Of a DNA stretch of 64,000 nt, positions 1-64,000 are shown piece after piece. The notes below the pieces were generated by a model. It had not been told where the DNA came from. It worked only from the letters and a program-made list of their open reading frames with translations, and did not search any database. The stretch lies in contig JFLJ01000175.1 of NCBI GenBank assembly GCA_000634115.1, positions 1 through 64,000 of the forward strand. Direction: 5' to 3'. A program made the position numbers and the translations under genes. Every line of letters starts with the position of its first letter. Within the stretch, counting starts at the first letter, position 1. The DNA comes from Prochlorococcus sp. scB241_528O2 (GTDB taxonomy: Bacteria > Cyanobacteriota > Cyanobacteriia > PCC-6307 > Cyanobiaceae).

Positions 1-1
1 A

Positions 2-313
2 AGGATAACAAGAGGTCTTAAAAGCATGGCCAGAGAATTAAAAGTACCAGTAGTTGCTTTGTCTCAACTTAGTAGAGGAGTAGAGTCAAGAACAAATAAA
101 AGACCAATGTTAAGCGATCTAAGAGAATCAGGTTCTATTGAACAAGACGCAGATTTAGTATTAATGATTTATCGAGATGAATACTATAATCCAGAGACTG
201 AAGATAGAGGGATAACAGAGATCATTGTCACTAAACATAGAAATGGACCCGTAGGAACTGTTAAATTATTATTTGAACCTCAATTTACGAGATTTAAGAA
301 TTTAGCTAATTAA
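2..313 (+). CDS. dnaB: Replicative DNA helicase DnaB, C-terminal end (5' truncated by window)
   Basis: This is the last ~103 codons of the replicative helicase, a hexameric 5'-3' ATPase that unwinds DNA at the fork. The frame is open from base 2 ([13 protein letters not shown]), so the internal ATG at 26 is not the start. Visible RecA-fold signatures of the DnaB C-terminal domain are [24 protein letters not shown] and the late [12 protein letters not shown] segment with the arginine-finger region. It ends 13 nt before mnmG on the same strand. Identification is firm; length and any intein upstream cannot be judged. Confidence 0.96.
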
Positions 314-326
314 ATCAATCCTAATA

Positions 327-2294
327 ATGCAAGATCATCAATCAACAAATGAATCTTTTGATATCATCGTCATTGGAGGAGGACATGCAGGATGTGAAGC
401 AGCTATTACATCAGCAAAATTAGGATTTTCTACAGCCTTATTCACAATCAATTTAGATAGGATTGCCTGGCAACCTTGTAATCCTGCAGTTGGGGGGCCA
501 GCAAAAAGTCAGTTAGTGCATGAAGTTGATGCATTAGGAGGAATTATTGGAAAATTAGCTGATGAAACAGCGATACAAAAAAGAATATTAAATGCAAGTA
601 GAGGACCAGCTGTATGGGCATTAAGAGCTCAAACAGATAAAAGAGAATACTCAAAAAAGATGATCGAAATACTACAAAATACAGATAATTTATCTTTGAA
701 AGAAGCCATGATTACTGAACTAGATATTGCAAAAACTGAAAAAATTGGATTGAAGTCAAAAAAAAGAATAAAGGGTGTAAAAACATTCTTTGGTAGTTAT
801 TACTCAGCGAGATCAGTTATCATAACAGCTGGTACTTTTTTAGAAGGAAGAATATGGATAGGTAATAAATCAATGTCAGCTGGTAGATCGGGCGAACAAG
901 CAGCACAAGGACTTACCCAAAGCTTGCACGAAATTGGTATCAAAACAGAACGTTTAAAAACAGGAACTCCAGCAAGAGTTGATAAAAAAAGTATCATTTT
1001 TGATCAATTAGATATTCAACCTAGTACTGCAGCTGATAAATATTTTTCGTTTGATCCAGATATCAAAAATAATATGCCCCAAGTTAGTTGTCATATCACA
1101 AGAACAACTTCTAAAACACATCAACTAATTCGAGAAAATTTACATTTAACCCCCATTTACGGCGGTTTTATTGATAGTAAGGGTCCAAGATATTGTCCAT
1201 CTATTGAAGATAAAATCGTTAAATTTGCTGATAAAGAATCACATCAAATTTTCTTAGAACCAGAAGGAATTAAAACCCCTGAAATATATGTTCAAGGATT
1301 TTCTACAGGTTTACCCGAAAATATTCAATTAGAACTTTTAAGAACCTTACCTGGATTAAGTGAATGTAAAATGTTGCGACCAGCATATGCTGTGGAGTAT
1401 GAATATATACCTGCAACACAGCTCCAAACATCACTCGAAACGAAAGAAATTGAATATTTATTTAGCGCTGGACAAATTAATGGCACTACTGGTTATGAAG
1501 AAGCAGCTGCACAAGGATTAGTTGCAGGAATCAATGCTACAAGAAAACTAAACAAAAAAGATCCAATAATCTTTACTAGGGAAAGCAGCTATATAGGAAC
1601 AATGATTAATGATTTAATTACCAAAGATCTCAAAGAACCATACAGAGTTCTTACTAGTAGGAGTGAATATAGGTTAACCCTAAGAGGAGATAATGCAGAT
1701 AGAAGATTAACGCCTTTAGGTTATCAAATAGGGTTAATTGATGAGAAAAGATGGGCGGCATATCAAGAAAAAATGCAATCACTTGAAGAAGAGAAATTAA
1801 GATTAAGAACGACCCGTTTAAAAAATACAGATGAAGTAGCTAAGAAAATAGAATTAGACACAGGTTCAAAAATCAAAGGCTCAACAACTTTGAAAGAACT
1901 ATTAAAAAGACCAAATTTTCATTATTCAGATCTAATTAAATATGATTTGACTGATAAAGATCTTACTTCGGCAATAAAGGAAGGTGTTGAAATAGATATT
2001 AAATACGAGGGTTATCTTAAAAGACAAAATAACAATATTGAACAAATCAATCGACAAAGCTGTAAATCTCTGCCCCAAGAAATAAATTATGAAAAAATAG
2101 ATACATTATCTTTAGAAGCTAGAGAAAATTTGAATAGGATAAAGCCAAAAAATTTTGGTGATGCTTCAAAAATTCCTGGAGTTAGCAAAGCTGATTTAAC
2201 TGCATTACTTGTTTGGCTAAAAATAAAAGAAATAAAAAAAGAAAAGGCAAATATTTGTACTGAAAAAAGTTATCATCTTAAAAGGAATCTGTAA
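327..2294 (+). CDS. mnmG: tRNA uridine 5-carboxymethylaminomethyl modification enzyme MnmG (GidA)
   Basis: 655 aa. With MnmE it installs the cmnm5 group on the wobble uridine of certain tRNAs, using FAD, glycine or ammonium and methylene-THF. An N-terminal FAD-binding Rossmann motif is visible ([12 protein letters not shown], about residue 15), then [25 protein letters not shown] and the [17 protein letters not shown] block near residue 385, all hallmarks of the GidA family. The C-terminal helical domain ([17 protein letters not shown]) is followed by a lysine-rich tail of about 20 residues. It follows dnaB after 13 nt and probably shares its transcript. Start is ATG 327. Confidence 0.97.
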
Positions 2295-2362
2295 GATCAC
2301 TGAATAATAAACTTTTCAACTCACCAGAAATCTTATGGGAAGAAAAAGCCTCTACTTTTTTA

Positions 2363-2905
2363 GTGAAAAATAAACTACCAAAAATATCTGGTCCATGGAA
2401 ATTAATGCTGCTTGGAGATGGAAGTCCCACCAGACATCTACAGCTTTTAACTAATCAAGAAACAAAAATTAAATTAATTGCAATGCAATTAGATCCTCTA
2501 TCCATTCAAGAGGGTCCTAAAGAGTTGAATCAGTTAAATGGCCCTTTAATTAGAAGACAAGTGTGGATTAAAAACAATAATAAAAACCTAGCATGGGCTG
2601 AAAGTTGGTGGAATGCAGAACAAGTGAGTGAAAATTTAAAAGCCAAAGAAGAGCCAATTTGGAAAAATTTAACACAGGACAGATCAGAATTGTTTAGGGA
2701 AGTTGATAGTATTTCACTTGTTAATTCAAAATGGTTAGAAGAAAAATTTTATTTTCAAGGTCCATTCTGGTCAAGAAATTATAGATTTTTTCGTGACAAA
2801 AAACCGCTAACTATTATTAGGGAAGTATTTAATCCACATTTAGAATGTTTACTGGGCTCATCTGGAATTAACGAATTTGTAAATCTATACTCTTCTTCTT
2901 CTTGA
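2363..2905 (+). CDS. Chorismate lyase-like protein (DUF98 family)
   Basis: 180 aa from the GTG at 2363. It resembles the DUF98 chorismate pyruvate-lyase family, which in cyanobacteria makes 4-hydroxybenzoate for the plastoquinone head group. Supporting segments are GPWKLMLLGDGSPTRHL near the N-terminus, the R-R-x-V-W stretch (IRRQVWI) near residue 65, an Ala-Trp-Ala-Glu segment and the late SRNYRFF. The frame stays open upstream to 2282, giving a plausible extension (LNNKLFNSPEILWEEKASTF) that overlaps the end of mnmG but has no ATG, GTG or TTG, so the true start is uncertain. It converges with and overlaps the next gene by 21 nt. The function is a family inference. Confidence 0.72.
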   Translation: MKNKLPKISGPWKLMLLGDGSPTRHLQLLTNQETKIKLIAMQLDPLSIQEGPKELNQLNGPLIRRQVWIKNNNKNLAWAESWWNAEQVSENLKAKEEPIWKNLTQDRSELFREVDSISLVNSKWLEEKFYFQGPFWSRNYRFFRDKKPLTIIREVFNPHLECLLGSSGINEFVNLYSSSS

Positions 2906-3451
2906 TCTAGGTAGATTTCTGGATTTTGATGAACCACCTCGATGGTTTAATTGATCTCTAAGTGAATCATCCTCTTTTTCTGAAGATCTTTGCCATCTTT
3001 CAACTTTGAAATCCATTTCATCTGGCCAATCTTCGTCTTTACTCTCTTTCCCATAAGGTAATTTTTTTTGCTCAGTTGTCTGTAAATTTTTTGGTTGCCT
3101 TAAAGATATGGCTTCTAAAGGTCTTTTTGAATGCGGTTTAGTAGATTCATAAGAATATGATTCTCTAGTAAATGTCTTAATATCGCTATTATCATCGTAA
3201 AAATTATCATCATTCCAATCATCATTATCTTCATCAAAAAATAAATCCACTTTTTCAGATACCCATCTTCCTACTTTTTTAACACTCTTACTTGTTATTC
3301 CTTGAAAATCTGAGTTCCTTCTTTTACCTGGCCTAGCCCCAGATACTCCATCAACGAATTGTCTTCCAGTTTCAAAAATTTTATCAACTTGTTTATCAAC
3401 AATATTTCTATCAAAACTATTTCTAAGATTTCTAATTCTCCTTGAATCCAT
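2885..3451 (-). CDS. Conserved hypothetical protein, acidic linker and basic tail
   Basis: 188 aa from the ATG at 3451; a TTG at 3469 would add six residues. I do not recognise a domain. The N-terminus (MDSRRIRNLRNSFDRNIVDKQV) is basic and helical-looking. A central segment reads KSVKKVGRWVSEKVDLFF and runs into a striking Asp/Asn stretch (DEDNDDWNDDNFYDDNSD). The C-terminus is Arg/Ser rich and ends RSRRRRV. No signal peptide or membrane helix is visible, so it is probably cytoplasmic and partly disordered. Its 3' end overlaps the chorismate-lyase gene by 21 nt, tail to tail. Charge pattern could suit nucleic-acid or ribosome contact, but that is speculation. Confidence 0.7.
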   Translation of the reverse strand: MDSRRIRNLRNSFDRNIVDKQVDKIFETGRQFVDGVSGARPGKRRNSDFQGITSKSVKKVGRWVSEKVDLFFDEDNDDWNDDNFYDDNSDIKTFTRESYSYESTKPHSKRPLEAISLRQPKNLQTTEQKKLPYGKESKDEDWPDEMDFKVERWQRSSEKEDDSLRDQLNHRGGSSKSRNLPRSRRRRV

Positions 3452-3532
3452 AATATTATGTTTTTTCAAGTATAAATTACATTAAAAAAATACAAAATTC
3501 CAAATATAGAAACAAAAACACATCTTAACTTT

Positions 3533-4060
3533 CTAATCAAACAAAATTAAACAGTTTTTATTCCATGATCCATTAAAGAAATTTACACAACATTTTTTAC
3601 AGGCAATATTCTTTATTCTTTTCCTATAAAAAAATTTCTCACCACAATTTTGACAAGTTCCTATATATTTTAATTCTCTCCTTTCTATAGGAAATGAGTG
3701 CCTTACAGAAATTTGAAAATTCTTCTCTGACGCATTAATTTGATTCATCTTTACTAAGAAATTTGGACCATGTGTCTCATTTTTTTTTAATATCCTATCT
3801 ACCCATGCATGAATCATTTCATGACATAAAGTACTATTTATTGCACTAGTAGATAATTTACTCAAAATAGGTTTCGATAATATAATTTCAGAATCTAAAA
3901 GACCATTTATTCGTTTTCTTTTATAAAAACCAGCAGTAGTTTTTAATCTATTATCGCTCCATCTAACTTTGACTAAAGGTTGATTATTAACAGCTAAAGA
4001 ATTTTCGAAATATTGGCTATTAAATCTATGAAATAAGGGTAAAAGAGGAATTAAAGGCAT
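3533..4060 (-). CDS. SprT-like zinc metalloprotease-fold protein
   Basis: 175 aa. The SprT/Spartan-like family is shown by the zincin motif HEMIHAW near residue 80 (HExxH), preceded by an N-terminal segment typical of the family (LFHRFNSQYFENSL). A C-terminal zinc ribbon is made of two Cys pairs, CQNCG and CKKCC. In other organisms SprT-family proteins cleave DNA-protein crosslinks, but bacterial members of this size are mostly uncharacterised. Start ATG at 4060 is clear. It is transcribed divergently from the next gene across an 87-nt gap. Family assignment is strong; substrate is unknown. Confidence 0.85.
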   Translation of the reverse strand: MPLIPLLPLFHRFNSQYFENSLAVNNQPLVKVRWSDNRLKTTAGFYKRKRINGLLDSEIILSKPILSKLSTSAINSTLCHEMIHAWVDRILKKNETHGPNFLVKMNQINASEKNFQISVRHSFPIERRELKYIGTCQNCGEKFFYRKRIKNIACKKCCVNFFNGSWNKNCLILFD

Positions 4061-4147
4061 TATGAATTAAAATTAGTATTATTTTGACAAAAAAAACCAT
4101 CAAAAACGATTTATTTTCTTAAAGTAAGAAAAAAACCACAATTCATC

Positions 4148-4567
4148 ATGGATGCAACACTAGTTAAAGATATTGGAATTAAAGCGTTATTAGTTGGCGG
4201 AGCAGTGCTAGTTTCTTTTTGGACTTTTAATGCCGTCAAATTAGTTATAAGCGCAAGAGGAATTAATCCATTAGTAAGAAAGTTTTTTGATCAAATAGCT
4301 GCTGGGAGAATTGATGCAGCTTATGGTTTGACTACAAAAACTTATAAAACTCATGTTAAGCGCCAAGACTTTCTCAAATTCTTAGCTAGTTTAAACCTGA
4401 ATAAATACAGAAATTTAAAATCAGGAAGACCTAGAGTTCAAGAAGATCAAATCATAATAACGTTAAATTTAAAATCAGAAGATAAACAAGATGAGCTACC
4501 ATTAGATTTTACCTTCGCAAAAACTGACAAGGATTGGAAAATAGACAGAATAGCCAAAGTTAACTAA
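4148..4567 (+). CDS. Conserved hypothetical single-pass membrane protein
   Basis: 139 aa. One hydrophobic helix is visible at about residues 11-31 (IKALLVGGAVLVSFWTFNAV), then a soluble C-terminal part. That part (ARGINPLVRKFFDQIAAGRIDAAYGLTT, ending PLDFTFAKTDKDWKIDRIAKV) looks like the NTF2/DUF4864-type cone fold in which 'dAAYxltt' precedes a sheet ending in 'W.I..i'. That fold reading is inference. A sequence matching TTGACA lies at 4084-4089 in the upstream gap, but I see no good -10 at normal spacing. It is 9 nt upstream of the ligase and may be co-transcribed with it. Confidence 0.75.
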   Translation: MDATLVKDIGIKALLVGGAVLVSFWTFNAVKLVISARGINPLVRKFFDQIAAGRIDAAYGLTTKTYKTHVKRQDFLKFLASLNLNKYRNLKSGRPRVQEDQIIITLNLKSEDKQDELPLDFTFAKTDKDWKIDRIAKVN

Positions 4568-4576
4568 TAATTTCTT

Positions 4577-5905
4577 GTGAGGCCAAAAGAATTGTTAAAA
4601 GAAGAAATAATACGTCAATTAGAATTACACCCAAGTAGATTAGATAAAGAAAAAATCATCTTCGAAGCAATGGAGAAAGGCTTTGATGATTTTTTTGAAG
4701 GAATTCGTATGGCTCTCGATCCATTAGTAACTTTTGGAGTAAAAATGGTTCCTGAAAAAGAGCATGAAAAAAGTAAAAGTTTTTTATGGAAAGATTTTAA
4801 AGAATTAGCCAATAAGCTAATTCAAAGAGAAATTACTGGGCACGCTGCCCGCGATGCAATTTTTACAGCGATGGAATCTGCAAAAAAAGAAGAGTGGAAT
4901 GGGTTTTATAGACGAGTCCTAATTAAAGATCTTAGATGTGGCGTATCTGAAAAAACAATCAACAAGATAGCAAAGAAATTTCCAAAATATGCGATCCCTA
5001 TTTTTTGTTGTCCTTTAGCTCATGATAGTGCAAATCATGAAAAAAAAATGATAGGCAAAAAGCAAATTGAAATCAAATTAGATGGAGTAAGGGTTTTAAC
5101 TATTATTAGACAAAATAAAGTAGAAATGTTTTCTCGAAATGGAAAGCAATTTCATAATTTTGATCATATCATCTCAGAAATAGAAAACGTTATAAAAGAA
5201 AATCCTAGTCCTTATGATTTAGTCCTTGATGGTGAAGTGATTAGCGCTAATTTTCAGGATTTAATGAAACAGGTACATAGAAAAGATGGCAAACAAACTA
5301 AAGACGCAGTGCTCCACCTTTTTGACTTATGTCCTCTTAAAAACTTCCAAACAGGGAGATGGAGCACTAATCAAACAAAAAGAAGTTTATTAGTAAAAGA
5401 ATGGGTGGCAAAACATTCCATACTGCTAAAACATATACGATCACTTGAATGGGAAAATGTAGATCTTGACACCATTGAGGGACAGAAACGATTTGTAGAA
5501 CTGAATAAGTCTGCCGTGGAAGGAGGATATGAAGGAGTAATGATTAAAGACCCTGATGCTATCTATGAATGTAAAAGAACGCACAGTTGGTTAAAAGCAA
5601 AACCTTTCATTGAAGTCACTTTAAAAGTTGTATCAGTTGAAGAAGGTACAGGTCGCAATAAAGGTCGACTCGGAGCAATTCTGGTAGAAGGTGATGACGA
5701 TGGGTATGAATACAGTCTTAGTTGCGGGAGTGGATTTAGTGATATCCAACGTGAGGAATATTGGTCAAAACGCAATCAGCTCGTTGGTCAACTTGTAGAA
5801 ATCAGAGCTGATGCCAAAACTAAATCCAAGGATGCGGTGGCTTATAGTCTTAGGTTTCCAAGATTCAAATGCTTTAGAGGATTTAAAGCTGGAGAGAAGA
5901 TTTAA
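4577..5905 (+). CDS. ATP-dependent DNA ligase, T4 gp30-like
   Basis: 442 aa, GTG start; a stop codon at 4568 rules out a longer form. It seals nicks through a lysine-AMP intermediate. The adenylation motif is EIKLDGVR with nucleophile Lys167, followed by YDLVLDGEV (motif III), EGVMIKDPDA (motif IV) and SWLKAKPF (motif V). The N-terminal helical domain carries REITGHAARD and VLIKDLRCGVS, which parallel the 'RKLTGNAA' and 'RDLECGAS' segments of phage T4 ligase. The OB-fold contains SCGSGFSD, like T4 'NAGSGLKD'. Bacteria normally replicate with NAD-dependent LigA, so this is an accessory enzyme, probably for repair and possibly of phage origin. Base composition looks like its neighbours. Confidence 0.93.
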   Translation: MRPKELLKEEIIRQLELHPSRLDKEKIIFEAMEKGFDDFFEGIRMALDPLVTFGVKMVPEKEHEKSKSFLWKDFKELANKLIQREITGHAARDAIFTAMESAKKEEWNGFYRRVLIKDLRCGVSEKTINKIAKKFPKYAIPIFCCPLAHDSANHEKKMIGKKQIEIKLDGVRVLTIIRQNKVEMFSRNGKQFHNFDHIISEIENVIKENPSPYDLVLDGEVISANFQDLMKQVHRKDGKQTKDAVLHLFDLCPLKNFQTGRWSTNQTKRSLLVKEWVAKHSILLKHIRSLEWENVDLDTIEGQKRFVELNKSAVEGGYEGVMIKDPDAIYECKRTHSWLKAKPFIEVTLKVVSVEEGTGRNKGRLGAILVEGDDDGYEYSLSCGSGFSDIQREEYWSKRNQLVGQLVEIRADAKTKSKDAVAYSLRFPRFKCFRGFKAGEKI

Positions 5906-6024
5906 ATTGTTTTAAAAATAATATTCAACAAGGTAGTCAATGAAAAATGTGGTTATTAATTAAAAAAATTTAAAATCTTGGCTATAAAATATAAGAATAA
6001 TTATCAGGTTTTTTTTCGAGACTA

Positions 6025-6177
6025 ATGACTAAGAAAGCTGTTTTCAACCACATAAAAACACCTTGTGGACAAGCAAAATATATCCAATTAGAATCCAACA
6101 AAACTTTACTAGGTAAATTTAGGCTTATTTGGTTTGTATTAATTGCATCTATTAGAGATTGGAATATTAAAGATTAA
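6025..6177 (+). CDS. Small protein, 50 codons, unknown function
   Basis: An ATG at 6025 opens a 50-codon frame ending in TAA at 6175-6177. The product begins MTKKAVFNHIKTPCGQAKYI and ends FVLIASIRDWNIKD. It fills most of the 276-nt gap between the ligase gene and the convergent VTT-family gene. It has one Cys, a short hydrophobic patch (IWFVLIASI) and no recognised domain. Codon use (A/T-ending) matches the neighbours and the frame is not a shadow of another gene. I infer a real small gene; conservation across strains would settle it. Confidence 0.55.
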   Translation: MTKKAVFNHIKTPCGQAKYIQLESNKTLLGKFRLIWFVLIASIRDWNIKD

Positions 6178-6181
6178 ATTC

Positions 6182-6778
6182 TTAGGAGTTTTCAAAATAC
6201 TCTCTAGAGTATTTAGCTAAAAAATATACAACTAAAGACGTTGAGACAACTCCAATCATAGTCATATATAAATTATTTGGTGATTGCAAATTTTTTAACT
6301 CCTGGAGACTTTTTGCTAAACTACCTATTGAGCAATAAAGAAAAGTTCCTGGAATTATTCCAAGAAGACCAAGAGCGAAATCTCTAAATTTAACATTATT
6401 CAAACCATAAAAATAATTAAGAATACTGAAAGGAAATATCGGGGATAATCTCGCTAAAAAAATTAATTTAAGGCCGCCTTTTTCTACTACTTTCTCCATC
6501 ACACTTAATTTTGGATAACGATTAAAAAGGTTTTTTAGCTTTTTTGCAAAAAAACTTTTTGATACAAAAAATGCAACTGATGCTCCTATGGAAGCCGAAA
6601 TGAAAACGATAATTGATCCTAAATATGAGCCATATAAAAAACCTGATAATAGAGATAACCAAGAAGCTGGAAGTATTAATAAAACAATTAAAATATAAAT
6701 GCAAACAAAAGAAAAAACCCCAATTCCAGTATTAAAAAAAAAAGACAAATTATAAATATTTTCTAGAAATATATTCAT
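6182..6778 (-). CDS. TVP38/TMEM64 (VTT/DedA-type) membrane protein
   Basis: 198 aa from ATG 6778; a TTG at 6784 would overlap the valS stop. It is an integral membrane protein of the VTT (SNARE-associated Golgi) family. Helices are visible at about residues 19-50 (GVFSFVCIYILIVLLILPASW) and through the Gly-rich FLYGSYLGSIIVFISASIGA segment. The hallmark FLARLSPIFPFSILNYFYGL motif sits near residue 110, and a C-terminal helix ends VVSTSLVVYFLA. VTT proteins are linked to lipid scrambling or transport in other systems; the bacterial role is poorly defined. It lies 2 nt behind valS and is probably in its transcript. Confidence 0.88.
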   Translation of the reverse strand: MNIFLENIYNLSFFFNTGIGVFSFVCIYILIVLLILPASWLSLLSGFLYGSYLGSIIVFISASIGASVAFFVSKSFFAKKLKNLFNRYPKLSVMEKVVEKGGLKLIFLARLSPIFPFSILNYFYGLNNVKFRDFALGLLGIIPGTFLYCSIGSLAKSLQELKNLQSPNNLYMTMIGVVSTSLVVYFLAKYSREYFENS

Positions 6779-6780
6779 TA

Positions 6781-9537
6781 TCAATTCAAAAGTTCGAGTT
6801 TTTTGGCAATTCTCTCCATTTGTAGCGAACCCTCGTTTAATTTAAATCTACATTCATCAACAATTTCTTTTGGAGCCTTATCCACGAAATTTTTATTAGA
6901 TAATCTCTTATTTAAATTATTTAGTTCAATAGTCACCTTTTTTAAATCCTTGGTTAACCTTTCCTTTAATGCATCTATATTTACAAAATCCTGAAAAGGT
7001 AAGTAAACCTCTAAATCACTAATTATCCCAGAAAAAGATTTAGCAAACTCTTTTTTATCAACAGCATTAGGTTTAAAAACAAATACTTCAGAAGATTTAG
7101 TTAAGGTTTGGATATCATCAACTAAAATTTTTAAAAAATCTAGCAATTCATCATTATCAGAAATTAAGTAAACAGGCACTTTTTCTGATGGCTTGAGGCC
7201 TAATTCAGCTCTCAAATTTCTAATCAATCTAATAATTTCAAAGAGTTGCTCAAAGGAATTATCAAGAATATTATCAACAAATTTATTTTCTTGGGTTGGC
7301 CATTTTTGAAGAGATAATAATTCTTTATCTGGTTTAAGTTGCAGTACATGCCAAAGTTCTTCTGTAATGTGTGGCATAAAAGGATGAATCATTACCAAAA
7401 TATCATTGAGTACTTTTATTAAAATCTTTTCAGATATTTGTCTATTTTTAGTTTCTTTATTGTTAAACCTTTGTTTAGCAAATTCTACATACCAGTCACA
7501 AAAATCATTCCATGTAAATTCATATAGTAATTTCGCAGATTCTCCCAATTTATATTCTTTCAACAAAGCAGTAACCTTTGTATTTACCTTATTAAGTTTA
7601 GATAAAATCCACTTATCACATAACTCTAAAGAATTTTCATCACTCTCATTAAGCGAATAATTATTGTTAGAAGTTTTATTAATTAATACAAATTTAGTTG
7701 CATTCCATAATTTATTTGCAAAATTTCTTGAAGCTTCAACAGTTGAAGATGTATCTTTTTTTCGATCAAAATCAAGCCGGATATCTTGTCCAGCTCCTGC
7801 AACTTCTCGAATCAAAGCAAATCGCAAAGCATCAGAACCATATTTATCAATTAATAGTATTGGATCAATACCATTACCTGAACTTTTACTCATTTTTTTA
7901 TTATTTTCATCTCGAACTAGACCATGAATATAAACATCCTTAAAAGGAATTTTATTCGTAAAAGTATTCCCCATCATTGTCATTCTCGCCACCCAGAAGA
8001 AAATAATATCGAAACCCGTTACAAGAACGCTATTTGGATACCATTTTTTAAAATCCGGGTCATTTGTATTTGGCCAACCAAGGGTTGAGAAAGGCCATAA
8101 ACCACTTGAAAACCAAGTATCCAAAACATCTTTATCACGAACCAATTTAATATTTAATCCAAATTGTTTATGTGCTTTGATTAAGGCATCCTCTTCATTT
8201 CTTGCAACGACATATGGAGTATTTTGTTCTATTGTGTCTTGAAAGTCATCTAAAACGTACCATGCTGGTATTTGGTGCCCCCACCATAATTGCCTACTGA
8301 TACACCAATCATTAATATTCTCTAACCAATCCTTATAAACTTTCTCCCAGCGTGGAGGAATAAACGATGGTTTTTTAAAATCAATTTCATTAAGACATCC
8401 TTGAGATATGTCATCCATTTTCAAAAACCATTGTGTTGACAATAAAGGTTCGATTGGCACCTTACCTCTATCAGAAAAAGGAACAGTATGTTTATAATCC
8501 TCTATCTTTGTCAAAAGGCCTAAGTTATCCAATTCTTTGATAATTTTCTTTCTAGCCTCATATCTATCTAAATTTTGAAATTTGCCTGCATTAATATTTA
8601 AAGTTCCATCTTTGTTCATTACATTAATCTGTTTTAAATTATGCCTTTTTCCGATTGCAAAATCATTTGGATCGTGGGCTGGAGTAACCTTGACACATCC
8701 CGTACCAAAATCTTTATCAACATGTGAATCAGCGATAATGGGTATTTCTCTATCAACGAAAGGGACTTTTACTTTGACACCAATAAATTCTTTATATCTA
8801 TCATCATCAGGATTAACTGCAACAGCAGTATCACCCAAAAGAGTTTCTGGTCTTGTTGTTGCAACCTCTAAGTATTTATCTAACTGTGCCCCACTTTCAG
8901 AAATTAAAGGGTATTTAAAATGCCATAAATGACCATTTACTTCTTGCATTTCAACTTCAAGATCACTTACGGCAGATTGAGATTCAGGACACCAATTAAC
9001 TAAATATTCACCTCTATAAATTAAATTCTTTTTATAAAGAATATTAAAAGCCTCAACAACTGCCTCATTTAATTTTTGATCCAGAGTAAATCTTTCTCTA
9101 TTCCAGTCAACTGAATACCCTATCCTTTTTAATTGAGAAACTATTTTGCCACCACTTTGCTCTTTCCAGTTCCATGCTCTTTTAAGAAATTCATCTCTTC
9201 CGATATCCTCGCTTGTTTTACCTTCGCTTTTTAATTGTTTTTCGAGAATAGTTTGAACAGCTATTGAAGCATGATCAGTTCCTGGTAAACACAAAACATT
9301 CTTACCTAAAAGTCTTTGAAAACGTACTACAACGTCTATCAAAGCCGTGTTAAATGCATGTCCCATATGCAAAGATCCAGTTACATTTGGGGGCGGAATA
9401 ACAATACAAAAAGGCTCTCCATCATCCTCAGGATTAGGACAAAACGCTTTTAAACTTTCCCATTTTTTTTGCCACTTTTTTTCTACTTCAAAAGGTGAAT
9501 AATTCTCTAAAGATAATTGATCATTCATCTCTGTCAT
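6781..9537 (-). CDS. valS: Valyl-tRNA synthetase
   Basis: About 918 aa from ATG 9537 (alternatives: TTG 9543, ATG 9528). Class Ia synthetase that charges tRNA-Val and edits mischarged threonine. The HIGH signature is seen in PNVTGSLHMGHAFN near residue 50 and the KMSKS signature in KKMSKSSGNGIDP near residue 550. The CP1 editing region contains ATTRPETLLGDTAV. An anticodon-binding domain (WILSKLNKVN onward, MIHPFMPHITEELW) and a C-terminal coiled-coil of about 65 residues (ALKERLTKDLKKVTIELNNL) match the usual ValS plan. The cognate tRNA-Val lies about 450 nt upstream on the same strand. Confidence 0.97.
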   Translation of the reverse strand: MTEMNDQLSLENYSPFEVEKKWQKKWESLKAFCPNPEDDGEPFCIVIPPPNVTGSLHMGHAFNTALIDVVVRFQRLLGKNVLCLPGTDHASIAVQTILEKQLKSEGKTSEDIGRDEFLKRAWNWKEQSGGKIVSQLKRIGYSVDWNRERFTLDQKLNEAVVEAFNILYKKNLIYRGEYLVNWCPESQSAVSDLEVEMQEVNGHLWHFKYPLISESGAQLDKYLEVATTRPETLLGDTAVAVNPDDDRYKEFIGVKVKVPFVDREIPIIADSHVDKDFGTGCVKVTPAHDPNDFAIGKRHNLKQINVMNKDGTLNINAGKFQNLDRYEARKKIIKELDNLGLLTKIEDYKHTVPFSDRGKVPIEPLLSTQWFLKMDDISQGCLNEIDFKKPSFIPPRWEKVYKDWLENINDWCISRQLWWGHQIPAWYVLDDFQDTIEQNTPYVVARNEEDALIKAHKQFGLNIKLVRDKDVLDTWFSSGLWPFSTLGWPNTNDPDFKKWYPNSVLVTGFDIIFFWVARMTMMGNTFTNKIPFKDVYIHGLVRDENNKKMSKSSGNGIDPILLIDKYGSDALRFALIREVAGAGQDIRLDFDRKKDTSSTVEASRNFANKLWNATKFVLINKTSNNNYSLNESDENSLELCDKWILSKLNKVNTKVTALLKEYKLGESAKLLYEFTWNDFCDWYVEFAKQRFNNKETKNRQISEKILIKVLNDILVMIHPFMPHITEELWHVLQLKPDKELLSLQKWPTQENKFVDNILDNSFEQLFEIIRLIRNLRAELGLKPSEKVPVYLISDNDELLDFLKILVDDIQTLTKSSEVFVFKPNAVDKKEFAKSFSGIISDLEVYLPFQDFVNIDALKERLTKDLKKVTIELNNLNKRLSNKNFVDKAPKEIVDECRFKLNEGSLQMERIAKKLELLN

Positions 9538-9634
9538 ATGCAAAATTTATTTCAAGAAACTTTTTATTTATTTTATCTTGATAAAAGCCAATTAATGAAA
9601 ATAATATTAGTTTGCAAAAAAAGGCCCGTTTATA

Positions 9635-9976
9635 CTACAAAAGTTTAAAGCCAGAACCACAGGAACAACGTTTTGCATTTTTTGGTGTTGAAATAAGAAA
9701 TCCACCACCACTTAAATCACAGTAATAATCTAATTTTAAATCTTTCAGTAAATTAAACTTTTTTTCATCCGCATATAAAGTGACTCCTTCTGTTCTTGAA
9801 ATAGGGGATCCATTACATGTTCCAGGCCTTAATTTAATATGCATCCAACCTTCGGAACAATTTTTATCCTCAACCAAATCAATTGACATTTCTCCAGGAG
9901 AACCTCCAAAAGAAGCTTGCCTAGATAGTTCTGAAGCAGCGCTTTGACTGATTGAAAGATTGACGATCTCAGTCAT
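9635..9976 (-). CDS. HesB/IscA-family Fe-S cluster protein
   Basis: 113 aa from ATG 9976 (MTEIVNLSISQSAASEL). The frame runs on to 10021 but that extension lies inside the tRNA-Val gene, so ATG 9976 is the start. A-type Fe-S scaffold/carrier signatures are the N-terminal 'IS.SAA.EL', the central GVTLYADEKKFNLLKDLKLDY segment and the C-terminal KRCSCGSGF, matching the CxC(G) cluster ligands. The usual first Cys in an 'SGC' context is replaced by LRPGTCNGSP, so it is a divergent member. It probably passes clusters to client proteins; the target is unknown. Confidence 0.88.
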   Translation of the reverse strand: MTEIVNLSISQSAASELSRQASFGGSPGEMSIDLVEDKNCSEGWMHIKLRPGTCNGSPISRTEGVTLYADEKKFNLLKDLKLDYYCDLSGGGFLISTPKNAKRCSCGSGFKLL

Positions 9977-9991
9977 TAGAAAAATAATAAA

Positions 9992-10063
<72 letters not shown>

Positions 10064-10161
10064 TTATAATAAAACATTCTAATAGATGAAGTTGAAATAT
10101 TTATACTAATTATTTAAATATTTCAGGATTGAGGCAAAATTAAATTAATAAAATATATCCT

Positions 10162-11007
10162 ATGTCCTCAAACGATAGATATAACTTGCACAAAAATTCG
10201 AATTTAGAGACTATAGAAAGCTTTAAAATTTTAATATCTAATATCAAATCATTAAAAGATAAAACGTGGGGATGCCCTTGGCAGAAAATACAGTCTCATA
10301 AATCGTTGATCCCATTTTTACATGAGGAAAGTAGTGAATTTATAGATGCTATATATGAACAAAAGGCGGATAATATATGTGAAGAGTTAGGAGATCTTTT
10401 ATTACAAGTAATGCTTCATGCTGAAATCGGTTTCGAAAAAAAAGAATTTGAACTAAATGATGTTATAAAAAATCTAAACAAGAAAATTATTAATAGACAT
10501 CCATATATTTTCAAAAAAAAAGAAAAAGTATCTCTAGAAAAATCTCAACAGGTTTGGGAAAATATTAAAAATTCAGAAAAAGAAGAACCTCATATGGAAT
10601 CATCAATTAGTAAAAATTTAAATCTAAAAATCAAAAATTTACCGCCAACGGTTGGAACAGATAAAATCACAAATGTTGTTAAAGAATATGGTTTTAAATG
10701 GGAAAGTACCGATCAGATTTTTGAAAAGTTAGAAGAAGAGATTAATGAATTAAAGGAAGCAATTAAAAGTAAAAATGATTCAGAAATAAAAAATGAATTT
10801 GGGGATATTTACTTTACCCTTCTTAATCTCTCAAACTTTTTAAAGATAAATCCTCAATCAGCTCTTCAAAAAACTAATAAAAAATTTTTAGACAGATTTT
10901 CAATCATTGAACATCATGCAGGAGATAATATTAAAAAACAAACGTCTAAAGATTTTCAAAGGCTTTGGCAAATAGCCAAACAAAAACTTAAAAGAAAAAA
11001 TTCTTAA
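10162..11007 (+). CDS. mazG: MazG nucleoside triphosphate pyrophosphohydrolase
   Basis: 281 aa. Hydrolyses NTPs/dNTPs to monophosphates and PPi, and in cells is linked to housecleaning and alarmone tuning. Two tandem MazG domains are visible. The first has WGCPWQKIQSHKSL, then HEESSEFIDAI and CEELGDLLLQVMLHAE (metal-binding EExxE/ExxD). The second has KLEEEINELKEAI and NEFGDIYFTLLNL, with a closing KKFLDRFSIIEHH. This E. coli-type duplicated form differs from the short phage MazG. It starts the plus-strand run that continues with speE and speB. Confidence 0.95.
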   Translation: MSSNDRYNLHKNSNLETIESFKILISNIKSLKDKTWGCPWQKIQSHKSLIPFLHEESSEFIDAIYEQKADNICEELGDLLLQVMLHAEIGFEKKEFELNDVIKNLNKKIINRHPYIFKKKEKVSLEKSQQVWENIKNSEKEEPHMESSISKNLNLKIKNLPPTVGTDKITNVVKEYGFKWESTDQIFEKLEEEINELKEAIKSKNDSEIKNEFGDIYFTLLNLSNFLKINPQSALQKTNKKFLDRFSIIEHHAGDNIKKQTSKDFQRLWQIAKQKLKRKNS

Positions 11008-11014
11008 AAAGCAA

Positions 11015-11866
11015 ATGACTCATATCTCAACATGGATAGATGAATATCATCAAGGCTCAAGATTCGGCCTAAATGGAGAAATTGTAATTAAACAAAAATC
11101 AAAATATCAAGAAATTCTTGTTATTGAAAATGAATTTTATGGGAAAGCTTTAATGCTAGATGGTTGTTGGATGACATCATTAAAAGACGAGAAATATTAT
11201 CATGAGTGTCTTGTGCATCCTGCATTAAGCAGCATTGACGAAAAATCTAATGTATTAATTATTGGTGGAGGAGACGGTGGTACTGCAAGAGAATGCGTTA
11301 AATACTCTCAAATATCAAAAATTGATCTGGTAGAGATTGATGAGGAGGTAATCAAAATATCTAAAAAATTTTTAAAAGAAATTGGAGGCGCAGCATGGAA
11401 TGACAAAAGATTAAAGATTCACATTAATGATGGTGTCAAATGGGTAAAAAAAACAAGAGATAATTTTTACGACGTCATATTTGTAGATTGCTCAGATCCC
11501 TCAGAATTTTCAAATTTATTATTTTCAGATTCATTTTATAGAGAATGCAAAAGAATTCTTACAAAAAATGGTATCTTAGCAACGCAAAGCGAATCACCTG
11601 AATCCTTCAAAAATATTCATATAAGTATTTTGAAAACCCTGAAAAAAATCTTTAGAGTCTCTGAAACTATGTATTCTTTTGTGCCTATATATCCAAGCGG
11701 TATTTGGAGTTGGACATTCGCTTCTGACAAAGTTCTAAATTTATCAAAGCAAAATTGCAATGAAGCCCTGAAAATAGAAAAAGGTTGTGAAATTTGGAAT
11801 TTAAATTTTCAAAATGCAGCATTCAAAATGATGCCAAATAAAATTGTAAAAGAACTCAATTCATAG
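11015..11866 (+). CDS. speE: Spermidine synthase
   Basis: 283 aa. Transfers aminopropyl from decarboxylated SAM to putrescine. The Rossmann motif is VLIIGGGDGGTARE near residue 80, followed by VDLVEIDEEV and the catalytic VDCSDPSEFSNLLF loop (Asp). The N-terminal LMLDGCWMTSLKDEKYYHECLVHP segment is typical of the family. It follows mazG by 7 nt and precedes the agmatinase gene by 1 nt, so substrate supply (putrescine from agmatine) and use are encoded together. Substrate range (spermidine or another polyamine) cannot be read from sequence. Confidence 0.95.
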   Translation: MTHISTWIDEYHQGSRFGLNGEIVIKQKSKYQEILVIENEFYGKALMLDGCWMTSLKDEKYYHECLVHPALSSIDEKSNVLIIGGGDGGTARECVKYSQISKIDLVEIDEEVIKISKKFLKEIGGAAWNDKRLKIHINDGVKWVKKTRDNFYDVIFVDCSDPSEFSNLLFSDSFYRECKRILTKNGILATQSESPESFKNIHISILKTLKKIFRVSETMYSFVPIYPSGIWSWTFASDKVLNLSKQNCNEALKIEKGCEIWNLNFQNAAFKMMPNKIVKELNS

Positions 11867-11867
11867 A

Positions 11868-12749
11868 ATGATAAAAAATTTATTTGATAACGAAAATGCG
11901 ATTTTTATGGGGGCGAAAAGGAGCCCTGATAATTGCGCAATTGGTATATTTGGAGTCAATTATGATGGGACATGTTCTTTCAAACCTGGAGCTAGATTTG
12001 GTCCTGAAGCGATAAGACAAGTCAGTTCTTGTTTAGAAACATATTGTCCAAAACTAAATAAAGACTTAGAGGATATTATGTATGTTGATTTTGGGTCAAT
12101 AATAATTGATAAAAATGACTCAAAGTCCGTTATTGAATCAGTCAAATCAGCAACAAATTTTTTAATTAATAAACGCCTCAGTCCTATTATGCTTGGAGGC
12201 GAACACTCTATTACCAGAGGAGCTATTGATGCATTAATAAAAAAATATCCAGATTTGATATTGGTTCAACTTGATGCTCATGCAGATTTAAGAGAATCAT
12301 ATATAGGAAATAAACACAGTCATGCTTGTGCCATGAAAAGATGCTTAGAGGTGCTACCTGAAAAGAAAATATTGCAAGTAGGAATAAGAAGTGGGACTAA
12401 AGAAGAATTTCAAATTATGCATAATAACAATCAATTAGTTAACTTTTGTCCAGGCGGAAATGCACAAGAGTTGAAGCAAGCTCTTCTACCATATTCTAAA
12501 TATCCAATCTATTTAACAATAGATTTAGATTGGTTTGATCCCAGTTTATTAGCAGGGACGGGAACTCCAGAACCTGGAGGATTTTTTTGGAATGATTTTG
12601 AAGAAATCCTGAAAACGTTAAAGGACTTTAGAATTGTGGCTTCAGATATTGTGGAATTATCTCCAGAAATTGATAAAAGCGGAGTTAGTAGCATAGTTGC
12701 AGCCAAAGTACTTAGAAGTTTAATTTTGTCATTAGAAAATATGCAATAA
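11868..12749 (+). CDS. speB: Agmatinase (ureohydrolase/arginase family)
   Basis: 293 aa. Mn-dependent ureohydrolase, most likely agmatine to putrescine plus urea given the adjacent speE. Metal-ligand motifs are GGEHSITRG (His), QLDAHADLR (DAHxD) and TIDLDWFDPS (DxDxxDP), with the C-terminal GTGTPEPGGFFW family signature. The DxD block usually reads 'S.DiDalDP'; here it is DLDWFDP, a modest variant that keeps all acidic ligands. It forms a tight pair with speE (1 nt gap). A different guanidino substrate is possible. Confidence 0.92.
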   Translation: MIKNLFDNENAIFMGAKRSPDNCAIGIFGVNYDGTCSFKPGARFGPEAIRQVSSCLETYCPKLNKDLEDIMYVDFGSIIIDKNDSKSVIESVKSATNFLINKRLSPIMLGGEHSITRGAIDALIKKYPDLILVQLDAHADLRESYIGNKHSHACAMKRCLEVLPEKKILQVGIRSGTKEEFQIMHNNNQLVNFCPGGNAQELKQALLPYSKYPIYLTIDLDWFDPSLLAGTGTPEPGGFFWNDFEEILKTLKDFRIVASDIVELSPEIDKSGVSSIVAAKVLRSLILSLENMQ

Positions 12750-12799
12750 AAAATTTCTAAACTAAAGTATAAAAATACCAAGAACAAACAAAATATTTC

Positions 12800-13912
12800 A
12801 TGGATTTGCTTAAAAGTCCTCTTTATTCAAAATATGTTCAATCCAATGCAAAATTAGTGGATTTTGCAGGTTGGGAAATGCCCATATCATTTTCAGGATT
12901 AATCAAAGAGCATGAATCAGTTAGATCTTCGGCAGGGTTATTTGACATTTCTCACATGGGTGTAATCTCTATTAAGGGAATCAACCCAAAGGATTATATT
13001 CAAAAACTTTTTCCTACTAATTTATACTCCTTTTCTGAAGGTCAGGGGCTTTATACAGTAATGCTCAATGATAAAGGAGGAATAATAGATGACTTAATAA
13101 TTTATGACCTTGGTATACAAGAAAATGATATATCAGAATTATTATTAATAGTTAATGCAAGTAGATATGAGGAAGATTTTCAGTGGATAAAAAATAATTT
13201 AGATAAATATGAAATTTCGATAACAAACTTTAAAAAAGAGAAAGTACTTTTAGCACTACAGGGGAAAAACTCATTCGATTTATTTGAAGAATGGATTAAA
13301 TCTTCGATCTCACATATCCCTAACTTTGGATGCGAATATAAAATTTTTGAACATATTTCGCCTAAAGAAAAAATCTTCTTTTCCAAGACAGGATATACAG
13401 GGGAAAATGGTCTAGAAATACTTTTATCTAAAAAAGCAGCAATTAATTTATGGGATTTCTCAATTTCCAAAAATGTTGCGCCTTGTGGTTTAGGAGCTAG
13501 AGATACACTAAGACTTGAAGCAGGCATGCATCTTTATGGTCAAGACATAAATGAAGAAACCTCTCCATATGAAGCAGGTTTAGGCTGGCTAGTACATCTA
13601 GAAAATAATCACGAATTCTTTGGAAGAAGATTCCTTGAAGAGCAGTCAAGATTAGGTATTCAAAAAAAGTTAGTTGGTCTCTCTATAGAAGGTAAAGCAA
13701 TAGGAAGAAAAGGTTGCACAGTACTAAAAGGTGAAGAAAATATTGGAACTATCACTAGCGGCAGTTGGTCTCCAACTAAACAACAAGCTATAGCTTTTGC
13801 ATACATCAATACTTCGCATGCCTTAATAAATAATGAAGTTCAAATATTAATAAGAGGGAAAAAATTCAAAGGAGTTATAACAAAAAGAGCGTTTTATAAA
13901 AAGAATTATTAA
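12800..13912 (+). CDS. gcvT: Glycine cleavage system T protein (aminomethyltransferase)
   Basis: 370 aa. Transfers the methylene group from H-protein-bound aminomethyl to THF, giving 5,10-methylene-THF and ammonia. Visible signatures are [24 protein letters not shown] (folate-side Asp), [10 protein letters not shown] and [20 protein letters not shown], with the C-terminal barrel containing [10 protein letters not shown]. gcvP and gcvH are not in this window. It follows speB after 50 nt. Photorespiratory glycine is the likely flux. Confidence 0.95.
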
Positions 13913-13967
13913 CTAAATTTACCCTTAAAGAATTATTATAAGTTATTGATAAATAAATCATACTTAG

Positions 13968-15764
13968 ATGAGAAACAAAATTTGCGAAGAACTCAATAAT
14001 ACAGATATTGGTAAATTAGTGAATCTATGCGGATGGGTAGATAGAAGAAGGGATCATGGTGGTGTAATTTTTATTGATTTAAGAGACCATAGTGGATTCT
14101 TACAAATAACAATTAACCCCAATGATGGAGAAAACCTATTTAAACAGGCAGAAAATCTGAGAAATGAGACGGTAATAATGGTTAGCGGAATTATTAATGA
14201 AAGGCCCAAAGATTCAATAAATAACAATTTAAGTACTGGAGAGATAGAACTTAAGGTTAAAAATTTGCAAATTCTCAACCAAATTAAAAAAAACTTGCCT
14301 TTTCCAGTTTCTATACATGATTATGAAAATACAAAAGAGGAACTCAGGTTAAAGTATAGATATCTAGATTTAAGAAGGGGGAAATTACTAGAAAATTTAA
14401 AAACAAGGCATAAGATTATTAAAGTTGCTAGAGAATTTCTTGATAATTTTGGATTTACAGAAGTAGAGACTCCTATACTTACAAAATCAACTCCAGAAGG
14501 TGCTCGCGATTTTCTTGTTCCTGCACGTCTTTCGAATGGGGAATTTTTTGCTCTACCTCAATCCCCACAACTATTTAAACAACTTTTAATGGTTGGAGGC
14601 TTGGACAAGTATTATCAAATCGCAAAATGTTTCCGAGATGAAGACTTAAGGGCAGATAGACAGCCAGAGTTTACTCAATTAGATATTGAGATGAGCTTTA
14701 TTAGTGAAGAGGAAATAATTTCTTTTAATGAAAGTCTTATAAAAAAAATATGGAAAGAAGTGTTAAATATTAATTTTGATAATGCTTTTCCAAGAATGTC
14801 ATGGCAAGAAGCAATGGATAATTACGGCACTGATAGACCAGATACTAGATATCAAATGCTATTAAAAGATTTAGGAGAAGTATTAGGTGATATTGGCTTT
14901 AATATTTTTACTAAGGCAATTAAGTCTGGAGGTTATATAAAATCCATAACAGTCAAAGGAGGTAATTCAAGTATTAGCAACGTAAGAATTAAACCAGGAG
15001 GTGATATCTTCCAAGTAGCTCAAGATGCAGGAGCTGGTGGTTTGGCCTTTATAAGGGTCAAAGGAGATGAACTTGAGACTATTGGAGCAATTAAAAATAA
15101 TTTAAATGAAAAGCATATGGCTGATATTTTAAGAATCACCGAAGCAAAAGATGGAGACTTAATCCTCTTGGGAGCTGGAGATAAACAAATTGTTAACCAG
15201 TCATTAGATAGAGTGAGACAATACATCGCAAAAGACTTAAATCTCATAGATAAAAGTAAATGGAATTTCTTATGGGTAACTGATTTCCCGATGTTTGAGA
15301 GAAATGAAGAGGAAAATAGATATGAAGCTTTACATCATCCGTTTTGTTCTCCTAAAAATATAAAATGTAAAGATTCTAAAAACTTGAAAAAAGAAATTGA
15401 GAACTCTATAGCAAATGCTTATGACTTAGTTCTTAATGGCTTAGAATTAGGAGGTGGCTCTTTACGTATTCATGAAGCTGATTTGCAACGAGAAGTTCTG
15501 AAGACCGTAGGACTTACGGATAAAGAGATTGATGAAAAATTTGGATTTTTAATAGAAGCCTTAGAAATGGGTGCTCCTCCTCATGGTGGAATAGCATTTG
15601 GATTAGATCGTATTACCATGCTTATCTTAGGTGCAGACTCAATCAGAGAAACCATTGCTTTTCCAAAAAATCAACAAGCAAAATGTCTTCTCACAAATGC
15701 ACCTTCAAGTGTCTCTAAATCACAATTAAAAGAATTAGATATTGAAATAACAATTGATGAATAA
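13968..15764 (+). CDS. aspS: Aspartyl-tRNA synthetase (bacterial type)
   Basis: 598 aa, class IIb. The N-terminal OB-fold anticodon-binding domain carries [20 protein letters not shown]. Motif 1/2 regions appear as [20 protein letters not shown] and [25 protein letters not shown] insertion domain spans about residues 290-430. Motif 3 is [13 protein letters not shown] near residue 555. Length and the GAD insert identify the bacterial, not archaeal, form. Whether it also charges tRNA-Asn cannot be told from the sequence alone. Confidence 0.97.
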
Positions 15765-15839
15765 GAGTATATATGGATGTTCTAAAAGTTTTTTGTTTAA
15801 ATAAGATATAAAGAGGCAGTGCTTAATTCAAAATATTAA

Positions 15840-17450
15840 ATGTCAAAATTTGTTTTTGTCACCGGAGGAGTAGTTTCTAGCATTGGTAAAGGAATTGTAG
15901 CTGCAAGCTTAGGTAGATTATTAAAGTCTAGAGGATATAGTGTTTCAATATTGAAACTAGATCCATATCTAAATGTTGATCCAGGGACAATGAGTCCTTT
16001 CCAACATGGAGAAGTATTTGTGACCGAAGATGGGGCCGAAACAGATTTAGACTTAGGTCACTATGAAAGATTCACTGATACTGCTATGACTAGATTAAAT
16101 AGTGTAACAACGGGATCTATTTATCAAGCAGTTATTAACAAAGAAAGAAGAGGTAGTTATAACGGTGGAACTGTGCAAGTAATACCTCACATAACTGGAG
16201 AAATAAGAGAAAGAATTCATAGAGTAGCAGCAAACAGCAATGCAGATATTATTATTACTGAAATTGGTGGAACAGTTGGTGATATTGAATCTTTACCTTT
16301 TTTAGAAGCTATAAGAGAATTTAAAAATGATGTCAATAAGAATGATGTTGCATACATACACGTAACATTACTTCCTTTCATCAAAACCTCTGGCGAAATA
16401 AAAACTAAACCAACACAACATTCAGTTAAAGAATTAAGATCAATTGGAATTCAACCAGATTTACTTGTATGCAGAAGTGATAAATCAATAAATGAAGGTC
16501 TGAAAAAGAAGCTTAGTGGATTTTGTGGAGTTAATATTAACTCTGTAATTGAAGCATTAGACGCAGATAGTATTTATTCTGTACCTCTTTCTTTAAAAAA
16601 AGAAGGTTTATGCAAAGAAACACTAAAGTATCTAGAAATTGAAGATAAAGAATGTGATTTGAAAAGTTGGGAAAATCTAATTCACAATCTAAGGAATCCT
16701 GGAGCTCCAATAAAAGTTGCTCTCGTAGGTAAATACATTGAACTTGGAGATGCATATTTATCCGTTGTTGAAGCTTTAAGACATGCATGCATTGAACAAA
16801 AGGCTTTATTAGATTTACATTGGGTAAACGCTGAAATGATAGAAAAAGATTCAGCAGAAACTTACTTAAATGAAGTTGATGCAATTGTCGTACCTGGGGG
16901 ATTTGGAAATAGAGGAGTCAATGGCAAAATTGCGGCTATAAAATTTGCAAGAGAAAATAAAATTCCGTTTTTAGGCCTATGCCTTGGTATGCAATGTGCA
17001 GTTATAGAATGGGCAAGGAATGTAGCTAATCTTCCCGATGCATCTAGTTCAGAACTAGACCCAAAAACTTCCAATCCAGTGATACATTTATTACCAGAAC
17101 AAGAAGATGTAGTTGATTTAGGTGGGACAATGAGACTTGGAGTTTATCCATGTAGATTGACAAATAATACCACTGGGAAAAAATTATATGATGAAGATGT
17201 TATTTATGAAAGACATAGACATAGATACGAATTTAATAATTACTACAAACAAAGTTTTCTAAATTGTGGATACAAAATTAGTGGCACATCTCCAGATGGC
17301 AGATTAGTAGAGTTAATTGAGTTAGAAAATCATCCTTACTTCTTGGCATGTCAATATCATCCTGAGTTTTTATCAAGACCTGGCAAACCTCATCCTTTAT
17401 TTAAAGGATTAATAAAAGCCTCTCAAGAAAAATTAACTCAATCAAATTAA
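15840..17450 (+). CDS. pyrG: CTP synthase
   Basis: 536 aa. Makes CTP from UTP with glutamine-derived ammonia. The N-terminal synthetase domain starts [20 protein letters not shown] (P-loop) and includes [20 protein letters not shown] and [12 protein letters not shown]. The C-terminal class I glutamine amidotransferase domain has [11 protein letters not shown], the nucleophile block LGLCLGMQ and the ACQYHPEF His-x-Glu region. No catalytic residue is obviously missing. It lies 75 nt after aspS and 18 nt before queE. Confidence 0.97.
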
Positions 17451-17468
17451 TATTCCTTATTTTTTTGA

Positions 17469-18149
17469 ATGAAAAAAATGACAAATTTTTTGCCCTTAGT
17501 TGAACAATTTCATTCATTACAAGGTGAAGGCTATCATGCTGGAAAAAGTGCTTTTTTTGTAAGATTAGCTGGTTGTAGAGTTGGCTGTTCATGGTGCGAT
17601 ACCAAGCATTCATGGGATGAGAAAAAATACCCCTCTATATCAATTAAAAAAATAATAGACCGAATAAAAATTGCCAGGGAAAAAGGAGCTTCCTTTTGCG
17701 TTATTACAGGTGGAGAACCTTTACAACATAACTTGGATAATTTTTGCAAAGCCATAAAACAAATGACTATGGAAGAAGACCAAAACTCAATGAAAATTCA
17801 TATTGAAACAAGTGGAGTTAATGCGATATCAGGTAGTTTTGACTGGATTACTTTATCTCCTAAAAGACACTCACCTCCAAAAAATTATTTTTTAAAAAAC
17901 TGTAATGAAATCAAAATAATCATAAATGAAGTCAAAGATATTGAATTTGCTATTCAAATAAAAAAAGAAATTTTAAAACAATATCAATTCTCAAAGATTC
18001 AAGATAGCCTAAAAAAAGAAGATAAAATTTTTTATTTACAACCAGCCTGGAACAATAGCAATGGTTTTTCTCTTGCAATTGATTTCGTGAAAAATAACCC
18101 CGACTGGAAATTGAGCCTTCAAACTCATAAATACTTAAAAATTAAATGA
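17469..18149 (+). CDS. queE: 7-carboxy-7-deazaguanine synthase (radical SAM)
   Basis: 226 aa. Converts carboxytetrahydropterin to CDG in preQ0/queuosine synthesis. A radical SAM cluster is visible as GCRVGCSWCDT near residue 35 (C-x3-C-x2-C), and the SAM-binding GGE motif as VITGGEPLQHN. The N-terminal VEQFHSLQGEGYHAGKSAFF is the QueE hallmark. Start is ATG 17469 with a second ATG at 17478. The next gene, queC, starts 6 nt downstream and performs the following pathway step, which supports the assignment. Confidence 0.95.
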   Translation: MKKMTNFLPLVEQFHSLQGEGYHAGKSAFFVRLAGCRVGCSWCDTKHSWDEKKYPSISIKKIIDRIKIAREKGASFCVITGGEPLQHNLDNFCKAIKQMTMEEDQNSMKIHIETSGVNAISGSFDWITLSPKRHSPPKNYFLKNCNEIKIIINEVKDIEFAIQIKKEILKQYQFSKIQDSLKKEDKIFYLQPAWNNSNGFSLAIDFVKNNPDWKLSLQTHKYLKIK

Positions 18150-18155
18150 AATTAT

Positions 18156-18830
18156 ATGTGTCTTAAAAATAAATCAATAGTGGTTTTATTATCGGGAGGA
18201 TTAGATTCTTCTACCGTTACTGGTATCGCAAAAAAATTCGAAGCTAAAATTTTTGGCCTTTCATTTGACTACGGTCAACGTCATAAAAAAGAATTAAATT
18301 CTGCATCAATAGTTGCAAAACACTTTGATATAGAGGAATTTAAAATTATTAAGCTTGACTTATCTTTATGGGGAGGATCTTCATTAACTGATACTCAAAA
18401 AAATATTCCTACAGAGGGAGTTAAAACTAATAAAATTCCTAATACTTATGTTCCTGGAAGAAATACTATATTCATTTCCGTCGCACTAAGTTACGCGGAG
18501 GCAATAAATGCTGATTTTATAGGATTAGGAGTTAATGCACTGGATTATTCTGGTTATCCTGATTGCAGGCCTGACTATATTAAAAAATTTCAAGAATTAG
18601 CAGATCTATCTAACAAAAGAGGAAGAGAAAATAACCCAATAAAACTTTGGACACCTTTATTAGATTTAAATAAAGAAGAAATTATTCAATTAGCTTTAGA
18701 TAATCATGTACCTTTAGAAAAAACATGGAGTTGTTATTTAGGCAATTCAAAACCATGCGGAAAGTGTGATAGTTGCAGAATTAGAAATACCGCTTATAAA
18801 AAATGGCTCAATAAAAAAAATAAACAATGA
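18156..18830 (+). CDS. queC: 7-cyano-7-deazaguanine (preQ0) synthase
   Basis: 224 aa. ATP-dependent conversion of CDG to preQ0. The PP-loop ATPase motif is VVLLSGGLDSST near residue 10. GLSFDYGQRH and YVPGRNTIFISVALSYAEA are family signatures, and a C-terminal zinc site is formed by Cys residues in WSCYLGNSKPCGKCDSCR. It follows queE by 6 nt. Its last codons overlap the pabB start by 4 nt, which suggests translational coupling. Confidence 0.96.
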   Translation: MCLKNKSIVVLLSGGLDSSTVTGIAKKFEAKIFGLSFDYGQRHKKELNSASIVAKHFDIEEFKIIKLDLSLWGGSSLTDTQKNIPTEGVKTNKIPNTYVPGRNTIFISVALSYAEAINADFIGLGVNALDYSGYPDCRPDYIKKFQELADLSNKRGRENNPIKLWTPLLDLNKEEIIQLALDNHVPLEKTWSCYLGNSKPCGKCDSCRIRNTAYKKWLNKKNKQ

Positions 18831-20143
18831 AAATCAAAAAAATACTTTTAAATAAATGGATAGATCCAGCATTGATTACACATCATCTGGCAAAAAAATT
18901 TGGAGATGAAGGATTAGCATGGCTAGACAGTGATGGTAAAGATAATGGCGAATGGTCAATAATAGGGATAAAACCTAAAAAAATAATCCAATCACGAGAT
19001 ACAAATAACTTAGATAAAAATAATAATCCCTTTAACAATTTAAAAGATATTAATGAAGGATTTTGGATTGGATGGTTAAGTTATGAAGCTGCGGTATATG
19101 TTGAACCAAAAAACCCATGGAGAAAATCTGAAATGGCAACTTTATGGATTGCATCATATGATCCAATCATTAAATGCAATTTAATAAAAAAAGAAATAAT
19201 TATTGAAGGTACCAACCTAGATGAAGTGATGAATTATAAAAATACAATCATTAAAATAGATACATTAGAAGAAAATATTATTAAAACTAATTTGAATTTT
19301 GATTTTTCAAAAATTAACTTGGACGAAATGGCTGAAAAATTTCAAAAAAATATTTTAGAATTGAAAAAACTAATTTCTTTAGGGGATTTATTTCAAGCAA
19401 ACCTAACAACTAAATGCGAAATTGAATCTTCCAAAAACTATAGTCCCCTAGATATTTACTTTAAAATCAGAAGGAAATTAAGAGCTCCCTTTGGAGGAAT
19501 AATATTAAATAATAATGATAATTATAAAGAGGCGGTATTATCTACCTCGCCGGAAAGATTTATAAAAATAGATAATAAAAATTTTGTAGAATCAAGACCT
19601 ATCAAAGGAACTAGATCCAGAGATAAGGATTTACATCAGGACGCACTTAATGCTATCGATTTAATAACGAACGAAAAAGATAGAGCCGAAAATATTATGA
19701 TTGTTGATCTAATAAGAAATGATTTAAGTAAAGTTTGCGAAACAGGAAGCATTATGGTGCCAGAAATATTAAAACTTGAAAGTTTCTTAAAAGTTCATCA
19801 TCTAACTTCAGTAATCAGAGGCAAATTAAAAAAAAACAAGAACTGGCTTGATTTACTAAAAGCTTGTTGGCCTGGAGGTTCTATAACTGGAGCGCCTAAA
19901 TTAAGATCATGTCAGAGACTTTTTGAATTAGAAGAATGTGAACGCGGACCATACTGTGGCTCATTTTTGAAGCTTGACTGGAATGGAGAGTTTGACAGCA
20001 ATATACTAATAAGATCATTTTTAATTAAAGACAAAAAAATAAATATATATGCTGGTTGCGGAATTGTAACTGACTCTAATCCTGAAGAGGAAACCAATGA
20101 ACTTAAGTGGAAACTTTTACCATTAATTGATGCTTTAAAATGA
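18827..20143 (+). CDS. pabB: Aminodeoxychorismate synthase component I / chorismate-binding enzyme
   Basis: 438 aa. Likely converts chorismate plus ammonia to 4-amino-4-deoxychorismate for folate. Chorismate-binding signatures are LISLGDLFQANLT, STSPERFI, ESRPIKGTRSRD, RAENIMIVDLIRNDL and WPGGSITGAPK, then YCGSFLKLDWNGEFDSNI near the C-terminus. No fused glutamine amidotransferase domain is present. PabB rather than TrpE is preferred because a class IV aminotransferase (likely lyase) follows with a 4-nt overlap. Start ATG 18827 overlaps the queC stop. Confidence 0.88.
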   Translation: MKIKKILLNKWIDPALITHHLAKKFGDEGLAWLDSDGKDNGEWSIIGIKPKKIIQSRDTNNLDKNNNPFNNLKDINEGFWIGWLSYEAAVYVEPKNPWRKSEMATLWIASYDPIIKCNLIKKEIIIEGTNLDEVMNYKNTIIKIDTLEENIIKTNLNFDFSKINLDEMAEKFQKNILELKKLISLGDLFQANLTTKCEIESSKNYSPLDIYFKIRRKLRAPFGGIILNNNDNYKEAVLSTSPERFIKIDNKNFVESRPIKGTRSRDKDLHQDALNAIDLITNEKDRAENIMIVDLIRNDLSKVCETGSIMVPEILKLESFLKVHHLTSVIRGKLKKNKNWLDLLKACWPGGSITGAPKLRSCQRLFELEECERGPYCGSFLKLDWNGEFDSNILIRSFLIKDKKINIYAGCGIVTDSNPEEETNELKWKLLPLIDALK

Positions 20144-20967
20144 TAGAAACATTAGGCTGGTACAAGGATCAATGGTTAAATATTGATAGAATATTTATTG
20201 CTGCTAATAATAGAGGATTAAAATTTGGTGATGGAATATTTGAAACCATTTTGATAAAGCAAAATATACCTGTTCTTTTTGATGAACATCTGAAAAGGTT
20301 AGAAAAAAGTAGCAAAATTTTAAATATTAATCTCAAAATAAATAAATTAACCTTGAAAAAACTTATTAATGATGGAATTAGAAAGTTATCGCTTAATAAT
20401 GATCAATTTGGTTCAGTAAGAATAAACTATAGTCGAGGAACTAATGAAGGTCGAACACTAACAATTGATAGCACTTTAGAGACAAAAGATTTAGATAATT
20501 TATGGCTTGAGTTCTATAGAATAAAACCAAATTTCAATCCGATAAGCGTTTTTATTAGTCAAACGGAAAAAATAAATGAATTCAGTCTTATAAGTAAATG
20601 CAAAACTTTTTCATATAATCAGGCAATACAAGTTTTGTCAGAGGCTAATGAAAAATCATTTGATGATTCTATCCTGTTGAATACGTCAGGTGAACTTTGT
20701 TGTGGAAGTACATTTAATCTTCTAATCAAAAGAAATAATCAATGGATAACACCTAGAAAAGAAAGCGGGTGTTTAGAGGGTATTATGGTTTCTAAAGCTT
20801 TGAAATTGAAAATTGTAAAAGAAGAATTAATTTCTCCAGAATTTCAAAATGATGACATAATAGTTGCAATAAATAGCTTATCTTGCAGACAAATTAATCA
20901 AGTTAATGATTTAAAGCTTAAATCCAAATTCAATCCAATTTACTTTTGGGATTTATTATATAGTTGA
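20140..20967 (+). CDS. pabC: Aminotransferase class IV, probable 4-amino-4-deoxychorismate lyase
   Basis: 275 aa. Fold-type IV PLP enzyme; from context it probably releases pyruvate from ADC to give 4-aminobenzoate. Visible motifs are NRGLKFGDGIFETI (N-terminal), KCKTFSYNQAIQVL with the likely PLP lysine, DDSILLNTSGELCCGSTFNL and PRKESGCLEGIMV. It overlaps pabB by 4 nt. Its 3' end overlaps the convergent cobA gene by 28 nt. A branched-chain or D-amino acid aminotransferase role cannot be excluded by sequence alone. Confidence 0.83.
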   Translation: MIETLGWYKDQWLNIDRIFIAANNRGLKFGDGIFETILIKQNIPVLFDEHLKRLEKSSKILNINLKINKLTLKKLINDGIRKLSLNNDQFGSVRINYSRGTNEGRTLTIDSTLETKDLDNLWLEFYRIKPNFNPISVFISQTEKINEFSLISKCKTFSYNQAIQVLSEANEKSFDDSILLNTSGELCCGSTFNLLIKRNNQWITPRKESGCLEGIMVSKALKLKIVKEELISPEFQNDDIIVAINSLSCRQINQVNDLKLKSKFNPIYFWDLLYS

Positions 20968-21755
20968 ACTTTATAAATATCTGATAAATAGACATCAGAT
21001 GCTTTAGTTATGTTGTTATTAACCTTAAATTCAACAATTTTTCCAATAATGATGATTGATGGAGCTAAAAACTCTTTATCTTTTATTTTATCTGAGAGAT
21101 TATCTAATTTCTCTATAAAACATTTTTGATTTTTCAATGTAGCTTCTTGAATTACAGCACATTTAGTATTCTTAGATAAACCACCTAAAATTAATTCTTC
21201 GACTATAAATTCAATATTTTTTATACCCATAAAAATAACTAAGCTATCTGAAGATTTAGCTAAATCTCTCCAATTGACACTCCTTTTTTCTTTATCAACA
21301 TGCTCATGCCCAGTTACGAAAGTTACAGAACTCGCCGCATCTCTATGGGTTAGTGGAATACCAAAATATGATGGAGCAGCTATACCAGAAGTTATACCAG
21401 GAACAATTTCAACTGAAACTCCATTTTTTTCTAAAAACGATACTTCTTCTCCACCCCTTGAAAAAACAAAAGGATCTCCCCCTTTAAGCCTTACAACATT
21501 TTTACCTTCTTTTGCTAATTTCAAAATAAGAGCATTTGTTTCAGCCTGAGGAACAGAGCACTTCCCACCTCTTTTCCCGACATGGAAAATTTCAGTATTT
21601 TTTCCTGCCTTTTTTGTTATTTCATCAGGGATTAAAGCATCATGCACTAACGCATCACAATTTTTTATTAGGCGTAAAGCTTTTAAAGTTAATAGCTCAG
21701 GGTCACCAGGACCTGCTCCAACTAAATAAACAATGCCGGGCACAATAATCTCCAT
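20940..21755 (-). CDS. cobA: Uroporphyrinogen-III C-methyltransferase
   Basis: About 271 aa from ATG 21755 (MEIIVPGIVYLVGAGPGD); a TTG at 21761 is an alternative. Methylates uroporphyrinogen III at C-2 and C-7 to precorrin-2, feeding siroheme and cobalamin. Family signatures are VGAGPGDPELLTLKALR, VRLKGGDPFVFSRGGEE, EIVPGITSGIAAP and FVTGHEH. No siroheme synthase (CysG) domains are fused, so it is a stand-alone SUMT. It is convergent with pabC and divergent from the MFS gene across 30 nt. Confidence 0.95.
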   Translation of the reverse strand: MEIIVPGIVYLVGAGPGDPELLTLKALRLIKNCDALVHDALIPDEITKKAGKNTEIFHVGKRGGKCSVPQAETNALILKLAKEGKNVVRLKGGDPFVFSRGGEEVSFLEKNGVSVEIVPGITSGIAAPSYFGIPLTHRDAASSVTFVTGHEHVDKEKRSVNWRDLAKSSDSLVIFMGIKNIEFIVEELILGGLSKNTKCAVIQEATLKNQKCFIEKLDNLSDKIKDKEFLAPSIIIIGKIVEFKVNNNITKASDVYLSDIYKVQLYNKSQK

Positions 21756-21785
21756 TAACAAGTATGGTAGTAGAAGTTAATAGAA

Positions 21786-23069
21786 ATGAAGGTAAATATT
21801 GTGAAAGAAAGTTTATTGAAACCAAACAAAAAATTTACTCTCCTGAGTGCTTTTGTCACTCTTCTGAATGATCGATTAAGTGAAAGTATTCTTTTACCCA
21901 TTTTACCGTCTTTTGTTTTACTTTTTGACTCTAAAGCAAGTACATATGGCTTATTATCATGCACTTACCAATTGGCTCAATTTACAGCTTCTCCTTTCAT
22001 AGGACTTATGAGTGATAGATATGGCAGAAGACCTGTAACTCTTTTTTGTATTACTGGTTCAGTAATAGGTATATCAATATTATCCTTTACGGTTCTTTTT
22101 AATTGGTCAAATTCAATCGCATCTATCCCTTTATTTTTATTATTCCTAGCAAGACTTATTGACGGATTAAGCGGAGGAACTGCAGCTACTGCAACAACAA
22201 TCCTTGCTGATATTTCAAGTCCTGAAAAAAGAGCAAAAACATTTGGCCTGATTGGTGTAGCTTTTGGTTTAAGTTTTTTCTTAGGAAATATTTTCGTTGT
22301 AATTTTTGCAAAAAATACAAATAATAATTTTATAATTCCAGTCTTGATAGCCTCAATCATTCCAATAATAAATTTCATCCTTGTATTTTTTTACCTACCA
22401 GAAACCAAGCCTAATAATGACTCAAATAAATCAAAAACTATTTTTAAAAACCCCATAAAACAACTATTTGCAGTTTTCAAGGAAGAAAAGATTAGAAAAT
22501 TATCATTAGCATTTTTTATCTATTTTATTGCTTTTACTGGATTAACAAATATCCTAATATTTTTCCTTCAAGAATCTTTAGGCTGGACAACCAAAGCATC
22601 AAGTGGAACTCTTGTGGTAGTAGGAATTATAGCCATTATTGTTCAAGGAGTACTTATTGGGCCTCTTGTAAAGCAATTCGGAGAAATGAGATTAACTCTT
22701 ATGGGATCAGGCTTCATTCTTGTAGCATGTTCACTTTTAATAACTGCTCCAAAAGAAAATGCGACAATTAATATTTATTTAGCTGTTTCATTTTTAGCAG
22801 TTGGGGCCGGTTTAATTACACCTACCCTAAGAGCACTAATATCAAAGAAATTAGACGATGATAAACAAGGATCAATTCTAAGTAACCTGCAAGGTCTACA
22901 GAGTCTTGGGGGGGTTTTAGGAATAGCAATGGCTGGGAGAGTTTATGATAGCTTTGGACCTAAATCCCCTTTCATTGCTGGTTCCATTATCTTAATTTTC
23001 ATGATATACCTCATTGCAGAAGGTAAAAATAATAATTCCTTTAATCATCAAAAATCAAAAGTATCTTAA
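21786..23069 (+). CDS. Major facilitator superfamily transporter, drug/H+ antiporter-like
   Basis: 427 aa with about 12 hydrophobic segments. The MFS inter-helix loop signature is GLMSDRYGRRPVTL near residue 75, and an antiporter-like glycine-rich helix is RLIDGLSGGTAATATTIL. The central cytoplasmic loop is short and Lys-rich (PNNDSNKSKTIFKNPIKQ). The second half repeats the pattern with a degenerate loop (GPLVKQFGEMR). It resembles tetracycline/multidrug exporters of the DHA1 class, but the substrate is unknown. Its stop overlaps the ppk1 ATG by 1 nt (TAATG), so the two are likely co-translated. Confidence 0.88.
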   Translation: MKVNIVKESLLKPNKKFTLLSAFVTLLNDRLSESILLPILPSFVLLFDSKASTYGLLSCTYQLAQFTASPFIGLMSDRYGRRPVTLFCITGSVIGISILSFTVLFNWSNSIASIPLFLLFLARLIDGLSGGTAATATTILADISSPEKRAKTFGLIGVAFGLSFFLGNIFVVIFAKNTNNNFIIPVLIASIIPIINFILVFFYLPETKPNNDSNKSKTIFKNPIKQLFAVFKEEKIRKLSLAFFIYFIAFTGLTNILIFFLQESLGWTTKASSGTLVVVGIIAIIVQGVLIGPLVKQFGEMRLTLMGSGFILVACSLLITAPKENATINIYLAVSFLAVGAGLITPTLRALISKKLDDDKQGSILSNLQGLQSLGGVLGIAMAGRVYDSFGPKSPFIAGSIILIFMIYLIAEGKNNNSFNHQKSKVS

Positions 23070-25147
23070 TGAAAAACCTATCTGATAATTTTATTAATAG
23101 AGAATTAAGTTGGATCGAATTCAATAAAAGAGTTCTACTAACTGGCATGGAAAAAGAGTACAAAATCCTAGATAAAGTAAAATTTTGCTCAATTTTTAGT
23201 AATAATCTTGACGAATTTTTTATGGTAAGGGTAGCTTCTTTAAAAGCTCAAGTTGAAGCAGGCATTAACAAAAAAAGCATTGATGGACTTACACCTAAAG
23301 AGCAATTAAAGAAAATCAATAAAGAAGTAAAAAATTTAACTAATCTTCAAGAAAACTATGTAAATAATGAATTAAATAATGAACTAAAAAAAGAAGGTAT
23401 AGTTTTAAAAAAATATAAGGATCTTAGTGAAAATCAAAAGAATTGGTGTAATAACTTCTTCAGTTCATCTATATTTCCTTTACTAACTCCATTAGTTGTT
23501 GATCCTGCACATCCTTTTCCATTTATAAGTAATTTAAGTCTCAACATAGCTGCTTTAATAAGGAATAACGAGAATTCTAAAAATCAGTTTGTCAGAATAA
23601 AAATACCTACAAAAAATATCAATCGATTTCTACAAATTCCTAATGAAATTATTGAAATTAATAATGAAAGTTACCACTTTTTCATAAGTGTTGAAGATTT
23701 GATTGCGAATAATATAAACTCTCTATTTAATGGAATGGAATGTATAAATTACTCATTTTTTAGAGTGACAAGAGATGCAGATTTAGAATTAAAAGAACTT
23801 GAAGCTGATGATCTTCTTTTAGCAGTTGAACAAAGTTTGCAGAAGAGAAGATTAGGTGGAGACGTAGTTAGATTAGAAGTTGAATCAGATATACCAGAAA
23901 ACATTCTAAAATTACTCATTGAAAGTATCTCAATACAAGAGGAATATATTTACTTTTGCAAAAGTTTATTAGGCCTTGACGATTTAAATCAGCTGACAAA
24001 AATTAATAGAGAAGATTTAAAAGAAAATCTACTAATTGGGAAAACACACCCGCAATTAAAAAATTTAGATTCGCATTCGAACAATAAATTGAATTCTATT
24101 TTCAATGTACTCAGAAAAAAAGATGTTCTCCTTCATCATCCATATGACTTATTTAAAACTTCAGTTGAAGAATTCATAAATAGAGCCGCTGATGATCCAC
24201 TTGTTATGGCCATAAAGATAACTTTATATAGAGTATCAAAGGATTCGCCTATTATCGCAGCTTTAATGAGAGCTGCAGAAAATGGCAAAGAGGTAATGAC
24301 TCTTGTTGAACTCAAAGCAAGATTTGATGAAGATAATAATATTCAATGGGCAAAGCAATTGGAACAAGCTGGAATTCATGTTGTGTATGGAATTATAGGA
24401 TTTAAAACACATACAAAAATAGCTTTAATAGTTCGAAAAGAAAAAGGAAGTTTAAGAAATTATTTTCATATTGGAACAGGTAATTATAATTCTAATACTT
24501 CTAGGTTTTATACAGATTTAGGATTACTTTCAACAGACCCCGATATTGCATCAGATTTACTTGAATTATTTAACTACTTATCAGGATTTTCTAAACAAAA
24601 GTCTTATCAAAAATTGTTAGTATCTCCATCCTCCATGAGAGAAAAATTTATATTTCTCATAAAAAGAGAAATTAAACATGCTGAGGAAGGTAAAAAAGCT
24701 GAGATAATTGCAAAAATGAATTCTTTAGTGGACCCGGAAATTATTCAACTACTTTATTTCGCTTCTCAATCAGGTGTAAAAATTACTCTCATCATAAGAG
24801 GGATTTGTTGCTTATATCCACAAAGAGAGAATTTAAGTAAAAATATTGAAGTCATAAGCATTATTGGACATTTTCTTGAGCACTCAAGAATTTTCTGGTT
24901 TTATAATGATGATAAAAATGAGGTTTTTATTGGGAGTGCCGATTGGATGAAAAGAAACCTTGATAGAAGGATAGAGGCTATTACTCCAATAGAAGATTCA
25001 AAATTAAAATCACAACTATACTCACTTTTACAAACATACATTAAGGATGATTATTTTTCATGGAGAATGAAGGAGGATGGCTCTTACGAAAAATTTGCAT
25101 TTAACTCTACTATTAATAGATCCCAAATTGAGCTAATAAATAAATGA
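23069..25147 (+). CDS. ppk1: Polyphosphate kinase 1
   Basis: 692 aa. Reversibly polymerises the gamma phosphate of ATP into polyphosphate. The N-terminal domain opens with FINRELSWIEFNKRVL and FSNNLDEFFMVRVA. The head domain has HHPYDLF. The two phospholipase-D-like catalytic domains contain VELKARFDEDNNIQWAKQLE, GFKTHTKIALIVR with the autophosphorylated His, and FHIGTGNYNSNTSRFYTD. The C-terminus has FIGSADWMKRNLDRRIEA. It overlaps the preceding MFS gene by 1 nt. Confidence 0.97.
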   Translation: MKNLSDNFINRELSWIEFNKRVLLTGMEKEYKILDKVKFCSIFSNNLDEFFMVRVASLKAQVEAGINKKSIDGLTPKEQLKKINKEVKNLTNLQENYVNNELNNELKKEGIVLKKYKDLSENQKNWCNNFFSSSIFPLLTPLVVDPAHPFPFISNLSLNIAALIRNNENSKNQFVRIKIPTKNINRFLQIPNEIIEINNESYHFFISVEDLIANNINSLFNGMECINYSFFRVTRDADLELKELEADDLLLAVEQSLQKRRLGGDVVRLEVESDIPENILKLLIESISIQEEYIYFCKSLLGLDDLNQLTKINREDLKENLLIGKTHPQLKNLDSHSNNKLNSIFNVLRKKDVLLHHPYDLFKTSVEEFINRAADDPLVMAIKITLYRVSKDSPIIAALMRAAENGKEVMTLVELKARFDEDNNIQWAKQLEQAGIHVVYGIIGFKTHTKIALIVRKEKGSLRNYFHIGTGNYNSNTSRFYTDLGLLSTDPDIASDLLELFNYLSGFSKQKSYQKLLVSPSSMREKFIFLIKREIKHAEEGKKAEIIAKMNSLVDPEIIQLLYFASQSGVKITLIIRGICCLYPQRENLSKNIEVISIIGHFLEHSRIFWFYNDDKNEVFIGSADWMKRNLDRRIEAITPIEDSKLKSQLYSLLQTYIKDDYFSWRMKEDGSYEKFAFNSTINRSQIELINK

Positions 25148-25341
25148 CACAAATATTGATTTTTATAACATTTAAAAAAAATACTTAATATTTTAAAAAT
25201 TTTTATATTTTACAAATCCCAATCGTATCAATCGATTTCAAGAAATTTAGGAAAAAAAAGATTTTTTTGTCTTTAAAGTTTCAACGTAAATATAGTTTTT
25301 ATTTCAATTTCAGTGCTAGTTTTTTAAAAAATCCATTATTT

Positions 25342-25347
25342 AGGAGG
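25342..25347 (+). promoter_or_regulatory. Strong Shine-Dalgarno AGGAGG before the sigma factor gene
   Basis: A full AGGAGG lies 8 nt before ATG 25356 and favours that start over the GTG at 25353. Most genes in this window have weak or no visible Shine-Dalgarno sequence, so a perfect one here stands out. Confidence 0.7.
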
Positions 25348-25355
25348 CCAGGGTG

Positions 25356-26687
25356 ATGGGGATCCCTCTGGAGTCTGCAAAGAGCTTTTCAAATAATATT
25401 GATGAGCCTAGATTACCAAACACTGCGGGTAATTCTCGCAAAACAAAACCAGATTTAACAAAATCTTTCAATAGTTCTTCAAAAAATAACTTAGAGAAAG
25501 CTAAGTTACCTAAGACAAGGAATGAATTGAGGGATAAAAAATCCAGCTCAACATCTAAACAAAACCAAAAAAGATCAACGCGATTTGTAACTGATTCTAT
25601 TGGGTATTACCTTTCTAGCATTGGAAGAGTTCCATTATTAACTGGAGAAGATGAAATTGATCTAGCAAAAAAAGTTCAAACCTTAAAAACCCTGATTAAA
25701 GAAGTAACAGAAAACAATGAACTATCTGAAGCATTAGCTCTTAAAAGTGATTTTAATGTTAAAGAAAATATAAGCGCTAAAGAGAATGAAGAGATAACTG
25801 ATCCAAAAAAATCCTTTAAACATGATTTACAGGAAAGTATTTATGGAGGTAAAGAAAACTTTAGTAAAATAGAAAGTCAATCAAAAAATAGTTTTGCAAA
25901 ATTAATTTCCTGCCTTGAAAGGTATTTTAAAAACTGTGACAAACATGATGAATGGAAACAATTAAAAAGAGGTTTAAGAGCTAGAGACAAAATGATGGAA
26001 GCTAATCTAAGACTAGTTGTATCAGTAGCAAAGAAATATCAAAACCAAGGATTAGAACTACTAGATTTAATACAAGAAGGAACGATTGGTCTTGAAAGAG
26101 CTGTAGATAAGTTTGACCCAAAAATGGGATATAAATTTTCTACTTACGCCTATTGGTGGATTAGACAAGGAATGACAAGAGCAATAGATAATAGCGCTAG
26201 AACTATAAGATTACCAATTCACATTAGTGAAAAACTATCAAAAATGAGGCGAATTTCTAGAGACTTATCTCATCAACTAGGCAGACAGCCAAGCAGGTTA
26301 GAAATGGCAATGGCAATGGGAATTGAACAAAAGGATTTAGAGGACTTAATTTCCCAAAGTGCTCCTTGTGCATCCCTAGATGCTCATGCAAGAGGAGAAG
26401 AAGATAGAAGTACTCTTGGGGAACTAATTCCTGACCCTAATAGCGAAGATCCTATGGAAGGAATGGATCGATCTATTCTTAGAGAACATTTAAGCAGTTG
26501 GCTCGCGCAATTAAATGAAAGAGAACAAGAAATTATGAAAAAAAGATTTGGCTTAGATGGAACGGAAGAATCCACTCTTGCAGCAATAGGTAAAGATATT
26601 GGTGTATCTAGAGAAAGAGTCAGGCAATTAGAAGCAAAAGCCTTAAAAAGGCTTAGAATGATGTCAAATTATGATAAGGCAGCCTAA
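25356..26687 (+). CDS. RNA polymerase sigma factor, RpoD/SigA family (group 2)
   Basis: 443 aa. Region 1.2 is DSIGYYLSSIGRVPLLTGEDE (about residues 80-100). Regions 2.1-2.4 carry RDKMMEANLRLVVSVAKKYQ and YAYWWIRQGMTRAIDN, and region 4.2 has GVSRERVRQLEAKALKRLR. The first ~75 residues are a Ser/Lys/Asn-rich tail without similarity I recognise. About 100 residues between regions 1.2 and 2.1 form a variable insert rich in Lys/Glu. No long acidic region 1.1 is seen, which favours a group 2 (alternative) factor over the primary one. The 205-nt A+T-rich upstream gap is among the longest here. Confidence 0.9.
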   Translation: MGIPLESAKSFSNNIDEPRLPNTAGNSRKTKPDLTKSFNSSSKNNLEKAKLPKTRNELRDKKSSSTSKQNQKRSTRFVTDSIGYYLSSIGRVPLLTGEDEIDLAKKVQTLKTLIKEVTENNELSEALALKSDFNVKENISAKENEEITDPKKSFKHDLQESIYGGKENFSKIESQSKNSFAKLISCLERYFKNCDKHDEWKQLKRGLRARDKMMEANLRLVVSVAKKYQNQGLELLDLIQEGTIGLERAVDKFDPKMGYKFSTYAYWWIRQGMTRAIDNSARTIRLPIHISEKLSKMRRISRDLSHQLGRQPSRLEMAMAMGIEQKDLEDLISQSAPCASLDAHARGEEDRSTLGELIPDPNSEDPMEGMDRSILREHLSSWLAQLNEREQEIMKKRFGLDGTEESTLAAIGKDIGVSRERVRQLEAKALKRLRMMSNYDKAA

Positions 26688-26692
26688 CTAAA

Positions 26693-27337
26693 TTGTTAAA
26701 AGTTTTTGTAATTTGTATTTATATATTTTCAATATTTTTCTTATCATCAATCTTTGAAAAAGATAAACCTAATGATAATAATGAAATCAAGAGGAAAATA
26801 ATACATATTGGGATAGGGCCTTTAATACCAATTGCACAATTACTAAAAATTGATCAAAATTCAGCTCTTTTTTTTACAGGAATTATTACATGCCTGGTTC
26901 TAATAAATTACAACTATAAAATATTTCCATCAATTGAAGATGTTGATAGAAAAAGTTTTGGAACATTATTTTATTGTTTTAGTTTATTTATTTTAATTTT
27001 TCTTTTCTGGGATAAAGATCCTTATTCATTAATTACTGGATTTTTTATAATGACTTTCGGAGATGGCCTAGCAGGTTTAATAGGCAAAAACACGAACTCA
27101 AGGAGTTGGATTTTGTTTAAACAAAAAAAATCTTTCTTTGGGACTATAACAATGTTTTTAACAAGCTTGATAGTAATTTCAATAATAGGATATGCCCAAA
27201 ATAATAATTTTAATTTAAATTATTTTACAATAGCTTTTATTGCCACTCTACTTGAACAGTTTAGTATTTTAGGCATAGATAATTTCATAGTTCCAATCTC
27301 ATCAGCGTTATGTTTTAATTTCTTTGTGTCTAATTAA
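26693..27337 (+). CDS. Dolichol/phytol kinase-like membrane protein
   Basis: 214 aa from a TTG at 26693; a stop at 26675 blocks any useful upstream start. About six hydrophobic segments are visible. CTP-dependent prenol kinase (VTE5/VTE6/SEC59-like) signatures are KRKIIHIGIGPLIP near residue 32, FGDGLAGLIGK near residue 122 and KQKKSFFGTITMF near residue 143. In oxygenic phototrophs such enzymes phosphorylate phytol recovered from chlorophyll for tocopherol or chlorophyll re-use. It is 5 nt after the sigma factor gene and overlaps aroF/G by 8 nt, tail to tail. Confidence 0.82.
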   Translation: MLKVFVICIYIFSIFFLSSIFEKDKPNDNNEIKRKIIHIGIGPLIPIAQLLKIDQNSALFFTGIITCLVLINYNYKIFPSIEDVDRKSFGTLFYCFSLFILIFLFWDKDPYSLITGFFIMTFGDGLAGLIGKNTNSRSWILFKQKKSFFGTITMFLTSLIVISIIGYAQNNNFNLNYFTIAFIATLLEQFSILGIDNFIVPISSALCFNFFVSN

Positions 27338-28397
27338 TAGAATTGTATAAATGTGCGATTAACTCTTTAGTTGTTTCTATATCTATACATGCATCCGTAA
27401 TACTTCTACCAAACTCAAGATCCTCTTTTTTTAAAAGTTTTTGATTTCCTTCCTTTAAATGACTTTCAAGCATAACTCCTAAAATATTTGTTTCTCCATT
27501 ACCGAGTTGAGAAGCTACGTTGTTTAAAACTTCAGACTGCTTTCGGTAATCCTTATTAGAATTTCCATGACTACAATCAATCATCACTTTATGAGGAAGA
27601 TTATATTGCTTTAATTCCGAAGAAATTTTCTGAACATGATGACTTTCAAAATTTGGTCCTTTTGAACCGCCTCTTAAAACTATATGGCCATCTGGATTCC
27701 CTGTAGTATTAACAATCGAAGCCATTCCATTATCATTTACACCCAAGAAATGATGCGATCTTGAAGCTGACTGCATCGCATTTATTGCAGTAGTAAAAGA
27801 ACCGTCCGTTCCATTTTTAAAGCCTATAGGCATTGATAATCCTGATGCCATTTCCCTATGAGTTTGACTTTCAGTAGTCCTAGCCCCTATAGCTGTCCAA
27901 CTTATCAAATCGGCTATATATTGTGGAACAATTGGATCTAGTAATTCTGTAGCAGAAGGTATTCCACGAGTTGCTAGATATAAAAGTAAACTTCTTGCCC
28001 TTCTTAAACCAGTATTAATATCATAAGAATGATCTAGATGAGGATCATTTATAAGTCCCTTCCAGCCAATAGTTGTTCTTGGTTTCTCAAAATATACTCT
28101 CATGATTATTTCTAATTTATCTTTATAAATTTCTCGAAAATTTTGAATATAGTTTGAATATTCTTTTGCGGCCTCTAGATCATGAATTGAACATGGACCA
28201 ACAATAACTAAAAGCTTCTGATCATTATGATGCAAAATATTTTGTATCGATTTTCTTGTTTTAGATACTGTATTAGCAGAGGTATGATCTAAAGGTATAT
28301 CATTATGTAATCTGCTTGGAGGTATTAATGGACGTGTTTCGACAACATGTAAATCTGATGTCTTTTCTAAAGCTGGATTATTTGATGATGTCTGCAT
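27330..28397 (-). CDS. aroG: 3-deoxy-7-phosphoheptulonate (DAHP) synthase, class I AroG/F type
   Basis: 355 aa. Condenses PEP and erythrose 4-phosphate, the first shikimate-pathway step. Signatures include LLVIVGPCSIHDLEAA, MRVYFEKPRTTIGWKGLINDP, WTAIGARTTESQTHREMASG, LRGGSKGPNF, VMIDCSHGNSNKDYRKQ and LGVMLESHL. This is the E. coli-like alpha class without an ACT or chorismate mutase domain. Which amino acid controls it cannot be read reliably. ATG start at 28397; divergent from acnB across a 97-nt gap. The shikimate gene aroE is also in this window. Confidence 0.95.
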   Translation of the reverse strand: MQTSSNNPALEKTSDLHVVETRPLIPPSRLHNDIPLDHTSANTVSKTRKSIQNILHHNDQKLLVIVGPCSIHDLEAAKEYSNYIQNFREIYKDKLEIIMRVYFEKPRTTIGWKGLINDPHLDHSYDINTGLRRARSLLLYLATRGIPSATELLDPIVPQYIADLISWTAIGARTTESQTHREMASGLSMPIGFKNGTDGSFTTAINAMQSASRSHHFLGVNDNGMASIVNTTGNPDGHIVLRGGSKGPNFESHHVQKISSELKQYNLPHKVMIDCSHGNSNKDYRKQSEVLNNVASQLGNGETNILGVMLESHLKEGNQKLLKKEDLEFGRSITDACIDIETTKELIAHLYNSIN

Positions 28398-28494
28398 TGA
28401 TTAATTAAGAAGTTTGAATATTTAAAAAAGCATTTATGAATACTCTCCTTTTCAATATTAAAAATAACAATAGATCAGGTATTAAACCTTACTA

Positions 28495-31068
28495 ATGAAG
28501 AATTTGGAAACATTGCTAAAAGATTATGCAGACCATGTAGCTGACAGAGCTGCAAAAGGAATACCTCCTTTACCTTTAAATGCTGAGCAAACAAATTGTG
28601 TTACAAAATTATTGGAACAAGATAGTAATTACGATTCATCATATTTACTTGATTTACTTATAAACAGAGTACCACCGGGAGTTGATGAAGCTGCTTATAT
28701 AAAAGCGAGCTGGCTTACAGCTATTGTTAATTCCGAAAAATATTGCAAATCAATAAACCCTGAAAAAGCAATTGAAATACTAGGGACAATGATAGGAGGA
28801 TATAATGTAAATTCTTTGGTTGAAATACTTAAAGGAAAAAATAATTTACTAGCTAAAAAAGCAGCAGAAGTTTTAAAAAATATTATTCTTGTTTACGATG
28901 CAGCTAATGAAATTTATGAATTATCTCAAGATAATATCTATGCAAAAGAGGTAATTAATAGTTGGGCAAATGCAGAATGGTTCAAAAATAAAAAAGTTCT
29001 AGAGAAAGAAATTACTTGTTTAGTGTTTAAAATTGACGGAGAGACAAACACAGATGACTTATCTCCGGCTGTACATGCAACAACACGCCCAGATATACCA
29101 ATGCATGCATTGGCTATGCTGGAATTTAAAAAACCAGACGGACTAAAAATTCTCGAAAATTTAAAAAAACAAAATTTACCTATAGCTTATGTTGGTGATG
29201 TTGTTGGAACAGGGAGTTCCAGAAAATCTGCTATTAATTCTCTCATTTGGCATATAGGTGAAGATATCCCTTTTGTTCCAAACAAAAAAACAGGTGGAAT
29301 AATAATTGGTAGCAAAATAGCCCCAATTTTCTTTAATACTGCACAAGATTCAGGAGCTTTACCAATAGAAGCTGACGTATCTCATTTGAAAACAGGAGAT
29401 GTTATTAAAATATATCCTTATGAAGGCATTATTAACAAAATTGAAAAAGAGTTAAATACTGAAGAATTAATAAGCAAATTTGACTTGTGTCCATCAACCC
29501 TTACTGATGAAATTCAAGCTGGCGGCAGAATTAATCTTATGATTGGAAGATCTCTTACGGACAAAATTAGAAATAAATTAGATTATCAACCGAGTAAAAT
29601 ATTTATCCGACCACAAAATCCAAAAGAAAGTAATTCTGGCTTTACTCAAGCTCAAAAAATAGTAGGAAAAGCATGCGGTTTATATGGGGTTAGGCCCGGA
29701 ATGACCTGTGAACCAATTATGACCACAGTTGGCAGTCAAGATACTACTGGCCCAATGACTAGAGATGAACTGAAAGAATTAGCTTGTTTAGGATTCACAG
29801 CAGATTTAGTGATGCAAAGTTTTTGTCATACAGCTGCATATCCTAAACCAGTAGATATAGTTACCCATAAAGAATTACCTGATTTTATATCTCAAAGAGG
29901 TGGTGTAGCTCTTAAACCCGGAGATGGCATAATTCATAGCTGGCTTAACAGAATGCTTCTCCCTGATACTGTTGGCACAGGTGGAGATAGTCATACAAGA
30001 TTCCCTCTTGGCATTTCATTCCCTGGAGGCTCAGGCATTGTTGCCTTTGCCGCTGCGATAGGATCAATGCCATTAAATATGCCGGAATCTGTTCTTGTTA
30101 AATTCAAAGGAGAATTATTACCAGGAATTACTTTAAGAGATTTAGTCAATGCAATACCTCTCGTCGCAATTAAAAAAGGACTCTTAACTGTTGAGAAAAC
30201 AAATAAGAAAAATATATTTAACGGGAAAATTATGGAAATTGAGGGATTACCTAACCTAAAACTTGAAAAAGCTTTTGAACTAACTGATGCTACTGCAGAA
30301 CGCTCATGTGCTGGTAGCACTATACTTTTATCCCAAGAAACTGTTCGAGAATACTTAAGAAGTAATATCTGCCTTCTTGAAAAAATGATTGAGAGCAATT
30401 ATGAAGATTCAAAATCGATTTCAAGAAGAATAAATGATATGAAAAATTGGTTAATAAATCCTGAACTAATTCAGCCAGATAAGAATGCCAAGTATCAAGA
30501 AATCATTGAAATTGATTTAGCAAAAGTAACACAGCCTATAGTTGCTTGCCCTAACGATCCTGATAATGTAAAAGAAATAACTGATGTCTGTAATACAAAT
30601 ATTGACGAGGTTTTTATAGGTTCTTGCATGACAAATATTGGTCACTACAGAGCAGCTGCAAAAGTTCTTGAAGGTGTAAAAAATTTAAAAGCTAAATTAT
30701 GGATATGTCCTCCAACAAAAATGGATGAAGAAACTCTAAAAGCTGAAGGTTACTATAAAATATTTGAAAATTGTGGTGCAAGATTAGAATTGCCAGGCTG
30801 TTCTTTATGTATGGGAAATCAAGCCAGAGTAAATGAAGGATCAGTAGTGTTTTCAACTAGTACAAGAAATTTTGATAATAGACTCGGGAAAAATGCTCAA
30901 GTATTTTTAGGAAGTGCAGAATTAGCAGCAGTTTGCGCACTGCTTGGAAAAATTCCTGAAGTAGAAGAATATCAGGATATTACTAAAGATAAAATTAATC
31001 CATATTCAGATGAACTTTATCGTTATCTTCAATTTGATGAAATACACGATTTCAGTTTGTCAAAGTGA
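28495..31068 (+). CDS. acnB: Bifunctional aconitate hydratase 2 / 2-methylisocitrate dehydratase
   Basis: 857 aa. Citrate-isocitrate isomerisation. AcnB layout is evident: an N-terminal HEAT-like domain (about 1-160), then the swivel domain (GETNTDDLSPAVHATTRPDIP, VVGTGSSRKSAINSL), then catalytic domains 1-3. Fe-S cluster ligands lie in MQSFCHTAAYPKP, GSCMTNIGHYRAAA and GCSLCMGNQARVN, and the active site includes GGDSHTRFPLGISFPGGSG. Cyanobacteria use the AcnB type for their branched TCA flux. Start ATG 28495. Confidence 0.97.
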   Translation: MKNLETLLKDYADHVADRAAKGIPPLPLNAEQTNCVTKLLEQDSNYDSSYLLDLLINRVPPGVDEAAYIKASWLTAIVNSEKYCKSINPEKAIEILGTMIGGYNVNSLVEILKGKNNLLAKKAAEVLKNIILVYDAANEIYELSQDNIYAKEVINSWANAEWFKNKKVLEKEITCLVFKIDGETNTDDLSPAVHATTRPDIPMHALAMLEFKKPDGLKILENLKKQNLPIAYVGDVVGTGSSRKSAINSLIWHIGEDIPFVPNKKTGGIIIGSKIAPIFFNTAQDSGALPIEADVSHLKTGDVIKIYPYEGIINKIEKELNTEELISKFDLCPSTLTDEIQAGGRINLMIGRSLTDKIRNKLDYQPSKIFIRPQNPKESNSGFTQAQKIVGKACGLYGVRPGMTCEPIMTTVGSQDTTGPMTRDELKELACLGFTADLVMQSFCHTAAYPKPVDIVTHKELPDFISQRGGVALKPGDGIIHSWLNRMLLPDTVGTGGDSHTRFPLGISFPGGSGIVAFAAAIGSMPLNMPESVLVKFKGELLPGITLRDLVNAIPLVAIKKGLLTVEKTNKKNIFNGKIMEIEGLPNLKLEKAFELTDATAERSCAGSTILLSQETVREYLRSNICLLEKMIESNYEDSKSISRRINDMKNWLINPELIQPDKNAKYQEIIEIDLAKVTQPIVACPNDPDNVKEITDVCNTNIDEVFIGSCMTNIGHYRAAAKVLEGVKNLKAKLWICPPTKMDEETLKAEGYYKIFENCGARLELPGCSLCMGNQARVNEGSVVFSTSTRNFDNRLGKNAQVFLGSAELAAVCALLGKIPEVEEYQDITKDKINPYSDELYRYLQFDEIHDFSLSK

Positions 31069-31077
31069 TCATGGATT

Positions 31078-32436
31078 ATGCCGAACCTTATAAGAGAAAA
31101 TATTCAAAAAACCAGTAATAATTCTTCTCCTAGTATCAAAAAATTATTAAGACAAAGATCTCTCGTAGTTGTATTGTCGCTTTTATTAACAGGTTTAGGA
31201 GCTTCAATTACAAGCATATTTTTTAAAACTGGAATCTACTTTATTAATAATTGGAGATTAGCACTTTTAGACCAATTCCCATCGATTGCAATATTACCAA
31301 TTTTTGGAGCTGTAGGAGGAGCAATTGCGGGATGTTTGATCAAGAATATAGCACCTGCTGCAAAAGGTTCAGGTGTGAGTCAAATCATGGGTTTCTTAAG
31401 ACATAAAAAAGTGCCAATGAATATAAAAGTAGGATTAGTAAAGCTCGCATCAGGAATTATCGCTATTGGTAGTGGGTTCCCTTTAGGCCCAGAAGGTCCA
31501 TCAGTACAAATGGGAGGCTCAGTTGCTTGGCAAATGGCAAAATGGCTCAAAGCTCCTACAGCATTCAGAAGAGTAATAGTAGCAGCAGGTGGTGGCGCTG
31601 GAATAGCTGCAGTTTTTAGCGCTCCATTAGGAGGATTTGTTTATGCGATAGAAGAGTTATTAAACTCTGCAAGACCAGTAATTTTGCTATTAGTAATAAT
31701 TACAACTTTCATCGCAGATTCCTCTGCTGATATTATTCAAGCCTTGGGTTTAGACCCTAAAGCAGGAGGCTTTGATTTTAACCTAGGATTTTTGATTCAA
31801 AAAGAATATGACCCATCAGTTCTTTTCTTACCTATAGATTTTATATACCTAGTTTTACTAGGAATAATTATTGGGATCTTTGCGGAATTGTACAGCAGAT
31901 ATGTTTTGTTAATGCAAAATCTTGGGAAAAAGTGGTATAAAAATAAATTTGTTTTAAAAATGAGTATATGTGGACTTATTTTAGGAAGTATCTATTCTTT
32001 TTTACCCAGTACATTTCATAATTTAGATGAATTACAGAAAATAATAGCTGAGCAAAATACAAGTATTGGAATTGCTTTATTAGCAGTTTTAGTATTATTT
32101 ATTACGACAGGTTTAGCTGCAGCATCTGGAGCTCCTGGAGGATTGTTTTATCCAATGCTTACATTAGGAGGGTCAATCGGACTAATAATGGGGAGCTGGG
32201 TAGAGATTGCAACAGGACATGCACCTAGTACATACATTTTTGCCGGGATGGGAGCTTTCGTAGCAGGATGTTCGCGAACACCAATAACAGCTATGTTTTT
32301 AGCTTTTGCCTTAACAAAAAATTTATTAATAATGAAACCTGTCTTGATCAGCTGCATTGCGAGTTTCTTGATAGCAAGAGCTTTTAACGAAGAATCAATT
32401 TACGAAAGACAAATACAAATAGAATTAGAAGACTAG
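31078..32436 (+). CDS. ClC-family chloride channel/antiporter
   Basis: 452 aa polytopic membrane protein. Anion-pathway motifs are present: GSGVSQIMGF, GSGFPLGPEGPSVQMGG (GxEGP with the gating Glu) and GAPGGLFYPMLTLGG, followed by MGAFVAGCSRTPITAM. There is no cytoplasmic CBS domain after the last helix, so it is a compact bacterial form. Retention of the gating Glu is compatible with a Cl-/H+ antiporter. It follows acnB by 9 nt and converges on purU after 10 nt. Confidence 0.93.
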   Translation: MPNLIRENIQKTSNNSSPSIKKLLRQRSLVVVLSLLLTGLGASITSIFFKTGIYFINNWRLALLDQFPSIAILPIFGAVGGAIAGCLIKNIAPAAKGSGVSQIMGFLRHKKVPMNIKVGLVKLASGIIAIGSGFPLGPEGPSVQMGGSVAWQMAKWLKAPTAFRRVIVAAGGGAGIAAVFSAPLGGFVYAIEELLNSARPVILLLVIITTFIADSSADIIQALGLDPKAGGFDFNLGFLIQKEYDPSVLFLPIDFIYLVLLGIIIGIFAELYSRYVLLMQNLGKKWYKNKFVLKMSICGLILGSIYSFLPSTFHNLDELQKIIAEQNTSIGIALLAVLVLFITTGLAAASGAPGGLFYPMLTLGGSIGLIMGSWVEIATGHAPSTYIFAGMGAFVAGCSRTPITAMFLAFALTKNLLIMKPVLISCIASFLIARAFNEESIYERQIQIELED

Positions 32437-32446
32437 GAAATTTTTT

Positions 32447-33301
32447 TCAATCAAAAACAGCAGTTTTGCTGTTATAAACAAATACTTGGTGATTTAGATG
32501 TAATCTAACCGCTCTTGCTAGAGCTATCCTTTCAATATCTCTTCCTTTTCTAATCAAATCATCAACTTCATCCCTATGACTAACATTAACTGTGCATTGC
32601 TCTATTATCGGGCCTTCATCAAGATCTTCAGTAACATAGTGTGCAGTAGCACCTATTAATTTCACACCTCTCTTCCATGCTCGATGATATGGCTGCGCAC
32701 CTTTAAATGCAGGTAAGAAAGAATGATGAATATTTATTATTGAAGAAAACTTTTTTAAAAAAGAGTCGCTCAAAATTTGCATATATTTGGCTAGAACAAC
32801 AAGATCAATTTGATATTCTTTGAGCAAATGTAAAATTTGATCTTCAACATCAGATTTATCAATATTAAAAGTATCAATATGGAAAAATTTTGCATTAAAG
32901 TCATTTGCAATAATTTCAAGATCAGAATGATTTGAAATTATTAACGGCACCTTCATTTTGAGTTCCCCATTTCTTACTCGCCAAAGTAAATCAATCAAAC
33001 AATGATTTTGTTTGCTCACGAAAATAGAAACATTTGGAATTTCATCTGAATAATTTACGCTAAATTTTCCATTAACTTCTGCTGTAATTTTCTCAAATTG
33101 ATTATAAATTTCATCTCTATTAAAAGATGCATTTTTACTATTCCATTCAATTCGACTGAGAAATAAACCCGCATCTTGATCTGTATGATGATCAGAATGT
33201 TTGATATTGCCACCATAATTTGAAATCCAACTTGTAAGTTTACTTACAAGACCAGGACGATCGGGACAAACAATTTTGAATATAATTGAAGGATGTTCCA
33301 A
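32447..33301 (-). CDS. purU: Formyltetrahydrofolate deformylase
   Basis: 284 aa. Hydrolyses 10-formyl-THF to THF and formate, balancing the one-carbon pool. An N-terminal ACT domain (IFKIVCPDRPGLVSKLTSWI) precedes a formyltransferase-fold domain with INIHHSFLPAFKGAQPYHRAW (catalytic Asn/His) and ATAHYVTEDLDEGPIIEQ (Asp). The start is TTG at 33301; a stop codon at 33308-33310 closes the frame just upstream. It links in function to gcvT and the purine genes elsewhere in the window. Confidence 0.94.
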   Translation of the reverse strand: MEHPSIIFKIVCPDRPGLVSKLTSWISNYGGNIKHSDHHTDQDAGLFLSRIEWNSKNASFNRDEIYNQFEKITAEVNGKFSVNYSDEIPNVSIFVSKQNHCLIDLLWRVRNGELKMKVPLIISNHSDLEIIANDFNAKFFHIDTFNIDKSDVEDQILHLLKEYQIDLVVLAKYMQILSDSFLKKFSSIINIHHSFLPAFKGAQPYHRAWKRGVKLIGATAHYVTEDLDEGPIIEQCTVNVSHRDEVDDLIRKGRDIERIALARAVRLHLNHQVFVYNSKTAVFD

Positions 33302-33349
33302 AAAATTTTAACTTTTTTAGTCAAATAAACAATTGTATTTAATATATCA

Positions 33350-34432
33350 ATGAAAAGCTTAAAAGAAAATTGTCAAAATGCACACGTACTTATTATTGGA
33401 TCAGGAATTATAGGGAAATTTAACGCTTTAGAATTATCGGAATTAGGGTTTCAGATAACCATTATAGATCCAACTCAACATAAAAATAGTAGCAATGCAG
33501 CTTTAGGACTTCTAATGGGTAATATGTATCAAAAAAGGAAGGGTAGAAGTTGGTATCTAAGGAAACAAAGCATAGAATTATGGCCAAAATGGTTAAAATT
33601 CCTGCAAGAATTTAATAATGAATTAAATATCGCAAAACCGTTAATAAAACTAACTACAAATGAAGAAACGTTTAAAAAATTAGAGAAATTTATTAAAGAA
33701 AATAACGATCCAGACTTAAAAATTTTAGAAAGAGACTCAATTCTAATTAAAAATATAAATAAAGCCTTTCAAACAAGAAATATAAAGGGAATGATTTCAT
33801 TAAAAGATGGCAGAATAGATGCTGTATCTTTACTAAAGACATTAGATACCTATCTAGAAAATAAAAAAGTAGATTTTTTAGAAGACGAAATTATAAAAAT
33901 TCGAAAATCAAACAATCAATGGATTGCTACATCTAAAACGAAAAAAGAAATCAAATCTGATGTAATTATTTTGTGTAATTCTTTAAAAACGATTGATTTA
34001 ATCGATAGCCTATCTCACAACATCAAATTAAAACCTGTTTTAGGTCAAGCTATAGAAGTTGGAATCAATGATACAGAAGTTGATTTATTTTCACTCCCAA
34101 AACAATTCAATATAAATGGCACAAATATAATTCCAATATCAAAAAATAAACTTATTATCGGTTCAACTGACGAATATAGTACTAAACCAGAAGAAAATAT
34201 TTTTGAGAAACTAACAAAATTTATTGATGAACAACCAAATTGGCTTAAAAGAGGACACATAACAAAACAATGGTATGGAATAAGGTCAAGACCAATTGGG
34301 GAACCTTCACCAATAATGAAGAATTTAAAAGATGGTCTAGTTATTTGTACAGGTTTTTATAAAAATGGAATTTTACTTGCTCCAGCCTGTTCTAAATGGG
34401 TTGCACATGAAATTAAAAATTACCTTTCCTAA
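33350..34432 (+). CDS. FAD-dependent oxidoreductase, DAO family (glycine oxidase/ThiO-like)
   Basis: 360 aa. An N-terminal FAD-binding Rossmann motif is visible in [20 protein letters not shown] near residue 12, and the DAO-fold C-terminal block in [17 protein letters not shown] and [16 protein letters not shown]. The family deaminates amino acids; ThiO glycine oxidases supply the thiazole precursor of thiamine, while others are D-amino acid dehydrogenases. I cannot separate these from the sequence. Its stop overlaps the convergent dnaK stop by 4 nt. Confidence 0.83.
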
Positions 34433-36336
34433 TCTTTTGATTCAGTAAAATCTGCGTCAATTACATCATCTTCACCTTTGTCATTGGAATCGTTCTGATC
34501 AGAACCACCTGCTGAACCAGGTGTTGGAGGCTGATTACCAGGTTGCTGATAAACAGATGAACCAACTGCATAGAGTTCTTGCTGAAGCTCTTCAAGAAGT
34601 TTTTTCATGGATTCATAATCTTCTTTTGATGTTGCCTCTTTTAATGCATTGCTTTTTTCTTCAACCTTAGACTTTGCTGCTGCATCAATTTTGTCTCCCA
34701 GTTCACCAAGTTGCTTCTCAGTCTGATATACAAGAGTTTCAGCTTGATTTTTTAAATCAATTTTTTCTCTTTTTTCTTTATCTACAGATGCATTTGATTC
34801 TGCATCTTTTACCATTTTTTCTACCTCATTATCCGATAAAGTAGAAGCACCAGTAATAGATATACTTTGTTCTTTTCCACTCCCCTTGTCTTTCGCAGTA
34901 ACACTAAGAATACCATTTGCATCAATATCAAATGTCACTTCAATTTGAGGAACACCTCTTGGTGCCGAGGGTATACCATCCAATCTAAAAGTTCCTAAAC
35001 TTTTATTATCAGAAGCCATTTCTCTCTCTCCCTGTAATACATGAATTTCTACATTTGTTTGCCCATCTACAGCAGTTGAATATGTCTCAGTTTTTTTCGT
35101 AGGTACTGTAGTATTGCGATTTATCATTTTTGTCATAACTCCGCCTAAAGTCTCAACCCCTAAAGAAAGTGGAGTAACATCGAGCAACAATATATCTTTA
35201 ACCTCACCTGCTAAAACACCACCCTGAATAGCAGCTCCTACAGCAACTACTTCATCAGGATTTACAGTTTGATTAGGCTCTTTACCTATTATTTTTTTTA
35301 CTAAATCTAAAACAGCAGGGATTCTAGAAGAACCACCAACCATTACAACCTCATCTATTTCACTAGTAGAGATTTTTGCATCATTAATAGCTCTCTCTAC
35401 TGGAGTTTTGCACCTATCAATTAAAGAAGCTGCTAATTCCTCAAATTTTGCTCGAGTTAGGTTCAAGTCCAAGTGTTTTGGCCCTTCAGGAGTTGCTGTG
35501 ATAAAAGGTAAATTTATTTCACTTTGCGTAGCATTTGAAAGCTCAATTTTTGCTTTCTCTGCTGCTTCAGTCAATCTTTGTAAAGCTTGCTTATCTTGTC
35601 TAAGATCAATTCCTTCATTTGATTTAAAAGTACTAGCTAAATGATCTACGATGCACCTATCAAAATCATCACCACCAAGATGGGTATCTCCAGATGTAGA
35701 AAGAACTTCAGTCACTCCATCACCAGCTTCAATAACTGATACATCAAATGTTCCTCCCCCTAAATCAAAAACAAGTATTTTTTCATTTTCTTTATCCAAA
35801 CCATAAGCAAGAGCTGCAGCAGTTGGCTCATTAACTATTCTGAGAACTTCTAAACCTGCAATCTTTCCTGCATCTTTTGTAGCTTGTCTTTGAGAATCAT
35901 TAAAATAAGCTGGTACAGTAATTACAGCCTGAGTAACTTTTTCACCAAGATATTTTCCCGCATCATCAGCTAACTTTCTTAAAACCTGTGAACTTACCTC
36001 TTCCGGTGAAAATTGCTTATCCAAAATAGGGCATTTTAATTTGACACTAGAACCAGATTTTTCAACAGAGTAACTAACCTCTTTAGATTCTTCATTAACT
36101 TCGTCAACTCTTCTACCAACAAAACGCTTTGCAGAATAAAAAGTATTTTCAGGATTCATAACTGCTTGTCTTTTTGCAATTTGTCCAACAAGCTGATCTT
36201 GATTTTTTGTATATGCAACAACTGATGGAGTAGTTCTGAAACCCTCGGCATTTGCTATTACAGTGGGTTTACCACCTTCCATTACAGCGACACAACTATT
36301 AGTTGTTCCTAAATCGATTCCTACAACCTTACCCAT
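34429..36336 (-). CDS. dnaK: Chaperone protein DnaK (Hsp70)
   Basis: 635 aa from ATG 36336 ([22 protein letters not shown]). A longer frame reaches 36366, but [10 protein letters not shown] is the family start. The ATPase domain has [30 protein letters not shown] and [12 protein letters not shown]. The substrate-binding domain has [17 protein letters not shown], and the C-terminus ends VIDADFTE, the classical EEVD-like tail of bacterial DnaK. No CIRCE element is seen upstream. Cyanobacteria carry several DnaK paralogs; this looks like the main housekeeping form. Confidence 0.97.
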
Positions 36337-36401
36337 GGGTAAATTCTCATATTTGATATTCTCCATAATCGGTCATCGGCGTCATTATTGTTACTCAAAG
36401 A

Positions 36402-36417
36402 CGGGGAGTGGTTCCCG
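36402..36417 (+). promoter_or_regulatory. GC-rich stem-loop in the dnaK/aroE divergent region
   Basis: CGGGGA pairs with TTCCCG (one G-T wobble) around a GTGG loop in the plus-strand sense. It sits in an unusually G+C-rich patch (about 36368-36425) between the divergent dnaK and aroE starts. It could be an operator, a leader hairpin for aroE or chance. It is not followed by a T run, so it is not a typical terminator. Confidence 0.3.
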
Positions 36418-36452
36418 AACAGATCGTAATTTTTAAAAAAAAATTCTAAAAA

Positions 36453-37334
36453 ATGATTACAAGTAAAACATCTTTTATTGCATTAATTGGCAATCCAGTA
36501 AACCATTCTTTATCACCAATTATGCAAAATGCTGCACTTGAATATTTAGGCCTAGATTTAATTTATATTGCGATACCTTGTAAAGATGAAGATTTAAAAT
36601 TAGTGCTCAATTCTTTGAAAAAAATTAATTGCAAGGGTTTAAACATTACAATTCCCTACAAAGAAAAAGTATTTGACCTTTGTAGTGAAATTTCCCCTAT
36701 TGCTAAGAAACTTAAAGCAATTAATACCCTTAAATTAAATTCTGAACAAAAATGGAGTGCAACTAACACAGATGTAGAGGGATTTATTTATCCATTGAAA
36801 ACCGTAAATTTAACAAAAAAACAATCGATGGTTCTTGGATCTGGGGGTGCTGCAAGATCTGTAATACAGGGATTAATAAACTTAAATTTATCAACAATTA
36901 CAGTAGTATCCCGTAACAAATCATCACTAGATGCAATAATAAAAAATTTCGGAAATCAAATTGAAATTCATGGTTTGTTAAATAATGATAATCAGACTCA
37001 AAATTTAATTGAAGAAGCAGACTTAATTGTAAATACAACACCAATAGGAATGAAAACAATTACAAATGAAGCAAATGTTTTGCCATATGGTGAGACTTTT
37101 TGGAGATCTCTTAGTTCTAAAACAATTGTTTACGATTTAATATATAATCCTGCTCCAACTCCATTATTAAAATTTAGCGCAAAAAAAGGATGCATTACTA
37201 TCGATGGTTTACAAATGCTTGTTGCTCAAGGAGTAAAATCATTATCATTCTGGACAAATGGTTTAGAAGTTCCATTTCACATCATGAATGATGCATTAAA
37301 AAAATATCTTAAAAAAATTGATCCTAATTTTTAA
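36453..37334 (+). CDS. aroE: Shikimate 5-dehydrogenase
   Basis: 293 aa. NADP-dependent reduction of 3-dehydroshikimate. The substrate domain has IGNPVNHSLSPIMQNAAL (residues 13-30) and KGLNITIPYKEKV with the catalytic Lys. The nucleotide domain has VLGSGGAARSVIQGL, and the NADP-selecting SRNK follows. DLIYNPAPTPLL and the GLQMLVAQGVKS segment near the C-terminus complete the family pattern. Divergent from dnaK; followed by rpsF after about 80 nt. Confidence 0.96.
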   Translation: MITSKTSFIALIGNPVNHSLSPIMQNAALEYLGLDLIYIAIPCKDEDLKLVLNSLKKINCKGLNITIPYKEKVFDLCSEISPIAKKLKAINTLKLNSEQKWSATNTDVEGFIYPLKTVNLTKKQSMVLGSGGAARSVIQGLINLNLSTITVVSRNKSSLDAIIKNFGNQIEIHGLLNNDNQTQNLIEEADLIVNTTPIGMKTITNEANVLPYGETFWRSLSSKTIVYDLIYNPAPTPLLKFSAKKGCITIDGLQMLVAQGVKSLSFWTNGLEVPFHIMNDALKKYLKKIDPNF

Positions 37335-37374
37335 GAAACTGCCCTTCGTAATGTATCGTTAGTAATGAACAGAC

Positions 37375-37397
37375 GCTCATCACATCAATTTATGAGC
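37375..37397 (+). promoter_or_regulatory. Stem-loop in the rpsF leader
   Basis: GCTCAT (37375-37380) and ATGAGC (37392-37397) are perfect inverted repeats around an 11-nt loop, ending 20 nt before the rpsF ATG at 37418. Leaders of ribosomal protein genes often bind their own product; that role here is inference. The leader is more G+C-rich than typical gaps in this window. Confidence 0.35.
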
Positions 37398-37417
37398 CAA
37401 AGACCTTGTCTGAAACT

Positions 37418-37879
37418 ATGAATGATCAAAAACCTTATTACGAAACCATGTACATCCTCCGCCCAGATATTGCGGAAGATGAAGTAAATAATCACATTGA
37501 TAAATACAATCAACTTTTAGAAGAATTTGGCGGTACTATTCTTGATAGCCAAATGAGGGGTAAAAGAAGATTAGCTTATCAAATTGGTAAACATAGAGAA
37601 GGTGTTTACGTCCAATTGAGTCATCAAGGGGATGGGCAACATATTTTCAAAATAGAAAAAGCAATGAGACTAAGTGAAGATGTTATTAGATATATGACTG
37701 TTAAACAAGAGGGGCCTTTACCAACCCCAAGACCCTCAAATAAGAGTTCAACTCAAGTAGAAAATAATGATAATCCTGAAACTAAAGTTGAATCTAAGGA
37801 AAAGCAACCAGTAACAAGCCCAGATACTTCAATTTCAGAAAAAGTCAATACTGAAGTAAAAGACAATACAGAATCTTAA
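37418..37879 (+). CDS. rpsF: 30S ribosomal protein S6
   Basis: 153 aa from ATG 37418 ([18 protein letters not shown]); a TTG at 37406 is a less likely start. S6 family signatures are [40 protein letters not shown] and [15 protein letters not shown]. The conserved fold ends near residue 103, after which comes an extension of about 50 residues rich in Ser, Asn, Lys, Glu and Pro. S6 binds 16S rRNA with S18 in the small-subunit platform. rpsR is not adjacent here. Confidence 0.95.
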
Positions 37880-37882
37880 ATA

Positions 37883-39097
37883 TCAATCACTTGTTTTTTG
37901 ATTTAATTCTGCCCATATTTTATTAGACATACCCCAAAGATAAATAAAACCCTCGGCTAGAGAGTGATCAAATCCATCATCTTGGCTATAAGTTGCCAAA
38001 TCTTCTCTATAAAGTGAATTATTTTCTGAGATTCTTCCTATTACTATTGCATTCCCTTTATAAAGTCTAATCTTTACTCTTCCATTAACTGAAGTTTGAG
38101 TCGATGCAATAAAAGCATCTAAACTATCCTTGAGTGGGCCAAACCAAAAACCTTGATAAACTAATTGACCCCATTTTTTGTCTACTATTCCTTTAAAATC
38201 GATTACGTCTGGATTTAATGTTATGCTTTCTAATTCCTTATGAGCTTTGATTAAAAGTAAAAGACCGGGCGTTTCATAAATCTCTCTACTTTTAATTCCT
38301 ACTACTCGATCTTCAATCATATCTATTCTTCCAAAACCATGAGCACCTGCAAGATCATTCGCTTTTTTAATAATCTCTACTGGAGTTAAAAATTCTTTAT
38401 TAATTCCAACTGGGAATCCATTTTTGAAAACTATCTCTATATCTTGAGGAGAATCAGGCGAATTATGAATTGATGAAGTCAATTTAAAAATTTCTTCAGG
38501 TGGTTCTTGCATTGGGTCTTCTAGTAAACCAGCTTCGATACTCCTGCCAAGTAAGTTAACGTCTATTGAGTATGGTGATTTTTTTGATACTGGTGCAGGA
38601 ATACCAAATTTTTCTCCATACATAATTGCCTCTTCCCTACTCATATTCCACTCCCTTGCAGGAGTAATTATTTTCAAATCAGGGCCTAAAGAGTTAATTG
38701 CTAAATCAAATCGAACCTGATCATTACCTTTACCAGTACATCCATGAGCTACTGCATCAGCGTTAATCTCTCTCGCAGTATTTACAAGATTTTCCGCAAT
38801 TAAAGGTCTAGCAAGAGCTGTAGATAAAGGGTATTTATCTAAATATAATGCATTTGTCCTAATAGCTGGAAAAGCGTATCTCTCAACAAAAGTATTAACT
38901 AAATTACCAATGATTGATTTAGATGCTCCAGAATTTAAAGCTTTTTGCCTAATAGATTCCAAATCTTCACCTTGTCCAAGATCTGCAACAAAAGCAACAA
39001 CTTCGGAAATTCCATATTCATTCTTTAGATATGGAATACAAACGCTAGTATCAACGCCTCCAGAATAAGCTAGTACGATTTTTTTTATCTGCTGCAT
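37883..39097 (-). CDS. argG: Argininosuccinate synthase
   Basis: 404 aa. Joins citrulline and aspartate with ATP. The N-terminal PP-loop is [18 protein letters not shown], followed by [51 protein letters not shown] and [19 protein letters not shown], all diagnostic. ATG start at 39097. It converges on rpsF with a 3-nt gap. argH is not in this window. Confidence 0.97.
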
Positions 39098-39132
39098 CTA
39101 AATTTCTCCATAAATTTAAATTTTTCAAGTAG

Positions 39133-39321
39133 CTAAGAAAACTTTGTAAAAACTAATATTATTGTAACTAAAAGAGCTGGACCAAATACTAGGCACAAGA
39201 GAACAAAGTTATTAATTAATAAAACATTGGGATTCAAGTAACCAATAATTTTAAATAATCCAGACAATAAAACTGAAATTAGCCAAATAAATACGTATTT
39301 TAAATTTCCTTTATCAAACAA
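39133..39321 (-). CDS. Small two-helix membrane protein, unknown function
   Basis: 62 aa. A short charged N-terminus (MFDKGNLK) precedes two hydrophobic segments, about residues 9-27 (YVFIWLISVLLSGLFKIIG) and 36-58 (NNFVLLCLVFGPALLVTIIL). No domain recognised. It lies 35 nt upstream of argG on the same strand and could share its promoter. Only a stretch of about 50 nt separates it from the divergent DUF3134 gene. A real small membrane protein is likely, because the frame is isolated from other genes and strongly hydrophobic. Confidence 0.6.
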   Translation of the reverse strand: MFDKGNLKYVFIWLISVLLSGLFKIIGYLNPNVLLINNFVLLCLVFGPALLVTIILVFTKFS

Positions 39322-39374
39322 AGTTTTTTGAGTAGATCATTATGTATTATCTTATATATAGAACATTTATTTTA

Positions 39375-39653
39375 ATGGATTCAAATAAACTAAAAATTAG
39401 ATTAGATGATATTTCTGAAGTTAACCCTGCTTTAACTTGCTACCACAGAAATGATCCAGCTCCAGTTTTGCCATTAAGAGATGAACCAGATCTACTATCT
39501 TGGCTAGAAAATACAGGAAGGCTTATTACTGAAAAAGAGGGAGATTCACAAGAAATTAGTACGATAGAAGAGGAGGAACTCTCAGCACTTATGGGAGAAA
39601 AAGAAGATTATAAAACTGAAGATGAGCCTTCAGAAGATGATTGGGAAGATTAA
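39375..39653 (+). CDS. DUF3134 family protein
   Basis: 92 aa from ATG 39375 (MDSNKLKIRLDDISEVNPAL); the frame reaches 39342 but the extra hydrophobic residues look non-coding. The cyanobacterial DUF3134 signature is NPALTCYHRNDPAPVLPL followed by LLSWLENTGRLI. The C-terminal third is very acidic (EEEELSALMGEKED, ending EDDWED). Function unknown. It overlaps mraY by 17 nt (or 32 nt if mraY starts at 39622), pointing to co-translation. Confidence 0.8.
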   Translation: MDSNKLKIRLDDISEVNPALTCYHRNDPAPVLPLRDEPDLLSWLENTGRLITEKEGDSQEISTIEEEELSALMGEKEDYKTEDEPSEDDWED

Positions 39654-40713
39654 AAAGTTTAACTTTAAATCATTATTAATATTAAATACTTTCGCTCTAA
39701 TAACTACTTCCTTTTTTTTTAATAGTTTTATTTTTATAGGAGTTTATATTTTATTTTTTATTATTTCCTTATTCTCGACAAGAAATGGTTTAGAAATAAT
39801 AAAAAAATTAAAATTATTTCAAAACATTAGAGATGAAGGCCCTATTAAACACTACAAGAAAAGTAATACCCCAACAATGGGAGGAATTTTTATCATATTA
39901 CCTTTTTTAATTTTTCTTTTAACAATAAATTTTCATTTAAATTCTATAGAATTATTTATCTTATTATTTACTATTCTTGGATTTTTTATTATTGGCTTTT
40001 TAGATGACTACTTAAGCATTAAAAACAAGGAAAATACAGGGTTAAAAGCAAAAGAAAAATTCATATTACAAAGTCTCATCGCAATAACTTTTATATATTT
40101 TGCATATGAAAAAAATTTATTAAATCCAATAATTGAAGTATCTGAATCATGGGGAATAAATACACATATTCTAATATTTCCCATTGCTTTTTTAGTATTA
40201 GTTGGTATGAGTAATTCAGTAAATTTATCTGATGGACTAGATGGACTATCGGCTGGATGTAGTGCAATTGTTTTTTATGGATTGGGAACAGAAATATTAA
40301 TAAAAAACGAGAATGAGCTTATTATTTTTAGTATCTTATGTTATTCAATGTCGGGCATATGTTTAGGATTTCTCAAATACAATGGTTATCCTGCAAAAAT
40401 ATTTATGGGTGACACAGGATCTTTGAGTCTTGGTGCAATTCTAGGTTCTATAGCATTATTAACAAATAGCATTTTTACCTTATCTATTTTCTCAGGAATC
40501 TTCCTCATTGAATCTTTATCAGTAATAATTCAAGTAGGGTTTTTTAAAATTACAAAAAAATTATTTCATCATGGGAAACGGATATTTTTAATGGCTCCTC
40601 TGCATCACCATTATGAACTTAAAGGAATTAAAGAAGAAAAAATAGTTGAAAATTTTTGGAAAATCAACATATTACTTGTAATTTTAGGTATAGTTTTAAA
40701 AATCAATCTATAA
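39637..40713 (+). CDS. mraY: Phospho-N-acetylmuramoyl-pentapeptide transferase
   Basis: About 358 aa from ATG 39637 (MIGKIKKFNF); ATG 39622 is an alternative. Integral membrane enzyme forming lipid I in peptidoglycan synthesis. About ten hydrophobic helices are present. Catalytic loops are seen: KKSNTPTMGGIFIILPF, FLDDYLSIKNKENTGLKAKEKF (Asp pair), NLSDGLDGLSAG, FMGDTGSLSLGA and MAPLHHHYELKG (triple His). It stands apart from other mur genes in this window, as is common in cyanobacteria. Confidence 0.95.
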   Translation: MIGKIKKFNFKSLLILNTFALITTSFFFNSFIFIGVYILFFIISLFSTRNGLEIIKKLKLFQNIRDEGPIKHYKKSNTPTMGGIFIILPFLIFLLTINFHLNSIELFILLFTILGFFIIGFLDDYLSIKNKENTGLKAKEKFILQSLIAITFIYFAYEKNLLNPIIEVSESWGINTHILIFPIAFLVLVGMSNSVNLSDGLDGLSAGCSAIVFYGLGTEILIKNENELIIFSILCYSMSGICLGFLKYNGYPAKIFMGDTGSLSLGAILGSIALLTNSIFTLSIFSGIFLIESLSVIIQVGFFKITKKLFHHGKRIFLMAPLHHHYELKGIKEEKIVENFWKINILLVILGIVLKINL

Positions 40714-40723
40714 AAAATTTGTT

Positions 40724-41011
40724 ATGAGTTTTTTTACATGGAAAGATAATGGATTAACAAGTGACTGTTCTAGTCTTGATGCAATGGCATCAAGATTTGA
40801 AGAAACTGCTAAGTTAATGAAAAAACTATCTAAAAAAGGCTTTAGACTAAAGAAAACACAAAACAATCAATTAATTATTCACACTGATCCTAAAATATTT
40901 GATCAATGGGGTTTTATAAGTGAAGAACTTCCTTTTAAACAACTCTGTTTAATACTAGATGAAGAATCACGATTGGAACTTAACAACTCTTCTGTAAGTA
41001 TTGATAAATAG
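40724..41011 (+). CDS. Conserved hypothetical small protein
   Basis: 95 aa. No domain recognised. Sequence begins MSFFTWKDNGLTSDCSSLDAM, has a basic central helix (FEETAKLMKKLSKKGFRLKKT) and closes with NQLIIHTDPKIFDQWGFISEE. It is soluble-looking. It follows mraY by 10 nt. Its last 109 nt are read antisense by the 3' end of the convergent sucrose-phosphate-synthase-like gene, a long tail-to-tail overlap for this window. Its own codon use and typical start spacing support it as a gene. Confidence 0.62.
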   Translation: MSFFTWKDNGLTSDCSSLDAMASRFEETAKLMKKLSKKGFRLKKTQNNQLIIHTDPKIFDQWGFISEELPFKQLCLILDEESRLELNNSSVSIDK

Positions 41012-42309
41012 TTGCGAACATGAGTATTCCAACTAAAGTGCCTATTTACACCTTCAATTCCATTTCTACTCCATAATTTCCACTGAGTATTATTAGCAAT
41101 TCCTTTTTCAAGGCTAACTTTCAACATATTAATATCAGTAACATTGACTAAAAGTCCATTTTCACATTTTGAGCAAATTTCTTTAGGTCCTCCATCGTCT
41201 GTTGATATTATTGGCAATCCACATGAAGAAGCTTCAAGAAGAGTTAAACCAAAAGGCTCTGTTAAAGCTGGATTGACAAATACACCACCCCTACTAGCAG
41301 CCCATCTATATAAAGAGGGTATCTGACTTGGAAGATGCTTTTTTGGATAAGCTACCTTTCCGTACAAATTATATTTATCAATGGTTTCAAAAATATTATG
41401 GAAAACATCTTTTTGTTGAGAATCAAGTTTTGAAGTACTATCTCTACAACCTAAAATCAGAATTAAATTAGTTTTTCTCTTTAATTTTTCAGATCTTCCG
41501 TAGGCCTCAATTAAAGAAGGAATATTTTTTCTTCTTACAGCTCTAGAAATAGCCAATAATGGAGGTTTTGTTAAATCCTTTAAAAAAGGTTTCATCATAT
41601 TATCAATTTCAGCTGTCTCTGTTGTTGAGTGAATATGGTGAAACTTATTATGATCAACCCCAGGCGGAATTACTCTCGCTTTGTGAGGTGAAAAAGAAAA
41701 ATATTGAGAATATTGATAAACTGACTCTTGCTTAGTACTTGTTACAACAATATCCGCAGATTTAAGGGCTTTTTCTTCTGCCTCAATTCTTTTACTTATG
41801 GAATAAAGCTTTTCTATTTGATTAGTTTTTAAACCAGTATCAAGTAATTTCCTTTGTTTTTCTCTCCCTAAGGAATGTCCAGTAAAAATAAACGGAACAT
41901 TTAATGATTTACTTAGTTTAACTCCTACATATCCAGCATCTGCATAATGAGCATGAATAAAATTAGGCTTGTTATTTTTATAGTGAGAAATAAGGCTTTC
42001 AGTTAATTCATCTAAATAAGGCCAAAGTAATTCCTTTCTTAAATATTTATTAGGTCCAAATCTAAATCTTAAAATTCTAGCTCCAGGTTCTACAAATTCT
42101 TCTTCTTCTGAATAGTCACTATCTACTTTAGTATCATTGATTAAACGAGTCACTAAATCTACTCTGTCAACATCAGAAGTATTAGCCAAACTTTTTACTA
42201 ACTCTAAAACGTATTGTGTTTGCCCCCCAGTATCTGCATCCCTACCTAATTCAAGATTTTTTGAGCGTATCAAACCATGCAAATGCAAATGTAAAAACTT
42301 AAGCCTCAT
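40903..42309 (-). CDS. Sucrose-phosphate synthase-like glycosyltransferase (GT4)
   Basis: 468 aa. The GT4 sucrose-phosphate synthase core is visible: LHLHGLIRSKNLELGRDADTGGQTQYVLEL at the N-terminus (written here as the donor Gly-rich loop), FIHAHYADAGYVG, FTGHSLGREKQRKLL, RVIPPGVD, SRAVRRKNIPSLIEAYG and NPALTEPFGLTLLEAS (E-x7-E). There is no C-terminal sucrose-phosphatase-like domain, so it is a glycosyltransferase-only form. The last ~35 residues are Ser/Lys-rich low-complexity encoded antisense to the neighbouring gene. It probably makes sucrose 6-phosphate, an osmolyte precursor in marine cyanobacteria. Confidence 0.88.
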   Translation of the reverse strand: MRLKFLHLHLHGLIRSKNLELGRDADTGGQTQYVLELVKSLANTSDVDRVDLVTRLINDTKVDSDYSEEEEFVEPGARILRFRFGPNKYLRKELLWPYLDELTESLISHYKNNKPNFIHAHYADAGYVGVKLSKSLNVPFIFTGHSLGREKQRKLLDTGLKTNQIEKLYSISKRIEAEEKALKSADIVVTSTKQESVYQYSQYFSFSPHKARVIPPGVDHNKFHHIHSTTETAEIDNMMKPFLKDLTKPPLLAISRAVRRKNIPSLIEAYGRSEKLKRKTNLILILGCRDSTSKLDSQQKDVFHNIFETIDKYNLYGKVAYPKKHLPSQIPSLYRWAASRGGVFVNPALTEPFGLTLLEASSCGLPIISTDDGGPKEICSKCENGLLVNVTDINMLKVSLEKGIANNTQWKLWSRNGIEGVNRHFSWNTHVRNYLSILTEELLSSNRDSSSSIKQSCLKGSSSLIKPH

Positions 42310-42507
42310 TCAGCAAATCCTCAGATCAATCGCCATTAATACAAATAAGCTGAATTTCCAAAAGAAATCTAAAGAAAGCATTATGATTTAAAAGTTTTTA
42401 TTCAACAATTTTTAAAAAGCCTTTTCATAACTAGTTTTATACAGCCTTAAAGAAGACTTTGATTTTGCTCAGATAATTAATATACAAAGAAATACAACAG
42501 AGATTTT

Positions 42508-45411
42508 TTATTTAAGAACCTTTTTAAGATATTTTGCTGTATGGCTATTGGGATGTTTAGCAACATCCTCAGGAATACCTTCTACAATAATTTCGCCACC
42601 TTTATCACCTCCATCAGGACCTAAATCAATTATCCAATCCGAACATCTAATTACATCTAAATTATGTTCAATAACAATTACAGAATTACCTTTGTCTACC
42701 AAACGTTGTATCACATCCATTAATTTATGAACATCATAAAAACTTAAACCTGTAGTTGGTTCATCAATCAAATATAGAGTTTTTCCAGTAGCCCTTTTAG
42801 ATAATTCTGTAGCCAACTTAACTCTTTGAGCCTCTCCACCAGATAATGTAGGAGCTGGTTGGCCTAATTTGACATATCCCAAGCCAACGTCTACCAATGT
42901 AGATAATCTATCAGCAGCTTGAGGTATGGCAGAAAAAGTTTCTGCAGCTTGTTCAACAGTCATTTCTAAAACATCAGATATATTAAAACCTTTATATTTA
43001 ACCTGAAGAGTTTCCCTATTAAAACGAGCTCCTTTGCAGACTTCACATTGAACATATACATCAGGTAAAAAATTCATTTCGATAACATTAACTCCCTGAC
43101 CTTTACACGCTTCACATCTTCCTCCTTTAACATTAAAACTAAATTGACCAGCCTGATAACCCCTTGCTTTTGCCTCCACTGTCGAAGTAAATATCTGCCT
43201 TATAGGATCAAAAGCACCTGTATAGGTAGCAGGATTTGATCTTGGTGTTCTCCCTATTGGAGATTGATCAATAACAATAACTTTATCAATTGCCTTTATA
43301 CCCTTTAACTCTTTTACCCCTTGTGGAAAAGGAACTTTTAATCCTAGAGAATGGCATAAAGCAGGGTGAAGTAATTCATTAATCAAGGTACTTTTACCAC
43401 TGCCGCTTACACCAGTTACAGAAACTAATCTTCCCAAAGGAAATTCCACAGATATATTCTTTAGATTATTTTTAGAGCAATTATTTAAAATTAAACTTTT
43501 TTTCACAGATGATCTACGTTCTTTTGGTGTAGGAATCGACTTCCTACCACTGAGATAAGCTCCAGTTAATGACCTCTCTGATTTCAAAACATCTTGATAT
43601 GATCCTTTAGCAATAATTTCCCCTCCATAAACACCTGCCCCTGGACCAATATCTACTAGATAATCTGCAGATTTCATAGTGTCTTCATCATGCTCAACAA
43701 CAACCAAAGTATTTCCTAAGTCTCTTAAACTTTTTAATGTTTCTAATAATCTGTCATTATCTCTCTGGTGTAAACCTATACTTGGCTCATCTAATACATA
43801 TAAAACGCCAGTAAGACCTGCACCTATTTGAGTAGCCAGTCTAATGCGCTGAGCCTCACCACCAGACAAAGTCATGGCTGGTCTATCTAAAGTTAAATAA
43901 TCTAAACCTACATTAATTAAAAACTTCAATCGTAGACGAATCTCTTTTAAAACTAATTCTCCTATCTGCTTTTGTTTTTCTGATAAAGATATATTTTCCT
44001 TCTTGGTGTTACTTAATCCCATGATTCGCTCGATTTGACTTAAGGTTTCAGAAATACTTATAGATGTTAAATCAGTGATGTTGTAGGGACCAATTTTAAC
44101 GGCTAAAGCCTCAGGTCTTAATCTTTTGCCAGAACATGTTTTACAAGGGACTAATTCTAAGTACTTTTCTAACTTTTGTTTAACTGATTCTCCATTAGCC
44201 TCATTCAATTGCCTTTCTAGTATTGGTAAAATACCTTCAAAAGGCCTTTCAAAACCACTAGAAGTTTTAAAACGACTATCAGCTTGAATTAATATTGGTT
44301 TATCTGATCCTAAAAGAAGTACTTTTTTTTGCAAATCACTTAAATCTTTCCAAGGAGTTTTTAATTCAAAACCATAAGCTTGTCCTACAGAATATAGTAA
44401 TGAGAAATAATAAGTATTATCTTTTTCACTCCAAGGAGCTATTGCTGCATAAACAGGTAATGTTTTATCTGGTATAACTCTATCGGCAGTAAATTTTTTT
44501 AAATAGCCGATGCCATGACAATCTGGACAGGCCCCATATGGGCTATTAAAAGAAAATAATCTTGGAGAAAGCTCCTCTACAATAGATCCATGTACAGGAC
44601 AAGCATAATTTTCTGAGTATAATTTTTCTCTCTCTAAGTTAGGAGGTAAGTTTTCTCCTTTTTTTGGCACAACTTCTACTATTGCTAAACCATCACCTCT
44701 TTTGAGACAAGTTTGAAGAGAATCATTCAATCTTTCTTGTATTCCATCTCTTGCAATTAATCTATCAACTACTACCTCAATATTATGAATTTGATTTTTA
44801 TCTAATTCAATACTATCGGCAAGTTCTCTAACCTCGCTATTAATTCTTACCCTAGCAAAGCCCTCAGCAGCTAATCCACTTATTAATTTTGTATGTGTTC
44901 CTTTCTTGCCCCTTACAACAGGGGCCAATAATTGGTATCTTGTGCCTTCTGGTAATAAAAGAATTTGATCAACCATTTCGTCAATTGTTTGAGGCGCAAT
45001 TGGAATCCCACAGTGATGACAATGTGGCTCACCGGCACGGCCAAACAACAATCTTAGATAATCTTGTATCTCTGTTACTGTTCCAACTGTTGATCGAGGG
45101 TTATGACTTGTAGATTTTTGATCGATTGAAATAGCAGGCGACAAGCCCTCAATATTGTCAACATCCGGTTTATCTACTTGACCCAAAAATTGCCTTGCGT
45201 ATGCTGAAAGACTCTCGACATATCTTCTTTGACCTTCCGCAAAAATCGTATCGAAAGCTAAAGAACTTTTACCACTTCCACTAACTCCAGTAAAAACTAT
45301 AAATTTATTCCTAGGTAGGGAAAGATCAATATTTTTTAAATTATGCTGACGAGCACCCCTAATATTTATTGAATTATCTTGTTCAAAACTATTATCGATT
45401 TTTATAACCAT
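42508..45411 (-). CDS. uvrA: UvrABC excinuclease subunit A
   Basis: 967 aa. Damage-recognition ATPase of nucleotide excision repair. Two ABC modules are visible. The first Walker A is VFTGVSGSGKSSLAFDTIF with TLSGGEAQRIRLATQIGAGL, and the second is SVTGVSGSGKSTLINELLHP with LSGGEAQRVKLATELSK. Zinc modules include CHHCG, CPDCHGIGY, CKTCSGKR and CEACKGQG with CEVCKGARF. Length matches the family. It lies 53 nt downstream of recN on the same strand, making a small repair cluster. Confidence 0.97.
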   Translation of the reverse strand: MVIKIDNSFEQDNSINIRGARQHNLKNIDLSLPRNKFIVFTGVSGSGKSSLAFDTIFAEGQRRYVESLSAYARQFLGQVDKPDVDNIEGLSPAISIDQKSTSHNPRSTVGTVTEIQDYLRLLFGRAGEPHCHHCGIPIAPQTIDEMVDQILLLPEGTRYQLLAPVVRGKKGTHTKLISGLAAEGFARVRINSEVRELADSIELDKNQIHNIEVVVDRLIARDGIQERLNDSLQTCLKRGDGLAIVEVVPKKGENLPPNLEREKLYSENYACPVHGSIVEELSPRLFSFNSPYGACPDCHGIGYLKKFTADRVIPDKTLPVYAAIAPWSEKDNTYYFSLLYSVGQAYGFELKTPWKDLSDLQKKVLLLGSDKPILIQADSRFKTSSGFERPFEGILPILERQLNEANGESVKQKLEKYLELVPCKTCSGKRLRPEALAVKIGPYNITDLTSISISETLSQIERIMGLSNTKKENISLSEKQKQIGELVLKEIRLRLKFLINVGLDYLTLDRPAMTLSGGEAQRIRLATQIGAGLTGVLYVLDEPSIGLHQRDNDRLLETLKSLRDLGNTLVVVEHDEDTMKSADYLVDIGPGAGVYGGEIIAKGSYQDVLKSERSLTGAYLSGRKSIPTPKERRSSVKKSLILNNCSKNNLKNISVEFPLGRLVSVTGVSGSGKSTLINELLHPALCHSLGLKVPFPQGVKELKGIKAIDKVIVIDQSPIGRTPRSNPATYTGAFDPIRQIFTSTVEAKARGYQAGQFSFNVKGGRCEACKGQGVNVIEMNFLPDVYVQCEVCKGARFNRETLQVKYKGFNISDVLEMTVEQAAETFSAIPQAADRLSTLVDVGLGYVKLGQPAPTLSGGEAQRVKLATELSKRATGKTLYLIDEPTTGLSFYDVHKLMDVIQRLVDKGNSVIVIEHNLDVIRCSDWIIDLGPDGGDKGGEIIVEGIPEDVAKHPNSHTAKYLKKVLK

Positions 45412-45464
45412 GTTTAAATCTATTATTGATTTAAAAAGGTTATTATAGTGGAATTTTTTCTAAT

Positions 45465-47144
45465 TTATGCAGCTGCCCTCTCAATAAGTTTAGAAGCGTA
45501 ATCATTTGCTTCGCCAAAACCTCCCCCAATAAGATCTATTAATTCATTTTTTCTTTGTTTTTTTGTAGTTAGTTTTGATATTGAAGTATAAGTTATTCCA
45601 TCAATTACATCTTTATAAACTTTAAAATGAGCTACTCCCCTAGCAGCTAGAAAAGGCTGATGTGTAATACATAAAACTTGTTGCTCTTTGGAAATTTCCT
45701 TTATTAACTCCACCAAAGAAAACAAAGATTTACCACTTAAACCATTATCTATTTCATCTAAAAAGAAGGTATTTGGTTTTTTTGAAATACTAGATTTAAT
45801 CGCCAACAAAAATCTTGACATTTCTCCACCTGAAATAACACTTGATAGAGGGGCAAGATTCTGATCAGGATTAGCTGAGAACAAGAAATTTATATTATCA
45901 ATTCCATCACAAGAAGGACTACATTTAGAAAAGTGAATAGAAAAATTTGCGTTTTCTAATCCTAGATTTCTTAAAATGGATATTACTGAATATTGTAGTT
46001 TTTTGGCAATTTTTTTTCTTTCAGCAGACTGAATAAAAAATAGAGAATTCAAGTTATTTTGTAATTCTTTAATTTGATCTTCCATCATGCAAATCTCATT
46101 ATCTTGATCGTTTTTTAGAAAATATTTTTTTAATTTATCTCTCTTTTCGATTAATTGAGGTAAATCTAATGAAAAAGTTCTCTCCAAGTTTTTTAGAAAA
46201 AATAATCTTTTTTGTATTTCGGGAAGATTAGATTCGTGATTTTCTACATCTTGTATATAAGAACTTAGATCGAAAATTAAATCTTCAACATCAATTTGGA
46301 TATGTAACAACTTCTCTCTAAAATCTTGAATCTTTAAATCAAACTCTACTATCTTATTTAAATTCTTAATTGATTGGTTGATCAAAGATGCTATTGATGG
46401 TTGATCATGACTGAAATTATTTAAATTTTCTAAAGATGATTGAATTGAATTACTTATTTGAAGGTTATTAACGAGTTTATTTTCTAGTGATTCTAATTCT
46501 AAGATTTCATTACTAGAATTTAAATTCGCATCGTCTAAAATCTTCAACATTTCTTCAATTACTAAATTATTTTCTTCTTGTTTCCTAAAAGATTCAACTT
46601 TTTCTTTCATTAATCCCTTTAAATCTTGAGTTTGCCCCCATATATTTTTAATCTTTGCACTAGTATCTCTCAATTCTTGAGAACATAAATCATCAATTAT
46701 TAATCTTCTCTTTTCTTGCGAATCAAATATAAAAGTATCTGATTGGCCTGCAAAATCTATTAACAAACATCCTAGTTCCTCCAGGGATTGTTTATTTATT
46801 GATAAATTATTAAGGCTATATTTGGATAAAATTTTATTGTTTTTTCTATAAGATTTTCTTTTAATTTTTATTTCTGAAAAACTTCTTTCAAAGCCATTAC
46901 TAAATAACCAATTGTTAATTAGCTGAGAAGAGGAGAATTTTGCCTCAATAACACAAAAATCTTTTCCTGGACGTATTAAATGTTTTAAAGGTATATTAGT
47001 TCCACCAAATAAAACATTTAGTGAGTCTAAAATCAGTGATTTTCCTGAACCTGAATCTCCAGTTATGATATTCAAACCTTTTTCGAAATTAATTTCTATA
47101 ATTTCGATTAAGGCAATATTTTCTATTTTTAATTGTATTAACAT
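45465..47144 (-). CDS. recN: DNA repair protein RecN
   Basis: 559 aa. SMC-like ATPase for double-strand break repair. N-terminal IALIEIIEINFEKGLNIITGDSGSGKS holds Walker A. The Asp-box region appears as LIDFAGQSDTFIF, where canonical RecN has 'HGQHE'; here it is GQSD. A long coiled-coil spans about residues 155-370. The C-terminal half has SVISGGEMSRFLLAI and FFLDEIDNGLSGKSL (Walker B). ATG start at 47144, divergent from the ABC1 kinase across 68 nt. Confidence 0.94.
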   Translation of the reverse strand: MLIQLKIENIALIEIIEINFEKGLNIITGDSGSGKSLILDSLNVLFGGTNIPLKHLIRPGKDFCVIEAKFSSSQLINNWLFSNGFERSFSEIKIKRKSYRKNNKILSKYSLNNLSINKQSLEELGCLLIDFAGQSDTFIFDSQEKRRLIIDDLCSQELRDTSAKIKNIWGQTQDLKGLMKEKVESFRKQEENNLVIEEMLKILDDANLNSSNEILELESLENKLVNNLQISNSIQSSLENLNNFSHDQPSIASLINQSIKNLNKIVEFDLKIQDFREKLLHIQIDVEDLIFDLSSYIQDVENHESNLPEIQKRLFFLKNLERTFSLDLPQLIEKRDKLKKYFLKNDQDNEICMMEDQIKELQNNLNSLFFIQSAERKKIAKKLQYSVISILRNLGLENANFSIHFSKCSPSCDGIDNINFLFSANPDQNLAPLSSVISGGEMSRFLLAIKSSISKKPNTFFLDEIDNGLSGKSLFSLVELIKEISKEQQVLCITHQPFLAARGVAHFKVYKDVIDGITYTSISKLTTKKQRKNELIDLIGGGFGEANDYASKLIERAAA

Positions 47145-47212
47145 GATAAATCTTGCATATAAAAAAACTAACTTCTTTTTTGAAAAAATAAAGGGTTTAA
47201 ATATATAAATTT

Positions 47213-49069
47213 ATGAAAGAAGATTTTACTGATTTTATAGAAGTATCTGGACTACTAAATTATGATCCCGATACAATTTCTAAAATTTACAAAAAACATC
47301 CAAATAGACTTCTAAAAAGACTTTGGGAAACCCTAATACCTATTTTTTCTTATATTTTTTCTGTTGGATGGGATAAATTAACAGGTAGATTACAAAATGA
47401 AACTCAAGCAAGATTTAGAGCAAAAGAATTAACAAATTTATTGGTAAAGCTTGGACCTGCATTTGTTAAAGCAGGTCAAGCCTTATCTACAAGACCAGAT
47501 ATTATTCCAGCAATTGTTCTAGAAGAATTATCTCAATTGCAGGATCAATTACCAGGATTTGATGGGGATAAGGCTATGGAGTTAATAGAAGAAGATTTAG
47601 GCTCGAAAATAGAAGAAATTTTTATGGAAATTGATACAGAACCAATTTCTGCTGCATCTTTAGGGCAGGTGCACAAAGCTAGACTTAAGAATGAAGAATT
47701 TGTTGCAGTTAAAGTCCAAAGACCAGGGTTAAGAGAACAAATCACATTAGATCTTTATATAGTTAGGAACATTGCTTATTGGCTAAAAAATAATATTGGA
47801 TTAATAAGAAGTGATCTCGTGGCATTGATTGATGAATTAGGAAAGAGAGTTTTTGAAGAGATGGATTATTTAAACGAAGCCAAGAATGCTGAAAAATTTA
47901 GCAATATGCATAAACATAACTGTATGATTGCTGTGCCAAAAATTTACAAAGAAATAACATCAAGAAGAGTTTTAACAATGGAATGGATCGATGGAACAAA
48001 ATTAACAAATTTAGAAGATGTTAAAAAATTAGGAATCGATCCCGATAAAATGATTGATATAGGAGTGCAATGCAGTTTAGAACAACTTTTAGAACATGGT
48101 TTTTTTCACGCTGACCCACATCCTGGCAATTTATTAGCTTTAAAAGATGGGAGGTTATGTTATTTAGATTTTGGAATGATGAGTGAAGTTTCAAAAGAGT
48201 CTAGGTCAGGTTTAATACAAGCAGTTGTGCATTTGGTAAATAAAAACTTCGATAAATTATCTCAAGATTTTGTAAAATTAGGATTTTTATCGGAAGAAGT
48301 TAATCTAGAACCCATAATCCCAGCATTTCAAGATGTTTTTATTAACGCCGTTGAAAAAGGGGTTTCAAAAATGGATTTCAAAAGTGTTACAGACGACATG
48401 TCTGGGATTATGTATAAATTTCCTTTCAAATTACCTCCATATTATGCACTTATAATTAGATCATTACTCACATTAGAAGGAATTGCGTTAAGCGTAGACC
48501 CAAACTTTAAAATATTAGGTGCAGCTTATCCATATTTTGCGAGAAGATTGATGGAAGATCCTGATCCACAATTAAGAGAAAGTTTAAAAGAAATGCTTTT
48601 TGATAATAAAAAATTTAAGTGGGAACGTTTAGAAGATCTACTTTCTAACGCAGCGAAGCAAGCAAATCTTGATTTAGAAAAACTTTTAGATGAAGTAATA
48701 AATCTTCTGTTTTCTCCAAAAGGAGGGTTTCTTAGAAATGAAATAGTTGATGGATTAACAAATCAAATAGATTTAATAAATCTAAAAATATTGAAAAATT
48801 TTAATAATTTCCTCCCAAACGCTATGAAATTAAAAATTACTCATGAAAATAACAACTTTAGAGACCTTATAATACATATAGAGCCACTAAGAAACTTTTT
48901 AGAGATTCTACAAAAAGTGCCTGGTTATTCTATTGATATTTTTGTAAAAAGGGTTCCTAGACTCATAAATGAGCCTTATACAAAAGAAATGGGCATAAAA
49001 ATTGCGAAAAAAGTTACAGAAAAAGGAGTTGTTAGACTTGTAAAAATTGCCGCTGGTACAAATATCTAA
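47213..49069 (+). CDS. ABC1/UbiB-family atypical protein kinase
   Basis: 618 aa. Kinase-like family linked to quinone and prenyl-lipid metabolism; in phototrophs members act in plastoquinone/tocopherol homeostasis. Signatures: KLGPAFVKAGQALSTRPD (the KxGQ inhibitory motif) near residue 85, EPISAASLGQVHKARLK (Ala-rich nucleotide loop), VAVKVQRPGL, HADPHPGNLL (catalytic loop) and CYLDFGMMSEV (DFG). The C-terminal ~120 residues after the kinase domain are helical and unassigned. Its end meets the DUF1400 gene 2 nt later. Confidence 0.93.
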   Translation: MKEDFTDFIEVSGLLNYDPDTISKIYKKHPNRLLKRLWETLIPIFSYIFSVGWDKLTGRLQNETQARFRAKELTNLLVKLGPAFVKAGQALSTRPDIIPAIVLEELSQLQDQLPGFDGDKAMELIEEDLGSKIEEIFMEIDTEPISAASLGQVHKARLKNEEFVAVKVQRPGLREQITLDLYIVRNIAYWLKNNIGLIRSDLVALIDELGKRVFEEMDYLNEAKNAEKFSNMHKHNCMIAVPKIYKEITSRRVLTMEWIDGTKLTNLEDVKKLGIDPDKMIDIGVQCSLEQLLEHGFFHADPHPGNLLALKDGRLCYLDFGMMSEVSKESRSGLIQAVVHLVNKNFDKLSQDFVKLGFLSEEVNLEPIIPAFQDVFINAVEKGVSKMDFKSVTDDMSGIMYKFPFKLPPYYALIIRSLLTLEGIALSVDPNFKILGAAYPYFARRLMEDPDPQLRESLKEMLFDNKKFKWERLEDLLSNAAKQANLDLEKLLDEVINLLFSPKGGFLRNEIVDGLTNQIDLINLKILKNFNNFLPNAMKLKITHENNNFRDLIIHIEPLRNFLEILQKVPGYSIDIFVKRVPRLINEPYTKEMGIKIAKKVTEKGVVRLVKIAAGTNI

Positions 49070-49070
49070 A

Positions 49071-49643
49071 ATGAAGTCAAAGAAATTTTCATTAATTAAA
49101 GTATTTTTTATTTTAATAGTTTCTCAATTACTTTTTAATGTTTCAAAAGTTCAGGCTGCTGAAGAAATTAAAATTATATACAGCATATTTTCTAGAACTA
49201 TCAAAGTCGATTCATTAAAAATGTTTGCTGAAGAAGGTTACTCAACAAAAGAATTAAAAAGAATTTTAAAAGCAACTGGGTCACCCGAAAAAGAAATTAG
49301 ATCGGTATTAAATAAAGATTTTGAGGTTCCTATTACGATTGCAAGTAAATTAGTATATTCGGAGATAGGAAATGTTTTTTTAACAAGACTTTCATCTATT
49401 ATCCACCCCTCTAAAGCAGATGATGAAAGGACTGGAATGTTAGCTCTTAGATCAAGTGTGATTCAAGGAATTAAACTAGGAAATGGAAAAATAAATCTGA
49501 TAAAATTTTTTGAAGGATATCCAACAAAAACTATTATTTTAAATGTTAACGCTTTAAGCAAAGTTATGAATAAAGTAGAATCAATTTCAGAATTACTAGA
49601 CTTTTTTACAAATTCCCCTTTAGATAAAATTAAAACAAATTAA
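49071..49643 (+). CDS. DUF1400 family exported protein
   Basis: 190 aa from ATG 49071 (MKSKKFSLIKVF). A signal peptide is evident: basic start, hydrophobic core FFILIVSQLLFNV and an Ala site near QAAEEI (about residue 30). The mature part fits DUF1400, a cyanobacterial family often seen at the N-terminus of alpha/beta hydrolases: IKIIYSIFSRTIKVDSLKMF, then a SVIQGIKLGNGKINLIKFFEGYP block. No hydrolase domain follows. The catalytic role, if any, is unknown. It lies directly after the ABC1 kinase gene. Confidence 0.8.
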   Translation: MKSKKFSLIKVFFILIVSQLLFNVSKVQAAEEIKIIYSIFSRTIKVDSLKMFAEEGYSTKELKRILKATGSPEKEIRSVLNKDFEVPITIASKLVYSEIGNVFLTRLSSIIHPSKADDERTGMLALRSSVIQGIKLGNGKINLIKFFEGYPTKTIILNVNALSKVMNKVESISELLDFFTNSPLDKIKTN

Positions 49644-49649
49644 ACAACT

Positions 49650-50753
49650 ATGGTGTTATTAAATAAAATTAAAAATAAACTGCGAATCAATTACAGAAAA
49701 AAAAGATGGCCAGGTTTAATCGAAGCTTACAAACAATATCTTCCAGTTACGAATAAAACTCCTATAGTCTCACTAAACGAAGGAAACACACCACTAATTC
49801 TAAGCGACTCCATTAGCAAATTAATTGGAAACGGAACAAAGGTTTTTTTAAAATATGATGGTCTAAATCCCACAGGATCTTTTAAAGATCGCGGTATGAC
49901 TATGGCCATCAGCAAAGCAAAAGAAGATGGACGTGAAGCAGTAATTTGTGCAAGTACTGGAAACACATCTGCCGCAGCGGCCGCATATGCTTCAAGAGGA
50001 GGATTAAAACCATATGTTTTAATCCCAGAAGGTTTTGTAGCACAAGGTAAACTTGCACAAGCTTTAATGTATGGAGCAGAAATAATATCTATTAATGGAA
50101 ACTTTGACAAAGCCCTGGAAATTGTAAGAGATTTATCTTCAGAACATCCAATAGAACTTGTTAATTCTGTTAATCCTTATCGAATACAAGGCCAAAAAAC
50201 AGCAGCCTTTGAAATAGTTGATGACTTAGGTATTGCTCCTGATTGGCTTTGTATTCCAATGGGCAATGCAGGAAATATAACCGCTTATTGGTTAGGGTTT
50301 AAAGAATATTCAAGAATAAAAAGAAATTTAAAATTACCAATTATGATGGGTTTTCAATCTGAGGGATCTGCTCCATTAGTACAAAATATAATAGTTGAAG
50401 ACCCGGAAACAATAGCAACAGCAATAAGAATTGGGAACCCTGTAAATAGAGAAAAAGCACAAGAGGTAAAAAAAGAAAGTAAAGGCGACTTTCAGTCAGT
50501 TACAGATGAGGAAATAATAAATGCTTATAAAATCTTGGCCAAAGAAGGAGTTTTTTGTGAACCAGCAAGTGCAGCATCGGTTGCTGGACTTATTAAAAAT
50601 AAAAATAGAATTCAAAAAGAATCTACTATTGTTTGTGTTCTTACTGGAAATGGTTTAAAAGACCCTGATTGCGCTATTAAAAATAATGATGCTGTTTTTA
50701 GAAAAAATATTGAACCTTCATTAAAAAACATAACAAAAATCTTAGGATATTAA
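49650..50753 (+). CDS. thrC: Threonine synthase
   Basis: 367 aa. PLP-dependent conversion of O-phosphohomoserine to threonine. The PLP lysine is in [14 protein letters not shown] near residue 75, and the substrate/PLP phosphate loop in [31 protein letters not shown] and [11 protein letters not shown] are also diagnostic. No allosteric SAM-binding N-terminal extension is present, in contrast to plant enzymes. It is the last gene before the presumed origin. Confidence 0.96.
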
Positions 50754-50773
50754 ACTCCAAAAAAAATTGTGTC

Positions 50774-50782
50774 TGTGGAAAT
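50774..50782 (-). promoter_or_regulatory. DnaA-box-like 9-mer (ATTTCCACA on the minus strand)
   Basis: One mismatch to TTTTCCACA. Lies near the thrC side of the origin region. Confidence 0.5.
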
Positions 50783-50832
50783 CAATTAAAAAATAAATTT
50801 ATTTGTTGAAAAAAATTTAAAAAATAATACAG

Positions 50833-50883
50833 TTTGTTGAATAACTTTAATTTTTCTAAATAAAGAAGAAATTATTCAACAAA
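50833..50883. repeat. 12-nt perfect inverted repeat in the origin region
   Basis: TTTGTTGAATAA (50833-50844) and its reverse complement TTATTCAACAAA (50872-50883) are separated by 27 nt. A further direct copy of the first 9 nt, TTTGTTGAA, lies at 50802-50810. It could be a hairpin terminator for thrC without a G+C stem, or a protein-binding repeat of the origin. Confidence 0.6.
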
Positions 50884-50892
50884 TAAAAAATT

Positions 50893-50901
50893 TTTTCCAC
50901 T
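50893..50901 (+). promoter_or_regulatory. DnaA-box-like 9-mer (TTTTCCACT)
   Basis: Matches TTTTCCACA at 8 of 9 positions, in the same orientation as the tandem boxes at 50947-50964. Confidence 0.55.
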
Positions 50902-50946
50902 TATTTAATCCATTATAAAACAAGTAAATAAGGTTTTTTAATTGAG

Positions 50947-50964
50947 AATTCCACATTTTCCACA
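50947..50964 (+). promoter_or_regulatory. Tandem DnaA boxes (AATTCCACA, TTTTCCACA)
   Basis: Two abutting 9-mers in the same orientation; the second is an exact consensus, the first has two mismatches. This tandem pair beside the DnaA-trio and A/T run resembles the unwinding-side boxes of Bacillus subtilis oriC. Confidence 0.75.
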
Positions 50965-50968
50965 GTTC

Positions 50969-50980
50969 CTACTACTACTA
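50969..50980 (-). promoter_or_regulatory. DnaA-trio repeats (four 3'-GAT-5')
   Basis: On the strand complementary to the window, reading 3'-5' away from the DnaA box, four consecutive GAT triplets occur (plus strand CTACTACTACTA), beginning 4 nt past the box and leading into the pure A/T stretch. This is the arrangement described for the bacterial basal unwinding element. Confidence 0.7.
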
Positions 50981-50984
50981 ATTC

Positions 50985-51013
50985 TTTTTTTTTAAATATA
51001 ATAATATTTATTA
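50985..51013. other. A/T-only stretch, probable DNA unwinding element
   Basis: 29 consecutive A/T bases, starting with nine T, 4 nt beyond the DnaA-trio repeats. Position and composition fit the site where strands first open. Confidence 0.6.
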
Positions 51014-51066
51014 GAAAGCAAAATAAATAACTTATTGAATTTAATTAACGAAAAAAGTATATTGAA

Positions 51067-51075
51067 TGTGTAAAA
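51067..51075 (-). promoter_or_regulatory. DnaA-box-like 9-mer (TTTTACACA on the minus strand)
   Basis: One mismatch to TTTTCCACA, 15 nt before the dnaN ATG. It could serve in origin function or in regulation of dnaN by DnaA. Confidence 0.4.
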
Positions 51076-51090
51076 AAAATCCAAATACCG

Positions 51091-52248
51091 ATGGAGATTG
51101 TTTGTAATCAAAATGAGTTAAATAATGCTATTCAACTAGTAAGTAAAGCAGTTTCTACAAGACCAACTCATCCAATTCTTGCGAATATACTTTTAACAGC
51201 TGATCAAGGAACAAATAAAATTAGCTTAACTGGATTCGATCTTAATTTAGGAATTCAATCTGCTTTTGATGGAACTGTAAAAAATAGTGGTGCTATTACG
51301 ATACCTTCAAAACTTTTATCTGAAATAGTAAATAAACTTCCTAATGAATCACCTGTCTCTATAGAAGTAGATGAAAATTCAGATAATGTTTTAATAAAAA
51401 GTGATAGAGGTTCTTTTAATCTTAAAGGAATTCCATCAGATGATTACCCCAACTTGCCATTTGTTGAAAGTGGAACTTCTTTAAATATTGATCCTAGTTC
51501 CTTTTTAAAAGCTTTAAAATCTACAATTTTTGCAAGTAGTAATGACGATTCAAAGCAATTACTCACTGGAGTTAATTTTATCTTTAAACAAAACTTTTTA
51601 GAATCTGCTTCAACAGATGGACATAGATTAGCTGTCGCGTTAATTGATAATGAAGAAAATATCGAAAATAAAGATAACTTTTATTCAAATGAAGGTGATT
51701 TATCAGTAACTATTCCAACTAGATCATTAAGGGAAATTGAAAAATTAGTGACTTTAAAAAGTTCAGAAAATTCGATAAAGCTTTTCTATGATAAAGGGCA
51801 AGTAGTTTTTATTTCCTCTAATCAAATTATTACAACAAGAACTCTTGAAGGTAATTATCCGAATTATTCACAATTAATCCCAGATACTTTTTCTAAAACT
51901 TTCAATTTTAATACCAAAAAATTAATTGATGCATTAGAAAGAATTGCTGTTTTAGCTGATCAGCAGAGTAGTGTTGTTAAAATTAAATTGGATGATACCG
52001 ATTTAGCTTTAATAAGTGCAGATGCACAAGATATTGGAAATGCAAGTGAATCAATACCTGTTTCTTATTCTGGAGAAAATTTTGAAATTGCATTTAATGT
52101 TAGATACCTTTTAGAGGGTTTAAAAGTTATTTCTTCTGAAAATGTAATTTTAAAGTGTAATCTTGCAACTACTCCAGCTGTTTTAGTTCCAGAAGATAAT
52201 CTAAATTCTTTTACCTATCTAGTGATGCCTGTACAGGTCCGTTCCTAA
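51091..52248 (+). CDS. dnaN: DNA polymerase III sliding clamp (beta subunit)
   Basis: 385 aa. Ring-shaped dimeric processivity clamp with three repeated clamp domains of about 125 aa: MEIVCNQNELNNAIQLVSKAVSTRPTHPIL at the start (written as its family opening), the ASTDGHRLAVALI hallmark near residue 172 and the C-terminal FTYLVMPVQVRS, matching the family ending '.lImPm.l'. ATG at 51091. It lies immediately after the predicted origin, an arrangement found in many cyanobacteria. A stop-to-start gap of 1 nt joins it to the next gene. Confidence 0.97.
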   Translation: MEIVCNQNELNNAIQLVSKAVSTRPTHPILANILLTADQGTNKISLTGFDLNLGIQSAFDGTVKNSGAITIPSKLLSEIVNKLPNESPVSIEVDENSDNVLIKSDRGSFNLKGIPSDDYPNLPFVESGTSLNIDPSSFLKALKSTIFASSNDDSKQLLTGVNFIFKQNFLESASTDGHRLAVALIDNEENIENKDNFYSNEGDLSVTIPTRSLREIEKLVTLKSSENSIKLFYDKGQVVFISSNQIITTRTLEGNYPNYSQLIPDTFSKTFNFNTKKLIDALERIAVLADQQSSVVKIKLDDTDLALISADAQDIGNASESIPVSYSGENFEIAFNVRYLLEGLKVISSENVILKCNLATTPAVLVPEDNLNSFTYLVMPVQVRS

Positions 52249-52249
52249 G

Positions 52250-52957
52250 TTGAAATTACCTAAAGAAATTTTATTAAGTGAATTACTAAATTATAATGTT
52301 AAGGGTAATATTGCCCTTAATTATGGGTGTGGTGAAAATGTTTGGATGCATCCTCCAGTTCATCGAATTTTAGGATGGTACTCTCGTCCTTCAAATTTTG
52401 ATTTAAAAAGAAATGTTTGGAGATTAAATCAAGTTAGTCAAATAATTGATAATGAAATTTATGTGAAAGGTGATCCTGCAATTTCTGATCTAGCAACTTT
52501 AAATAGATTTCCAACTTTAATACAAGCTAATTTGATAAATAAAAATGGCTCCAAGATAGGTGTTATAGCAGATTTTTTATTTGAAATTAAAACAGGTAAA
52601 ATTAAATATTATCTAGTTTCTCGATCTAATCCTAAGATTCCAGGTTCTAGTAGATGGCAATTAAATATTGAAAATATTAATGATCAACAACCAGGTTTAG
52701 TATTTTGTGAAAGTAACTCTTTGGATGATTTATCTTTAATAAAATCTAGTATTAAGCATGAATTTTTGCAACAAGGAAAAAAAATCATTGATACATTTGA
52801 TGATATGAAAAATAAAGCTTCAAATAGATTAGAGAATTGGCTTGAAGAAGATGAAGATATAAACCAAAACTTAGATTTCAAACAAAAAAGTTCTTATAAT
52901 AATGAAAGAAAATATAGATCTTTCAGTGATAAAAGAGAAGATGACCCTTGGATCTAA
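52250..52957 (+). CDS. Conserved hypothetical protein, PRC-barrel-like
   Basis: 235 aa from a TTG at 52250, 1 nt after dnaN. The N-terminal half includes NYGCGENVWMHPPVHRILGW, which I cannot assign. The middle has two segments that look like PRC-barrel strands (SDLATLNRFPTLIQANLINKNGSKIGVIADF and KTGKIKYYLVSRSN; cited in part). The C-terminal ~60 residues are charged and probably disordered (EEDEDINQNLDFKQ). PRC-barrels act in photosynthetic reaction-centre H subunits and in RNA processing (RimM), so function is open. Its position between dnaN and purL is shared by marine picocyanobacteria as I recall. Confidence 0.72.
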   Translation: MKLPKEILLSELLNYNVKGNIALNYGCGENVWMHPPVHRILGWYSRPSNFDLKRNVWRLNQVSQIIDNEIYVKGDPAISDLATLNRFPTLIQANLINKNGSKIGVIADFLFEIKTGKIKYYLVSRSNPKIPGSSRWQLNIENINDQQPGLVFCESNSLDDLSLIKSSIKHEFLQQGKKIIDTFDDMKNKASNRLENWLEEDEDINQNLDFKQKSSYNNERKYRSFSDKREDDPWI

Positions 52958-52960
52958 AGA

Positions 52961-55297
52961 ATGATATATTCAGAAAATAATGATCTATATGATCTTAATG
53001 AAGCACTTAAAGTTGAAAATTTAACAATTAGTGATTATGAAGAGATTTGCAAAAGATTAAAGAGAAAACCAAATAGGACTGAACTAGGAATGTTTGGTGT
53101 TATGTGGTCAGAACATTGTTGTTATAGGAATTCAAAACCTTTACTATCTAATTTTCCCACTAAAGGAAAAAATGTTTTGGTTGGACCAGGTGAAAATGCT
53201 GGAGTTATTGATGTTGGAAATAATCAAAAACTTGTTTTTAAAATAGAAAGTCATAATCATCCTTCTGCAATCGAACCTTTTCAAGGCGCTGCAACAGGTG
53301 TAGGAGGAATATTAAGAGACATTTTTACAATGGGAGCTAGGCCAATAGCTGTATTGAATTCATTGAGGTTTGGTAATCTTGATAAATCATCAAATGTCGA
53401 TTTGCTTAGAGGAGTTGTATCTGGTATTGCACATTATGGAAATTGTGTTGGTGTTCCTACTATTGGGGGTGAAATTGACTTCGATGATAGTTACTCTGGA
53501 AATCCTCTTGTCAATGTTATGGCTCTAGGACTCTTAGAGACTAATGAAATAGTTTGTTCTGGAGCTAAAAATGTAGGGTCACCTGTACTATATGTTGGCA
53601 ATACCACTGGCAGAGATGGTGTTGGTGGTGCTAGTTTCGCAAGTTCAGAATTGACTACTTCTTCACTAGATGACAGACCTGCAGTTCAAGTAGGTGATCC
53701 ATTTATTGAGAAAAGTCTTATAGAAGCCTGTTTAGATGCTTTTAAGACAGGAGATGTAATTGCAGCTCAAGATATGGGTGCAGCAGGTTTAACGTGCAGT
53801 AGCGCAGAAATGGCTGCAAATGGAAATTTAGGTATATCCATTGATTTAGATTTAGTTCCTTCTAGAGAAGATAATATGTCTTCATACCAATATTTATTAT
53901 CTGAATCGCAAGAGAGAATGTTATTGGTCGTAAAAGAAGAAAAAATTAATAACCTTATTGAAAAATTTCATAAATGGGGATTATATGCCAATGTAATTGG
54001 TGAAGTAATAGAGACTAATGAGGTAATTATTTCTCATAAAAGTAAAATTGTTGCTCAAATTCCTACTTCTGCTTTATCAGATGATACTCCTGTGAATGTT
54101 CATAATGTTATGAATAATCCACCTGATTATTTGTTAAAGAAATGGGAATGGACAGAAAATAATTTACCAGAAATTAAAGAGCAAAAAATATTTTCATTGA
54201 AGGATAATAAGAGTTTTTCTTATTCACAAATTATTTTAAAACTTCTTTCTAATCCCTCAATAGCTTCTAAGAGATGGATTTATAAACAATTTGACTCTCA
54301 AGTGCAGTCAAATACAGTGTTTAAACCTGGAGAGTCAGATGCAGCTGTAATAAGACTAAGAGAACAAAATGAAAAAGATAATAAAGTTTTTTCTGGTGTT
54401 GCAGCTTCCGTTGACTGTAATAGTAGATGGGTTTCTCTTGATCCTTTTAGAGGAGCCATAGCTGCAGTTGCAGAATCTGCAAGGAACGTAAGTTGTGTTG
54501 GCGCTGAACCAGTAGCAATTACAAATAACTTAAATTTTTCTTCTCCTGAGACTGAAATTGGATATTGGCAACTTTCATCTTCATGCAATGGAATATCTGA
54601 AGCCTGTAAAACTCTAGAAACCCCTGTTACTGGAGGAAATGTTTCCTTATACAATGAATCAAAAAATAAAAATAATGAAATTACTCCTATCAATCCTACT
54701 CCAGTTATTGGTATGGTTGGGAAGATAGATAATGTTGAAAAAGCTATAAGTAGTGAATGGAAAAATATTTATGATGAAATCTGGTTAATTGGTTCTTATA
54801 AATCAGAAACAACAATTGCAGCTAGTTCTTATTTGGAATATTTCCATGGAGAAATTACAGGTCGGCCTCCAAAAATAGATTTGCTAGATGAAAAATTTTG
54901 CCAGAATTTTTTAAGAAATGCTATTTTAAACAGTTTTGTTGTATCTTCTCACGATATAAGCGATGGGGGTTTAGCTATAGCTTTAGCAGAGTGTTGTATT
55001 TTGTCAGGTAAGGGTGCGTCGATAGAGTTACAGAAAGATCTTAATAGATATGATAATTTACTGTTTGCCGAAGGAGGTTCTAGAATTATTTTTTCAATAG
55101 ATAAAATGAAAGAAAAAGAATGGCTAAATTATCTAAGCAAATTTCAAATAAATTCTAAATCAAGTATATATTTAAAAAAAATAGGATACGTTTCTAATGA
55201 AACTTTTAATATACAAATTCAAGATAAAAATATCTGCAATATTAGGGTTGAGGAATTAACCGAAAAATTTAATAATAGTATTTCAGATAACTTTTAA
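52961..55297 (+). CDS. purL: Phosphoribosylformylglycinamidine synthase subunit PurL
   Basis: 778 aa, the small PurL type that works with separate PurQ and PurS. ATP-dependent conversion of FGAR to FGAM. Signatures: WSEHCCYRNSKPLL, GPGENAGVIDVG, ESHNHPSAIEPFQGAATGVGG, DRPAVQVGDPFIEKSL, AAQDMGAAGLTCSSAEMA and, in the second repeat, PVTGGNVSLYNES and HDISDGGLAIALAE. ATG at 52961. purF follows after 47 nt, so two early purine steps are encoded together. Confidence 0.97.
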   Translation: MIYSENNDLYDLNEALKVENLTISDYEEICKRLKRKPNRTELGMFGVMWSEHCCYRNSKPLLSNFPTKGKNVLVGPGENAGVIDVGNNQKLVFKIESHNHPSAIEPFQGAATGVGGILRDIFTMGARPIAVLNSLRFGNLDKSSNVDLLRGVVSGIAHYGNCVGVPTIGGEIDFDDSYSGNPLVNVMALGLLETNEIVCSGAKNVGSPVLYVGNTTGRDGVGGASFASSELTTSSLDDRPAVQVGDPFIEKSLIEACLDAFKTGDVIAAQDMGAAGLTCSSAEMAANGNLGISIDLDLVPSREDNMSSYQYLLSESQERMLLVVKEEKINNLIEKFHKWGLYANVIGEVIETNEVIISHKSKIVAQIPTSALSDDTPVNVHNVMNNPPDYLLKKWEWTENNLPEIKEQKIFSLKDNKSFSYSQIILKLLSNPSIASKRWIYKQFDSQVQSNTVFKPGESDAAVIRLREQNEKDNKVFSGVAASVDCNSRWVSLDPFRGAIAAVAESARNVSCVGAEPVAITNNLNFSSPETEIGYWQLSSSCNGISEACKTLETPVTGGNVSLYNESKNKNNEITPINPTPVIGMVGKIDNVEKAISSEWKNIYDEIWLIGSYKSETTIAASSYLEYFHGEITGRPPKIDLLDEKFCQNFLRNAILNSFVVSSHDISDGGLAIALAECCILSGKGASIELQKDLNRYDNLLFAEGGSRIIFSIDKMKEKEWLNYLSKFQINSKSSIYLKKIGYVSNETFNIQIQDKNICNIRVEELTEKFNNSISDNF

Positions 55298-55344
55298 ATA
55301 TGAAAATTATTTCTCAACTATCAAAATTCTCAAGGAATTAAGTT

Positions 55345-56805
55345 ATGTGTGGAATAGTTGGAATAGTTTCTTCAGATGATGTAAATCAACAAATTTACGA
55401 TAGTCTTTTGCTCCTACAACATAGAGGTCAAGATTCAACAGGTATAGCTACAATGGAAAATACTATTTTCCATATACATAAGTCAAAAGGACATGTTAAT
55501 ACTGCTTATAGAACAAGAGATATGAGGAATTTAATAGGAAAAATTGGATTGGGTCACGTTAGGTATGCAACAAAGGGATCAGCAGAAAGTGTAGAAGAAG
55601 CTCAGCCTTTTTACGTTAATGCTCCTTATGGAATTGTTTTGATACATAATGGAAATTTGACTAATACTAGAGATTTAGAAAAACAACTATTTAATATTGA
55701 TAAGCGGCATACAAATTCTTCAAGTGATACTGAAATGTTATTAAATGTATTTGCGACAGAATTACAAGAACAAATTCATAATCAAGAATTAGAACCTGAT
55801 ATTATTTTTGATGCTATCAAATCTTTACATAAAAGAATTCAGGGATCATATGCTTCAATTGCATTAATTTCAGGACATGGTTTATTAGCATTTAGAGATC
55901 CTTTTGGTATTAGACCTTTAGTTATAGGAAAAAGACTTTCATCAACTACAAAAAAAGAAGAGTGGATGGTTGCTAGCGAATCTCTAGTGCTTGAGAATAA
56001 CGATTATCAAGTAGTGAGAGATGTAGAGCCTGGAGAAGCTATTTTTATAAATCTTAATGGCGAGTTTTTTTCTAAGCAATGTTCTGAAAATCCAATATTA
56101 TGTCCCTGTGCTTTTGAATACGTTTATTTAGCTAGGCCAGATTCAATTATGAATGGAATTTCCGTTTATAAAGCTCGTTTAAAAATGGGAGATTATTTGT
56201 CTGAAACAATAAAAAAAACAATTAATTCTGGAGATGTTGATGTTGTAATGCCTATTCCTGATTCTTCTCGACCTGCAGCTATGCAAGTTGCAAGACAGTT
56301 AGGGATTGAATATAGAGAAGGTTTTTTTAAAAATAGATATGTTGGTAGAACATTTATAATGCCTGGTCAGCAGAAACGAAAGAAATCTGTAAGACAAAAA
56401 TTGAATGCCATGAGTACAGAGTTTAAAAATAAAAATGTATTAATTGTTGATGACTCTATAGTAAGAGGTACTACTTCTAAAGAAATTGTCCAAATGGCTA
56501 AAGATGCAGGTGCAAATAAAGTTTTTTTTACATCAGCAGCCCCTCCTGTTCGTTTTCCTCACGTTTATGGAATCAATATGCCTAATAGAGATGAATTAAT
56601 AGCCCATGATAGAACAATAAGTGAAATTGCTGATCAACTTGAAATTGACAACCTCGTTTATCAAAGCGTTGAAAATTTACGTAAATCTATAATAAGTGAT
56701 TCTAATATTGAGGATTTGGAGATGAGTTGTTTTACTGGTTCCTATGTAACAGGAACAGTAAATCAAGAGTATTTAAAATGGGTTGAGAATGAATATAAAT
56801 CTTAA
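55345..56805 (+). CDS. purF: Amidophosphoribosyltransferase
   Basis: 486 aa. First committed purine step. The N-terminal nucleophile is Cys2 (MCGIVGIVSSDD) with no propeptide, so only Met removal is needed. The glutaminase domain has GHVRYATKGS and HNGNLTN; the phosphoribosyltransferase domain has VMPIPDSSRPAAMQVA, RTFIMPGQ and NVLIVDDSIVRGTTSKE. CPCAFEYVYLARPDS and the late CFTGSYVTG hold Cys residues that could bind an Fe-S cluster, as in B. subtilis. It converges directly on the gyrA-like gene (0-nt gap). Confidence 0.97.
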   Translation: MCGIVGIVSSDDVNQQIYDSLLLLQHRGQDSTGIATMENTIFHIHKSKGHVNTAYRTRDMRNLIGKIGLGHVRYATKGSAESVEEAQPFYVNAPYGIVLIHNGNLTNTRDLEKQLFNIDKRHTNSSSDTEMLLNVFATELQEQIHNQELEPDIIFDAIKSLHKRIQGSYASIALISGHGLLAFRDPFGIRPLVIGKRLSSTTKKEEWMVASESLVLENNDYQVVRDVEPGEAIFINLNGEFFSKQCSENPILCPCAFEYVYLARPDSIMNGISVYKARLKMGDYLSETIKKTINSGDVDVVMPIPDSSRPAAMQVARQLGIEYREGFFKNRYVGRTFIMPGQQKRKKSVRQKLNAMSTEFKNKNVLIVDDSIVRGTTSKEIVQMAKDAGANKVFFTSAAPPVRFPHVYGINMPNRDELIAHDRTISEIADQLEIDNLVYQSVENLRKSIISDSNIEDLEMSCFTGSYVTGTVNQEYLKWVENEYKS

Positions 56806-59247
56806 TTAGTCTAGAAAGTTTTCCAGCCTAAAACAATTTTCAAGATATTCTCCTTTGTCTAATTTTAAAAAGTCAATTAAAAAATTTGTTTTATTAGATT
56901 TGAAATTTAATTTATCACAGGCTAATCTGGCAGATTTATTTTTATTAGTTTCCAAATCAAGAAAATGGTTACTTGGTAGAATTTTGAGGAAGTAATCGTT
57001 TTTAAGCTGGGTTCTTTCATTCAAATATCCCAAACTATATTCATTTGCGTAATAAATATCATTGCTATTTATACAAAAGATATTTCCTTGTCTAGAAACT
57101 AAATAAATATTATCTCCATTTTGATATGTACAACAAGAAACAATTCTTTCACTTGGTAAAAGTTTTGCAAGTAATATTCCTTGTGATTGTTTAGTAGTTG
57201 GTGTTAAAGATTTATTTGATAAATTAAATTTAAAAATTCTTCCTATTGACGTTAATATTATTAAATTTTTTTCTTCATTAGAAATAAATGAATCAATTAT
57301 CTTAATATTATTTTTTAATTTTGTTATTGCGAAAGATCTATTACTTTTAATCATATCTTCATCAAATAAAACTTTTTTAAATCTTCCATCAGAATTTAAG
57401 ATACATAAATAATTTTTTATCCCTTTTTTAATTGAATGAAAATTTATTATTTCATTTGGATCAATATTTCCAAGTATTTTATTATCTAATTTATAGTCAT
57501 TATTAATATTTGACTCCCAATCAATGTGGAAAATTTTTCCTGTAAAAGTTAATCCAATTATTTTAACTTTTTTATCGATATTACATATAAATTTTTGAAT
57601 ATTTTTATTGTCTATAATTTTATTTACATCCTCAAATGATTTCTTATAATTATTCAAAATCATCTTTTTCAAATATAGTCTATTGTCAATATATAATTTT
57701 GTTTTTTTATTAATCAGGTCTTCTAAGATCTGATTATTTATTGTTTCTAATTCTTTATTTTGATTTATATTTTTAATAAGTTTTGTCTTTCTTGTAACAT
57801 TATATTTTTTCTTTAATATTACTAATTCTTCTATAAGTAATTTAAGTAATAGTTTTCTTTCATTTAATAATTTTTGAAAATAATTCTTTTTTTCTTGTAA
57901 TTTTTTGATATCATCATCTATTTGATTTTTTTCTAGATTTGTTAATTTTTTCAGTGGCATATCCAAAACTGAATTTGCTTGTTTTTCATTTAAGTAGAAA
58001 TTATCTATTAATTTTGATTTTGCTTCTGCAGTATTTTCTGAGTCTTCAATAATCTGGATAACTTTTTTTATTTCTTTTGTGGCTTTAGATAAACCCTCTA
58101 ATATTTCTAGTTTCTCAAGAGTGTTTTTCAGAAAATAATTAGTTCTTTTTCTAATTGTTTCTTCTCTAAATTCAAGAAAATAGTTTAGATATTGTTTTAA
58201 GTTAAGTTGTACAGGTTTGCCTTTAATTAAAGCTAAAAAAATTGCACCAAAGTTAGTTTGAAGAGTTGTTTTTTTATATAAATTAGAAATTACAAGTTCA
58301 ATATTAGAGTCTTTTTTTAACTCTACTACAATTCTCATTCCATCTCGATCGCTTTCATCCCTAATATCTGAGATTCCATTAATTTTTCCTGTATTAACAA
58401 GTTCTGCTAGTTTTTCAATCCAACCTGCTTTACTTATTTGATAAGGAAGTTCTGTAATGATTAATGCATTTCTTTTATGTTTACCTTTGCCTAAATTTAT
58501 TTCTTCTTTATTTATTACTCCTCTTATTGTTATTGAACCTTTTCCTGTTTCGTAGAGTTCTTCTATTGCCCTACTATAAATTATTTCTCCGCCTGTGGGG
58601 AAATCAGGTCCTTTAATAATGTTAGAAAGTTTTTTATTATTTGTATCTTGATTTTCTACTAAAGTAATTAAAGCGTCAACTATTTCTCCTAAGTTGTGAG
58701 GGGGAATGTTTGTTGCCATTCCAACAGCAATACCTGAAGAGCCGTTTAATAGTAAAAATGGAAGTTGAGCTGGAAGAACATTTGGTTCTTTTTGTGAACC
58801 ATCAAAGTTATTTGAGAAATTTACTGTTTCTGATCCAATCTCTTCTAGAAATCCTTTGTAAGCTATTGGTGCTAATCTGGTCTCAGTGTATCTCATTGCG
58901 GCTGGTGGATCATTATCAACAGATCCAAAATTTCCATGTCCGTCGAGAGTAGGATATTTAGTAGAAAAATTTTGTACTAGTCTTACCAATGCATCATATA
59001 CTGCTTGGTCTCCATGAGGATGGTATTTGCCAAGTACATCTCCAACAACTCTTGCACATTTTCTAAATGGTTTATCTGGTGTTAAACCTAACTCGTACAT
59101 TGCAAATAGTATTCTTCTCTGAACAGGTTTAAGACCATCTCTTGCATCGGGAAGAGCACGACCAACTATTACACTCATTGCATACTCTAGGTAAGAACGT
59201 TGCATTTCTTCTTGTAGAGAGATAGAAGTGAATTTTTTCTTATCCAT
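56806..59247 (-). CDS. DNA gyrase/topoisomerase IV subunit A-like protein
   Basis: 813 aa. Type IIA topoisomerase A subunit. The catalytic Tyr120 is in [11 protein letters not shown], and [30 protein letters not shown] and [14 protein letters not shown] are family marks. A coiled-coil tower spans about residues 370-460. The C-terminal beta-pinwheel (from about 540) has degenerate blades, for example [11 protein letters not shown], but I see no QRRGGKG GyrA-box at its start. That suggests a ParC-like function or a second GyrA paralog. Many cyanobacteria carry two such A subunits. Confidence 0.93.
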
Positions 59248-59323
59248 CAGAGCGCAAATTTAAATATGTTTTATTAACTAAATTAAGACTAATAGGTAAA
59301 CAAAGATTTACCAGTATTGATAA

Positions 59324-60187
59324 TTAAGTAGATGCATTTATTTTCGACTTTGCCAATATTACATCTCTTTGAAGCTGATCATTTTGTAAAAGGATCTCAG
59401 TTGAGTTTTGCAATTTTTCACCCCACAACTGTTCTTTTCTGTAATCATACTCAACATAGTTAGGATCTTGAGTTAAAGCTTTTTTGGCGAGTTCCATTGC
59501 TAATTTAATATTTTTCATTCTTAAACATGATGCAAGGCCTAGCAATGGTTCAGCGTTGTCCTCAATTGAGATTGCTTTTTCAAAATGTTTAATAGATTGA
59601 TTGATGTTGTTTGTCTCGAAATAAGCTAAACCTTGATTATTGATTGCTTGCCAGAAATCAGGTTTAATTTTTATAGATTTATCAAATACCTTTATGGCTC
59701 CAAAGTAATTTTTTTCCATTAGTAAAATATTTCCTAATTGAAAAATAGCTTTATGGTTATTTGGTTCAAGTCGTAATCCATTTTCTAAAGCAGTCTTTGC
59801 ATCTTGAAGCTGTGAAATTTTAAGATAAATATTACTTTTAGCAAAGTATATTTCGCTATTCTTTGAACTAATTTTTTGTGCCTTATTTAGAGAAATTAAC
59901 GCTTGTTTATATAGCTCGTTCGCAACCTGTGCCTCAGCCAAAATCAACCATAGTTTTTCATCTTTTTTATTTATCTGTACAGCTAATTTTGCTAAATTAA
60001 GACCCTCGTCATATTTTCCAAAATATAAAAGTTGATATGCATTTTTGCCAATAGATAAGCTTTCTTTTTCTAAATTTTTTATTGTTGGTAAATAATAATA
60101 AGGTATTAGTGATTGAACTTGTTCTACTTTAAAAAAGTAAAAACTTATTAAAGAGATGCATATTATTTTTTTTAAAATGTTTTTCAT
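59324..60187 (-). CDS. TPR-repeat exported protein
   Basis: 287 aa. A signal peptide or N-terminal anchor is visible (MKNILKKIICISLISFYFF). It is followed by about five 34-residue tetratricopeptide repeats, with typical positions in KLWLILAEAQVANELYKQAL, NSEIYFAKSNIYLKIS, HKAIFQLGNILLMEKNYFGA and WQAINNQGLAYFETNNINQS. TPR proteins scaffold complexes; in cyanobacteria several assist photosystem assembly, but nothing here specifies that. It lies 4 nt after queG on the same strand. Confidence 0.85.
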   Translation of the reverse strand: MKNILKKIICISLISFYFFKVEQVQSLIPYYYLPTIKNLEKESLSIGKNAYQLLYFGKYDEGLNLAKLAVQINKKDEKLWLILAEAQVANELYKQALISLNKAQKISSKNSEIYFAKSNIYLKISQLQDAKTALENGLRLEPNNHKAIFQLGNILLMEKNYFGAIKVFDKSIKIKPDFWQAINNQGLAYFETNNINQSIKHFEKAISIEDNAEPLLGLASCLRMKNIKLAMELAKKALTQDPNYVEYDYRKEQLWGEKLQNSTEILLQNDQLQRDVILAKSKINAST

Positions 60188-60191
60188 ATCT

Positions 60192-61139
60192 TTATTTATT
60201 AGTCAGATTTGCTTTTATATTTCTTCTCCACATCCAAGGTTTAATTCTTTTTAATGTAGTTCCTTTTAGATTTTGATTCCAAGTTTTATCATCCCAACTT
60301 AATGATTCGATATTTAGATTTTTAATCCATTCTTTAGGAGTAGTTTCAAAAGTATTGTTGTATGGTACTGATTTATTCCAAGGACATACATCTTGACAAA
60401 TATCACAGCCTGCAATCCATCCATTTAAATTTTTTTCTATCTTTTTAGGAATAGTTTCTTCTCTACTTTCTATTGTGTGATAAGCAATACATAGGTCTGA
60501 TTGTATTACAAAGGGTTCTACTATTGCCTTTGTCGGGCACTGTTTAATACACTTATCACATTTTCCGCAAAGTGATTGATGAGGTATGTCTGGTAATAGA
60601 TCTTTTGTAAGGATTATAAAACCTAAAGTAATCCAGGAACCATGTTTTTTGTTTATTAAATTGCTATTTTTACTTATCCAACCAAGACCTGCTTCTTCAG
60701 CCCATGCTTTTTCAAGAAGTGGCGAGGTGTCAACACATATTTTCCATTTGCAATCTGGAATTTCTTTGTTGATCCATTTGCCAATATTCTTTAATTTTTT
60801 GTAAATCACTTTATGATAATCTTCTCCTTGACTAAATTTACCTACCTTGAAGATTTTGTCTTTGTTGTTGTTTTGTGAACAAATATAATTAAATCCAACG
60901 CTTAAGACACTTTTTGCTCCTTCGAGTAGTGAGCTTATTTTTTTCCTTCTTTCTGCTTCCATCCATTTCATTTCGCCATGATAGTTTTTCAATAACCATC
61001 TGTCCAATGCACTAGTTCTTAATTTTAAGCGAGAACTACCTGGTATTGCAGCAATTCCTGATATTGCAAAACCTTCATTAATAGCTCTTTCTTTTAATTT
61101 TTTACTTATTTCTTTTTTCTCTTTGAGGGTATTGATCAT
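60192..61139 (-). CDS. queG: Epoxyqueuosine reductase
   Basis: 315 aa. Cobalamin- and Fe-S-dependent final step of queuosine synthesis in tRNA. Two 4Fe-4S motifs are visible: CGKCDKCIKQCPTKAI (about residue 195) and CDICQDVCPWN (about residue 250). The N-terminal domain has HGEMKWMEAERRKKISSLLEGAKSVLSVG (cited in part) and the middle EEAGLGWISKNSNLIN. It complements queE and queC elsewhere in the window. The B12 link is of interest since cobA is also here. Confidence 0.94.
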   Translation of the reverse strand: MINTLKEKKEISKKLKERAINEGFAISGIAAIPGSSRLKLRTSALDRWLLKNYHGEMKWMEAERRKKISSLLEGAKSVLSVGFNYICSQNNNKDKIFKVGKFSQGEDYHKVIYKKLKNIGKWINKEIPDCKWKICVDTSPLLEKAWAEEAGLGWISKNSNLINKKHGSWITLGFIILTKDLLPDIPHQSLCGKCDKCIKQCPTKAIVEPFVIQSDLCIAYHTIESREETIPKKIEKNLNGWIAGCDICQDVCPWNKSVPYNNTFETTPKEWIKNLNIESLSWDDKTWNQNLKGTTLKRIKPWMWRRNIKANLTNK

Positions 61140-61286
61140 TTCTTTATTATGTATACTATCTCGTTGAAAAGTTATTTTTTGGGTAAGAAACTAATAAATA
61201 TTTTAAATTTATTAAAAAAAAATATATCCTAACTAAGTAAAAACAGTTAAATTATTAGTAAAGTAAATTTAGTTAGACAAGTTATT

Positions 61287-62021
61287 TTGGTTGAATCTAA
61301 TCAAAATCAAGATTCGAACCTAGGTTCTAGGCTCCAGCAGGATCTGAAAAATGATCTTATAGCTGGATTGTTGGTTGTAATACCTTTAGCCACAACTATC
61401 TGGTTGTCATCATTAGTTAGTAAATTTGTTTTAACATTAGTTACTTCTGTTCCTAAGCAGTTAAATCCTTTTATTACTTTAAATCCTTTATTACAAGATT
61501 TAATTAATCTCACTTTGGGTTTAACCGTTCCTTTGTTAGCTATTTTGCTTATAGGACTAATGGCAAGAAATTTTGTTGGAAGATGGTTATTAGAATTTGG
61601 TGAAGGTACCTTATCAAAGATTCCTGTAGCAGGAGCAGTTTATAAAACACTTAAGCAATTGCTCGAAACTTTCTTAAGTAACAAGTCTAATCGATTTAGA
61701 AGAGTTGTTTTAGTGGAATATCCACGTGAGGGACTATATAGCGTTGGCTTTGTAACTGGTAATGTGGGCCCCTCTCTGCAACCAGAATTGGACGAAAAGT
61801 TGCTAAGTGTTTTTATACCTACAGCACCTAACCCAACTACTGGTTGGTATACCTTGGTTCCTGAGTCTTCTGTTAAGGATTTGGATATTTCTGTTGAAGA
61901 TGCTTTTAGAACAATAATTTCGGCTGGGATAGTTAATCCAGATGAGAAAAATAATAGTACAAATCCTACATTTTCAAAATTATTTTCTCAATTACGTGCC
62001 TCTACAAATACCTCTTCTTAA
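61287..62021 (+). CDS. DUF502 family membrane protein
   Basis: 244 aa from a TTG at 61287 (VESNQNQDSNLGS follows). Two hydrophobic segments are visible, about residues 25-50 (LIAGLLVVIPLATTIWLSSLV) and 68-95 (LINLTLGLTVPLLAILLIGLM). A soluble domain follows with FGEGTLSKIPVAGAVYKTLKQLLETF and FIPTAPNPTTGWYTLVPES, the DUF502 marks. Function unknown; plant homologs (LCV/COV-like) affect vesicle trafficking. It abuts nusB (3 nt to its ATG), so co-transcription is likely. Confidence 0.85.
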   Translation: MVESNQNQDSNLGSRLQQDLKNDLIAGLLVVIPLATTIWLSSLVSKFVLTLVTSVPKQLNPFITLNPLLQDLINLTLGLTVPLLAILLIGLMARNFVGRWLLEFGEGTLSKIPVAGAVYKTLKQLLETFLSNKSNRFRRVVLVEYPREGLYSVGFVTGNVGPSLQPELDEKLLSVFIPTAPNPTTGWYTLVPESSVKDLDISVEDAFRTIISAGIVNPDEKNNSTNPTFSKLFSQLRASTNTSS

Positions 62022-62024
62022 TTG

Positions 62025-62651
62025 ATGCATAATAGATCTCTTTCTAGAGAATTATCTTTAATTTGTCTAGGCCTGATAAAAGATAAAGGTGATTGTAAAT
62101 TAAATAAATTTCAGATAGAAGAGATTTTTGAATCTGCTTTGGATTCTCTAATAAACCATTGCAGAGATGAATTAGATAATTGTGAATCAGAGTTAGAAAA
62201 TGCATCACAAAAAATATTAGAAAGTGAATTACATGAAGGGGTTGATACCTCGTTATCAAATGTTAGAGATGAATTAAAAAAGTCTTTAAAAAAAATTGAA
62301 ACTGTAATGAATACACTTTCAGTAACTTTAGATTTTCCAAAACTAATAGTTTCAAGCGGTCAAATTGATATTAGAGAGGATGTGAATCAAAGGATTATTA
62401 AAATTATTAATCATCTAACAATTATTGATGCGGATATTGATCAAGCAATGGATGGCTGGAGATTAAAAAGATTACCTAGAATTGATCGAGATATTTTGCG
62501 TTTAGCTTATGTCGATATTAATTTCTTGAGTACTCCTATTCCGGTTGCTTGTGACGAGGCAGTAAATCTTGCCAATAAATATAGCGATATTCAAGGAAGA
62601 AAATTTATTAATGGAGTTTTAAGGAGATTACAAACAGCAAAGCTGTCATGA
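62025..62651 (+). CDS. nusB: Transcription antitermination factor NusB
   Basis: 208 aa from ATG 62025 (MHNRSLSRELSLICLGLI); a TTG at 62022 is an alternative. RNA-binding factor in rRNA antitermination. The N-terminal R-x-L-ALxxLF-like block and the C-terminal DGWRLKRLPRIDRDILRLAYVDI and NLANKYSDIQGRKFINGVL are typical. About 60 extra helical residues (ESELENASQKILESELHE onward) between these make it longer than E. coli NusB (139 aa), as in cyanobacteria. ftsY follows after 66 nt. Confidence 0.93.
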   Translation: MHNRSLSRELSLICLGLIKDKGDCKLNKFQIEEIFESALDSLINHCRDELDNCESELENASQKILESELHEGVDTSLSNVRDELKKSLKKIETVMNTLSVTLDFPKLIVSSGQIDIREDVNQRIIKIINHLTIIDADIDQAMDGWRLKRLPRIDRDILRLAYVDINFLSTPIPVACDEAVNLANKYSDIQGRKFINGVLRRLQTAKLS

Positions 62652-62717
62652 TTATTTGATATAAATAAATAATATTTTAAAATTATTAAGTAAGTATCTA
62701 AGGTACTATAAATATTT

Positions 62718-63917
62718 ATGACTAAAACAGATTCTGATAATTCTCGAGAGTGGGCGGCACAAGCTTATGCACTTTTAAAAAAGCAACAAGAAGAACAAAA
62801 ACAAGAATTAGAGAAGCAGGATGATCAAAAACAAGGTTTGATTGATAACACTACGATAGATAATCTTTCTAGATCACCCAACACTATTAATGAAACAGAA
62901 TTGGGCGAATTCGATGATAATTTTACTTGGTCAGCGATGGTATTAGCTGCTCAAGGAAAAAAAATAAATCAAATTTCTATAGATGAAATTGATTGGTTAA
63001 CTAAATTAAGAAGAGGATTAGAAGAAACACGAAAAGGATTTGTTACTGAATTATTGGATAAATTGGGAGATGATCCTCTTACTCCTGAATCTCTTGATGA
63101 TTTAGAGACCCTTTTAATAAGAGCAGATGTCGGGATTGATTCAACTGATAAAGTTATAAGTTCTCTAAGAAAAAAGTTAAATGAAGAAGTGGTTGGTGGA
63201 GAAGCAGGAATAAAATTCTTAAAGAAGGAATTAAAATTAATTATCGATAAACCAATAAAAAATTCGGGAGTTGATCTTTTAGTTCCTAAAAAGGGTAAGT
63301 TAAATGTCTGGTTACTAGTAGGAGTTAATGGCGTTGGAAAAACTACTACATTGGGAAAATTAGCTTATTTGTCATCAAGGAGTAATTATAAAACTTTGAT
63401 AGCTGCTGCTGATACTTTTAGAGCTGCGGCAGTAGAACAATTAAAAATATGGGGGGAGAGGAGTAATGTTGATGTTATATCTAATCAATCAAAAAATGCT
63501 GATCCAGCTGCTGTAGTGTTTGATGCAATAAATTCTGCAAAAAAAAGAAATGTGGACTTGTTATTAGTTGATACAGCAGGTAGATTGCAAACTAAAAATA
63601 ATTTGATGGATGAATTAGCAAAAATAAAAAAAATTATTGATAAAAAGGTGCCAGATGCAATAGTTGAATCATTATTAGTTTTAGATGCAAGTCAAGGTCA
63701 AAATGGCTTAAAGCAAGCAAAAAGTTTTGCTAAATCAGCAAATTTAAGTGGAGCAATTATTACTAAATTAGATGGTACTTCTAGAGGTGGGGTCTCTTTA
63801 GCCGTCTCTGAAGAAGTTAATTTGCCTATAAGATTTATTGGCGCTGGAGAGGGTATAAAAGATTTGAGACCTTTTAATAGTTATGAATTTGTGGAGGCGA
63901 TGCTTGCAGATCAATAA
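62718..63917 (+). CDS. ftsY: Signal recognition particle receptor FtsY
   Basis: 399 aa. SRP receptor GTPase for co-translational membrane targeting. A short acidic/charged A-domain (about residues 1-75, Gln/Glu/Lys rich) precedes the N domain (about 90-190) and the G domain. The G domain shows VGVNGVGKTTTLGKLAYL (G1), AADTFRAAAVEQL (G2), VDTAGRLQTKNNLMDEL (G3), TKLDGTSRGG (G4) and IGAGEGIKDLRPF (closing loop). No transmembrane helix. Start ATG 62718. The remaining 83 nt of the window (63918-64000) show no gene. Confidence 0.97.
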   Translation: MTKTDSDNSREWAAQAYALLKKQQEEQKQELEKQDDQKQGLIDNTTIDNLSRSPNTINETELGEFDDNFTWSAMVLAAQGKKINQISIDEIDWLTKLRRGLEETRKGFVTELLDKLGDDPLTPESLDDLETLLIRADVGIDSTDKVISSLRKKLNEEVVGGEAGIKFLKKELKLIIDKPIKNSGVDLLVPKKGKLNVWLLVGVNGVGKTTTLGKLAYLSSRSNYKTLIAAADTFRAAAVEQLKIWGERSNVDVISNQSKNADPAAVVFDAINSAKKRNVDLLLVDTAGRLQTKNNLMDELAKIKKIIDKKVPDAIVESLLVLDASQGQNGLKQAKSFAKSANLSGAIITKLDGTSRGGVSLAVSEEVNLPIRFIGAGEGIKDLRPFNSYEFVEAMLADQ

Positions 63918-64000
63918 ATATTTAATTAAATTTTTTTAAAAATTTAAATTTAATGTTAAAACATATTTATCTATTAAGTTTGTTGTGAAAAATAATCAAA

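Follow-up and report, generated by a model that had tools for sequence, protein, structure and literature searches.

A DnaA-box and DnaA-trio block upstream of dnaN in Prochlorococcus, and a letter rule for its trios across the family

Between a thrC-like gene and dnaN, the Prochlorococcus DNA analysed here, a stretch of 64,000 nucleotides hereafter called the window, carries two abutting DnaA boxes, a short spacer, four DnaA-trios and an A/T tract. This block is very probably the module by which DnaA unwinds the chromosome origin, which it would do by capturing trio bases in a pocket of the protein. The module of boxes and trios is already known as the basal unwinding system (BUS), of which the window copy is an ordinary member; what appears to be new, judging from the sequences compared, is a rule on the letters of the trios that runs through the family, the middle base being adenine or cytosine and the third base a pyrimidine. 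Searches of open-licence main texts in PubMed Central turned up neither natural cytosine trios nor a letter rule for trios.

The block and its locus

The features of the locus, each with the evidence behind it, are the following.

49650..50753, plus strand: thrC-like gene, usual upstream neighbour of the origin (open reading frame; upstream of dnaN in relatives)
50774..50782, minus strand: distal DnaA-box-like site ATTTCCACA (matching position filled in 64 of 69 HL-like origins)
50804..50812, minus strand: distal DnaA-box-like site TTTTCAACA (matching position filled in 64 of 69 HL-like origins)
50893..50901, plus strand: distal DnaA-box-like site TTTTCCACT (matching position filled in 66 of 69 HL-like origins)
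50947..50955, plus strand: DnaA box 1 of the tandem pair, AATTCCACA (sequence; position conserved family-wide)
50956..50964, plus strand: DnaA box 2, TTTTCCACA, abutting box 1 (sequence; conservation in the family)
50965..50968, plus strand: 4-nt spacer GTTC (length nearly fixed, letters variable)
50969..50980, minus strand: four DnaA-trios, 3'-GATGATGATGAT-5', top strand CTACTACTACTA (sequence, match counts, conservation)
50985..51013, no strand: A/T-only tract of 29 bp, predicted DNA unwinding element (direct reading)
51035..51063, plus strand: promoter-like site before dnaN, TTGAAT-17 nt-TATATT (motif match; recurs in HL-type loci)
51091..52248, plus strand: dnaN, DNA polymerase sliding clamp, 385 aa (open reading frame with ATG at 51091; relatives in 359 of 400 family genomes)

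Read directly, the complementary strand at 50969-50980 consists of four 3'-GAT-5' units, and ATTC (50981-50984) lies between them and the A/T tract. The boxes, the 4-nt gap, CTACTACTACTA and the 29 nt of A/T described in the first-pass annotation are exact to the base, and the order that it had likened to Bacillus, from box to trio to AT-rich DNA, is right for the window copy. The likeness is incomplete for the family as a whole, the GC-rich members of which often swap the middle adenine for cytosine.

The published search rule for the BUS (PMC8287927) concerns box mismatches, spacer and trios. AATTCCACA and TTTTCCACA form a pair within its bounds of at most two and at most four mismatches to the standard box; the 4 nt from box to trio fall well inside the limit of 16 bp; and the four 3'-GAT-5' units exceed the minimum of three consecutive 3'-NAN-5' trios. 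Distal upstream DnaA boxes are likewise found, with three sites at conserved places, and the DnaA of the window's genome has all five residues of the trio pocket (N187, I190, I193, R202 and E228).

A single TTTTCCACA means little, because the assembly has 27 exact copies of it and 19 of its reversed control, and boxes with one mismatch are not enriched in the window (30 found, 37 expected); these near-control counts led to its rejection as an origin marker on its own. The composite pattern behaves differently: TTCCACA-N4-CTACTACTACTA, with at most three mismatches, has one match in the window against 0.01 expected, and one in the 1.53-Mb assembly, a perfect one (the reversed pattern has four matches), and CTACTACTACTA with at most one mismatch has one match in the window against 0.13 expected.

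The open reading frame at 49650..50753, which I take to be thrC (threonine synthase), has its counterpart upstream of dnaN in 256 of the 265 relatives for which 600 nt or more of upstream DNA was available. HL-like origins average 2.94 distal boxes each, mononucleotide shuffles 0.18. An inverted repeat, TTTGTTGAATAA ... TTATTCAACAAA, lies at 50834-50885 between thrC and the boxes and is partly kept in HL-type relatives; it could represent a pair of weak DnaA sites or a binding site of unrelated nature. As a class, the inverted repeats of the thrC-dnaN gap, A/T-rich and mostly imperfect, were set aside as functional elements, no use having been found for them, and a search of 50754-51110 found no terminator-like site. 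The promoter-like site before dnaN is weak evidence alone, because chance would give 3.6 such sites in the region and four were found. Most of the HLI-type clade has a different sequence, TTTAATTGCAA..., in place of the one at 51035-51063. The named records among the window's relatives are Prochlorococcus, with one record named to family level, and the closest relative, L009 (AG-412-C21), with a DnaN 93% identical, has been classed as HLII (PMC6581173).

Conservation of the layout

Three hundred dnaN loci were collected from Prochlorococcus and 49 other genera of the family, leaving 287 distinct origins after removal of one without a start, one with a short upstream sequence and 11 duplicates. 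For the GC-rich set, genomes were picked according to genus and their order in the list, without regard to trio content; the search covered 110 of 116 planned genomes (G137, G315, G320, G325, G330 and G335 being omitted), and 10 of the 80 genomes of one batch are absent from the set.

The layout of boxes, spacer and trios is present in 286 of the 287 origins, across 50 sampled genera. A script that looked for a box-like 7-mer followed after 3-5 nt by at least three CKR triplets out of four was positive for 282 of 287 origins and for 3 of 287 reversed sequences. The origins that it missed are L183, L211 and L256, in which all four triplets start with C and just two are CKR; L254, in which the array is whole and the second box decayed; and L150, to which I return below. 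When the boxes alone serve as the anchor, CTA follows them at exactly 4 nt in 252 of 287 origins and is 1-2 nt off in 10; among the remaining 25, 20 have the array in place with a first trio other than CTA (CTT, CTG or CGA, for example), four have their array elsewhere, the anchor having fallen on the wrong box, and one, L150, has none. The length of the array can vary, as L092 (from genome G368) has five CTA trios instead of four.

Change counts on a tree of DnaN proteins with 261 tips, obtained by Fitch parsimony and therefore crude, give 5-25 changes per site for the nine columns of trios 2-4 (trio 1, used for the register, being excluded), against 37-71 in the spacer columns, 36-60 in the twelve columns after the trios and an average of 50 for the fourfold sites of dnaN. 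The alignment that the first-pass annotation had proposed as a check thus gives the result it anticipated, in Prochlorococcus and in the other genera sampled: box, spacing and trios stay fixed while the flanks drift. The block is not a product of chance, because its match in the assembly is single and perfect and its layout recurs in all but one of the origins, conservation being the strongest evidence on this point. The earlier interpretation of the block as a putative origin unwinding module is supported as well.

A letter rule in GC-rich relatives

In the 128 low-GC origins the trios are mostly CTA. The GC-rich origins (dnaN GC of at least 50%, n=133) offer 399 cells per position over trios 2-4, read in a register set on the box and trio 1, which places L209 and L311 one trio late. 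On the top strand the first base is C in 383 of 399 cells. The middle base is T in 163, G in 226, A in 7 and C in 3, so that the trio strand has adenine or cytosine in 389 of 399; the third base is A in 211, G in 184 and another letter in 4, that is, a pyrimidine on the trio strand in 395 of 399. At least one cytosine trio occurs in 126 of the 133 origins, and the common middle-base patterns over trios 1-4 are ACAC (36), AACA (25) and ACCC (20), the middle base of trio 1 being nearly always A (of 140 top-strand letters in the box-only register, 134 are T and 6 are G).

Top-strand G at the middle position goes from 3 of 348 cells at a dnaN GC of 0.28-0.34 to 111 of 156 at 0.66-0.75. Such a rise of cytosine trios with GC content, and the capacity of repeats to homogenise, would suit an ordinary BUS in which the letters of GC-rich members changed by mutation pressure and triplet slippage, with no selectivity on the part of the pocket. 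This account is nonetheless improbable in view of the kinds of change involved. At 53 fourfold sites of dnaN, T-C changes exceed T-G (T-G:T-C 292:620), yet the middle base shows 54 T-G and 3 T-C (p=4e-22), a comparison in which the changes of trios 2-4 are not fully independent if, as they may, trio units copy one another by slippage. Within the GC-rich genomes alone the middle base gives 47:2; the fourfold sites give 313:682 (p=1e-20), and the twelve flanking columns 99:78, or about 1:1 (p=2e-8). Moreover, adjacent columns behave in opposite ways, the third base changing by A-G transitions (56 of 63) and the middle one mostly by T-G transversions. The T-G and T-C counts also reject simple decay as the source of cytosine trios. 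Selective capture of single bases by DnaA during DNA opening is likely what the A/C pattern of the middle base reflects.

GC content was rejected as a full account of cytosine trios, since two loci of another cyanobacterial family, L374 and L375, have all-adenine trios at a dnaN GC of 62-64%; cytosine trios are therefore a habit of the lineage and are not forced by GC. The published pattern, (.A.){3,}, demands a middle A, and its authors suspected deviants without one (PMC8287927). Read in the box-trio register, it rejects 121 of the 133 GC-rich arrays, in which the leading run of A-middle trios is shorter than three; as these arrays are apparently BUS-like yet fail the published rule in register, they are here filed as a BUS variant.

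The middle-base rule is broken once each in 10 of the 133 GC-rich origins, seven of which belong to the genus g45 (L147, L182, L248, L255, L257, L258 and L260). Together with L256, these make eight g45 origins having one trio with a middle base other than A or C, such as CAA, AAA or CAG on the top strand. The DnaA proteins of g45 that were examined (G045, G143, the origin of which is L248, G158 and G205) have normal pockets, and the rule can therefore be broken without a change of pocket.

The DnaA pocket and a clade in which it changed

The window genome encodes DnaA away from the dnaN locus (G000:C107:12400-13740). In an alignment to 8btg, which I take to be the B. subtilis structure, this DnaA keeps N187, I190, I193, R202 and E228, as do 38 of 38 GC-rich DnaA, while the place of Asn196 is occupied by Asp in the family DnaA displayed in the pocket alignment. 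The residue letters of 8btg agree with those of PMC10721633, where the first two bases of each trio of B. subtilis are placed in a pocket between two DnaA subunits, with the G on Arg202 and Glu228 and the amine of the middle base on Asn187; the third base is rotated away, and while Ile190 and Ile193 flank it, it forms a bond to Asn196. According to the same work, which draws its base-swap support from engineered B. subtilis origins and scaffolds, a middle cytosine separates strands in vitro at about the rate of adenine, and in vivo it serves growth and initiation better than guanine or thymine, while alanine at 187 or 202 causes a severe growth defect (PMC10721633). Its authors note that pocket residues vary between species with the chemistry generally kept, and that the cytosine result "raises the possibility" of homologs that read a range of sequences (PMC10721633).

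The letter rule of the family fits this 2023 structure, as if a prediction drawn from it had been met in nature, and the Asp at 196, an acceptor able to bond either pyrimidine, may explain the rule for the third base. DnaA on both boxes would pass further DnaA subunits to the lower strand, where a neighbouring pair of subunits would capture the first two bases of a trio, G and then an amine base (A or C), with the third base, a pyrimidine, rotated outward; by such capture the strands would be kept apart and the A/T tract opened ahead of helicase loading. On this model the pocket would be the cause of the letter rule.

One Prochlorococcus clade has both N187S and R202K (B. subtilis numbering) in 26 of 26 DnaA loci from 22 distinct genomes (L169-L171, L173-L175, L414-L432 and L452), whereas N187 and R202 are kept in the 19 other full-length DnaA compared with them. 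AG-388-E21, a member of this clade, has been classed as HLI (PMC6581173). A middle base lacking the right amine occurs in trios 1-3 of 5 of the 23 HLI origins (T on the trio strand in L054, L057, L448 and L063; G in L059) against none of 79 from other Prochlorococcus (one-sided p=0.0004). The 23 comprise 20 named loci with L445, L446 and L448, and the 79 comprise 78 with L451; L446 was grouped with HLI on account of the S187/K202 DnaA of its genome. The raw script placement, before misregistered loci were re-placed, gave 5 of 21 against 2 of 78 (p=0.004). The second box of L070 and L097 reads GTTACCACA, and neither locus has a middle-base exception in the trio-1 register; L074, L094 and L451 are all four times CTA. 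First-base changes in trios 1-3 are more frequent in this clade as well, being found in 3 of 23 HLI origins (L075, L082 and L446) against three in the rest (L024, L036 and L049).

Given shared descent, the independent events behind the HLI breaks number perhaps three or four. The data suggest that pocket and trios are linked and go no further, since g45 breaks the rule more than others do while having normal pockets. Tentatively, and as a possibility I would stop short of calling probable, the trios could be viewed as a code of 3'-G, amine base, pyrimidine-5' in use throughout the family, which would loosen where the HLI pocket changed, pocket and origin co-evolving.

Loci without the block and the position of the origin

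L150, from G025 (a genome 95% complete), is the sole origin of the 287 without the array of box and trios. G025 also yields no DnaA, having no match to TIGR00362 or to PF08299 (the DnaA C-terminal domain). Its thrC and dnaN are still adjacent, with a gap of about 130-150 bp against 337. The dnaA gene could be hidden in assembly gaps; L150/L464 is otherwise a candidate for loss of DnaA-dependent initiation in picocyanobacteria.

The absence of the block from G025, a genome in which DnaA was not found, bears on the idea that the triplets form a site for some other protein, such as one regulating the dnaN promoter, rather than a single-strand target of DnaA. The block does lie about 110 bp before dnaN, and a promoter-like site separates the two. 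Nevertheless, its spacing is locked to the DnaA boxes, its three-base period with a separate rule per position fits one subunit per trio, and the same kind of block works in vitro in Synechococcus elongatus (PMC8287927), all of which makes a site for another protein highly improbable and favours the unwinding module.

In other cyanobacterial families, 7 of 44 sampled dnaN loci have CTA trios placed 4 nt (5 nt in L375) after the boxes; one such locus from a different family, L340, has the same layout of TTTTCCACA-TTTTCCACA-4 nt-CTA. The other 37 have no such block within 1-1.5 kb, and the neighbourhoods of tandem boxes in 14 of these block-less loci contain no alternative trio array that could be found. 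Partial minus-strand triplets beside poor boxes (2-3 mismatches) in L355 and L357 were taken as chance. Seven loci (L347, L349, L363, L364, L368, L369 and L370) have 7-11 DnaA boxes upstream of dnaN and no recognisable trio array there, which would indicate either another unwinding arrangement or a lost dependence on DnaA.

With respect to the position of the origin, the window's own assembly consists of 231 contigs, and skew was measured in the complete genome of a relative, G368, which has the same block. The AT skew of G368 switches sign at dnaN. Of the 20-kb segments sampled, all 10 on the arm that runs rightward from dnaN to the opposite point have negative values (the segment with dnaN itself being assigned to this arm), and all 10 on the other arm have positive values. 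GC skew is noisy, agreeing in 7 of 10 segments per side; AT skew was for this reason used alongside it, and GC skew by itself was dropped as an origin test. The skew of this one relative supports an origin at dnaN for the clade. A paper on Prochlorococcus replication (PMC2921402) contained none of the origin terms sought in it. DnaA was found in 367 of 400 family genomes and in 247 of the 250 good ones. That the block is a relic, with replication starting elsewhere or without DnaA, as in Synechocystis (PMC7198777), is the least credible reading of all, for even though several cyanobacteria have lost DnaA dependence (PMC7198777) and most of the other-family loci sampled are without the block, in this family the block is under strong constraint, the skew of G368 switches at dnaN and DnaA is widely present.

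Comparison with other systems

The BUS of B. subtilis, formed by DnaA-boxes 6/7 and trios (PMC6669920, PMC10721633), resembles the window copy in its tandem boxes of the same orientation, short spacer, 3'-GAT-5' trios, A/T tract, distal boxes (which are needed in B. subtilis; PMC6669920) and five pocket residues. It differs in having six trios, the window having four together with the cyanobacterial box TTTTCCACA; GC-rich kin of the window depart further, in that C frequently replaces the middle A and the third place is nearly always taken by T or C.

Closer to home, S. elongatus has its oriC near dnaN (PMC7198777), where the origin is predicted in the window too, and its DnaA opens its own boxes and trios in vitro (PMC8287927). 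Its BUS has thus been reconstituted, whereas Prochlorococcus and the cytosine trios are known here through their sequences. The DoriC and Ori-Finder accounts of cyanobacterial origins (PMC6323995, PMC10225481) also describe TTTTCCACA boxes, as in the window, and an oriC that is usually at dnaN, as is predicted for the window, and report that in GC-rich cyanobacteria, Cyanobium gracile among them, G/C tends to take the place of A/T within the box (PMC6323995); in the portions drawn on here they address boxes, not rules of letter substitution in trios. The oriC of Escherichia coli has an AT-rich unwinding element adjoining DnaA boxes, as is predicted for the window, but it has a weak BUS score (PMC8287927) and, in the account of PMC13220808, putative KAK boxes only.

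Conclusions

The structural work of 2023 proposed that DnaA picks the site of opening by grasping the amine of one base. By parsimony, evolution has made the corresponding middle-base swap about 50 times in this family, at dnaN GC contents of about 30-72%, mostly between A and C and seldom to G or T, and these natural swaps add a rule for the third base to that of the amine. The letter rule would explain why searches for middle-A trios can miss GC-rich origins, and it suggests a better motif, namely CKR on the top strand, repeated, 4 nt past the box. Natural mutants are also on offer, in the HLI clade with its S187 and K202 DnaA and in G025, which is without the block and without a detected DnaA.
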